This document shows, in pieces, positions 1-39,292 of a stretch of 39,292 nt of DNA (position 1 is its first letter; the number at the start of each line of letters is the position of its first letter). This DNA comes from Bacteroidales bacterium. GTDB lineage: Bacteria > Bacteroidota > Bacteroidia > Bacteroidales > NBLH01. Under the pieces are notes generated by a model that was not told the DNA's origin, made no database searches, and was given only the letters and a program-made list of their open reading frames with translations. The DNA lies in NCBI GenBank assembly GCA_016937695.1, contig JAFGWC010000040.1:1-39292 (forward strand), in the 5' to 3' direction. Position numbers and translations under genes: made by a program.

Positions 1-1543
1 GAATAAAATTAACGAAATATTAAATAAACTTGGAATATTTGAAGTAAATTCAGGTGCAAGCACAGGACAAGAATGGTTAAATACAACAGGAAGCGAAACA
101 TTTTCAGTCTCGCCTATTGATGGAAATAAAATAGCCAAAATAAAAAATGCTAATATATAAGATTATGAATTTATTGTAAAAAAAGCACAGCAAGCATTTA
201 AAATTTGGTCGCAAGTTCCACCACCAAAACGTGGTGATATTGTTCGCCAAATTGGTGATGAGCTAAGAAAAAACAAAAACGATTTGGCTTATCTTGTAAG
301 TTACGAAATGGGTAAAATTTATCAGGAAGGCTTAGGTGAAGTATAGGAAATGATTGATATTTGCGATTTTGCTGTTGGTCAATCAAGATTATTAAATGGT
401 TACACAATGCGCTCGGAAAGAACCAAGCACAGAATGTACGACCAATATCACCCGCTTGGAATTTTAGGTTTAATAACTTCTTTTAATTTTCCGGTAGCTG
501 TTTGGGCTTGGAACTCAATGTTGGCAGCAATTGCAGGCGATGTTGTAATATGGAAACCAAGTTCTAAAACACCATTATCTGCAATAGCAACCCAAAAAAT
601 CATAAATTCGGTTTTAAAAAACAATAATGTACCTGAAGGAGTTTTTAATTTGATAATAGCAAAATCTTCTGTACTTGGCGATAATTTTGCCGAAGATAAA
701 AGAATTCCTTTGTTTTCAGTTACTGGTTCTACTGCTGTTGGTAAAAGAATTGGCGCAATTGTTGGCAAACGTTTAGGTAAAATTATTCAGGAACTTGGCG
801 GAAATAATGCTGTTATTATTTCTGATAAAGCTGATTTGGATATGGCAATGAACTCGACTGTTTTTGGTGCAGTGGGCACAGCAGGACAAAGATGTACTTC
901 AACCAGACGAATTATTGTTCAAGAAAATATTTATGAAGCCGTAAAGTCCAGATTAATAAGTACTTATAATAAAATATCTGAAAGAATTGGAAATCCATTA
1001 GACGAAAATATTTTAATTGGACCATTAAATGACAGCGCTTCTGTACAGGATTATTTACATGCTGTAAACGAAGTACAAAAAGAAGGCGGAAAAATTTTAT
1101 TTGGCGGTAAAGTACTTGAAGGTGAGAATTTTAAATCAGGCAATTATGTTTTGCCAACTTTAGTTGAAGCCGAAACCCATTACAATATTGTACAAGAAGA
1201 AACTTTTGCGCCAATTTTATATCTAATTAAGTATAAAACTATTGATGAAGCTATTGAAATAAACAATAATGTGCCACAAGGGCTTTCTTCAGCAATTTTT
1301 ACTTTAGATATGAGAGAAGCAGAACAATTTTTATCCGAAGTTGGCTCTGATTGCGGAATTGCTAATGTAAACATTGGAACTTCCGGTGCTGAAATTGGCG
1401 GTGCTTTTGGTGGCGAAAAAGATACTGGCGGAGGCCGCGAAAGTGGCTCTGATGCTTGGAAAATTTACATGCGCAGACAAACAAATACTATAAATTACGG
1501 AACAGAAATTAGTCTGGCTCAAGGAATTAAATTCGATTTTTAA
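1..1543 (+). pseudogene. ALDH7 (antiquitin-like) aldehyde dehydrogenase, two nonsense codons, 5' end off window
   Basis: Frame 2 reads as an ALDH7-type NAD-dependent aldehyde dehydrogenase from position 2 to the TAA at 1543; the true start lies just upstream of the window. Family members oxidise semialdehydes of lysine breakdown such as alpha-aminoadipate semialdehyde, but the substrate here is unproven. The frame is interrupted by TAA at 158-160 and TAG at 344-346, with conserved sequence on both sides ([16 protein letters not shown] before the second stop, EMIDICDFAVG after it). Both stops fit a single C-to-T change in a Gln codon. The remainder is intact: the fold motif FNFPVAVWAWN, the general-base region QELGG, the nucleophile Cys in GQRCTSTRR, and the ending GGGRESGSDAWK. 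An ATG at 350 opens 397 codons, but that product would lack about 115 N-terminal residues, including part of the cofactor domain. It is probably a recent pseudogene; sequencing error is the alternative. Confidence 0.85.
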
Positions 1544-1565
1544 TTTTTCTATTTTTATTGCTATT

Positions 1566-1609
1566 AGAAATGGTCTTTAACATTATTTGTTTTTAAGCCA
1601 TTTCTTTTA
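1566..1609 (+). terminator. Hairpin terminator between convergent genes
   Basis: The arms AGAAATGG (1566-1573) and CCATTTCT (1598-1605) are perfectly complementary. A bulged CTT/AAG pairing extends the stem and a short T run follows. The hairpin sits between the end of the aldehyde dehydrogenase frame and the end of the minus-strand gene at 1615, where a terminator is expected. The T tract is short, so efficiency is uncertain. Confidence 0.55.
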
Positions 1610-1614
1610 AAACC

Positions 1615-2820
1615 CTAAAATTTATATACAAAATCAATATAAGGAATTCCTAAAGGAAAAACATTAAAAATGTCTTTATTGTTAATAAAAGCAATATCAA
1701 AAGTAGTTTTTTTACTCATTATTCTAAATCCATAGGAAAATAACATATGGTATTTTAAACTTTTTGTTTCTTGTCCTGTTTCATAATTATAATCATACTC
1801 ATGAAAAGAAATACCCCAATTTTCTGTAACTAAAGCTAAGCGTTTGCCAATTCTTGTCATAGCGCTAAATGTTATCACTGGTGTGCTTGTAAAATCCTCA
1901 TCTATAAAACCATAGCCAATTCCACCGGTAATATTATTTTCATCAGAACCTAATGTTGCAACTCCGTACAATATTCCAACAGTAATTGGCCCTGGAAATA
2001 AACCCATAATTGCTCCACCACCTAAATGAAATTTTTCGGCTATTTTAAATCCGAATTTTGGAGTTAAAACTACAGCGACAGGAAGAAAAACTCCTCCTCC
2101 AATACTAAAATTATCGGTTAAACCATAATTTGCAGAATTCATTATTATGTAAGCACTTTGATAATATCCTTCGTCTTTTTTTAAATTAATTGCTGTTGGC
2201 GAAAATAAATATCTAGTATTATTAGGATTTGGAAACCAATATTGGTTGCCAACAAAATTTTCTTTATTTACTTCTTTAATTTCTCTTATATTTTTTAACG
2301 ATATAGTTACTATTCCTAAATTATTGGTTTCAAATACAATTTCTTCTTTTTTGCGTTCAACTATTTTTCCATGCAATTCATTTCCATCATTCATTATTAC
2401 AAAATAATGCGAGTCTTTGTTTTCTTTTTCAAATTCCTTTATTGTTTCGCCTTTTATTGTAATTAGGCCTAAATTATTATCGTCAAAATTAATTTTAGAT
2501 TTATCTATTGATTTAATTTTTCCAAGTAAGCTTGTTGCGTCATCTAATTTTATATGAAAAAATGATGATGTATCTAATTCGGTTTTTATTCTTTCAATTT
2601 CATCAATAAAATAATCCTTTATTTGAGATTTATTAATAAATGTACTGCTTATTTTACCTTTAAGGTTAACGTTAAAGAAAATAGCTTCTTCGTTAATTTT
2701 TGTTATATCACAATTTATAGTTTTATTTTCATTTGTAATTATTTTATCCTGAGCTTTAACTGAATTACTATATAATATAATAACAGCCGCAATTACTACT
2801 AGTTTTATAATTGATTTCAT
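1615..2820 (-). CDS. Secreted protein with three small beta repeats and a probable outer-membrane barrel
   Basis: This 401-residue protein starts with a clear Sec signal peptide (residues 1-23, ending VKA before QDK). Three related segments follow at about 27-73, 88-131 and 139-184, each containing a variant of GKI..i....I.F..NNLG.iti....I.e. Their short beta-strand pattern resembles Sm-like repeats seen in Bacteroidota exported proteins. Residues about 195-401 are rich in alternating hydrophobic and glycine stretches (GGGVFLP, GGGAIMGLFPG, GGIGYGF) and end in FVYKF. A terminal aromatic is usual for an outer-membrane barrel. I infer an envelope protein; I do not recognise a named family or function. 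It is monocistronic, with its own promoter at 2857-2886 and a facing neighbour at its 3' end. Confidence 0.75.
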   Translation of the reverse strand: MKSIIKLVVIAAVIILYSNSVKAQDKIITNENKTINCDITKINEEAIFFNVNLKGKISSTFINKSQIKDYFIDEIERIKTELDTSSFFHIKLDDATSLLGKIKSIDKSKINFDDNNLGLITIKGETIKEFEKENKDSHYFVIMNDGNELHGKIVERKKEEIVFETNNLGIVTISLKNIREIKEVNKENFVGNQYWFPNPNNTRYLFSPTAINLKKDEGYYQSAYIIMNSANYGLTDNFSIGGGVFLPVAVVLTPKFGFKIAEKFHLGGGAIMGLFPGPITVGILYGVATLGSDENNITGGIGYGFIDEDFTSTPVITFSAMTRIGKRLALVTENWGISFHEYDYNYETGQETKSLKYHMLFSYGFRIMSKKTTFDIAFINNKDIFNVFPLGIPYIDFVYKF

Positions 2821-2856
2821 TATATTTCCCTTTATTTATAACATTATATATTTATA

Positions 2857-2886
2857 CAAATTTACTACAAAAACATTAGTTGTCAA
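2857..2886 (-). promoter_or_regulatory. Bacteroidota-type promoter for the 1615-2820 gene
   Basis: Read on the minus strand this is TTG (2884-2886), 19 bases, then TAAATTTG (2857-2864). It matches the Bacteroidota -33/-7 consensus TTG-N19-TAnnTTTG exactly. It lies about 37 bases before the ATG at 2820, which supports that start. Confidence 0.75.
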
Positions 2887-3053
2887 TCGCTTTTTAATAA
2901 TTGATTCTTAAAAAATTTAATTTGAAAAAGAGATATTAAATAATTTTAAAATTCGCAATTTACTGATTTGCAGAACATTAAAAGCTAGCTACTTAAAGAA
3001 ACCCAAATTTGGCATATAAATTGACTACCATTATAATAAAACAGAATATAATA

Positions 3054-3131
3054 GTACTAAATTAATTTAGTAAATTTTACATATGTATAATTTAAAATGT
3101 AATAATGCGTACTAAATTGATAAATTTAACA
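3054..3131. promoter_or_regulatory. Candidate operator: 18-base perfect palindrome plus a second half-site 55 bases on
   Basis: TACTAAATTAATTTAGTA at 3055-3072 is a perfect 18-base palindrome. The ten-mer GTACTAAATT occurs at 3054-3063 and again at 3109-3118. The second copy is followed by a partial inverted arm (3123-3131). The sites lie 100-175 bases before two small XRE-type regulators, whose relatives often repress their own promoters. Operator function is inferred from symmetry and position only. Confidence 0.4.
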
Positions 3132-3230
3132 AGAATAAGATACTGAAATACAAATATGATTTATTTTGGTACAGTTTTTGAAACATTTTTAACATAAATC
3201 TTAAAAAAATATTTATAAAATCCAAATATC

Positions 3231-3455
3231 ATGGTAAATAAAATGCATAACACAATTAGAGTAGAAAGAGCTAAGAAAAAAATAACACAAGCTGAATTAG
3301 CAGAAAAGTTAAGCGTTTCGAGGCAAACTATTCACTCAATAGAAACAGGTAAATTTGTTCCTTCAACAGTTTTGGCTTTAAGAATAGCAAGATATTTTGA
3401 TGTTGATTTTAATGAGATTTTTCAGTTAGAAGAAGACGAAACTGAAAATATTTAA
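3231..3455 (+). CDS. Small XRE/Cro-family transcriptional regulator, copy 1
   Basis: This short DNA-binding protein is essentially one helix-turn-helix domain: residues about 16-60 contain KKKITQAELAEKL (helix 2) and SVSRQTIHSIETG (recognition helix). It matches the short COG1476-type Cro/CI regulators of about 65-75 residues. A second ATG at 3243 gives MHNTIRVER, which aligns exactly with the start of the next gene, so translation may begin there rather than at 3231. The acidic tail (EEDETENI) is slightly longer than in copy 2. The downstream paralogue begins 31 bases later and the two are probably co-transcribed. Target genes are unknown; the palindrome at 3055-3072 is a candidate self-operator. 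Confidence 0.9.
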   Translation: MVNKMHNTIRVERAKKKITQAELAEKLSVSRQTIHSIETGKFVPSTVLALRIARYFDVDFNEIFQLEEDETENI

Positions 3456-3486
3456 CACCAAATCTATTATCATAAAATTTTAAAAA

Positions 3487-3687
3487 ATGCGAAATACAAT
3501 TAGAGTTGAAAGAGCAAGGCATAAAATTACACAAGCCGAATTAGCAAAAAAAGTTGATGTTTCTCGTCAAACTATTCATGCAATTGAAACGGGAAAATTT
3601 GTGCCATCTACAATTTTAGCTCTTAAAATTGCAAATTTCTTTAAAGTTAGATTAGAAGAAATTTTTGAGCTTGATGGTAATGAATAG
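3487..3687 (+). CDS. Small XRE/Cro-family transcriptional regulator, copy 2
   Basis: A 66-residue single-domain HTH protein, close to copy 1 over its full length: both share NTIRVERA, KITQAELA, VSRQTIH.IETGKFVPST and a C-terminal EIF.L. The recognition helix differs at few positions (VDVSRQTIHAIE against LSVSRQTIHSIE), so both may read related operators. The arrangement looks like tandem gene duplication. Forms with identical dimer surfaces could also make heterodimers; that is inference. It ends in TAG, showing that TAG is used as a normal stop in this genome. The decayed channel gene follows 39 bases later. Confidence 0.9.
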   Translation: MRNTIRVERARHKITQAELAKKVDVSRQTIHAIETGKFVPSTILALKIANFFKVRLEEIFELDGNE

Positions 3688-3726
3688 CTTTTCTTTTATT
3701 TTACTTTTTAATAAAATTAATATTAA

Positions 3727-4289
3727 ATGGTTGATAATAAGTCATTTAAAAACCGTTTATACGAAATTATATTTGAGGCTGATACCAAAGCAGGCAAAGC
3801 TTTTGATATAATTTTGCTAATTTTAATATCTGTAAGCATTATTACAGTATCGCTTGAAAGTGTTAAAATCATTAGTTTTAAATACGGCAATTTTTTATAT
3901 GCTTTTGAATGGATTATAACTTTTTTCTTTACATTAGAATACATTCTAAGAGTATTTATTGTAAAAAACCCCAAATCTTACATTTTCAGTTTTTTCGGAA
4001 TAATTGATTTTCTTTCCATTTTACTTTCATACATAAGCATTTTTATAGTTGGCGCTCATGGTTTAGTTGTTATTAGAGCTTTACGCTTATTGCGTGTTTT
4101 TAGGGTTTTTAAACTTTCGAGATATGTATCTGAAAGCATGGAATTATTGCTGTGCCTACAGGAATTGTTAGTGCTGAATTTGCTATTGCTTCTAAAAAAA
4201 TCACAACTCAAGTTTGCCCGCACTGTTTAAAAGAAGGCCACGACCAAGATTCTATTTTTTGCAAATATTGCGGTAAAGAATTGAATTAA
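3727..4289 (+). pseudogene. Voltage-gated (Kv-type) ion channel with the pore deleted
   Basis: The first 138 codons encode the S1-S4 voltage-sensor half of a bacterial 6-TM cation channel. S4 is clear at about residues 115-133 (VIRALRLLRVFRVFKLSRY, arginines every third position). After SESM the ORF leaves the family sequence and stops at 4230. From 4140, one frame over, the family resumes: GIIAVPTGIVSAEFAIASKK (end of S6), then a C-terminal zinc ribbon with CPHC and CKYC, ending at the TAA at 4287-4289. S5, the pore helix, the TVGYG-type filter and most of S6 are absent. Intact relatives are about 270-285 residues, so roughly 250-300 bases are missing. The junction sequence ATGGAATT can be read as belonging to either side, as expected for a deletion between short direct repeats. 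It cannot conduct as it stands. Confidence 0.88.
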
Positions 4290-4312
4290 AAAAAACTAAA
4301 TGGTTAATTTTC

Positions 4313-4714
4313 CTATATAAAAAGATTTTCGTCTAAATCTTCAAAATTATTATTGTTTTTTGAATCGGGGTTTGATTGTTTTTTTGATAAAAGAAGATAT
4401 GTTAAAAGGCCTGTTGCTACTGTTCCTATTGCAATTAATGCTGTTTTTTTATTTTTTTCGGATATTTTTATATTCGAAAATTTATTTTTATACTTTAAAA
4501 TTAATGGAAGCATATTTAAAATGCTGTGTTGTAAATTAAATTCGGATAAAATTTCGTTATAAATATTTTGAACGTTTGACTTTTTTGTAATTTTTTTTAC
4601 TTTTTTAGTAATTTTCTGCTCTTTTTTATATGCTTTTTTCTTAAGCTGTTCCTTTTTTAATCTTAAATCGTCTAAAGTTTTTATTGGCCTAACTATTTTA
4701 ATTTTTTCTATCAT
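4313..4714 (-). CDS. Small lysine-rich one-TM protein
   Basis: This 133-residue protein has a strongly basic N-terminal half (KKEQLKKKAYKKEQKITKK, about residues 20-45) that could form a helix or coiled coil. One hydrophobic segment follows at about 91-110 (TALIAIGTVATGLLTYLLLS), then an acidic, Asn-rich tail. I do not recognise a named family. The gene begins 2 bases after the stop of the holin-like gene at 4717, so the two are surely one operon. With the YtxH-like gene upstream they form a trio of small envelope proteins; such trios are common in Bacteroidota but their role is not established. It is probably a membrane-associated stress or envelope protein. Confidence 0.7.
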   Translation of the reverse strand: MIEKIKIVRPIKTLDDLRLKKEQLKKKAYKKEQKITKKVKKITKKSNVQNIYNEILSEFNLQHSILNMLPLILKYKNKFSNIKISEKNKKTALIAIGTVATGLLTYLLLSKKQSNPDSKNNNNFEDLDENLFI

Positions 4715-4716
4715 AA

Positions 4717-5082
4717 TTATTTTTCGCTTTTTAAAATCATTGACGATAAAATTTTCACTAAAGGCTTAGATATCAGTACTTTTCTAAAAATCACGAAAAG
4801 TATTGTAATAAAAATATAAATGATTCCAACAACTAAAAATCCGAGATGAATTGCGCCAAAAATAATACCCAAATAATAAGCTAATGCAAAAGATAAAAAC
4901 AAAAAAACTGAAGGTACAATTAAAATAAAAATAAAAAAAGTATAAAATTGTGTAAAAATTATCACCATTTTTTCAGTAATGTCAAGTCTGGCAATATCAT
5001 ATTTTATGTCAAGATATTCTTTTATTTCGGTAAAAAGTATAGTTATTTCTTCAGAAAAGCTTAAGTTTTTATCTGATTTCAT
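4717..5082 (-). CDS. Phage-holin-family (superfamily III) inner-membrane protein
   Basis: A 121-residue protein with a charged N-terminal helix (residues 1-42) followed by two long TM segments at about 44-73 (FTQFYTFFIFILIVPSVFLF) and 77-105, and a short cytoplasmic tail. This matches the chromosomal 'phage holin family' (PF07332-like) proteins of Bacteroidota. They are not phage-encoded despite the name, and they usually sit beside YtxH-domain genes as here. The usual length is 110-130 residues. The function is not well defined; envelope maintenance is inferred from company. It overlaps nothing and runs directly into the 4313-4714 gene. Confidence 0.75.
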   Translation of the reverse strand: MKSDKNLSFSEEITILFTEIKEYLDIKYDIARLDITEKMVIIFTQFYTFFIFILIVPSVFLFLSFALAYYLGIIFGAIHLGFLVVGIIYIFITILFVIFRKVLISKPLVKILSSMILKSEK

Positions 5083-5107
5083 TATAATTTAATTTTTGAA
5101 ATTGAAA

Positions 5108-5225
5108 GTTAGACTGTTTGTAAAGATAAAAACAAAACAATTAAGCTAGTTAACTTTATGATATTCTGCATTTTACATCTTAAAAGAATATAAATTAAGT
5201 TATTTAACTTTACAAACTTTCTAAC
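5108..5225. repeat. Imperfect inverted repeat, 18-base arms 82 bases apart
   Basis: The arm at 5108-5125 (gttagactgtttgtaaag) and the reverse complement of 5208-5225 agree at 16 of 18 positions. The repeat fills most of the gap between the YtxH-like and holin-like genes. The long spacer argues against a simple terminator. Possible roles are a pair of binding sites or a long-range mRNA stem; neither is shown. Confidence 0.5.
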
Positions 5226-5244
5226 TATTTACCTTTGTACAATT

Positions 5245-5481
5245 TTAAGCTTTTGATGTTGATTTTTCTTCGTTTTCAACGTTTGCTTCTTTCATAAAAT
5301 CATCGTAAGCTTGTTGAGCTTTTTTGTATGCTTCTTTAGCTTTGTCGCTTAATCCGTCGATAGAGCCTTTTAATTTTTCTCTTGTAACTTTACCTTTTTC
5401 CGGCGCAAGTAAAATTCCTATTCCGGCTCCGGCTAATGCTCCGGCAATAAAAGCAGCAAGTAATTTTCCTCCACTATCCAT
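5245..5481 (-). CDS. YtxH-domain membrane protein
   Basis: A 78-residue protein when started at the ATG at 5481; a longer frame reaches 5508, but the extra nine codons overlap the putative promoter. The N-terminal glycine/alanine-rich TM helix (LLAAFIAGALAGAGIGILLAP, residues about 6-26) followed by EKGKVTREKLK and an amphipathic helix is the YtxH signature (PF12732). The C-terminal tail is acidic. In Gram-positives, family members are linked to general stress; in Bacteroidota the role is unknown. It heads the trio YtxH, holin-like, one-TM protein, although the 162-base gap with an inverted repeat may give the other two their own control. Confidence 0.8.
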   Translation of the reverse strand: MDSGGKLLAAFIAGALAGAGIGILLAPEKGKVTREKLKGSIDGLSDKAKEAYKKAQQAYDDFMKEANVENEEKSTSKA

Positions 5482-5505
5482 AATTTTATTTTTTTTATAT
5501 TTTAA

Positions 5506-5513
5506 CAAAGTTA
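5506..5513 (-). promoter_or_regulatory. -7 promoter element for the YtxH-like gene
   Basis: On the minus strand this reads TAACTTTG, an exact TAnnTTTG. It is 25 bases before the ATG at 5481 and supports that start. I could not find a TTG at the ideal 19-base spacing, so only the -7 box is claimed. Confidence 0.5.
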
Positions 5514-5583
5514 AGCTTTTAAAAATTCAAAACATATTTTTAATTATCTGATTTTTATTCAAATAATAAATTTTAAATGTGTT

Positions 5584-6432
5584 TTAATGCTTTTCAGGTT
5601 TTGAAATTAGCTTAATTCCATTTTCTTCAATTGATATAATCCTTTTTTTATATAATGCGCCTATCGATTTTTTAAATGTTTTTTTACTTACGCCAAAAGT
5701 ATCGTATATTTTTTCTGATGGACTTTTATCTGTAATAACAGTAAATCCTTTATTATCAGACAAATACTTAATAAAAATTTCGGCAAAATCGTCAACTTTT
5801 TCAAATCCTGCTTTTTGAAGATAAAGATCAATTTTTTCGTCTTCGCGGATATTTTTGATAAATCCTTTCACTTTCATTCCGCGTTTTAATGGAATAAAAA
5901 CTTCGTTTTCGTAAAGCATTCCTGAATGCGTTTGGTTAATTATTGCTTTATATCCCAAATCAGTTTTATCAATAATAAGCAAATCTACTTCCTGATTTAT
6001 TTCAAATTCCGCAGGAATATTGTCTAAAAACTTATCAAGTTTTGCCGAAGCCACAATTCTTTTACTTTCGCTATCGAGATAAACAAAAACAACATACGAA
6101 TTTCCTTCTTCCATTTTTTTCTTTTGTTCGCGAAAAGGCACAAGCAAATCTTTTTTTAATCCCCAATCTAAAAAAGCACCAACTTGATTTACAGCAATAA
6201 CTTGCATTAAAGCAAAATCGCCAACAATGGCGTTTGGCATTTCCGTTGTTGCAATAATTCTATCTTCAGAATCGTGATAAATAAAAACTTCAATACTATC
6301 GCCAATACTCACATTTACAGGCACATACCTTTTTGGCAACAATATTTCACCTAGCTCCTTTCCATCAAGATAAAGACCAAAATCAAGTTCTTTAACTATT
6401 TCAAGAGTATTATATTTTCCTATTTCTGTCAT
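5584..6432 (-). CDS. CvfB-like S1 RNA-binding protein
   Basis: A 282-residue protein of the CvfB/YitL family (COG2996): three to four S1-type OB modules followed by a C-terminal winged helix. Visible landmarks are GKYNTLEIVKELDFGLYLDG at the start, the S1-like module near 70-135 (VGDFALMQVIAVNQVGAFLDWG), and the end module SEKIYDTFGVSKKTFKKSIG...I..ENGI, which is the winged helix. Length and order are as usual for the family. In Staphylococcus, CvfB affects virulence regulators through RNA binding; in Bacteroidota its target is unknown. The next gene upstream on the same strand ends 62 bases away, so read-through from the glycosyltransferase gene is possible. Confidence 0.88.
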   Translation of the reverse strand: MTEIGKYNTLEIVKELDFGLYLDGKELGEILLPKRYVPVNVSIGDSIEVFIYHDSEDRIIATTEMPNAIVGDFALMQVIAVNQVGAFLDWGLKKDLLVPFREQKKKMEEGNSYVVFVYLDSESKRIVASAKLDKFLDNIPAEFEINQEVDLLIIDKTDLGYKAIINQTHSGMLYENEVFIPLKRGMKVKGFIKNIREDEKIDLYLQKAGFEKVDDFAEIFIKYLSDNKGFTVITDKSPSEKIYDTFGVSKKTFKKSIGALYKKRIISIEENGIKLISKPEKH

Positions 6433-6494
6433 AATAATATATGTTTTTGCATTAGTTTTTTATCTTAACAAATTGATTTTTAGCAATATACAAT

Positions 6495-7466
6495 TTATTT
6501 ACACAATTCAACAATTCTTTCTTCATCAATATCATTCATGCATTTAAAATGTTTTTTTGGGCATTTTTTAAAACCGATTTTTGAACATGGCCTGCATTTT
6601 AAACCTTTAACTTGTACTATTTCAGAGTCTTCATCTGCTAAATACGGATACATTCCAAATTCGGGAATTGTATTTCCCCAAACAGAAATAATTTTCTTTT
6701 TTAAAGCTGCTGCAATATGCATTAATCCTGTATCGTGCGTTATCAATAATTTCGACTGTTTTACAATTGATGCAGATTGATTTAAATTGTATTTTCCGCA
6801 AGCATTTAAAATATTTTCGCCAACATTATTTTTAATTTCTTCGGCTATTTCAAAATCGTTTTTATCGCCAAGTAAAATAATTGGTTTGTCGATTTTTTTA
6901 CAAATAGAAATAATTTTTTCTTTCGGCAGTTTTTTTGTAAAATGCTGAGCACCAATGGCAAACGCTATATATTCAGTTTTGAATTTTTCGGGAAAATCAG
7001 AAATATTTACCTCATCTTTTTCAGGAATAAAATAATCGAGTCCTTTATTATCGTTTTCTTCAATAAAAAATTTAACTGTTTCCAAATATCTGTCAACTAT
7101 ATGAACATCAGGAAGTTTATTGATTTTTAAATTAACAATAAGCCATTTTTCCCAATTTAATTTGTTAAATTCAAAGCTAATTGTTCGAAGTCCGAGTTTT
7201 ACGCGCTTTGTTCGTAAATTCCTGTGTAAATCAATTACATAATGAAAATGTTCTTTTCTAAGTTCATAATTTATTTCTGATATTGAATTATCGAGTAAAT
7301 GTAATTTATCGATATAAGGATTATTTTCTAAAATTCCGGCGTATTGTTTTTTAGTAAGATAATGAATTTCAGTACATTCGCCTTGTAATTTCAAGTTTCT
7401 AATGATTGGAGTTGTTAAAACAATATCGCCAATTGAGCTAAATCTTATAATTAAAAATTTTATCAC
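6495..7466 (-). CDS. Glycosyltransferase family 9 (heptosyltransferase-like)
   Basis: A 323-residue cytoplasmic GT-B enzyme of the GT9 family, which transfers ADP-heptose or related sugars onto the lipopolysaccharide core. Landmarks are the N-terminal KFLIIRFSSIGDIVLTTP (SSIGD, residues 10-14), the donor-site region LLITHDTGLMHIAAALKK near residues 237-254, the following VWGNTIPEFGMYPY, and the cysteine-rich end (CRPC, KKCPKKHFKCM) typical of Bacteroidota members. The length is slightly below the usual 330-350. The exact sugar and acceptor cannot be read from sequence. A TAATTTTG -7 box lies 14 bases before the start (7480-7487). It is divergent from the queG gene. Confidence 0.9.
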   Translation of the reverse strand: MIKFLIIRFSSIGDIVLTTPIIRNLKLQGECTEIHYLTKKQYAGILENNPYIDKLHLLDNSISEINYELRKEHFHYVIDLHRNLRTKRVKLGLRTISFEFNKLNWEKWLIVNLKINKLPDVHIVDRYLETVKFFIEENDNKGLDYFIPEKDEVNISDFPEKFKTEYIAFAIGAQHFTKKLPKEKIISICKKIDKPIILLGDKNDFEIAEEIKNNVGENILNACGKYNLNQSASIVKQSKLLITHDTGLMHIAAALKKKIISVWGNTIPEFGMYPYLADEDSEIVQVKGLKCRPCSKIGFKKCPKKHFKCMNDIDEERIVELCK

Positions 7467-7479
7467 TTTATTTTTTCTG

Positions 7480-7487
7480 CAAAATTA
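7480..7487 (-). promoter_or_regulatory. -7 promoter element for the GT9 gene
   Basis: Minus-strand TAATTTTG, an exact TAnnTTTG, ends 14 bases before the start codon. No TTG is found 17-21 bases upstream of it, so this is a partial match. Confidence 0.45.
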
Positions 7488-7560
7488 AGAAAATAAACAG
7501 AATGGCTATATTGATAATGGTTTTTTATTTATTCAGCAGTTTTTTTTTATTTTTATAATA

Positions 7561-8550
7561 TTGTTGATATTTTTATTTTTCTTTACAAAAAACTTTAATA
7601 AAGCTTTAATTATCAAACATATCAATAAAATAGAATTAAGTAAAAAAATTAAATCTGAAGCAAAAAGTTTAGGATTTTTAGAATGCGGAATTTCAAAAGT
7701 TGAATTTCTAAAATCGGAAGAAAAGTATTTAAAAAATTACCTCGAAAATGGATTTCACGGAAAAATGAAATATCTGGAAAACCATTTTGAAAAAAGGCTA
7801 AATCCCTCATTATTAGTTGATAATGCAAAATCAGTAATTTCTGTTCTGTTAAATTATTATACTGATGAAAAACAAATTGATAATGAAGCGCCAATAATTT
7901 CAAAATATGCTTTTGCCCAAGATTATCATCAAATAATTAAAGAAAAACTGCAACAATTGCTCGATTTTATAAAATCAGAAACTGAAATAAAAAATGCAAG
8001 AGCATTTGTAGATTCTGCGCCTGTTTTAGATAAAACTTGGGCTGTAAAATCGGGTTTGGGATGGATTGGCAAAAACGGAAATTTGATAAACAAAAATCAC
8101 GGTTCGTTTTTTTTTATTGGCGAATTAATTGTTGATATTGAGCTTGAATACGACAAAGAAATTAAAGAATATTGCGGAACTTGTACAAAATGCATTGATG
8201 CTTGTCCGACAAACGCAATTGTGGCGCCCAAAATTATAAATGGAAGCAAATGCATTTCGTATTTAACAATTGAATTAAAAGATGAAATTTCTGATGAATT
8301 TATCGGGAAACTCGAAAACAGACTTTTCGGTTGCGATATTTGTCAGGATGTTTGTCCTTTTAATAAAAAATCGAAACAACATAACGAAGAAAAATTAAAA
8401 CCAATTCTAGCTTTATTAGAAATGACAAAATCAGATTGGCAAAATATTGATAATGAATTATTTAACTCTATTTTTAAAAAATCAGCAATAAAAAGAGCCG
8501 GTTTTAAAAAAATAAAAAGTACATTAAAATTTTTAGATGAAAAATTATAA
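7561..8550 (+). CDS. queG: Epoxyqueuosine reductase, non-ATG start
   Basis: The protein reduces epoxyqueuosine to queuosine in tRNA, the last step of Q synthesis, using cobalamin and two [4Fe-4S] clusters. Visible are the Asp-containing FVDSAPVLDKTWAVKSG (about 149-164), SGLGWIGKN, the first cluster motif CGTCTKCIDACP (C205, C208, C211, C215), C231, and the second, CDICQDVCP (C258, C261, C265). The C-terminal repeat domain of longer QueG forms is cut short, as is usual in Bacteroidota. No in-frame ATG precedes the conserved region, and the first methionine inside it (KMKYLENH) is too late. TTG at 7561 or 7564 is possible, but the LIFLFFF it adds is unlike the family. The start is therefore unresolved and could be another non-ATG codon near 7600. 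Confidence 0.88.
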   Translation: MLIFLFFFTKNFNKALIIKHINKIELSKKIKSEAKSLGFLECGISKVEFLKSEEKYLKNYLENGFHGKMKYLENHFEKRLNPSLLVDNAKSVISVLLNYYTDEKQIDNEAPIISKYAFAQDYHQIIKEKLQQLLDFIKSETEIKNARAFVDSAPVLDKTWAVKSGLGWIGKNGNLINKNHGSFFFIGELIVDIELEYDKEIKEYCGTCTKCIDACPTNAIVAPKIINGSKCISYLTIELKDEISDEFIGKLENRLFGCDICQDVCPFNKKSKQHNEEKLKPILALLEMTKSDWQNIDNELFNSIFKKSAIKRAGFKKIKSTLKFLDEKL

Positions 8551-8609
8551 TATGTGTTTGAATAATAATTTAAAGCAAAAAACTTCTATATAAATAAAAT
8601 AAGTAGATA

Positions 8610-8637
8610 TTCGGCTTAAATTATTAAATTTGCCGAA
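8610..8637 (+). promoter_or_regulatory. -7 box inside an inverted repeat before the polyprenyl synthase
   Basis: TAAATTTG at 8625-8632 is an exact TAnnTTTG, 26 bases before the ATG at 8658. It is bracketed by the perfect arms TTCGGC (8610-8615) and GCCGAA (8632-8637). The arms overlap the promoter edge, so they could form an operator or an early hairpin. No -33 TTG is seen at the right spacing. Confidence 0.45.
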
Positions 8638-8657
8638 TGTAAAATCAGAAAAATTAG

Positions 8658-9632
8658 ATGTCTTCATTAAAAGAGATAAAAAAACCAATAGCTAAAGAGA
8701 TGATAGAGTTTGAAAAATTTTTCAAAAACTCTATGAAAAGCAAAGTGCCTCTATTAGATATTGTTACAAATTATATAATCAGACGAAAAGGAAAACAATT
8801 AAGACCTGTTTTTGTTTTTTTATCGGCAAAATTACATGGAGAAATTACTAAATCTACATATAATGCAGCAAGCTTAGTAGAATTGATGCACACAGCAACT
8901 TTAGTTCACGATGATGTTGTTGACGAATCGTATCAACGAAGAGGTTTTTTTTCGATAAATGCACTTTGGAAAAATAAAATAGCTGTTTTAGTTGGAGATT
9001 ATCTTTTATCGCGAGGTTTATTGTTAGCTGTTGATAATCAGGAATTTGACGTTTTAAAAATTATTTCAGATGCAGTAAAAGAAATGGCTGAAGGCGAGTT
9101 AATGCAAATAGAAAAAGCCAGAAAACTAAATACTGATGAAGATGTATATTTTGAGATAATTAGAAAAAAAACAGCAACATTATTGGCTTCTTGCACAGCT
9201 TCAGGCGCAAAATCGGCCGGAGTTTCGGACGAAATTGTTGAAAAAATGAGAGATTTTGGCGAAAATATCGGAATTGCTTTTCAAATTAAAGACGATTTAT
9301 TCGATTATCAAAAAAATAATTTAACAGGAAAACCAAGCGGAAACGACATTCAAGAAAAAAAAATAACTTTACCTTTGCTTTATTCGTTAAACAATTCTAA
9401 TAACGGCGAGCATAAAAAAATCATAAATCTGATAAAAAAACACAATAAAAATCCGAAAAGAATAAAAGAAATTATTGATTTTGTAAATGAAAAAGGCGGA
9501 ATAGAATATGCCGAAAAAAAAATGAACGAATACAAAGAAAAATCATTAAAAATATTAGCCGAATTTACTGATAATGAAGCAAAAACAGCATTAATTGAAC
9601 TAGTAAATTTTACAATCGAAAGAAATAAATAA
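8658..9632 (+). CDS. Trans-polyprenyl diphosphate synthase
   Basis: A 324-residue isoprenyl diphosphate synthase that adds isopentenyl units to an allylic diphosphate, most likely making the octaprenyl-type side chain of menaquinone. Motifs in order are GKQLRP (45-50), the first aspartate-rich motif DDVVD (85-89), GDYLLSRG (113-120), and the second aspartate-rich motif DDLFD (212-216) followed by GKPSGNDIQEKKITLPL. Length and motif spacing are as in IspB-type enzymes. Chain length is set by residues upstream of DDVVD and cannot be safely predicted here. The propeller kinase gene starts only 30 bases downstream, which may mean read-through rather than shared function. Confidence 0.92.
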   Translation: MSSLKEIKKPIAKEMIEFEKFFKNSMKSKVPLLDIVTNYIIRRKGKQLRPVFVFLSAKLHGEITKSTYNAASLVELMHTATLVHDDVVDESYQRRGFFSINALWKNKIAVLVGDYLLSRGLLLAVDNQEFDVLKIISDAVKEMAEGELMQIEKARKLNTDEDVYFEIIRKKTATLLASCTASGAKSAGVSDEIVEKMRDFGENIGIAFQIKDDLFDYQKNNLTGKPSGNDIQEKKITLPLLYSLNNSNNGEHKKIINLIKKHNKNPKRIKEIIDFVNEKGGIEYAEKKMNEYKEKSLKILAEFTDNEAKTALIELVNFTIERNK

Positions 9633-9662
9633 AAACTAATTGTTTATTGATTTTAAAAAATA

Positions 9663-12629
9663 ATGAACTATAATTTTTATGAAAAAATTTATAAAAATCT
9701 AATCATAATATTATTATTTTTAATAATACAAAATGATAATATAATCTCTCAAGAATATGCTTTTTTTCATTTAGATTCTGAAAACGGACTTCCAAGCTCA
9801 TCAATTTTTCACGCAATACAAGATTCAAAAGGTTACATTTGGTTTGCAACAGATAACGGAGTTAGTAAATATAACGGTTTTAATTTCACAAATTACGATT
9901 TAAACGATGGATTACCAAAAAACACCGTTTTAGAAATATTTGAAGATTATAAAGGCCGAATTTGGTTTACAACAATGGGCGCAAAAATTGCATATTACTT
10001 AAACGGAAAAATTTATCCGTTTAAGTATAACGATAAAATATCTAAACTTCAAGAGAATAAGCAAATTCCTTTAAAATCATCATTTTACGTTGATAGTTTA
10101 GATAATGTTTATTTTGGAAAACAATATACCGGAATTACCAAAATAACAAAATTCGGCGACATATCAGTATATGACACTACAGCTGTTAAATGCGATTACA
10201 ATATTGCTTATAAAATGAACAAAAATAAGTATATTATCAGTCAAATTTCGGAAAAAAGAAACACTGAGATACATTTTTCAACAGGAAAAAAAATAGAACT
10301 TGATAAAAACATAGCATTACATCCAATTCATTCTTTTATAGTTCCTATGTCTAAAACCAAATTGTTTTATTCAAACGATTTTTTTTTATACGAAATCGAA
10401 AATTTTAAAGAAAAAAAACATATCGACTTTAAGTCTCATATTCAATGGCTTAGTAAAGATAACGGAAATAATATTTGGGTTTGCGGAAGAAAAAATGGAG
10501 CAACATGTTACAAAAATGGAAACTTATCAGATTCGAGCAAAACAGTATATTTAGAAAATTACAGTATTTCATCTGTTTTACAAGATAGCGAAGGCTCGTA
10601 TTGGTTTACAACTTCACATGATGGAGTTTTTTATTTACCTTCAAAAAATGTTTATTCATACACAACCGAAAATGGACTTTATAACAATAATGTAAAATGC
10701 ATTGCTGCTCAAAATGATAATATTTGGATTGGATACAATTCTAATTACATTTCGGTAATGAAAAACGGCAATTTTAAACACTCAAAACTATCAGAATTAA
10801 ACAATAGCGAACTAAAAGTAATTATTTACGATAGCATTAATAATCAAATAGTTGCAGGAACAACATATTACGGATATATTATTAAAAACAATAAAATTAA
10901 AAAAATTGAAAACAATCATTTTTCTTTAAGAAAAAATCTGCCTAAATATTTTCTAATTTGTGATATTGCACAAAAAAATAAAGACGAATACTGGTTTGGC
11001 TGTTCCTATGGATTTCAAAATTACAAAAATGGAATAATAACCTATAAATCAGACTATTACAATAAATTTTATTTAAGAGTAAATTCTATCTATATAAATG
11101 ATGACAATTCAATTTGGCTTGGAACAATTGATGGTTTATGGAAATTTGAAAACAAAAAACTAATTGATTACGGAAAATTTGACGATAGATTTAAAATAAG
11201 AATACTTGACATAATTAAAAATGGAACCAAACTAATTTTAGCAACAAAAGGAGGCGGAATTTTAATTTACGAAAACGACAGCATTATTCAAATAACAAAA
11301 AAAAACGGATTAAGCTCAAATACTATAAATTCTCTTGTGTTTACAAGCAAAGACACACTTTGGGCAGGCTCTATTAATGGATTAAACAACATTATTTTAT
11401 CAGATAAAAACAAAAACTTTAAAATAAACACTTTTTTAAGTTCGCACAAACTAATTACAAGCGAAATAAGACAAATAATTCCTTATAAAAACAGATTAAT
11501 TTTAGCAACAAACAAAGGTTTAGTTTATTTCAACTACAAAAACCTTAACAATAAAACAATTGAAGCTCCATTATACATCAAAAATGTTATTATAAATAAT
11601 ATAGAAACCCAAATTAAATCGAACTACAAATTAGAACACAACCAAAACAACATAAAAATAGTTTTTGAAACAATTTCATTTAAAAATGCGGCCGATGTTG
11701 AATATAGAATAAAACTAAACGGACTTGACACAAATTGGATTTACACCGAAAACAGCGACATAAGATTTAATCAATTGCAACCAGGAGATTATAAACTTTA
11801 TATTGAAGCAATTAGTAAAAACAACTCCATTAAAACAAAAGCTGCCATTATTAATTTTATAATTAAAAAATCTATTTGGCAAACCACTTTTATGAAATTA
11901 GTATACATTTTCCTTATTATAAGTTTTTTCTTTGCCATTTATAAATACAGAGTTAATGAAATAAAAAAGAAGTTGATGATTGAAGAAAGTTTAAATTGGC
12001 ACAAAAAACAAGCTTTATTTAATCAAATGAATCCACATTTTTTATTTAACTCATTAAACTCAATAAATAACTATATACTACATAACGAAAAAAAATCGGC
12101 AAGCAAATATTTAAACAAGTTTGCCGGATTAATAAGAAGAATTCTGGAGAACTCTCAAAATGAATACGTTACTCTTGCAAAAGAAATAGAAACCAATAAG
12201 TTGTATTTAGAAATCGAAACGGTAAGATTAAAAGATAAATTTGTTTATAATTTCGAAATTGATGAAAACATCAATACATATGAATACAAAATACCAAGTA
12301 TGCTTATTCAACCATTCATTGAAAATTCTATTTGGCATGGAATACAACCTTTAGAAAAACAAGGATATATAACTATAAAAGCCATAAAAAATAAAGACAC
12401 AATTGTAATATCTATTTCCGATAATGGAATTGGAAGAAATAATTCATCACAAATTAAAAAAAATACAAATTCCACACACAAATCACTTGGTGCAAACATA
12501 GCTTTAAAAAGAATTGAACTATTAGAAAAAAGCTACAAAAAAGGACTAAGTATTAAATATGAAGATTTATTCGAAAACAATACTCCTTCTGGAACTGCAG
12601 TACACATAACTATTCCGATAATAAAATAG
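9663..12629 (+). CDS. Periplasmic beta-propeller sensor with LytS-type histidine kinase
   Basis: A 988-residue membrane sensor. An uncleaved or cleaved signal segment (about 10-29) leads to a long periplasmic region with many 'two-component regulator propeller' blades (repeats like D..G.IWFAT.NGV, residues about 35-640), then a Y_Y_Y domain (about 660-735), one TM (about 745-763), and a LytS-type HisK domain. The phosphoacceptor is His792 in NQMNPHFLFNSLNS. The HATPase N box (QPFIENSIWHG) begins near 880 and the G1 motif is SDNGIG. There is no receiver or DNA-binding domain in the same chain, unlike the hybrid sensors of gut Bacteroides. The LytTR regulator at 12725 is the obvious partner. 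The ligand is unknown; related sensors detect glycans or other periplasmic cues. Confidence 0.9.
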   Translation: MNYNFYEKIYKNLIIILLFLIIQNDNIISQEYAFFHLDSENGLPSSSIFHAIQDSKGYIWFATDNGVSKYNGFNFTNYDLNDGLPKNTVLEIFEDYKGRIWFTTMGAKIAYYLNGKIYPFKYNDKISKLQENKQIPLKSSFYVDSLDNVYFGKQYTGITKITKFGDISVYDTTAVKCDYNIAYKMNKNKYIISQISEKRNTEIHFSTGKKIELDKNIALHPIHSFIVPMSKTKLFYSNDFFLYEIENFKEKKHIDFKSHIQWLSKDNGNNIWVCGRKNGATCYKNGNLSDSSKTVYLENYSISSVLQDSEGSYWFTTSHDGVFYLPSKNVYSYTTENGLYNNNVKCIAAQNDNIWIGYNSNYISVMKNGNFKHSKLSELNNSELKVIIYDSINNQIVAGTTYYGYIIKNNKIKKIENNHFSLRKNLPKYFLICDIAQKNKDEYWFGCSYGFQNYKNGIITYKSDYYNKFYLRVNSIYINDDNSIWLGTIDGLWKFENKKLIDYGKFDDRFKIRILDIIKNGTKLILATKGGGILIYENDSIIQITKKNGLSSNTINSLVFTSKDTLWAGSINGLNNIILSDKNKNFKINTFLSSHKLITSEIRQIIPYKNRLILATNKGLVYFNYKNLNNKTIEAPLYIKNVIINNIETQIKSNYKLEHNQNNIKIVFETISFKNAADVEYRIKLNGLDTNWIYTENSDIRFNQLQPGDYKLYIEAISKNNSIKTKAAIINFIIKKSIWQTTFMKLVYIFLIISFFFAIYKYRVNEIKKKLMIEESLNWHKKQALFNQMNPHFLFNSLNSINNYILHNEKKSASKYLNKFAGLIRRILENSQNEYVTLAKEIETNKLYLEIETVRLKDKFVYNFEIDENINTYEYKIPSMLIQPFIENSIWHGIQPLEKQGYITIKAIKNKDTIVISISDNGIGRNNSSQIKKNTNSTHKSLGANIALKRIELLEKSYKKGLSIKYEDLFENNTPSGTAVHITIPIIK

Positions 12630-12724
12630 ATTTTATTAAAAAAACATTAAAAAAATATTAAAAAAAATAACGTTTTGTTGTAATTATTTATATTTTTATA
12701 TTCTTCAATATACAAATCTAAATT

Positions 12725-13483
12725 TTGGGCTTAAAAACAATAATTATTGACGATGAATCTGATGCTATTAGTTCATTAAAACTAATTATTAATGAGTATT
12801 TGCCTGAATTAGAGCTAATTGCAACTTTCAACAATCCTATAATCGCAAAAAAAGAAATTCCAGAATTAAAACCCGATTTAGTTTTTTTAGACATTAACAT
12901 GCCAGCTATGAACGGTTTTGAGCTTTTGGATAATATTAAAGAACATAATTTCAAAATTATTTTCATAACAGCCTTCGACGAATTTGCAATAAAAGCATTT
13001 AAATATAGTGCTATTGACTATATTTTAAAACCTGTAGATATTGACCAGTTAATTTCAACTATTTCAAAAATAAAAAAAGAAGAACCAAGTTTAAATAATT
13101 TCAATTTAAATTACAATAAATTTTTAAATTTCTTAAATCATCACAAAACAAAAAAGTTAATGGTTTCTACTTTAGATGATGTCCATTATCTTGATACTGA
13201 CGACATTATCTACATACATGCAGAAGGCTCTTATGCTAAAATTATTCGTAACAATAACAGTCCTATTTTAGTTTCAAAAAATCTTAAGGATTTTGAATCT
13301 CAGTTACATTACGAACACTTTTTTAGAAGCCATAATTCATACTTAATAAATCTAAACTTCGTTAAAAAATTCTTAAAATCTGACGGCGGAAGCATTGAAA
13401 TGTCAAACGGAGATATTACTCCAATATCAAAAAGAAAAAGAAATGAATTTAACGAAATAATGATTAAGATTTTCAACTTATAA
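12725..13483 (+). CDS. LytTR-family response regulator
   Basis: A 252-residue transcription factor. The receiver domain (residues 1-120) has the acidic pair IIDDES, the phosphosite Asp56 in LVFLDINMP, the conserved Thr in FITAFDEFA and the Lys in DYILKPVD. A LytTR DNA-binding domain follows (about 150-250, with YIHAEGSYAKI and RSHNSYLINLNFVKKF). It begins with TTG (12725): no ATG precedes the receiver, and GLKTIIIDDES after TTG is a normal receiver start. It lies 95 bases after the LytS-type propeller kinase, and together they form a standard LytS/LytTR pair. A weak -7 candidate (TATATTTT) lies in the gap, so the regulator may also be transcribed alone. Confidence 0.92.
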   Translation: MGLKTIIIDDESDAISSLKLIINEYLPELELIATFNNPIIAKKEIPELKPDLVFLDINMPAMNGFELLDNIKEHNFKIIFITAFDEFAIKAFKYSAIDYILKPVDIDQLISTISKIKKEEPSLNNFNLNYNKFLNFLNHHKTKKLMVSTLDDVHYLDTDDIIYIHAEGSYAKIIRNNNSPILVSKNLKDFESQLHYEHFFRSHNSYLINLNFVKKFLKSDGGSIEMSNGDITPISKRKRNEFNEIMIKIFNL

Positions 13484-13607
13484 TTTTACCATTTACAAAC
13501 TCAAACCACACACATACAAATCCATAACCACCATACACAAATTAACAAAAAGAAATAGCTTTTTTTTTTATTACTTTATTTCGCTAAACAAAAAAAGCTT
13601 AATTAAA

Positions 13608-14039
13608 ATGTATTCAACCAAACATTCTCTATTATCTAATAACAAAAACATTTTAATTGTTGAAGATGACCCAATTAATTATATGCTTTTAAAGGAAATA
13701 TTAACATTAAACAATTATAATGTTACAATTGCACAAAATGGCAAAGAAGCTGTTAAAATAATAAAATCAGATAAAAATAAGTTCTTTTTAATATTAATGG
13801 ATATTAAAATGCCAATAATGAATGGTTTTGAAGCTTGCTCAATTATAAAAAAAATAAAAAACATTCCAATAATAGCTCAAACTGCTGATATACTTACAAA
13901 TACAACCGAAAAATTTGAAAAATATAACTTTGATAAAGTTATTTATAAACCATTTTCAATAGACCATATTATTAAAATTGTTGAATTCTACTTTTTAGAA
14001 AACAAAAAATTTAAAAACTTACACCTTCAATTAAACTAA
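13608..14039 (+). CDS. Stand-alone receiver (CheY-like) protein
   Basis: A 143-residue protein that is a receiver domain only: acidic pair VEDDPIN, phosphosite Asp65 in LILMDIKMP, Thr in IAQTAD, Lys in VIYKPF. The pattern (INYMLLKEIL, IIAQTA) resembles receivers fused to hybrid kinases more than CheY proper, and it is close to the receiver end of the hybrid kinase at 14177. The first 14 residues are a short extension. With no output domain it must signal by binding a partner or by passing phosphate on. Possible donors are the hybrid kinase and the propeller kinase at 18179, but no HPt protein is in the window. Confidence 0.9.
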   Translation: MYSTKHSLLSNNKNILIVEDDPINYMLLKEILTLNNYNVTIAQNGKEAVKIIKSDKNKFFLILMDIKMPIMNGFEACSIIKKIKNIPIIAQTADILTNTTEKFEKYNFDKVIYKPFSIDHIIKIVEFYFLENKKFKNLHLQLN

Positions 14040-14152
14040 TCTGCCTTAAAATATATTTAAATTCGCTTTGTTAAAATTTAATAAATATATTTAAAAAGCA
14101 TATTTTACCTTAAAAAAAGTCATAAAACATATTAAAGTGCGCAAAATATTTA

Positions 14153-14160
14153 TACTTTTG
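14153..14160 (+). promoter_or_regulatory. -7 promoter element for the hybrid kinase
   Basis: TACTTTTG is an exact TAnnTTTG, 16 bases before the ATG at 14177. It suggests the hybrid kinase is transcribed separately from the receiver gene. The -33 position lacks TTG. Confidence 0.45.
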
Positions 14161-14176
14161 CCCAAATTATTAAAAA

Positions 14177-16933
14177 ATGGGTATGTGTATATTAAATGAT
14201 GATACCACCAAAAAAAACACTAAAAAAACTTTAAACAACCTTTACAAAAACATAAACCAAGCTATTTTAATAGCAAACAAAACAGAGATAGTTTATTTAA
14301 ATAAAAAATTCACTAAAATTTCAGGTTATTCTTTAAATGAAATTAAAAAACTTCATTTTGAATTATTAACTAATGAAAAAGATTTAAATAAACTTAAAGT
14401 AAATTTAAAAATTTTGAGAGTAAAGCCTCAAAATTCTTTAAAGCAAGAAATATCAATTATTGCAGCTAATAAAAATGAAATTAATTTAAAATTAAAGTTA
14501 TTTTCAATTATCTTAGATAATAACAGATATTATGTGTTTGCACAAAAAAAAATAAATTCAAACTCTAAAAAATCTTTTACTGATAAAGAATTATCAACTT
14601 TTAAACAAATTGAGAACAAATACATTCGAAACCAAAAAAGATTAAGAAAAATTCTTGATCTGGTTCCTCATATTATTTTTTTAAAAGATGAAGAAGGTAA
14701 AATTTTATTAGCAAATAAAGCATGTGAAAAATTTTACAACAAAAGCGTTAAAGAATTAGTTTACAGCAATATATCCAATTTTCATAATAATAAGCAAGAG
14801 CTTAATAGAATGATTGACGAAGATATTGAAGTAATAAAAACCAACCAAAGAATAGAGTTAATTGATACGGTATCTACAGATTATAAAAATCAAAAACATT
14901 TTTTTAATACAACAAAAATTCCATTTACCGATCCTGTTACAAAAAAAACAAATTCGTTAGGAATTTCAATAGAAATAACCCAACAAAAAATAGAAAAACA
15001 AAAGCTAAACGAAGCTAAAGAAAAATACAGATTACTTGTTGAACGAGGAAGCGATGGAATAATTATTTTGGAAAACAAAAAAATTGTTTTTGCAAATAAT
15101 CAAGCAGCAAAGCTGTTTGAACAACCAATTGCAAATTTCACAAACAAAAAAATCACCGAATTCATAAAAAAGGAAGAGTTTCAAAAAATTTCTGAACAAT
15201 ATACACAAAATGCAATTTCTAAAAACATAGATAATAGCTATGAAATTAAAATTGACTCTTTATCTAATGAAAAAAAATATGTAGAAGCAAAAATCAATTC
15301 AATTAGCTATGCAACAAAAAAATCGAGTTTAATTTTTTTAAGAGATATTACAAAAAGAAAAAAAGCTGAGCAACTTAGAGAAAGAGACAAAAACATGCTC
15401 GAACAAGCTCAAAAAATATCAAAATTAGGAAGTTGGGAATGGAATATTGAGAGCAAAAAAATATTTTGTTCGGATGAAATATATAATATAGTTGAAATTG
15501 ATAAATCAACAAAAAAAGATCAAGCAAATTGGTTTATGGAATTTATTCCTGAAAGCGAAAAATCAAAAATATTTAAATCATTTTTAAATGCCTACAGAAG
15601 CGGAGGTAAATGCGAAATGGAATTTCCAATTATAACGGCTAAAAAAAACAGAAAAATTATACATGCTCAAAGTCAGGTTTTTAAAACAAAAAATGGAAAA
15701 CAGTCAGTAATAGGAACATGGCTTGATATAACAGAAAGAATAAAATTAGAGCAAATATTAAAATCAGCAAAAGCAAAAGCCGAAGAATCCGATAAACTAA
15801 AATCAGCATTTTTGGCAAACATGTCGCATGAAATTAGAACACCAATGAATGCAATAATGGGATTTGCTAACTTGCTAAAAATGTTTGACTTAAATGAAAA
15901 TACTAAAAGAGAATATATAGATCATATTGTAAGTTCAGGCGACAGTTTATTAAATCTCATTGATGATATTATTGATATATCAAAAATGGAATCAAATCAA
16001 ATTACAATGGATATTACAAATGTTAATTTAAACAAACTGCTGAATCAAATTTATTCAAGATACGAAGAGCTAATACTATTAAAACATAATAGCGAAATAA
16101 ATCTAGTTTTGGAAAAAGCTATTGAAAATGAGAACTTTATAATTAAAACAGACTCGCACAGATTACAGCAAATAATTTCAAATTTGATTAACAATGCTCT
16201 AAAATTTACAAAAAATGGCGAAATAAAATTCGGATATTTAATTAATGGAGAGAACTTATTATTTTTTGTAAAAGATACCGGAATTGGAATTGATAAAAAA
16301 AGTCAAGCAATTATTTTCAAACGATTTGGAAAGTTAGAAGACCCAGAAAGACTTAATAAAAGCGGAACAGGATTAGGATTAAGCATTTCAAAACATTTGG
16401 TTGAAATTTTAAATGGTAAAATTTGGGTAGAATCTGAACAAGGCAAAGGAGCTAAATTTTACTTTTCAATTCCTTTAAAGAAAGTAAACTCTGATTTAGA
16501 GATTGTTATAGATGAAACAACTAGCGTTTACCAAAATAAAAAACCAAATTTAAAAGGTAAAATAATTTTAATTGCTGAAGATGAAATATTAAACTTTAAG
16601 CTTTTAGAAAATTTAGTTTCTAAAACAGGCGCTAAAGTTTTATGGGCAAAAAACGGATTACAAGCTATAGAGATTTTTTCGAACAGAAATGATATTGATT
16701 TAATATTTATGGATATAAAAATGCCGAAAGTTGATGGTTATCAAGCAACTAGAGAAATAAAAAAAATAAATCCCGAAATACCTATTATAGCTCAAACAGC
16801 TTTTGCATTTGCTAATGAAAAACAAGCAATTTTAGATTCTGGATGCAATAGATATATAAAAAAGCCTATAAAACACGAAGAAATTTATCAAGTATTAGAA
16901 AAATACCTGTGTAACAAAAAAAAAACTATTTAA
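14177..16933 (+). CDS. Four-PAS hybrid histidine kinase with receiver
   Basis: A 918-residue soluble sensor with no TM segment. Four PAS-type modules can be seen at about 20-120 (NINQAILIANKTEIVYLNKKF), 155-275 (LVPHIIFLKDEEGKILLANKA), 285-405 (GSDGIIILENKKIVFANNQA) and 410-530 (GSWEWNIESKKIF, a PAS_3-like module). HisKA follows with His551 in NMSHEIRTPMN, then HATPase_c (NLINNALKF, DTGIGID, GTGLGLSI), and a receiver (about 795-915) with Asp846 in FMDIKMP and a Lys in IKKPI. All catalytic residues are present. The output is unknown: with a terminal receiver it should pass phosphate to an HPt or compete with the small receiver at 13608. The signal may be a small molecule or redox state. Confidence 0.92.
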   Translation: MGMCILNDDTTKKNTKKTLNNLYKNINQAILIANKTEIVYLNKKFTKISGYSLNEIKKLHFELLTNEKDLNKLKVNLKILRVKPQNSLKQEISIIAANKNEINLKLKLFSIILDNNRYYVFAQKKINSNSKKSFTDKELSTFKQIENKYIRNQKRLRKILDLVPHIIFLKDEEGKILLANKACEKFYNKSVKELVYSNISNFHNNKQELNRMIDEDIEVIKTNQRIELIDTVSTDYKNQKHFFNTTKIPFTDPVTKKTNSLGISIEITQQKIEKQKLNEAKEKYRLLVERGSDGIIILENKKIVFANNQAAKLFEQPIANFTNKKITEFIKKEEFQKISEQYTQNAISKNIDNSYEIKIDSLSNEKKYVEAKINSISYATKKSSLIFLRDITKRKKAEQLRERDKNMLEQAQKISKLGSWEWNIESKKIFCSDEIYNIVEIDKSTKKDQANWFMEFIPESEKSKIFKSFLNAYRSGGKCEMEFPIITAKKNRKIIHAQSQVFKTKNGKQSVIGTWLDITERIKLEQILKSAKAKAEESDKLKSAFLANMSHEIRTPMNAIMGFANLLKMFDLNENTKREYIDHIVSSGDSLLNLIDDIIDISKMESNQITMDITNVNLNKLLNQIYSRYEELILLKHNSEINLVLEKAIENENFIIKTDSHRLQQIISNLINNALKFTKNGEIKFGYLINGENLLFFVKDTGIGIDKKSQAIIFKRFGKLEDPERLNKSGTGLGLSISKHLVEILNGKIWVESEQGKGAKFYFSIPLKKVNSDLEIVIDETTSVYQNKKPNLKGKIILIAEDEILNFKLLENLVSKTGAKVLWAKNGLQAIEIFSNRNDIDLIFMDIKMPKVDGYQATREIKKINPEIPIIAQTAFAFANEKQAILDSGCNRYIKKPIKHEEIYQVLEKYLCNKKKTI

Positions 16934-17015
16934 AATAAATACTGATATATTTTTATTGCCTATTTCTTTCAAAAAAAACACAAAACAAGTTTTACATCAA
17001 ACTCTTTAAATTTAG

Positions 17016-17028
17016 GCACAATTTGTGC
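17016..17028. promoter_or_regulatory. 13-base palindrome upstream of the LuxR-type gene promoter
   Basis: GCACAATTTGTGC is a perfect inverted repeat around one central T. It ends 32 bases before the -33 box of the downstream promoter, where activator sites are often found. No regulator can be assigned. Confidence 0.4.
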
Positions 17029-17060
17029 ACTTTGTTTTAATTAAAATAAACTCTTAAAGT

Positions 17061-17090
17061 TTGAATATTAAATACTTAATATTATTTTTG
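17061..17090 (+). promoter_or_regulatory. Bacteroidota-type promoter for the PAS/LuxR gene
   Basis: TTG (17061-17063), exactly 19 bases, then TATTTTTG (17083-17090), a full match to the -33/-7 consensus. The ATG at 17116 is 25 bases downstream. Confidence 0.75.
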
Positions 17091-17115
17091 TTAACAAAAT
17101 GTAAGGTATTATAAA

Positions 17116-18108
17116 ATGAATGAAAACAATACTAAACACCAAGAAATAGAAAAAGAACTTGAAGAATATAAAAAGCTGTTGTGGCAATTATCTGACGAAT
17201 ATAAAGTAAACGTAACAGCAGCCGAAAAAAAACTTGAAGAAGAAATAAAAAAAAGAGAAATTCTTGAAAATAAAAAAAGCACAGAAACGGTTGATTCAGA
17301 TTTCTCATTTATTTCGTTAATTGGTTTACCGGCTTGCATAATTGATAATAAAGGTAATATCAGTAAATTTAACAATAAATTTAAATTTTTAACAGAGCTT
17401 TTATTTGTTGATATTGAGGAAGTTACAACAATAAATAAAATTATTGTTTATGATAAAACACAAAACTTAGAAAAAAAAATAAATGACTATTTTACTAATG
17501 AAAATAGACTTTTTCAAAGTATATTTAAAATAGAAAATTCATTTCAAAATAAATTAAATTTAATTTTTAGAATATATAATTACGATAAAGATAACCATCT
17601 AGCTTTATTTATAGAATTAAGCAAATCAGAAATAGAAAGCATAGAATCAGCTAATAAAACATCTGTAAAAGATAAAATTGAAACAGAAAAAGAAAAAAAC
17701 ACAGAAGAAAAAAATGAAAATACATCTGCATTTTCTGCTCAAATACAAAGTTTTAGCGAAAAATATGAAATTCTTTCTGTTTTATTAAAAAAACTAAAAA
17801 AAGAAAAATCTGAAATAAAAGAATTTATTAACGACACTTTTAATTTAGAAAAAGTAAGAAATAATATAATTAAAGAAATAAAATCTGACAATCCCGAATT
17901 TTTAAATAAATTAAAATTAAACTATCCCGAACTTACAACAAACGAAATTCAGCATTGTTTATTAATTAAAGTAGGATTAAGCTATAAAGAAATTTCAGCA
18001 ATTATGAATATTTCTGTAAATGGAGTAAAAATTGCCAGAAATAGATTAAGAAAAAAATTAAATCTTAGCGAAGGAGTAAAAACACAAGATTTTATCGAAA
18101 ACATATGA
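17116..18108 (+). CDS. PAS-like, coiled-coil, LuxR-type HTH regulator
   Basis: A 330-residue cytoplasmic protein. Residues 1-55 are a highly charged coiled coil, residues about 60-175 look like a diverged PAS sensor (LPACIIDNKGNISKFNNKF), a second charged coiled coil spans about 180-260, and the C-terminal 60 residues are a LuxR/GerE-type HTH (TTNEIQHCLLIKVGLSYKEISAIMNISVNGVKIARNRLRKKL). That HTH form, with a long linker after KEIS, is common in Bacteroidota regulators that lack a receiver. It has a strong promoter and a nearby palindrome, and lies 70 bases before the second propeller kinase. Lacking a phosphosite, it probably senses through PAS or protein contacts. DNA target unknown. Confidence 0.85.
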   Translation: MNENNTKHQEIEKELEEYKKLLWQLSDEYKVNVTAAEKKLEEEIKKREILENKKSTETVDSDFSFISLIGLPACIIDNKGNISKFNNKFKFLTELLFVDIEEVTTINKIIVYDKTQNLEKKINDYFTNENRLFQSIFKIENSFQNKLNLIFRIYNYDKDNHLALFIELSKSEIESIESANKTSVKDKIETEKEKNTEEKNENTSAFSAQIQSFSEKYEILSVLLKKLKKEKSEIKEFINDTFNLEKVRNNIIKEIKSDNPEFLNKLKLNYPELTTNEIQHCLLIKVGLSYKEISAIMNISVNGVKIARNRLRKKLNLSEGVKTQDFIENI

Positions 18109-18178
18109 AATTTTCAGTCCTTTAATTTATTTTTTTTCATAAATTGTGTTAATTTAGATTACTATCCAATAAACTAAT

Positions 18179-21100
18179 ATGACAAAGTTAAAATTCATAC
18201 AAATATTAGTGTTTATTTTATACTTTGGTATATTAAATGCTCAAACAGATAAATTTAATCAAGCAATTATAAGTCAAAAAAAAACAATGTCTAAAAGTTG
18301 GTCTGTCGAAGACGGATTAATTTCAAACGCAGTTCTTAAAATCACTAAAACTCCAGAATCATATCTTTTTATGGCAACATATAATGGTATAGCTATATTC
18401 GATGGAAAAAAATTCTCAAGTTACACATCTAAAAATACCGAAATTTTAAATGCTGATGTTATTTATGATTTTTGTTATAGAAAAGACAGCTCAATTTGGA
18501 TAGCTACAGGAAATGGAATTTTTAAATTTAAAAACAAAAAATTTTATCGTGTAAAAGAATTAAAATCACTTAATGATATTAATGTTCAAAAAATTGAGTG
18601 CGACAATAACAATAATTTATGGATAGGAACAACTTCAAAAGGATTATATAAATTTTCGAACGAAAAACTCACTAAAATAGAAGGCATTGAATCTTTAGAT
18701 AAAAACATTATATCTCTTATTTACAAAGATTTAGAAGGCATAGTTTGGATTGGAACCGAAAGAGGAGATTTATATAAATACAAAAACAATAAATTTGAAA
18801 CCGTTTTTATACCAAAAAAAATTAACGGAATTTTTGCTGCACTCCAACGCAAAAAAAAAGGAGAACATTATTTTGGCACAAGAGATGGAATATACATTCT
18901 TGAAAATAATAATCTGAAATTAATAAATAACGATATTAACTTTATTAATGATATTCAAGAAGATAAAAAAGGCTTAATTTGGTTTGCTACAAACTCCGGA
19001 TTATTTTTTTATAATCCATTAGAGAAACACAAATTCAATAAAATAAAATCGCTTAGTAATCAAATAATTAGAACAATATATTTTGATAATGAAGATATTA
19101 TTTGGATTGGCTCTTACCGAAAAGGACTGTTGCAAATAAGAGAAACGGCATTTGAACAAATTTCGTTAAAAGATAAAAACATCGACGATACTCCTTCATA
19201 TGCAACTTTAATGAATGATAGCAATATTTGGATAAGTACTGATGAAGGCAATATTTTTGTTTATAATGATGATAATTTTACAAAACTTAATCTTAAAACA
19301 AATTTAAAAGGCAGCCGAATTAAAAATATATATTCTGATAGTAAAAATAACATTTGGATTTGCTCATACAAAGGGCTTTTAAAATATAACAAAAATTCAG
19401 AAGTTTGTGCAAATATTAAAAACGGATTTCCGGACAATACCATAAGAGAAATAATTGAAGATAAAGAAGGAAACTATTACGTAAGCACAAGACAATCTGG
19501 AATTTACAAAATAGATGAAAACTTTAATGTTTTAAAAAAATTTAATACCGATAATGGATTAGCTTCAAACTTTATCATGTCTCTTGTTTTTGACAAAAAC
19601 CAAAGGCTTTTTGTTTCCTCAAAAAATGGAGTAAATATTATTGAAAACGACTCAATAACAACACATTACAACGAAGAAAAAGGATTAGCAGAAAATATGA
19701 TTTTTAATATTTATATCGATAAACAAGATATAATTTGGGTTGCTACAATTAATGGTTTATCTAGAATTGAAAATAATAAAATTGTTAATTTTAATAATTC
19801 AAACGGACTTAGCGAAAGTAAAATTTTTGACATTGTTGAAGACAATTTCGGGAATTTTTGGATGCCTATTGAAAAAGGTCTTATAAAAGTTGATAAGAAA
19901 TCTTTAAACGATTTTGCAAATAAAAAAATCACAAAAATATATTCTACAATTTATGCCGAAACTGATGGAATTAATAACCCACAATATGTTGGCGCAAGCA
20001 AAATGTACAAAACTAAAAGCGGCAAAATTATTTTTTGTACCATATCTGCAATAAACATTTTAGATCCAAGCGTAATAAACTCATTCAAAAGCAATTATAA
20101 TTTATTTATTGAACAAATATCAACCGAAAACGATACTTTTCCAATAACTAAAAACTTTTTAAATATTCCGGCGTATTCAAAATACATAAAAATAAATTTT
20201 TCGTATATTGACTATATTTATCCAGACAAAGTACATTTCAAATATAAATTAGAACCTTTTGATAAAGAATGGCAAGACCCAGAAGAAGATAGATTTGCAA
20301 AATACACAAACCTTCATCCGGGTAATTATAATTTTATCGTTCAAGCTGAAATTTCAAATCTAAACGGAAAAAAAATTACGTCATCAAAAAAATTTGAAAT
20401 TTCACCTGCTTTTTACCAAACTACATGGTTTAAATTGATTTCAGCATTTACAATTTTACTAACAATATACTTAATCTACACTATCAGAATAAGAAGTATT
20501 AAAATAAATCAGCAACTTCTTGAAAAAGAAATTAAAGAGCGAACAAAAGAAATAAGACGACAAAAAGGAGCAATTGAAAAACAAAACAAAGAACTGGAAT
20601 TTCAAAAATCAGAAATAGCTCAAAAAAATGATGAAATACTTCTTCAAAGTCATGAAATAGAACAATCTTTTTTGCAATTAAAATCCCTAAGCGATTTAGG
20701 AAAAGAAATAACAAGCTATTTAAGTAAAGAAAAAATTATAAAAACAGTTTATAAAAACATTAATTATTTAATGGATTCTACAATTTTTGGAATCGGAATT
20801 TTTGATAAAGAAAAAAACACAATCGTATTTAATTCAGCAATTTATAAAAATAAAGAAATAAAACCTTTTGAAATTTCTGTTGATAACGATAATTGCTTAA
20901 TTTGCCTTAGTTTTAATGAAGATAAAGAAATTTTCTCAAATAATATTAAATTAGATTATCCTAATTATATTGAAACATTTCCAAATATTACAAGCTTTCA
21001 AACTGTTGATTCATCAATTATAATTCCTCTTAAAATTAAAAACGAAAAAATTGGAATTATTACAGCTCAAAGTTTCAGAAAAAATTCATATTCTGAATAT

Positions 21101-21934
21101 CATGTAGATTTAATAAAAAATTTAGCTGTATACATTGGAATTGCAATTGAAAATGCAAAAGTTTATGCTCAAATAAGCGAACAAAAAGATGAATTACAGC
21201 AAGTTAACACTGCAAAAGACAAACTCTTTTCATTAATTGGTCATGATTTACGCGGACCTGTTGGAACAATAAAAACTTTTCTTGATATAATTCTGGAAAA
21301 TCCTGACATGTCAAATCAGGAACAAACTTTGCAAATTTTAAAAACTATGCAGCAAAGTCTTGAATCTGCATATACTTTACTTGACAATTTATTGCTTTGG
21401 GCAAGAAGCCAAAGAGGTCAAATTGAATTTGAACCCCAAAATTTTATTATTGAAGAAGCTATTAACGAAAGTATTAATATTGCTGCAGAAAGTGCTAAAA
21501 GTAAAAACATAAAATTTATCAAAAAAATTAGCGATAATGAAAATGTTTTTGCTGATAAAAACATGATTACAACAGTTATAAGAAACTTAATTTCAAATGC
21601 GATAAAATTCACCTCATCTGATGGAAATATTGTTGTAAAAACAAAAAAAACACACAAAATAATCAATTCTGTTAATAAAGAACTTGTTGAAATAAGTATT
21701 ATTGATGACGGTATTGGAATATCCAAACAACTCATTGATAAAATATTAAATTTAAACGAAACGTTTTCTACTTTAGGCACTGAAAAAGAAAAAGGCTCAG
21801 GATTAGGCATCAACATTTGCCTCGATTTTTTGAAAAGGCATAACCAAAAACTCATAATTGAAAGTAAAGAAACAAATTCAAACATAGAAAAAGGAAGCAT
21901 TTTTAAATTTTACTTACCAACTGAAAATAATTAA
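18179..21934 (+). CDS. Periplasmic beta-propeller sensor kinase with GAF and HisKA domains
   Basis: A 1251-residue membrane sensor with a signal peptide (about 1-21, ending LNA before QTD). Periplasmic propeller blades (about 35-640; repeats such as IWIGT..KGL) are followed by a Y_Y_Y domain (about 665-735), a TM (about 753-772), and a long coiled coil rich in EIKE and QKNDEI (about 775-840). A GAF-like domain follows (about 845-995), then HisKA with His1022 in SLIGHDLRGPVG, and HATPase_c (N box RNLISNAIKF near 1132, IDDGIGIS, GSGLGINIC). It differs from the first propeller kinase in using a conventional HisKA rather than a LytS core, and in having an intracellular GAF. It has no receiver and no adjacent response regulator with a DNA-binding domain, so it looks like an orphan kinase. 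Confidence 0.9.
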   Translation: MTKLKFIQILVFILYFGILNAQTDKFNQAIISQKKTMSKSWSVEDGLISNAVLKITKTPESYLFMATYNGIAIFDGKKFSSYTSKNTEILNADVIYDFCYRKDSSIWIATGNGIFKFKNKKFYRVKELKSLNDINVQKIECDNNNNLWIGTTSKGLYKFSNEKLTKIEGIESLDKNIISLIYKDLEGIVWIGTERGDLYKYKNNKFETVFIPKKINGIFAALQRKKKGEHYFGTRDGIYILENNNLKLINNDINFINDIQEDKKGLIWFATNSGLFFYNPLEKHKFNKIKSLSNQIIRTIYFDNEDIIWIGSYRKGLLQIRETAFEQISLKDKNIDDTPSYATLMNDSNIWISTDEGNIFVYNDDNFTKLNLKTNLKGSRIKNIYSDSKNNIWICSYKGLLKYNKNSEVCANIKNGFPDNTIREIIEDKEGNYYVSTRQSGIYKIDENFNVLKKFNTDNGLASNFIMSLVFDKNQRLFVSSKNGVNIIENDSITTHYNEEKGLAENMIFNIYIDKQDIIWVATINGLSRIENNKIVNFNNSNGLSESKIFDIVEDNFGNFWMPIEKGLIKVDKKSLNDFANKKITKIYSTIYAETDGINNPQYVGASKMYKTKSGKIIFCTISAINILDPSVINSFKSNYNLFIEQISTENDTFPITKNFLNIPAYSKYIKINFSYIDYIYPDKVHFKYKLEPFDKEWQDPEEDRFAKYTNLHPGNYNFIVQAEISNLNGKKITSSKKFEISPAFYQTTWFKLISAFTILLTIYLIYTIRIRSIKINQQLLEKEIKERTKEIRRQKGAIEKQNKELEFQKSEIAQKNDEILLQSHEIEQSFLQLKSLSDLGKEITSYLSKEKIIKTVYKNINYLMDSTIFGIGIFDKEKNTIVFNSAIYKNKEIKPFEISVDNDNCLICLSFNEDKEIFSNNIKLDYPNYIETFPNITSFQTVDSSIIIPLKIKNEKIGIITAQSFRKNSYSEYHVDLIKNLAVYIGIAIENAKVYAQISEQKDELQQVNTAKDKLFSLIGHDLRGPVGTIKTFLDIILENPDMSNQEQTLQILKTMQQSLESAYTLLDNLLLWARSQRGQIEFEPQNFIIEEAINESINIAAESAKSKNIKFIKKISDNENVFADKNMITTVIRNLISNAIKFTSSDGNIVVKTKKTHKIINSVNKELVEISIIDDGIGISKQLIDKILNLNETFSTLGTEKEKGSGLGINICLDFLKRHNQKLIIESKETNSNIEKGSIFKFYLPTENN

Positions 21935-22056
21935 TCTATACTCAACAAATTTATTTTCCGATTATCTTTTTTTATAAAATCAATCTAAATAATAGCTTTT
22001 TTTTATTTTTAAATATATTTAATTCGTAAATTTAACACAATTAAAATTTAATAAAT

Positions 22057-22506
22057 ATGCCTAAAATTAGAGTAACAAAAGAATTTCATTTTGAAATGGC
22101 ACATGCATTATGGAATTATGACGGATTATGTAAAAATATTCACGGACATTCATACATTTTGTTTGTAACTGTTATTGGTGAGCCAATTACTGAAAATAAC
22201 AATCCAAAAATTGGAATGGTAATAGACTTTGGAGATTTAAAAAAAATTGTAAATTCAACAATTGTTAATAAATTCGATCATTGCGTTGTTTTAAGTTCAA
22301 AAGCGCCGTCAAAACATTTATTAACAACCGAAGAAATGTTTGAACGATATGAAATTCTAAACTATCAGCCAACTTGCGAAAACATGGTTATTGATTTTGC
22401 CGAAAGAATAAAAAGCAAATTACCTGATGATGTTAAACTTTTTAGTATTAAACTTCATGAAACAGCAAATTCATTTGCAGAATGGTTTGCTTCTGATAAC
22501 GAATAA
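22057..22506 (+). CDS. queD: 6-carboxy-5,6,7,8-tetrahydropterin synthase / PTPS-family enzyme
   Basis: A 149-residue enzyme of the QueD/PTPS family that converts dihydroneopterin triphosphate into 6-carboxytetrahydropterin, the second step in queuosine precursor synthesis. Zinc ligands are H16 (FEMAH), H29 and H31 (HGH). The catalytic Cys25 lies in CKNIHGH, D74-H75 in KFDHC, and H134-E135 in LHETANSFAEW. Bacteroidota forms carry an insert with TTEEMFERYEIL, as here. Length is slightly above E. coli QueD. QueG, the last step of the same pathway, lies 14 kb away, so the pathway is dispersed. The peptidase gene follows after 14 bases. Confidence 0.9.
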   Translation: MPKIRVTKEFHFEMAHALWNYDGLCKNIHGHSYILFVTVIGEPITENNNPKIGMVIDFGDLKKIVNSTIVNKFDHCVVLSSKAPSKHLLTTEEMFERYEILNYQPTCENMVIDFAERIKSKLPDDVKLFSIKLHETANSFAEWFASDNE

Positions 22507-22520
22507 AAAACAAATTTAAA

Positions 22521-23834
22521 ATGACTAACGCCTTTAAATATACTTTAATTACTTTCATCTTCATTTTTTCAAATTGCACACAAAAAAACAATACAGATGA
22601 AAACTATTTAATTGCCGAAAAACTATCACAAATAAAAGGCGTTAGTTTTATTACAGAAAAAGGAGATTCAATATACAAGCAATGCTTTAAGTTAGAAGTA
22701 GAACAGCCTGTAAATCACAATGATACAAACAGTGTGACTTTCAAGCAAACAGTTTATTTGTCGCACCTGGATTTGTCGCGACCAACAGTTCTTTTCATAA
22801 ACGGATACTCTATTCGCGCATCATATATTTCTGAAATTGCCAATTTAATTGGTGCAAATCAGGTTTATATTGAACACAGATATTTTGGAAATTCAAGTCC
22901 AAAAAAAATAAACTGGAAATATTTAAATATTGAGCAAGCTTCTGCAGATTATCACAGAATTATTGAAATTTTAAAACCAATTTATAAAGGAAAATGGTTA
23001 AGTTCCGGTATAAGTAAAGGTGGACAAACAACTATGTATCACCGCTTTTACTATCCAAAAGATATTGATGTTTCAATTCCATATGTAGCGCCGTTAAACT
23101 TTTCAGCTCAAGAAAAAAGACTAATTAGTTTTTTCGATAATGTTGGCTCAAAAGAGTGCAGAGATAAAATTAAAAATTTCCAAAAAATTCTTCTTCAAAA
23201 CAAAGAAAAAATATTACCTGAATTTGAAAAAAATGCCACAAATAAAAATTACACATTCAATATTTTAGGTTTAGAAAAAGCTTTCGAATATTCAGTTCTT
23301 GAATATGAATTTGCATTTTGGCAATGGCAATTTTGCTCATGCAATAACATTCCAACAAAATTTGAAAATCCGGAAAAATTAATTACTCATATGGAAAATG
23401 TTGATGCAATTTCTTTTTTCAGCGATGAAAGTATTAAAACCTATCAGCCGTTTTTTTATCAAGCTTTAACCGAAATTGGATTTTACTCATACAATACAAG
23501 CAATTTTAAAGGACTTCTCAAATACGCAAACAATCCTGATTTTAATTTCACATTGCCCGAAGGAATTAGTGTAAATTTTAACGATACTTTAATGCATTCT
23601 GTTAATAAATATCTCCAAAAAAATGCAAATAATTTCATTTACATCTATGGCGAAAATGATCCGTGGTCAGCTCCTGCAGTTGAATTAATTGAAGAAAAAA
23701 CCAACAGTTTTAAAATGATAAAAAAAGGCGGCTCTCATCGAACCAGAATAAGTTCTTTCGAAAATCAAGAAAAAAACAGAATTATAGACAGCCTTAATAA
23801 ATGGCTTAATATTGATATTGCAAAGTTTAATTAA
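22521..23834 (+). CDS. S37/PS-10-type serine peptidase lipoprotein
   Basis: A 437-residue alpha/beta-hydrolase peptidase of the S37 (PS-10, tripeptidyl aminopeptidase) group. The signal peptide ends in IFSNC, so Cys19 is the probable lipidation site. The catalytic triad is visible: Ser165 in SSGISKGGQT, Asp380 in YGENDPWSA and His406 in GGSHRT. FINGY and VYIEHRYFGNSSP form the oxyanion side. Family members release short peptides from the N-terminus of extracellular proteins, fitting a protein-scavenging life. It begins 14 bases after queD, an arrangement of convenience rather than shared function. Assignment to S37 rather than S28 rests on the motif set and is fairly secure. Confidence 0.85.
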   Translation: MTNAFKYTLITFIFIFSNCTQKNNTDENYLIAEKLSQIKGVSFITEKGDSIYKQCFKLEVEQPVNHNDTNSVTFKQTVYLSHLDLSRPTVLFINGYSIRASYISEIANLIGANQVYIEHRYFGNSSPKKINWKYLNIEQASADYHRIIEILKPIYKGKWLSSGISKGGQTTMYHRFYYPKDIDVSIPYVAPLNFSAQEKRLISFFDNVGSKECRDKIKNFQKILLQNKEKILPEFEKNATNKNYTFNILGLEKAFEYSVLEYEFAFWQWQFCSCNNIPTKFENPEKLITHMENVDAISFFSDESIKTYQPFFYQALTEIGFYSYNTSNFKGLLKYANNPDFNFTLPEGISVNFNDTLMHSVNKYLQKNANNFIYIYGENDPWSAPAVELIEEKTNSFKMIKKGGSHRTRISSFENQEKNRIIDSLNKWLNIDIAKFN

Positions 23835-23892
23835 GTTATCTAAAATATATGGGTTACACATATAAATTATAGATTATTAACACTATAAATTA

Positions 23893-23950
23893 CACTTAAG
23901 TGCTTTTTATTCATATCTTTGCACGTTTTTTACACATCTGACATATGTCA
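23893..23950 (+). promoter_or_regulatory. Promoter of the helicase gene with two flanking palindromes
   Basis: TATCTTTG at 23914-23921 is an exact TAnnTTTG -7 box. CACTTAAGTG (23893-23902), a perfect palindrome, covers the region where the -33 element should be, and TGACATATGTCA (23939-23950), another perfect palindrome, follows the expected start of transcription. The mRNA leader would be about 55 bases. Cold-shock-type control is common for such helicases but is not shown here. Confidence 0.5.
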
Positions 23951-23983
23951 ATCACTAGTTATTTAGCTTAATATTAAATATTT

Positions 23984-25780
23984 ATGCAAAATTTTGAAGA
24001 CTCAGGTCTTAAACCTGAAATAATAAAAGCTGTTAAAGAGCTTAATTTTGAAAACCTTACCCCAATACAAGAAAAAACAATCCCTCACATGTTAGGCTCT
24101 GACAAAGACCTTGTTGCCTTAGCACAAACAGGATCAGGAAAAACAGCAGCTTTTGGACTTCCAATCATTGAAAAATTAGATTTAAATTCTAAAAATACAC
24201 AAGCACTTATTTTAAGTCCAACAAGAGAGTTATGCATGCAAATTACAAACGATCTTAAATCTTATTCAAAATATATAGGAAGTATAAATGTTGTTCCGGT
24301 TTACGGCGGAACAAGCATTGATACTCAAATAAGAGAATTAAAAAAAGGCGCACAAATTGTTGTTGGAACTCCCGGAAGAACTAACGACCTTATAAGAAGA
24401 AAAGTTTTAAAACTAAATAATCTTAAAAGTTTAATTCTCGACGAAGCAGATGAAATGCTTAGTATGGGTTTTAAAGATGAAATTGAAACTATTTTAGCTG
24501 AAACACCGGCTTCAAGGCAAACTCTGCTTTTTTCGGCAACTATGCCTAAAGAAATTTCTAGTATTGCAAAAAAATACATGAAAAATGCTGATGAAATTAC
24601 TGTTGGTAATAAAAATGAAGCTGCTGAAAATGTAAATCATATTTACTATATGGTTAATGCAAAAGATAAATATAAAGCTCTTAAGAGAATTGCTGATTTA
24701 AATCCAAACATTTACAGTATAGTTTTTTGCAGAACAAGAAGAGAAACACAAGAAGTTGCTGAAAAATTAATGAAAGACAACTATAATGCTGATGCTTTGC
24801 ATGGCGATTTATCTCAGGCTCAAAGAGACAATGTAATGCAAAGATTCAGAGTTAAAAATCTTCAAATTTTAGTTGCTACTGATGTTGCAGCTAGAGGATT
24901 GGATGTTAATGAGTTAAGTCATGTAATTAACTATAATTTACCGGAAAGTAACGATGCTTATATTCACAGAAGTGGAAGAACTGGTAGAGCAGGAAACAAA
25001 GGTACTTCAATCTCTATAATTCATAGTAGAGAGAAAAATAAAATAAGAGATCTTGAAAAGAAAATAAATAAATCTTTCACTTTTCAAAATGTTCCTGGCG
25101 GAAGAGAAATTTGCGAAAAACAACTTTTTAATTTAATCGATAAAATTGAAAAAATTGAAGTTGAAGAGGCCCAAATTGAAGAGTTTTTGCCGATTATTTA
25201 TGAAAAATTAAGTTGGTTAAGCAGAGAAGAATTAATTAAACACTTTGTTTCTGCTGAGTTTAATAGATTTTTAAATTATTACAAAAATGCACCTGATTTA
25301 AATATTTTAACTAAAGATGAAGGCAGAGGCGAAAGAAGTAAAAATAAAAGATCTCAATCTGAATCAGGAACTCAGTTTTCTAGATTTTTCATTAATGTTG
25401 GTAAAGTTGATAATTTAAATGCTGCAAATATTATTGGTTTAATAAATGAAAATTCAAAACTCAGAAATATTGAAATTGGTAAAATTGATATTCTAAAAAA
25501 CTTTTCTTTTTTCGAAGTGGATTCGACATACGAAAAAAACATTATCGACGGTTTTAGTGATTCAAATATGAACGGAACTAAACTTATTGTTGAATTATCA
25601 AAAGAAAAACCAAAATTCTCTGAAACAAAAAGAGAAAAACCTAATAATTCTAAAAGAAATTCTAAATCTTTTGAAGACAATTCAAGAAGAGGTTCAAAAT
25701 CTTTCGGCGACAAATCGAAAAGAAAACCTAAATTTTCTGATGATAAATCAAAAACAAGAAAAAGAAAATTCAGTAAATAA
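23984..25780 (+). CDS. DEAD-box RNA helicase with DbpA-like RNA-binding domain
   Basis: A 598-residue ATP-dependent RNA helicase. Motifs in order are the Q motif (LTPIQEKTIP), motif I AQTGSGKT (47-54), Ia PTRELCMQ, GG, DEAD (153-156), SAT (184-186), then IVFCRTRRE, HGDLSQAQRD, ATDVAARGLDV and HRSGRTGRAG. After the core, residues about 460-530 form a DbpA-type RRM (SRFFINVGKVDNLNAANIIG), and the last 65 residues are a basic low-complexity tail of KRxxKSF repeats. The layout is that of DeaD/CshA-type helicases in Bacteroidota, which act in ribosome assembly, RNA decay and cold tolerance. The stop lies only 13 bases from the convergent neighbour's stop. Confidence 0.93.
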   Translation: MQNFEDSGLKPEIIKAVKELNFENLTPIQEKTIPHMLGSDKDLVALAQTGSGKTAAFGLPIIEKLDLNSKNTQALILSPTRELCMQITNDLKSYSKYIGSINVVPVYGGTSIDTQIRELKKGAQIVVGTPGRTNDLIRRKVLKLNNLKSLILDEADEMLSMGFKDEIETILAETPASRQTLLFSATMPKEISSIAKKYMKNADEITVGNKNEAAENVNHIYYMVNAKDKYKALKRIADLNPNIYSIVFCRTRRETQEVAEKLMKDNYNADALHGDLSQAQRDNVMQRFRVKNLQILVATDVAARGLDVNELSHVINYNLPESNDAYIHRSGRTGRAGNKGTSISIIHSREKNKIRDLEKKINKSFTFQNVPGGREICEKQLFNLIDKIEKIEVEEAQIEEFLPIIYEKLSWLSREELIKHFVSAEFNRFLNYYKNAPDLNILTKDEGRGERSKNKRSQSESGTQFSRFFINVGKVDNLNAANIIGLINENSKLRNIEIGKIDILKNFSFFEVDSTYEKNIIDGFSDSNMNGTKLIVELSKEKPKFSETKREKPNNSKRNSKSFEDNSRRGSKSFGDKSKRKPKFSDDKSKTRKRKFSK

Positions 25781-25793
25781 TTTGATAAAACGT

Positions 25794-26597
25794 TTATTCT
25801 TTTAAATTCATCGAATATATAAAGATTGATTTGCCTTTTGTTACATACAAATTGTCATTTTCAATTCTTAATTCTTCAAAATCATTTATTTTATCAAATT
25901 TAAATGATTTTGTTTCCTTTTTAATAAAATTATAAGAATAAACGTTTTTTTCTTCATTATAAATAATATTTTCTCCTTTTATCTGAAAAATATTTTTACC
26001 TTTTAAATTAAGGCTGTCGATAAATAATCCGTTGTCGTTAAAAATATAAACGCTTGATTTATTGCTGATTACAGCAACATAATTACCTTGTTCACTAATA
26101 GATACATCGCCAGTTGTAAAATTGTCCATTGAAATTTGATGAATAATCCGGTTTGGGTTAAAACAATATTGAATTAACTTATTTTCAAATTCATCAAAAA
26201 TCCAAATTGCATACTGCTTTGATTTGCAAACCGATTTTACTGCAAAATAATTTAACTTATCTAAACTTATTTCATTTCCTATTTTTGCCAGATTTTTATC
26301 TAAAAAAATAATTTTATTAGAATTTTTATAATACAATAAAATTTTAAAAGGATCTGTTGCATCAACTAGCTGTAAATCCAAAAATTTATCGTCACTATAA
26401 GTTTTAATTAATTCGCCATTTAAATTGTATTTTCTTAACAAAATATTATCAGAAACGTATATAAAACCTAAATTGTCTGTTCTGAAAATAATTGGCTCAA
26501 TTTCTAAATCAATTCTTGTTTTTAATTTAAAATTATAATTAAAATAAAAAAAAGATGAAATAAAAAACGACAAAACACTTATTAACACTTTATACAT
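25794..26597 (-). CDS. Unknown membrane-anchored protein with beta-rich repeats
   Basis: A 267-residue protein that I do not recognise. Residues 1-21 form a TM anchor or signal segment (LISVLSFFISSFFYFNYNF). The remainder alternates short beta strands with turns (GFIYVSDN, LLRKYNLNGELIKTY, YVAVISNKSSVYIFNDNGLFID, NLYVTKGKSIFIYSMN), suggesting a six- or seven-strand-group propeller. Such proteins are often annotated only as hypothetical in Bacteroidales. It lies opposite and almost touching the helicase gene, and is divergent from the kinase at 26819 with a 221-base control region between. No promoter with a good consensus is visible on its strand. Confidence 0.65.
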   Translation of the reverse strand: MYKVLISVLSFFISSFFYFNYNFKLKTRIDLEIEPIIFRTDNLGFIYVSDNILLRKYNLNGELIKTYSDDKFLDLQLVDATDPFKILLYYKNSNKIIFLDKNLAKIGNEISLDKLNYFAVKSVCKSKQYAIWIFDEFENKLIQYCFNPNRIIHQISMDNFTTGDVSISEQGNYVAVISNKSSVYIFNDNGLFIDSLNLKGKNIFQIKGENIIYNEEKNVYSYNFIKKETKSFKFDKINDFEELRIENDNLYVTKGKSIFIYSMNLKE

Positions 26598-26630
26598 ATA
26601 ATTAAAATTATAATTTTCTTATTTTTTTTT

Positions 26631-26638
26631 TACATTTG
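26631..26638 (+). promoter_or_regulatory. -7 promoter element upstream of the GAF/PAS kinase
   Basis: TACATTTG is an exact TAnnTTTG on the plus strand. If used, the kinase mRNA would have a leader of about 175 bases containing the hairpin at 26724-26768. No TTG is present at the -33 position. Confidence 0.4.
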
Positions 26639-26723
26639 CATGTCAATTTTATAAAAAATTGATTATGTTTAATTGCTAAATATTTATTAATGTGTTAATT
26701 ACAAGCTGTTTTTTAAAATAAAA

Positions 26724-26768
26724 TTTATCAAATTTATAAGTTATAAAACTTATTTTAAATTTGATAAA
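26724..26768 (+). other. Long AT-rich hairpin in the leader of the GAF/PAS kinase gene
   Basis: The arms TTTATCAAATTT (26724-26735) and AAATTTGATAAA (26757-26768) are perfect complements. The inner arms ATAAGT (26736-26741) and ACTTAT (26748-26753) continue the stem after a three-base bulge, giving 18 base pairs around a six-base loop. It ends 50 bases before the TTG start. It could be an RNA structure or a regulator site. It lacks a T tract, so it is not a terminator for the plus strand. Confidence 0.55.
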
Positions 26769-26818
26769 ATAATTAAAATTTAGATTTATTTTCATCTATA
26801 AATATAACATTTTTTAAC

Positions 26819-29323
26819 TTGGCAGATAATAAATTATATAATAAAATATTGAAGCTTGAAGCTGAGAATAAACTAATTAAGTCTAAACTTAAAGACTATA
26901 AAAAGAAATTAAAATCTGAAAACTTCAAGGAAAAGCTTGAGTATGAATATAATCAAAAAAAACTTATTGTTAATATTTCAAAAATACTTAATAAAAATAA
27001 AAATTTCAGAAAAGCTCTTGATAAAACTGTTAAGCTAATTGGGGAACATACAAAAGTTAGCAGAGTTTATATAATTGAAGATTTTGAATATGGAAAATAT
27101 TGTCGTTCCAGCCATGAATGGTGTAATACAGGAATTAGTGCTGAAAAAGACAATTTACAAAAAATAGATTATTCTGAAATTCCTTCTTTTAAGCCACTTA
27201 TTATAGAAAAAGGAGTTTTAAATATATCAGATATTGATGAATTACCTGATGATTTAAAAGATATATTAAAACCACAGAATGTTAAAGCAACTTTGCTTAT
27301 TCCATTATTTGTCAACAACTTATATTTTGGAAACATTGGTTTTGATGAGTGTATTACTTATAAAAATTGGCAAACACAAGAAATAAACTTTTTAAAAATA
27401 ATTGTAAATATAATTTCAAGTGCTTTTGAAAAAGAAATCTTTGTTTCTAAACTTAAAGATAGTAATAACAGATTTAAAGCCTTTTCCAGAGCTACTTTTG
27501 AAGCAATTATAATTTGCTTTGACAATGAAATTATTGATTTAAACTATAAAGCTCGCCAACTTACAAAATATACAAAAGAGGAATTGCTAAAATTAAAAAT
27601 TACTGATTTATTTAAGCCAAACGAAAATCAAGAAATCTATAATAGTTTAAACTCTGATATTGAAATAATTACAGAAAAAAATCTTATTAGAAAAGATAAA
27701 AAAATTATTCCTGTTGAAATAGAAAACAAAAACTTTCAATACAACAAAAGAAAAGTTAAAGTTATTGCAATTAGAGATATTAGCGAAAGAAAAAAAGCTG
27801 CCATTTTAATTAAAGAAAATCAAGAAAAATACAGAACAATTGTTGAAACAGCAAACGATGCAATAATTATTCTCGAATATGAATCTGCAAATATTGCTGA
27901 TGTAAACAAAAAAGCAGAAAAACTATTTAAAGCAAAAAAAGAAGATTTAATCGGATTAAACCGAAATAAAATGCATCCGAAAGATGAAATAAACAATAAT
28001 TCGAATTGGTTTAATGACCTTGATTATTGGTTAAAAAACACTGTTAAATCTTCAATTATTGATAAAAAAGGAAAAATAATTCCTGTTGAAATAAGCAGCA
28101 GCGAAATTAATATTGACAAGCAAAAATTTATTATTGGTTTTTTCAGAGATATTACCATACAAAATGATTATGAAAAAATTCTTTTAAAAGCAAAAAATAA
28201 AGCTGAAGAAAGTGAAAAACTAAAATCTGCTTTTCTGTCAAACATTTCTCACGAAATAAGAACTCCGATGAACGGAATAATTGGTTTTGCTAATTTACTT
28301 AAAACTCCGGATATTGAGGAAGAGAAACGAGTTAGATATCTTGAAATTATTGAAAACAGTAGTAATCAATTGCTAAATTTAATAAGCGATATTATTGATT
28401 TATCTAAATTTGAAGCCGGAATTATTAATCTTAACAAAGAAAAAGTAAATATTAACCAATTAATTCTTGAATTATATCAGTTTTTTAAAGAAGGTATTTT
28501 ATCCCGTGCCGAAAAACAAATATATTTTTATTACGAAACACAATTTATTGATGATGATATTTTTGTTTACACAGATTATATGCGTTTAAAACAAATTCTG
28601 ATTAATTTAATTGGAAATGCTTTAAAATTTACATACAAAGGATTTGTTAAATTTGGATATACGATTAAAAAAAATCCTAAAACCAGTTTTTTAGAATTTT
28701 TTGTTGAAGATACAGGAATTGGTATCCAAAAAGACAAACAAAAAATAATATTTCAGCGTTTTAGACAAGCCGAAAGTTCAACATCAAAAAATTTTGGCGG
28801 AACCGGTTTAGGCTTAAATATTTCAAGAATTTTAGTTAAAAAATTAGGTGGAAATATTAAAGTTGAAGCTGAAGAAAGTAAAGGCTCTATATTTACATTT
28901 ACAATTCCGTTTATTCAAAAACCGGAAAATATTTTTATAGAAAAGAATAAATGCAATTTTAAAAACAGAACTATTTTAATTATTGAAAATGAAGCTGAAA
29001 ATGCTGCCGAAATTGGTGAAATATTAAAACCAACTAAAATTGAAACTCTATTTGCTTTTTCAATTGAAGATGCTTTGATAATTATTAAAGCTATTGCAAA
29101 AATTGATATTGTTTTAATTAATATTGATATGGAAGGAATTAAAGATAATTGCACTTCGCTTAAAATTAAAAAAATCAGAAAATCAATTCCTATTATTTCA
29201 CAAAATAATTTTGATCTTAATCCAAAATCAAAATCGGAAAACTCTAAATTTCATGATGCGCAAATAAGTAAACAAGATAATAATCAGCAACTTATATCAA
29301 CAATAAATAAATTTCTTCGATAA
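26819..29323 (+). CDS. GAF/PAS/PAS histidine kinase with degenerate receiver
   Basis: An 834-residue soluble kinase. It starts at TTG (26819, MADNKLYNK); no ATG is available earlier. Residues 1-50 are a coiled coil, 52-205 a GAF domain (ending KEIFVSKLKD), and two PAS modules lie at about 215-325 and 335-455. HisKA has His478 in NISHEIRTPMNG, followed by HATPase_c (NLIGNALKF, DTGIGIQ, GTGLGLNI). The C-terminal 115 residues have the receiver fold pattern but have lost its chemistry: the acidic pair reads IIENEAEN, the phosphosite is Asn768 (VLINIDMEG), and the conserved Lys region reads QISKQD. The kinase core looks active; the pseudo-receiver may be a binding or inhibitory module. It is convergent with the PAP2 gene, nine bases apart. 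Confidence 0.9.
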   Translation: MADNKLYNKILKLEAENKLIKSKLKDYKKKLKSENFKEKLEYEYNQKKLIVNISKILNKNKNFRKALDKTVKLIGEHTKVSRVYIIEDFEYGKYCRSSHEWCNTGISAEKDNLQKIDYSEIPSFKPLIIEKGVLNISDIDELPDDLKDILKPQNVKATLLIPLFVNNLYFGNIGFDECITYKNWQTQEINFLKIIVNIISSAFEKEIFVSKLKDSNNRFKAFSRATFEAIIICFDNEIIDLNYKARQLTKYTKEELLKLKITDLFKPNENQEIYNSLNSDIEIITEKNLIRKDKKIIPVEIENKNFQYNKRKVKVIAIRDISERKKAAILIKENQEKYRTIVETANDAIIILEYESANIADVNKKAEKLFKAKKEDLIGLNRNKMHPKDEINNNSNWFNDLDYWLKNTVKSSIIDKKGKIIPVEISSSEINIDKQKFIIGFFRDITIQNDYEKILLKAKNKAEESEKLKSAFLSNISHEIRTPMNGIIGFANLLKTPDIEEEKRVRYLEIIENSSNQLLNLISDIIDLSKFEAGIINLNKEKVNINQLILELYQFFKEGILSRAEKQIYFYYETQFIDDDIFVYTDYMRLKQILINLIGNALKFTYKGFVKFGYTIKKNPKTSFLEFFVEDTGIGIQKDKQKIIFQRFRQAESSTSKNFGGTGLGLNISRILVKKLGGNIKVEAEESKGSIFTFTIPFIQKPENIFIEKNKCNFKNRTILIIENEAENAAEIGEILKPTKIETLFAFSIEDALIIIKAIAKIDIVLINIDMEGIKDNCTSLKIKKIRKSIPIISQNNFDLNPKSKSENSKFHDAQISKQDNNQQLISTINKFLR

Positions 29324-29332
29324 TATTTTCGT

Positions 29333-30226
29333 CTATTCTTTTTTAAATAAATACATTTTAAATCCAAAAAAAGGCAAACCTGCGCTAATCCAAAATCCAA
29401 CAATAAAATATCTTATTGCATTAAAAATAATTCCTTCTGGAAACAAATATTTTAAGCCTAATAAAAAAACTATGGTTACAAAAAAACCAAAAATAAATCT
29501 TATTATTTTTATTGATATTTTGTTTTCAACCAAAAAAGGAAATTTCCTTTCTTCTAAAATAAAACCCAAAAAAGAACCTGTTGCAATTGCAAGAATTTTT
29601 ATTGAATCGCCAAAATCATATTCATTATTAAAATACACCGAATTTATAAGCAAAAGAATTATATAAATTGAATATGCTGATAATAAAAAATACACTAACA
29701 CTCTGTAAAACAGCGGCTTATTATCGTAAATTTTATTTAAATACCAATACAAAACAAAAGAAATAATTATACCGAAAATAAAACCAAAAATTACATCAAC
29801 AGGCCAATGTACTCCTAAATAAACTCTTGAAACCGCAACTAAAAGAGAAAGCAATATTGCAATTACCATGTAGATATTTTTCTTTAAAATTAAAGCAAGA
29901 GTAACAAAAAGTGTTGTTGAACCTTGTGTGTGTCCACTTGGAAATGAATATCCGCTACCAGTTTGAATTCTTTTTCCTTCAATGCTATCCAACTTTTGAT
30001 ATGGCCTTTCTGTGTGAAAAATATTTTTCAAAAACCCGTTTACTATAGATGAAATTATAAATGTAAATGTTAAAATAAAACCGTTTTTTTTAGAAACATT
30101 CCAATAAATCCACGTTATAAGAATAATGATATAATATTGCTCGCCAAGCATTGTAGCATAATTAAAAAAACTATCCAAAAAAGGTGTTGCATTATCTTGA
30201 AAGTATTGTAATATAGTCTCTTGCAT
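29333..30226 (-). CDS. PAP2-family membrane phosphatase
   Basis: A 297-residue integral membrane phosphatase with all three type 2 phosphatidic acid phosphatase motifs: K67 to RP74-75 (KNIFHTERP), PSGH (96-99) and SR133-134 with H140 and D144 (SRVYLGVHWPVD). About seven or eight TM segments are present, with a longer C-terminal half than minimal PAP2 proteins. Substrates could be phosphatidic acid, lipid A or undecaprenyl diphosphate; the sequence does not decide. The last residues FFGFKMYLFKKE are cytoplasmic. The gene stands alone on its strand, separated by 149 bases from the glycosyltransferase gene. Confidence 0.9.
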   Translation of the reverse strand: MQETILQYFQDNATPFLDSFFNYATMLGEQYYIIILITWIYWNVSKKNGFILTFTFIISSIVNGFLKNIFHTERPYQKLDSIEGKRIQTGSGYSFPSGHTQGSTTLFVTLALILKKNIYMVIAILLSLLVAVSRVYLGVHWPVDVIFGFIFGIIISFVLYWYLNKIYDNKPLFYRVLVYFLLSAYSIYIILLLINSVYFNNEYDFGDSIKILAIATGSFLGFILEERKFPFLVENKISIKIIRFIFGFFVTIVFLLGLKYLFPEGIIFNAIRYFIVGFWISAGLPFFGFKMYLFKKE

Positions 30227-30375
30227 AAATTTCTAATTTAGTTTTTAAAAATCATTTTGTCTCTTTCGTAAGTCGCTAATTGTCATTCTAGTATTCTTCA
30301 TTTATTTTTTACAATATTTAAATTTACAAAAATTTGAATATCAATGATTTTCAAATTCTGTAAAAATAATATCAA

Positions 30376-31650
30376 TTAAAAACTCTTTAATATTTCTTCA
30401 ATTTTTTCTTGTAATGTATCGTACGAAAAGTATTTCTTTCCAAGTTTCCAGTTATATTCTCCAATTTCTTTATTTAATTCAGGATTATAAATAATTTCTG
30501 CCATATTTTTTACTGATTCATCTGTTAAATTACTATTTTCGAGCATAACTGTTTTAAAGCCTTTGCTTCCAATATCAGGCATATAAACCGGCTGATAATT
30601 ATTAACAAAAATAGGCTTTTTAGCAAGAACAGCTTCAACAAAAGCGTTTCCAAAACCTTCGTAAGTACTAAAATATGTACATGAATTTGCATTAGCGTAA
30701 GCGTCTGATAATGAATAAGTAATGCCAAGTCCGCCAAGATTTCCTTTATTGTTTATAATGTGTGCGGCAAATTTCACTTGATTATCTAATTTTAAATCAT
30801 TAATAAGTGCATTTAATTCGTTGTAATATATACTGCCTTCATCGTCGGCGTGGCTTCCGGTTATTATCAATTTTATTCTTTTATCTTGCAGTTTATCAAC
30901 AAGTTTTATTGCAGTTTCTATTCCTTTTCGCCTTACAATTCTGGTAATTTGAAACAGTAAAATATCACTTTTATCAAGTTTTAGCTCATTTCTTAAGCTG
31001 CCGTTTGATTTAGATAAAACACCAAATTCCTGATCAAAATCCATAACATTTGGAACAATAATAGCTTTTCGTCCAAACTTTTGCATTATAGATTCTTGTC
31101 CATGTGTATTTATAACCGCATGAATAGAATTATTACACCTTAACGGAAATGTTTCTGCAATAAAATCGTTAATTTCGTTATGAGGCGAAATATAACGATC
31201 GCCTCGCTCCCACGCAAAATCATGATCGTGAGTTATTGTTTTAACGCCGGTTCTTTCGGCAAGTTTTTTTATTGCCAAACCCATCGAAAGATGTGCCGGC
31301 AATGCTGATGCATTTTCTGATAAAACTACATCAATTTTGTTTTTATGCAACCATTTTTCTAATTGGCGATATATTATATTCGAGTAATTATCAATATGAT
31401 ACAGCAATTCTATTGTTGGTTCATCAGGTTCGAAAAAAGCATTTTCCTGATCCCACATGCACGATTGATTAAAAAATGACATTTCCGGAACAAGTGTGTC
31501 TTTTTCAGGATTTATGTCCCAATTTTGAAATTCGCCGGAAACAATAAAAACATTATGCCCTAAACGCTTAAAAACTTCAATCCATTTTTCTGTTTCAAGT
31601 GCAACTCCATCAACTCCTCCAATTCTGCCAATTATAATTCCAATATTCAT
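30376..31650 (-). CDS. Glycosyltransferase family 4 (GT-B)
   Basis: A retaining glycosyltransferase of about 424 residues. I start it at the ATG at 31650 (MNIGIIIGRIGGVDGVALE), because this gives the usual first beta strand and glycine-rich loop; an upstream ATG at 31689 would add 13 unlikely residues. The N-terminal domain contains TITHDHDFAWERGDRY. The C-terminal domain has LFQITRIVRRKGIETAI, KLIITGSHAD and the donor-binding STYEGFGNAFVEAVLAKKPIF with the EX7E-like pair. The architecture is that of GT4 enzymes that build polysaccharides or glycolipids. No other capsule gene is nearby, so its acceptor is unknown. TTAATTTG upstream is one base off the -7 consensus. Confidence 0.88.
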   Translation of the reverse strand: MNIGIIIGRIGGVDGVALETEKWIEVFKRLGHNVFIVSGEFQNWDINPEKDTLVPEMSFFNQSCMWDQENAFFEPDEPTIELLYHIDNYSNIIYRQLEKWLHKNKIDVVLSENASALPAHLSMGLAIKKLAERTGVKTITHDHDFAWERGDRYISPHNEINDFIAETFPLRCNNSIHAVINTHGQESIMQKFGRKAIIVPNVMDFDQEFGVLSKSNGSLRNELKLDKSDILLFQITRIVRRKGIETAIKLVDKLQDKRIKLIITGSHADDEGSIYYNELNALINDLKLDNQVKFAAHIINNKGNLGGLGITYSLSDAYANANSCTYFSTYEGFGNAFVEAVLAKKPIFVNNYQPVYMPDIGSKGFKTVMLENSNLTDESVKNMAEIIYNPELNKEIGEYNWKLGKKYFSYDTLQEKIEEILKSF

Positions 31651-31794
31651 TTTTATTGATTTAAAAATCTTATTTTCAAAATGTTGCAAATTAATATTGA
31701 ATTTTATTCTTAAGCAAATATTTTAATTTACAAATTCATATAAATCAAATATACATAGTATTTTTATACCTTTATCTCTTTAATAATGAATAAA

Positions 31795-31840
31795 ATTTCA
31801 TTTTTACATGAAATATATTATTCGTTTGATAAATGAATAA
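31795..31840. promoter_or_regulatory. Two adjacent dyads just upstream of the terC-type promoter
   Basis: The first dyad is ATTTCAT (31795-31801) with ATGAAAT (31808-31814). The second is TTATTCGTTT (31818-31827) with AAATGAATAA (31831-31840), which pairs at nine of ten positions plus one G-T. The second ends 12 bases before the -33 box, a place suited to an activator or repressor. Confidence 0.45.
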
Positions 31841-31852
31841 CTTATTAATCTT

Positions 31853-31882
31853 TTGATAAACATTAGTTTGTAATTATATTTG
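31853..31882 (+). promoter_or_regulatory. Bacteroidota-type promoter for the TerC-family gene
   Basis: TTG (31853-31855, within TTTTG), exactly 19 bases, then TATATTTG (31875-31882): a complete -33/-7 match. The ATG at 31898 is 15 bases past the -7 box, so the leader is only a few bases long. Confidence 0.8.
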
Positions 31883-31897
31883 CAGAAAATTTAAAAT

Positions 31898-32689
31898 ATG
31901 GAAACTTTTACATTAGAAAATCTTTTTACTTTATTAATGCTTATTTTACTTCAAGCTGTTTTAGGCATCGATAATTTGCTTTATATATCACTAGAATCGA
32001 AAAATGCACCAAAAGAAAAACAAGCTTACGTTAGAAAAGTTGGAATTGGAGTTGCTATAATTTTAAGAATTGCATTGCTTTTTTTATTAGTAACTGTTAT
32101 TGAATATTTTCAGTCGCCATTTTTAAAATTAAAATTTGAAGGAATTATTACAGGTGAGCTTAATATACACAGTATCATTGTTTTACTTGGTGGCGGATTT
32201 ATAATTTATACATCTATTAAAGAAATTTGGAAATTAGTTGCTTTAGAAAATAAGGATGAAGAGAAAACAAAAAAAAATAAATCAGTTTCATCAATTATTT
32301 TTATAATAATAATAATGAATTTAGTATTTTCATTCGATTCTATTTTAAGCGCAATTGCACTAACTAAAGTTTTTTGGCTAATGGCTGTTGCAATTATTAT
32401 TGGCGGACTTATAATGATTTGGTTATCTGAAAAAGTAAGTAATTTCTTACAACAAAACAGAATGTACGAAGTTTTAGGACTTTTTATTCTTTTTCTTGTT
32501 GGAATAATGCTTTTAACTGAAGGCGGACATTTATCTCATTTACAGCTTGTTGGCAACGAAATTACTGCTATGAACAAAACAACTTTCTATTTTATTCTAG
32601 CCATTTTAGTTATTGTTGATATTATTCAGTCAAAATATCAAAAAAAACTTTTAAAAATAAGAGAGCAAAATATTAAAGAAAACAAATAA
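31898..32689 (+). CDS. TerC-family integral membrane protein
   Basis: A 263-residue inner-membrane protein with about seven TM segments and both TerC (PF03741) signature motifs: GIDNLLYI (23-30) in the first helix region and SFDSILSA (145-152) in the second, each with a conserved Asp. Between them lies the loop GGGFIIYTSIKEIWKL and a Lys-rich cytoplasmic stretch (DEEKTKKNK). TerC proteins have been tied to tellurite resistance and, for Alx/YgjT and MeeF-like members, to manganese export. A metal transport role is plausible but inferred. The gene has its own strong promoter and is not in an operon with the methyltransferase, which has a separate promoter. Confidence 0.88.
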   Translation: METFTLENLFTLLMLILLQAVLGIDNLLYISLESKNAPKEKQAYVRKVGIGVAIILRIALLFLLVTVIEYFQSPFLKLKFEGIITGELNIHSIIVLLGGGFIIYTSIKEIWKLVALENKDEEKTKKNKSVSSIIFIIIIMNLVFSFDSILSAIALTKVFWLMAVAIIIGGLIMIWLSEKVSNFLQQNRMYEVLGLFILFLVGIMLLTEGGHLSHLQLVGNEITAMNKTTFYFILAILVIVDIIQSKYQKKLLKIREQNIKENK

Positions 32690-32730
32690 AAAAACCTCAT
32701 TTTTTTCATTAAAAATCAGTATTAAAATAT

Positions 32731-32760
32731 TTGAAAAAAACTTATTTTTTTATATATTAG
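32731..32760 (+). promoter_or_regulatory. Promoter for the methyltransferase gene
   Basis: TTG (32731-32733), 19 bases, then TATATTAG (32753-32760), one base from the -7 consensus TAnnTTTG. The ATG at 32781 follows 20 bases later. Confidence 0.6.
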
Positions 32761-32780
32761 TAACAATTGCTGCTTTAAAA

Positions 32781-33626
32781 ATGAAACATACACACGAAAA
32801 TAATGTTGAAAAATTTTATTCTCTTAGCACTGATATAAGAGGACTTCAAGAAGAAGGTTATTTATCGTTTGGTTATTGGACAGACGAGATAACTGAATAT
32901 AGCCAAGCTGTTAAAACATTGATTAATAGAATACTTAAATACGAAAAGCCACTTAACAGCGGAACTGTTTTAAATGTTGCTTGCGGATATGGTTCTGAAA
33001 CTGTTGAAATTTACAAAAAGATTCATCCTGAAAAAATAATAGCTATTGATATTACAGACTCTCATATTCAATTCGCTAAGCACCAAATTAGTTCGTTAAA
33101 TTTATCAGATAAAATAGATTTCGAAAAAATGGATGCTTGCAAACTGAATTTTCCGGCTGAAAGTTTTGATTATGTTATTGGTATTGAAGGTCCTGCGCAT
33201 TTTAATACAAGAGAAATATTTTTAAGAAAAGCCTACGAAATGCTTAAACCAAAAGGCGTATTATTACTTTCAGATATTATTGTTGATAATATTGTTGCAG
33301 GAAAAAATCTGTATAACAGAATAATTGCTAAATTTTGTGCAAAACATTGGTATATGCCAAAAGCTAATTGGATGTCGATAAAAGAGATGAACAATTTATT
33401 AAACAAAATTGGTTTTGATATTGATTTTTCTGAAAGCGCAGGAAAATATGTTTATCCCGGATTTTCGCAATATAATTTAAAAATGAAATCAATTAAAAAT
33501 GCAATTCGGACAAGAGGAATTAGAATTGGTTTAGCTCTTTCCTTTATTTCGTGGTTACTTGGTTATGTACACAGAAGAAAAATGATTGATTATGTGATTT
33601 TAAGAGCAATTAAAAAAGCAGCTTAG
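32781..33626 (+). CDS. Class I SAM-dependent methyltransferase
   Basis: A 281-residue methyltransferase. Motif I is VLNVACGYGS (63-72), followed by the acidic residue ending motif II (IIAIDIT, Asp90), and the adenine region FEKMDACKLNFPAESFDYVIGIEGPAHF. The post-motif MLKPKGVLLLSD is also clear. The glycine-rich loop and an early YLSFGYW motif (28-34) recall small-molecule N- or C-methyltransferases such as phosphoethanolamine or tocopherol-type enzymes. The substrate is not certain. The C-terminal 60 residues are basic and contain a hydrophobic stretch (GLALSFISWLLGYV), suggesting membrane contact. It has its own promoter and ends in TAG. Confidence 0.85.
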   Translation: MKHTHENNVEKFYSLSTDIRGLQEEGYLSFGYWTDEITEYSQAVKTLINRILKYEKPLNSGTVLNVACGYGSETVEIYKKIHPEKIIAIDITDSHIQFAKHQISSLNLSDKIDFEKMDACKLNFPAESFDYVIGIEGPAHFNTREIFLRKAYEMLKPKGVLLLSDIIVDNIVAGKNLYNRIIAKFCAKHWYMPKANWMSIKEMNNLLNKIGFDIDFSESAGKYVYPGFSQYNLKMKSIKNAIRTRGIRIGLALSFISWLLGYVHRRKMIDYVILRAIKKAA

Positions 33627-33717
33627 CTTAAATAAAAATTTAGTTAATAGCCTAATTTCATGTATTTTCTGATATGTTATGACACAATAATTACCTCAAA
33701 TCTCAAATTATTACAAT

Positions 33718-34506
33718 TTGCTTTTGAAATTTAATCCAAAGCAGGAAAAAGAATTTGGTTTTATTAAACTTCATTATACTTTTGAAAATAAAAATCCCAA
33801 AAAAATTATTGCAATTGAAGGCATAAATGCAAATTATTCGCAATACAATACTGATTTAGAATTAAAATATTGGTATTCAGATAATTTTGGGGCAAAATGG
33901 ATAAAAGCAGATTCGTCAATTTTTGAAAATCTAAGCTTTAAAAACAATTTAGCAAACGAATGTACTTATGGATTAGGCATTTATAGACTTGATGCATATT
34001 TAGACCATACAAAAATTGAAACAAATTCTTCTTTTATGAGTTCTATTGAAAATATTGGATGGTTTGATAAAAATCATTATTATATTTTAAGCGAAGATGG
34101 AGTTCAGATTGGTGTGAAAAATAATTATTGTAAACCTGATAAAAATATTCTTTATTCTTGGACTTATAAAAAACGGGAAACAGGCATTCGTTATAATATT
34201 TCTGACTTAGCAAATAGAGACTGGGATAAGGATGTTCGTTTTCATAAGAATAGAGGAGAACTTTTTGATTTAAAGGAAGATAGCTTCAAAAAAATTATAT
34301 TTAATAAAGAAAATAACAATATACAATTTATAATTCCTTGCTATTACGGCGGACTTTGGTATGGCGAAATTCCGCAAAACGAAAGTTTAACTTTTCGACG
34401 ATTTTTACACTTTTTTGTTAATAATCATATTGTGCTTTATTTGTATTTTTTGTTTATTATTTACATCGTTTTTATAAATTATAAACTTACATCGAAAAAC
34501 AACTAA
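33718..34506 (+). CDS. Unknown protein with C-terminal membrane anchor
   Basis: A 262-residue frame that I do not recognise. Most of it is soluble and beta-rich, with many aromatic residues (LKYWYSDNFGAKWI, ENIGWFDKNHYYIL, CYYGGLWYGEIP); the last 30 residues are one TM helix (NNHIVLYLYFLFIIYIVFINY) and a short basic tail. There is no signal peptide, so the bulk probably faces the cytoplasm unless the N-terminus is missing. The only start is TTG at 33718 (or the second TTG two codons on), with a stop at 33688-33690 in frame. No promoter consensus is seen. It may be an N-terminally truncated gene. Base composition is like its neighbours. Confidence 0.6.
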   Translation: MLLKFNPKQEKEFGFIKLHYTFENKNPKKIIAIEGINANYSQYNTDLELKYWYSDNFGAKWIKADSSIFENLSFKNNLANECTYGLGIYRLDAYLDHTKIETNSSFMSSIENIGWFDKNHYYILSEDGVQIGVKNNYCKPDKNILYSWTYKKRETGIRYNISDLANRDWDKDVRFHKNRGELFDLKEDSFKKIIFNKENNNIQFIIPCYYGGLWYGEIPQNESLTFRRFLHFFVNNHIVLYLYFLFIIYIVFINYKLTSKNN

Positions 34507-34715
34507 AGTACTGATTTTATGAACATTTAGATTGTATTATGTTTAACTTTTTTAAAAAAATAATGAAAATTACTTAAGCTTATTGCCTGTTTAGAAAATA
34601 ATCTGGAATAATAAAAGATGTAAGAAAAACAAAAATTTAACTATTTTAGCAGTGGAAAGATAATTGCTTTTTGTACATAAAAATAAAATTCAATATTGAT
34701 ATATATTTAAAATAC

Positions 34716-36248
34716 ATGAAAGAAAAAATTAAATTAAAAGATTTTCCTCAAACATTTTGGATTGCCAACACCATGGAAATCTTCGAACGTATGGCTTGGT
34801 ATGGTTTCTTCGCTGTTTCATCATTATATATTACTGGAGCGGTTTCTGATGGCGGCCTTGGCTTTTCTGACGAAGACAGAGGTGTTTTACAAGGCGTTGT
34901 AACTTTCTTTTTATACCTTTTTCCTGTTGTTTCCGGTGCATTAGCCGATAGGTACGGATTTAGAAAAATGCTGTTTGCAGCATTTTTTGTTCTTATTCCC
35001 GCATATTTTTTCCTTGGTGTATTTAAATCATTCCCTTCATTTTTTCTAGCCTTTATGATGGTTGCAATTGGAGCTTCTATGTTTAAACCGGTAATTATAG
35101 GCACTATAGCAAAAGTAACAAACGAACGAAGTTCGTCTATGGGTTTTGGCATTTTTTATATGATGGTCAATATTGGTGGTTTTATTGGACCTATTGTTGC
35201 AGGTATTGTTCGAGCAACTAGCTGGGATTATGTGTTTATAGCATCTTCAGGATGGGTTGCTGTTAATATGATTTTTGTAACTTTGTTTTATAAAGAACCT
35301 ACTTCTGAAGCAAAATCTGCAAATCCGCGTTCTTTTAAAAAGGTTATGTCTGATATGGTTGAAGTACTTGGTAATGCTAGGTTTTTCCTTTTTATTTTTG
35401 GATTATTAGTTATTCTGGTTATGGGTTCAAAATTCACTTCGGACAATACAATTACCTGGACTCAAATAACTTACATCTCTATCATATGGGTTGGGGTAAA
35501 TGTAATTTATGATTTAATTTTAAGAAAATTAAGCCATTCAATAAATAAATCATGGATTACTTCACGAATGAAACTTGGAGATTGGAAATTTGGTTTGTTT
35601 CTACTTCTAATGTCTGGTTTTTGGACATCATTTAATCAAATATTTTACACATTACCGCTTTATATTCGCGATTTTGTAGATACATCAGATTTAATGAATG
35701 CAGTTTATTCGTTTTTTAATGCATTTGGTCTTTCTAATGAGTTATTTAATTCATTTTCTAACTCAATGGCAGTTCCCGGACAAGTAAATCCTGAATATTT
35801 AATTAACTTAAATGCAGGTGCAATTATTTTCTTTCAGGTATTAATATCGTATTTAGTTACAAGACTAAAACCATTTACAACAATTTTTTGGGGTAGTTTA
35901 ATTACAGTTGTTTCATTCTCCGTACTTATTTTTGGAACAATTGGCTGGATTACGGTTGCAGGAATTCTGGTTTTCTCTTTCGGTGAAATGATGGCCTCGC
36001 CAAAATCAAAAGAATATACAGGAAAAATTGCACCGCCAGAAAAAGTTGCGCTTTATATGGGATATTTTTACTGGTGTGTGGCATTGGGCAATCTTTTTGG
36101 CGGAATACTATCCGGACAACTATATGCTGCTTTTGCCAGAGACATGCAACGCCCTGATTTAATGTGGCTTACGTTTGCTATAATTGCATTCACATCTGCT
36201 ATGTTAATACTTATGTATGATAAATTTGTGATAAAAAAAAATCATTAA
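34716..36248 (+). CDS. POT-family proton-dependent peptide transporter
   Basis: A 510-residue MFS transporter of the POT/PTR (proton-coupled oligopeptide) family. The first helix carries the family signature EIFERMAWYG (ExxERxxYG; residues about 21-30), needed for proton coupling. A second signature is in FRKMLFAAFF after GALADRYG, and the GIFYMMVNIGGFIGPI helix is typical. Fourteen or so TM segments are expected, including the inserted pair around AVYSFFNAFGLSNELF. I start it at the ATG at 34716: the longer frame from 34671 uses TTG and adds 15 residues not expected in the family. It probably imports di- and tripeptides, which fits the S37-type exopeptidase at 22521. Confidence 0.9.
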   Translation: MKEKIKLKDFPQTFWIANTMEIFERMAWYGFFAVSSLYITGAVSDGGLGFSDEDRGVLQGVVTFFLYLFPVVSGALADRYGFRKMLFAAFFVLIPAYFFLGVFKSFPSFFLAFMMVAIGASMFKPVIIGTIAKVTNERSSSMGFGIFYMMVNIGGFIGPIVAGIVRATSWDYVFIASSGWVAVNMIFVTLFYKEPTSEAKSANPRSFKKVMSDMVEVLGNARFFLFIFGLLVILVMGSKFTSDNTITWTQITYISIIWVGVNVIYDLILRKLSHSINKSWITSRMKLGDWKFGLFLLLMSGFWTSFNQIFYTLPLYIRDFVDTSDLMNAVYSFFNAFGLSNELFNSFSNSMAVPGQVNPEYLINLNAGAIIFFQVLISYLVTRLKPFTTIFWGSLITVVSFSVLIFGTIGWITVAGILVFSFGEMMASPKSKEYTGKIAPPEKVALYMGYFYWCVALGNLFGGILSGQLYAAFARDMQRPDLMWLTFAIIAFTSAMLILMYDKFVIKKNH

Positions 36249-36319
36249 TAAATTAATTCTATAAAAATATTTATTTATATTTTCAAAAAATTCTGATTAT
36301 CTACCAAATAAAAACTTAC

Positions 36320-36655
36320 ATGAAAAATATTTTTTTTATTCTATTTTTTTTAGTGGCTATTGAATTTGCAAATGCCCAAAAAATTTACTCTGTTGATTCT
36401 GACTATAAAGCTGATTTTAAAGTTTATGTTGTTAGTGATGATTATAAAGCAGATCTTTTAGTTTACAAAGTAGATGCTGATTACAAAGCAAAAGACAACA
36501 ACGGAAAGTGGTTTTTTACAGATGTTGATTACAAAGCAGACAAAAAAGTTTTTTTTGTAAACGATGATTATAAAGCTGATTTAAAAATTTACTTTGTAAA
36601 TGCTGATTATAAAGCAGGATGGAAAAATGACTCTAAAAAACATCTGTTAAATTAA
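36320..36655 (+). CDS. Secreted YKAD-repeat protein (septoil-knot / DUF6150 type)
   Basis: A 111-residue exported protein: signal peptide 1-19 (ending ANA before QKI), then six repeats of the form V..DYKAD.kvy.V (DYKAD or DYKA after Asp/Asn pairs), with one interrupted by KDNNGKWFF and the last ending in DYKAGWK. The C-terminus is KKHLLN. Repeated YKAD units with the final AGW and KKHL match, in my recollection, the small Bacteroidota family annotated as 7(1) septoil-knot (DUF6150), whose chain forms a deeply knotted structure; family assignment needs a search. Function is unknown. It stands alone, 71 bases after the peptide transporter. Confidence 0.8.
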   Translation: MKNIFFILFFLVAIEFANAQKIYSVDSDYKADFKVYVVSDDYKADLLVYKVDADYKAKDNNGKWFFTDVDYKADKKVFFVNDDYKADLKIYFVNADYKAGWKNDSKKHLLN

Positions 36656-36797
36656 TACTTTTTTCAAATAGTTTTACTAACGAAAAAGTCTTTTTTGTAT
36701 TTTTATTTTTCTGATATTTATCTTACAAATAAAAAATAATTAACTGATATTCAAGATAATATAAACACAATATGCTTATTTTTTCCAAAACTAAACA

Positions 36798-37346
36798 ATG
36801 AAAGATTTAGAAGAAAAAACACATGATTTTTTTGAAGGACAACTTGAACCAACAAGACTTTATACAGAAGAATTTGGCGATTTTAAGAAAAAAGAAATTG
36901 TATTTAACTCGTCTAAGATTCTAAATCTTGCTAAAATTATAGTTCCGGCAATTATTATTTCAATATTTTATCTTTTCGTAAAGTTTTATTTAAATCAAAA
37001 CTATGTAGAAAACAAAGAAATTAAAATCAGTATTGAAGCTGTTTCAATTTTTTTATTTCTGATAGCCAGCATTCATCCAATAATTTATTTATTTAAAAAT
37101 GGTTCATTATTAACAATAAATACAGAAGGTATTACGATTAAAAAAAACTTAATTTTATGGAATAATATTATTGGAACTTACATAGAAAAAAGATTTGTTG
37201 AAGATTCTGACGATTACTATTTATTTATAAAATGCAAAAATCAAAATTATCGTATTCCCTTAGAATACAGCAAATTAGGAATAAAAAAAATTAATCACAT
37301 GATTGAAACTTTTAAAATACTAAATCAAAATCTAACAGAAAACTAA
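36798..37346 (+). CDS. Two-TM membrane protein with PH-like C-terminal domain
   Basis: A 182-residue protein. The cytoplasmic N-terminal part (1-45) leads into two TM helices at about 47-66 (IIVPAIIISIFYLFVKFYL) and 80-98 (VSIFLFLIASIHPIIYLF), then a beta-rich domain (about 105-165; LTINTEGITIKKNLILWNNI, YYLFIKCKNQNYRIPLEY) and a closing helix. This is the layout of small bacterial PH-domain membrane proteins (the STM3941 type). Its role is unknown. It starts a one-strand run of five small envelope genes, with 13 bases to the next. Confidence 0.65.
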   Translation: MKDLEEKTHDFFEGQLEPTRLYTEEFGDFKKKEIVFNSSKILNLAKIIVPAIIISIFYLFVKFYLNQNYVENKEIKISIEAVSIFLFLIASIHPIIYLFKNGSLLTINTEGITIKKNLILWNNIIGTYIEKRFVEDSDDYYLFIKCKNQNYRIPLEYSKLGIKKINHMIETFKILNQNLTEN

Positions 37347-37359
37347 AAAATTTTAAAAT

Positions 37360-38088
37360 ATGTTTAGATTTTTATACATCTCAATAATTTTATTAATTTT
37401 TTCTGAAATTAGCATAAGTCAGATTAATACAACTATTGTTGATAAAATTGCGAAAAACATTTGTAATCAATTAGATACAATAAAAAATATTGATAATATA
37501 ACTGCTTTTGAAACAAAAAAAATAATTACTGATGCAATTTCAAAAAATAAACAAGAATGGAATAAAGAACTTGATAAAATTGAAAATTCAAGACTCGGAA
37601 ATATTACAGTTTTTCACTATTTATTAAGGTACAGACTTCAACAAAATTGCGAAAATTTTAGAATAGCCGATAATAAATTAGACCAATATATGTCTGGTAA
37701 TGAGAAGTATAGGACACAATATTTAAAGGCAAAAGAGTTTGTTTTAGCTGCCGAAATTAATAAAGATGTTTCTTCTTTAACTCATTATTTTAGTTCAAAT
37801 TTAAATCAGGAAAAATTAATTCAAAAGCTGAAAAACTTAAAAATAGAATTAGAGAAATATAAAAATTCATCCGGACTTATAATAAATGGCGCCGATTATT
37901 TTCATGCAAGTATTTTTGATTATATTTCAGGCATAGATAATATTATTGTTATGATTCTTTTTGATGATTCTGATGAAATTTTAATAAAAAGATTGGAGTT
38001 TAAAACAAAAAAAGAGATTGAAGAAGACAGAAAAAAAGAAAAAGAAATAAATCTTGACGATATTCCTATGCCTCCACATGCACCTTAA
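37360..38088 (+). CDS. Secreted protein of unknown function
   Basis: A 242-residue exported protein with a signal peptide of about 20 residues (FLYISIILLIFSEISIS, before QIN). The rest is largely helical and charged (AKEFVLAAEINKD, EKLIQKLKNLKIELEKYK), ending in a tail with PMPPHAP. I do not recognise the family. The gene lies 13 bases after the PH-like membrane protein and 34 bases before the next exported protein, so the group is probably co-transcribed. Confidence 0.65.
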   Translation: MFRFLYISIILLIFSEISISQINTTIVDKIAKNICNQLDTIKNIDNITAFETKKIITDAISKNKQEWNKELDKIENSRLGNITVFHYLLRYRLQQNCENFRIADNKLDQYMSGNEKYRTQYLKAKEFVLAAEINKDVSSLTHYFSSNLNQEKLIQKLKNLKIELEKYKNSSGLIINGADYFHASIFDYISGIDNIIVMILFDDSDEILIKRLEFKTKKEIEEDRKKEKEINLDDIPMPPHAP

Positions 38089-38122
38089 TTTTTAAAAAAA
38101 CCAAAAATTATAAAATAAATAA

Positions 38123-38608
38123 ATGAAAAAAATAACAACACTTCTAATTATTGGCTTATTTACAATTTCAGTATTTGCACAACAAAACGAACAAAAAACA
38201 AAACCAACTATCGAATTTGAAAACAAAATAATTGATGAAAATTTGAAAGACGGTGAATTATACGATGAATTATCAAACGCAATTGAAGAATGGAAAAATG
38301 TTGAAAGTCCTTTTATAGCAACATTTAATGGAGTTGAATTTGGCGATTATTTTCATATTATGTTTACTGATAAAAATAATTTTTTTTACGATTTTGGATT
38401 TGGAAACAACGATTTCGGAAAATATGAATTATACCTTGAAAACGACGAAGAAGGAGCTGCTACAAATCCAAAATATTTGAACAAAACGTTTAAAATTTGG
38501 TGGACTTGGAAAATGTCTTCATTCTATTGCTGTTCAGGCGAATACAATGTTGTTAAAGCTCATCGTCCGTCAATAATTAAAATAGAATTAATTGAAAATA
38601 ACAAATAA
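38123..38608 (+). CDS. Small secreted protein of unknown function
   Basis: A 161-residue protein with a clear signal peptide (MKKITTLLIIGLFTISVFA, before QQN). The mature part is acidic with paired aromatic motifs (EFGDYFHIMF, YDFGFGNNDFGKYELYL, FKIWWTWKMSSFYCCSGEYNVVKA), suggesting a compact beta domain, possibly with a disulphide or metal site at the CC. No family is recognised. It overlaps the start of the next gene by 17 bases. Confidence 0.65.
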   Translation: MKKITTLLIIGLFTISVFAQQNEQKTKPTIEFENKIIDENLKDGELYDELSNAIEEWKNVESPFIATFNGVEFGDYFHIMFTDKNNFFYDFGFGNNDFGKYELYLENDEEGAATNPKYLNKTFKIWWTWKMSSFYCCSGEYNVVKAHRPSIIKIELIENNK

Positions 38609-38897
38609 ACACCTCATAATAAGCGCTTTAATTTTAGCGGTAATTAATTTGCTGTCATATTTTTGGATATTGCCTTTAATGCAAAAATCGGCAAACAGTC
38701 ATTTATTTGAAGGCAAACTATGGGGAATTGTATTTTATTTTTTAGCAATTTTCTCTAGTTATTTCGTATTTAAAGCTTTTCAAAAAAAACAAAGTTTAAA
38801 ATTTATTTTACTGATTTTTCTGATAATATTTTCGTTTGTTTTTTGGGGATTTAGATTTCAAACTTTATATTGTTTAAATTGTGCCGCCGGTGGTTAA
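38592..38897 (+). CDS. Small three-TM membrane protein ending CLNCAAGG
   Basis: A 101-residue protein. It starts at TTG (38592) inside the previous gene, 17 bases before that gene's end, a layout that suggests translational coupling. Three hydrophobic segments are seen at about 6-27, 43-62 and 70-88, and the C-terminus is LYCLNCAAGG, with two cysteines three apart and a glycine end. I do not recognise a family. The TTG start is the only upstream option; the next ATG is residue 30. Confidence 0.55.
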   Translation: MKITNKHLIISALILAVINLLSYFWILPLMQKSANSHLFEGKLWGIVFYFLAIFSSYFVFKAFQKKQSLKFILLIFLIIFSFVFWGFRFQTLYCLNCAAGG

Positions 38898-38906
38898 TAT
38901 TTAAAT

Positions 38907-39292
38907 ATGAATAATAAAAAAATACTGTTAATTTCAATTGTTTTAAATATAGTTTTAACTATTACGTTTTTCAGTTTAGGAATATTTTTTCCGGGAGTAG
39001 AAATACTGATTTTACCTTTATTAATAATTCAATTTTTAATCGGAATTTCAGTTATAATAACAATTCCGTCAAGCATTTACATATTTTACAAAACAAAATC
39101 AATAAAAAAACATTTAATTATTTTTATTGGACTTTCAATCGGCTTTTTTATTGGTTTTTTAATTCAAAAACCAATTGATAATTGGGACAAAAATCAAAGA
39201 AATTTAAGCGGCAAAATTTTATCATCAGAAATTGAAAAATATCTTGAGAAAAATAAAAATTATCCCGAAAATTTACATAAACTTAATATAAA
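38907..39292 (+). CDS. Three-TM membrane protein, truncated by the window edge
   Basis: An open frame begins with the ATG at 38907 (MNNKKILLISIVLNIV) and continues for 128 codons without a stop to the end of the window. Three TM segments are seen (about 6-28, 33-57 and 70-88), followed by a soluble part with EIEKYLEKNKNYPENLHKL. That last motif resembles the YP.sL..L motif in small secreted or pilin-like proteins, but this is a weak comparison. The gene is probably complete off the window. It is ten bases from the previous gene. Confidence 0.65.
   Translation, partial: MNNKKILLISIVLNIVLTITFFSLGIFFPGVEILILPLLIIQFLIGISVIITIPSSIYIFYKTKSIKKHLIIFIGLSIGFFIGFLIQKPIDNWDKNQRNLSGKILSSEIEKYLEKNKNYPENLHKLNI

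Follow-up and report, generated by a model that had tools for sequence, protein, structure and literature searches.

A zinc-ribbon voltage-gated channel gene of a Bacteroidales bacterium that has probably become a pseudogene through one internal deletion

The window, which is the whole stretch of 39,292 nucleotides analyzed here, carries at positions 3727 to 4289 the voltage-sensing half of a channel gene without the pore. This raises the question whether the gene is broken, encodes a free voltage sensor, is expressed through a frameshift or results from an erroneous assembly. The window is part of contig 67 of a draft genome of 3.95 Mb (159 contigs, 99.6% complete). Elsewhere in the window (9663–21934 and 26819–29323), large putative signalling genes resemble beta-propeller (Y_Y_Y type) sensors, histidine kinases, and response regulators. 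The locus comprises the following features.

3231–3455 (+): small XRE/Cro-type HTH regulator, first of a pair located 5' of the channel (HTH_3, E = 9.9e-14; same place in L064, L065, and L066, loci of three same-genus genomes)
3487–3687 (+): second XRE/Cro-type HTH regulator (HTH_3, E = 2.6e-14; copies in genomes G003 to G006)
3727–4137 (+): intact S1–S4 voltage-sensor half of a Kv-type channel, to SES (Ion_trans; alignment with 59 relatives)
4137–4140 (+): deletion junction, with about 247 nt lost; codon AGC is now followed by AT, the presumed remainder of a Tyr codon, and GGA (alignment with relatives)
4140–4289 (+): out-of-frame remnant comprising the S6 end GIIAVPTG, the CPHC/CKYC zinc ribbon, and a stop (translation, Pfam, alignment)
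4138–4230 (+): frameshifted hydrophobic tail of the 167-residue ORF (MELLLCLQELLVLNLLLLLKKSQLKFARTV, then a stop; ORF reading, predicted helix)
4194–4200 (+): A7 run, A AAA AAA in the sensor frame, at which a hypothetical -1 slip would lead into the zinc-ribbon frame (sequence)
4313–4714 (-): convergent gene for a basic protein of no assigned family (neighbor kept in three same-genus genomes; no Pfam or NCBIfam match at E 0.001)
4717–5082 (-): gene for a hydrophobic protein (neighbor kept in three same-genus genomes; no Pfam or NCBIfam match at E 0.001)
5245–5508 (-): gene for a YtxH-like protein (PF12732, E = 1e-16; neighbor kept in three same-genus genomes)

The 167-residue ORF (3727–4230, + strand) is open through S1–S4 to the residues SESM, the Met codon of which is the ATG at 4138–4140, and continues as the frameshifted tail. 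It matched Ion_trans (PF00520) in Pfam with an E value of 9.9e-17 and no family in NCBIfam. The Pfam match and the alignments identified an S1–S4 voltage sensor retaining the S4 arginines, S4 reading RALRLLRVFR. The next frame reads GIIAVPTGIVSAEFAIASKKITTQVCPHCLKEGHDQDSIFCKYCGKELN from position 4140 to a stop codon ending at 4289, positions 4140–4286 encoding the S6 end, a spacer, and the CPHC and CKYC motifs. All 10 zinc-ribbon-type Pfam matches of this out-of-frame tail were under the curated cut-offs. S5, the pore loop, and the selectivity filter were missing from the gene at 3727–4289, and S5, a TxGYG pore loop, and S6 were not found in a single frame. The translations, the Pfam matches, and the alignment with 59 relatives thus bear out the first-pass annotation, which had described a channel gene without pore, in frame to SESM and resuming one frame over with GIIAVPTG and CPHC/CKYC.

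The closest relative of the sensor that was found belongs to the same genus (67% identity, E = 3.2e-53), and the out-of-frame tail aligned residue for residue with the same relatives as the sensor. Together, these two observations indicate that the locus is a channel remnant rather than a chance resemblance. At an E value of 1e-10, 34 of 99 genomes contained a match to the sensor half, and at 1e-15 so did 126 of the 393 genomes searched in the order; both counts include the window's own genome. Frames were read from 60 loci (L003–L031, L034–L063, and L074), of which L063, a 72-residue fragment at a contig end, was left out before counting, leaving 59 full-length relatives. The C-terminal CxxC...CxxC motif was present in all 59 and a filter of the TxGYG/TxGFG type in 58. 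The exception, L029 (genome G042), has a single open frame that keeps the sensor and the zinc ribbon and reads ITTFHIENIYP where the others read TTVGYGDI; judged from its sequence, it is possibly a non-conducting channel homologue. Compared with solved sequences, an intact same-genus relative matched mammalian Kv4 best (5.1e-30) and 1orq with an E value of 3.2e-20; an intact relative also matched 6uwm, 2a0l, and mammalian Kv1. In NCBIfam, the match of an intact relative to K_channel_Meth was far under the cut-off. The window sensor alone matched the sensors of sodium channels best (6nt3, 1.8e-15). The potassium label therefore derives from the intact relatives, the window sensor itself being closest to sodium-channel sensors.

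The alignment with intact orthologues, proposed in the first-pass annotation as the means of locating the deletion ends, placed a loss of about 247 nt between SES and the S6 end. All 59 relatives carry in this interval, in frame, 83 to 86 residues that are missing from the window and correspond to the S4–S5 linker, S5, the pore loop, the filter, and most of S6. The number of missing residues was 83 in 45 comparisons, 84 in eight, 85 in five, and 86 in one. Since two bases of the last missing codon remain, these numbers imply a deletion of 247 nt relative to 45 of the 59 relatives and of 250, 253, or 256 nt relative to the other 14. The implied length is 1 modulo 3 in every comparison, so that the frame is always shifted. 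The proposal that the pore was lost through one internal deletion with a frameshift is thereby sustained.

The mechanism put forward at the same time, slippage or recombination between short direct repeats, was not supported. The bases shared at the aligned breakpoints numbered 0 in 22 relatives, 1 in 25, 2 in nine, 3 in two, and 4 in one, i.e. 0 to 2 nt in 56 of 59. The junction ATGGAATT had been read as part of both sides. This octamer was absent from the region between -30 and +60 of the left end in all 59 relatives, ATGGAA and TGGAAT each occurred there in three of 59, and no relative has Met as the residue following SES. In view of the breakpoint and octamer counts, the simplest reading is that the junction belongs to the right-hand side (Tyr-Gly-Ile); a direct-repeat deletion was rejected as unsupported. 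A search for repeats at 3600–4400, which covers the surviving bases only, the lost ones being gone, listed none spanning the junction. A repeat private to the window's lineage would still be conceivable at the deletion ends since, at the protein level, no relative closer than 67% identity was found.

In three same-genus genomes (L064, L065, and L066), the two HTH genes and the channel gene are followed by the convergent basic-protein gene, the hydrophobic-protein gene, and the YtxH-like gene, as in the window. This common gene order indicates that the window copy is the orthologue of these channel genes, in broken form. The copies of the second HTH gene located beside the channel in G003, G004, and G005 were 80–86% identical to that of the window. 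Thus, intact orthologues occupy the same chromosomal position, and the lesion has destroyed an essential part of the gene, the pore being gone and the frame shifted. The pore half of a same-genus relative was used as a query against the draft genome, and a second copy of the pore was not found. The only matches were the remnant itself (4122–4286) and a sequence of 24% identity (E = 3.0e-6) from another channel, in which a TVGFG filter is combined with a long cytosolic portion. Relocation of the pore within the genome was rejected, as the missing segment was not found on any other contig.

The same observations bear on the possibility that the deletion arose by an error of assembly or represents only a minority or strain-specific allele, the channel being intact in the organism or in most of its population. 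In favor of this possibility, the draft consists of 159 contigs, and none of the 59 aligned full-length relatives lacks the pore region. However, a false join by overlap normally requires long identical words, and the relatives share 0 to 4 nt at the breakpoints. Furthermore, the missing segment was found on none of the other contigs, where a misplaced piece could have landed, and the window contains 25 open frames of at least 150 residues (six frames, including that of the broken gene and probably some antisense frames). We therefore regard an assembly error or a minor allele as unlikely.

A single protein of about 187 residues could be produced from both remnants if translation slipped by -1 at the A7 run and thereby joined the sensor to the zinc ribbon. 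In the phase of the sensor, the run is divided as A AAA AAA, and a shift back by one base leads into ITTQVCPHC...CKYC. However, in-frame slippery heptamers occur at a frequency of 0.70 per 30 codons in the long ORFs of the window (0.14 for A7), indicating that one A7 run at this place is unremarkable, and the KK that it encodes is ordinary channel sequence. The 70 nt downstream fold worse than shuffled sequences (z = +1.77). A programmed frameshift was rejected for want of such a helping structure, and a joined product is extremely improbable.

Could the 167-residue product instead be made and used as a free voltage sensor, for example in sensing or as a pathway for protons or a leak current, while the frameshifted S6 supplies a fifth membrane helix? 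Residues E61, E71, D94, R120, R123, and R126 are invariant in a 26-row alignment including the window, and the tail, with an open frame of 30 codons, is strongly hydrophobic (mean Kyte-Doolittle value of 2.12 over 19 residues). Among 30-codon tails simulated at the codon usage of the window, 12% were open, 0.35% were as hydrophobic, and 0.25% were both; the simulation and the slippery-site counts were based on the 25 long open frames of the window, which include that of the broken gene and probably some antisense frames. In the relatives, the same alternative frame was open for at least 19 residues in seven of 58 and had a mean above 1.0 in one of 58 (58 of the 60 loci, L046 and L063 being left out). 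AlphaFold2 predicted a bundle of helices, the last of which is long (130–166), from an input in which no other alignment row covered the tail (mean pLDDT of 83, pTM of 0.65). The best Foldseek matches of this model were Kv channels, with E values from 3.6e-4 upward, and Nav-type channels were among those ranked next. In a study of Shaker (PMC5092046), the channel deprived of its pore is reported to be a voltage-gated cation channel, so that a leak through a free sensor would be physically possible.

Several observations weigh against such a function. The hydropathy comparison was chosen after the tail had been seen, and an open tail by itself has a probability of 0.12 in the simulation. The proline of S3 has been replaced. 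The S4 signature of Hv1 is RxWRxxR, whereas the window has R-x-L-R-x-x-R. The form is also not kept in orthologues, as it would be for an Hv1-like protein, and no other member of the family with such an architecture was found in the 393 genomes of the order. A family naturally lacking the pore, which according to the first-pass annotation would speak against a deletion, was thus looked for and not encountered. The case for a working free voltage sensor is weak and post hoc, and we consider that use of the 167-residue protein is very improbable. A newborn sensor-only protein, composed of the four-helix sensor and a leucine-rich fifth helix derived from the frameshift, to which a -1 slip on A7 would occasionally add the zinc ribbon, is just as hard to credit.

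Both remnants are well preserved. Considering columns conserved in at least 95% of the relatives, the window differs at one of 22 in the sensor and at none of 11 in the tail; at a threshold of 90%, it differs at one of 25 and one of 13, respectively. The S3 proline, present in all 59 relatives, is replaced by Leu. In a leave-one-out comparison, 16 of the 59 relatives differed at one or more sensor columns at the 95% threshold and 25 of 59 at 90%. Because 16 of the relatives also differ in this manner, the Pro to Leu replacement is weak evidence for relaxed constraint. The small number of altered conserved columns would fit a recent loss; it does not prove relaxed selection. Relatives of the same species that might date the deletion were absent from the 30 loci compared, from which records of the window's own genome were possibly left out; the best of these loci was 63% identical over the sensor, and a 60-residue fragment was 65% identical.

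The channel was not found in three of the six other genomes of the genus (completeness of 92, 82, and 97%). One genome without a found channel, G006, keeps the HTH pair (L088, 2139–2599), its second HTH gene being 83% identical to that of the window. The persistence of the pair in this genome suggests that the regulators may have a role of their own. In G006, the neighboring basic-protein gene was not found either, no channel remnant was detected behind the HTH pair (best E value of 1.6), and the next gene appears to be a deacetylase-like ORF. Across the 393 genomes of the order there were 127 matches besides the window, 123 of them with open frames of at least 252 residues; complete readings were made for 30 of the 123, and length is the sole evidence for the other 93. 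Of the four shorter matches, those in G360, G175, and G362 are frameshifted but still contain the pore, and the one in G312 is cut by a contig end. G360, with a 178-residue frame of 61% identity, was considered as a naturally pore-less member and rejected, the frameshift being in S5 and the pore in another frame. G242, which had been flagged for a TGA codon, was rejected as a broken copy since it reads through intact. The frameshifted copies (L070, L072, and L075, respectively) come from draft genomes, and some of the frameshifts may be draft errors; L072 additionally reads TVRYGD where others have TVGYGD. Considering the same-genus genomes without the channel and the frameshifted copies elsewhere in the order, the channel looks dispensable in this group.

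Together, these results make it very probable that the locus is a young pseudogene of a dispensable Kv channel, in which one internal deletion of about 247 nt left the rest of the gene out of frame. The starting point would have been a chromosomal gene for a six-transmembrane voltage-gated potassium channel with a C-terminal zinc ribbon. A single deletion, probably generated by end joining or a replication error with little or no homology, would have removed the segment from the S4–S5 linker to most of S6 and, by the same event, put the remaining S6 end and the zinc ribbon out of frame. Any product would be a non-conducting free sensor under no selection and bound to decay. The loss was probably recent, as the frames of the two remnants remain open and their sequences well conserved. 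By far the simplest and most likely explanation is a recently broken gene rather than a novel type of protein, in keeping with the original judgment that decay was likelier than a free sensor.

The matches listed in searches of the literature on pore-less bacterial sensors, zinc-ribbon Kv channels of Bacteroidetes, and sensor pseudogenes did not include a description of this case. The window gene suggests that this group can do without its zinc-ribbon Kv channels. It offers one clean loss of a pore by deletion, with little sign of homology at the ends, and is otherwise ordinary, as a likely pseudogene. If the sensor were still made, the locus would offer a natural way of testing whether a lone Kv sensor can work.

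Hv1, the voltage-sensing phosphatases, and the engineered Shaker sensor (PMC5092046) have in common with the window ORF a sensor without a pore in one frame. In contrast to these isolated voltage-sensor proteins, the form present in the window has no orthologue that was found, does not carry the S4 signature of Hv1, and ends in a tail that is a frameshifted S6; a newborn sensor, if real, would be the natural counterpart of the engineered Shaker sensor, which conducts cations on its own. With the prokaryotic six-transmembrane Kv channels (Ion_trans, PF00520), the window gene shares the S1–S4 sensor, the S6 end, and the zinc ribbon of its relatives, but it differs from them by the frameshift and by the absence of the S4–S5 linker, S5, the pore loop, the filter, and most of S6. 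Bacterial pseudogenes formed by internal deletion also combine a single deletion, a frameshift, recognizable flanks, and a conserved position; the window copy differs from these in nothing essential, being young, with both remnants open.
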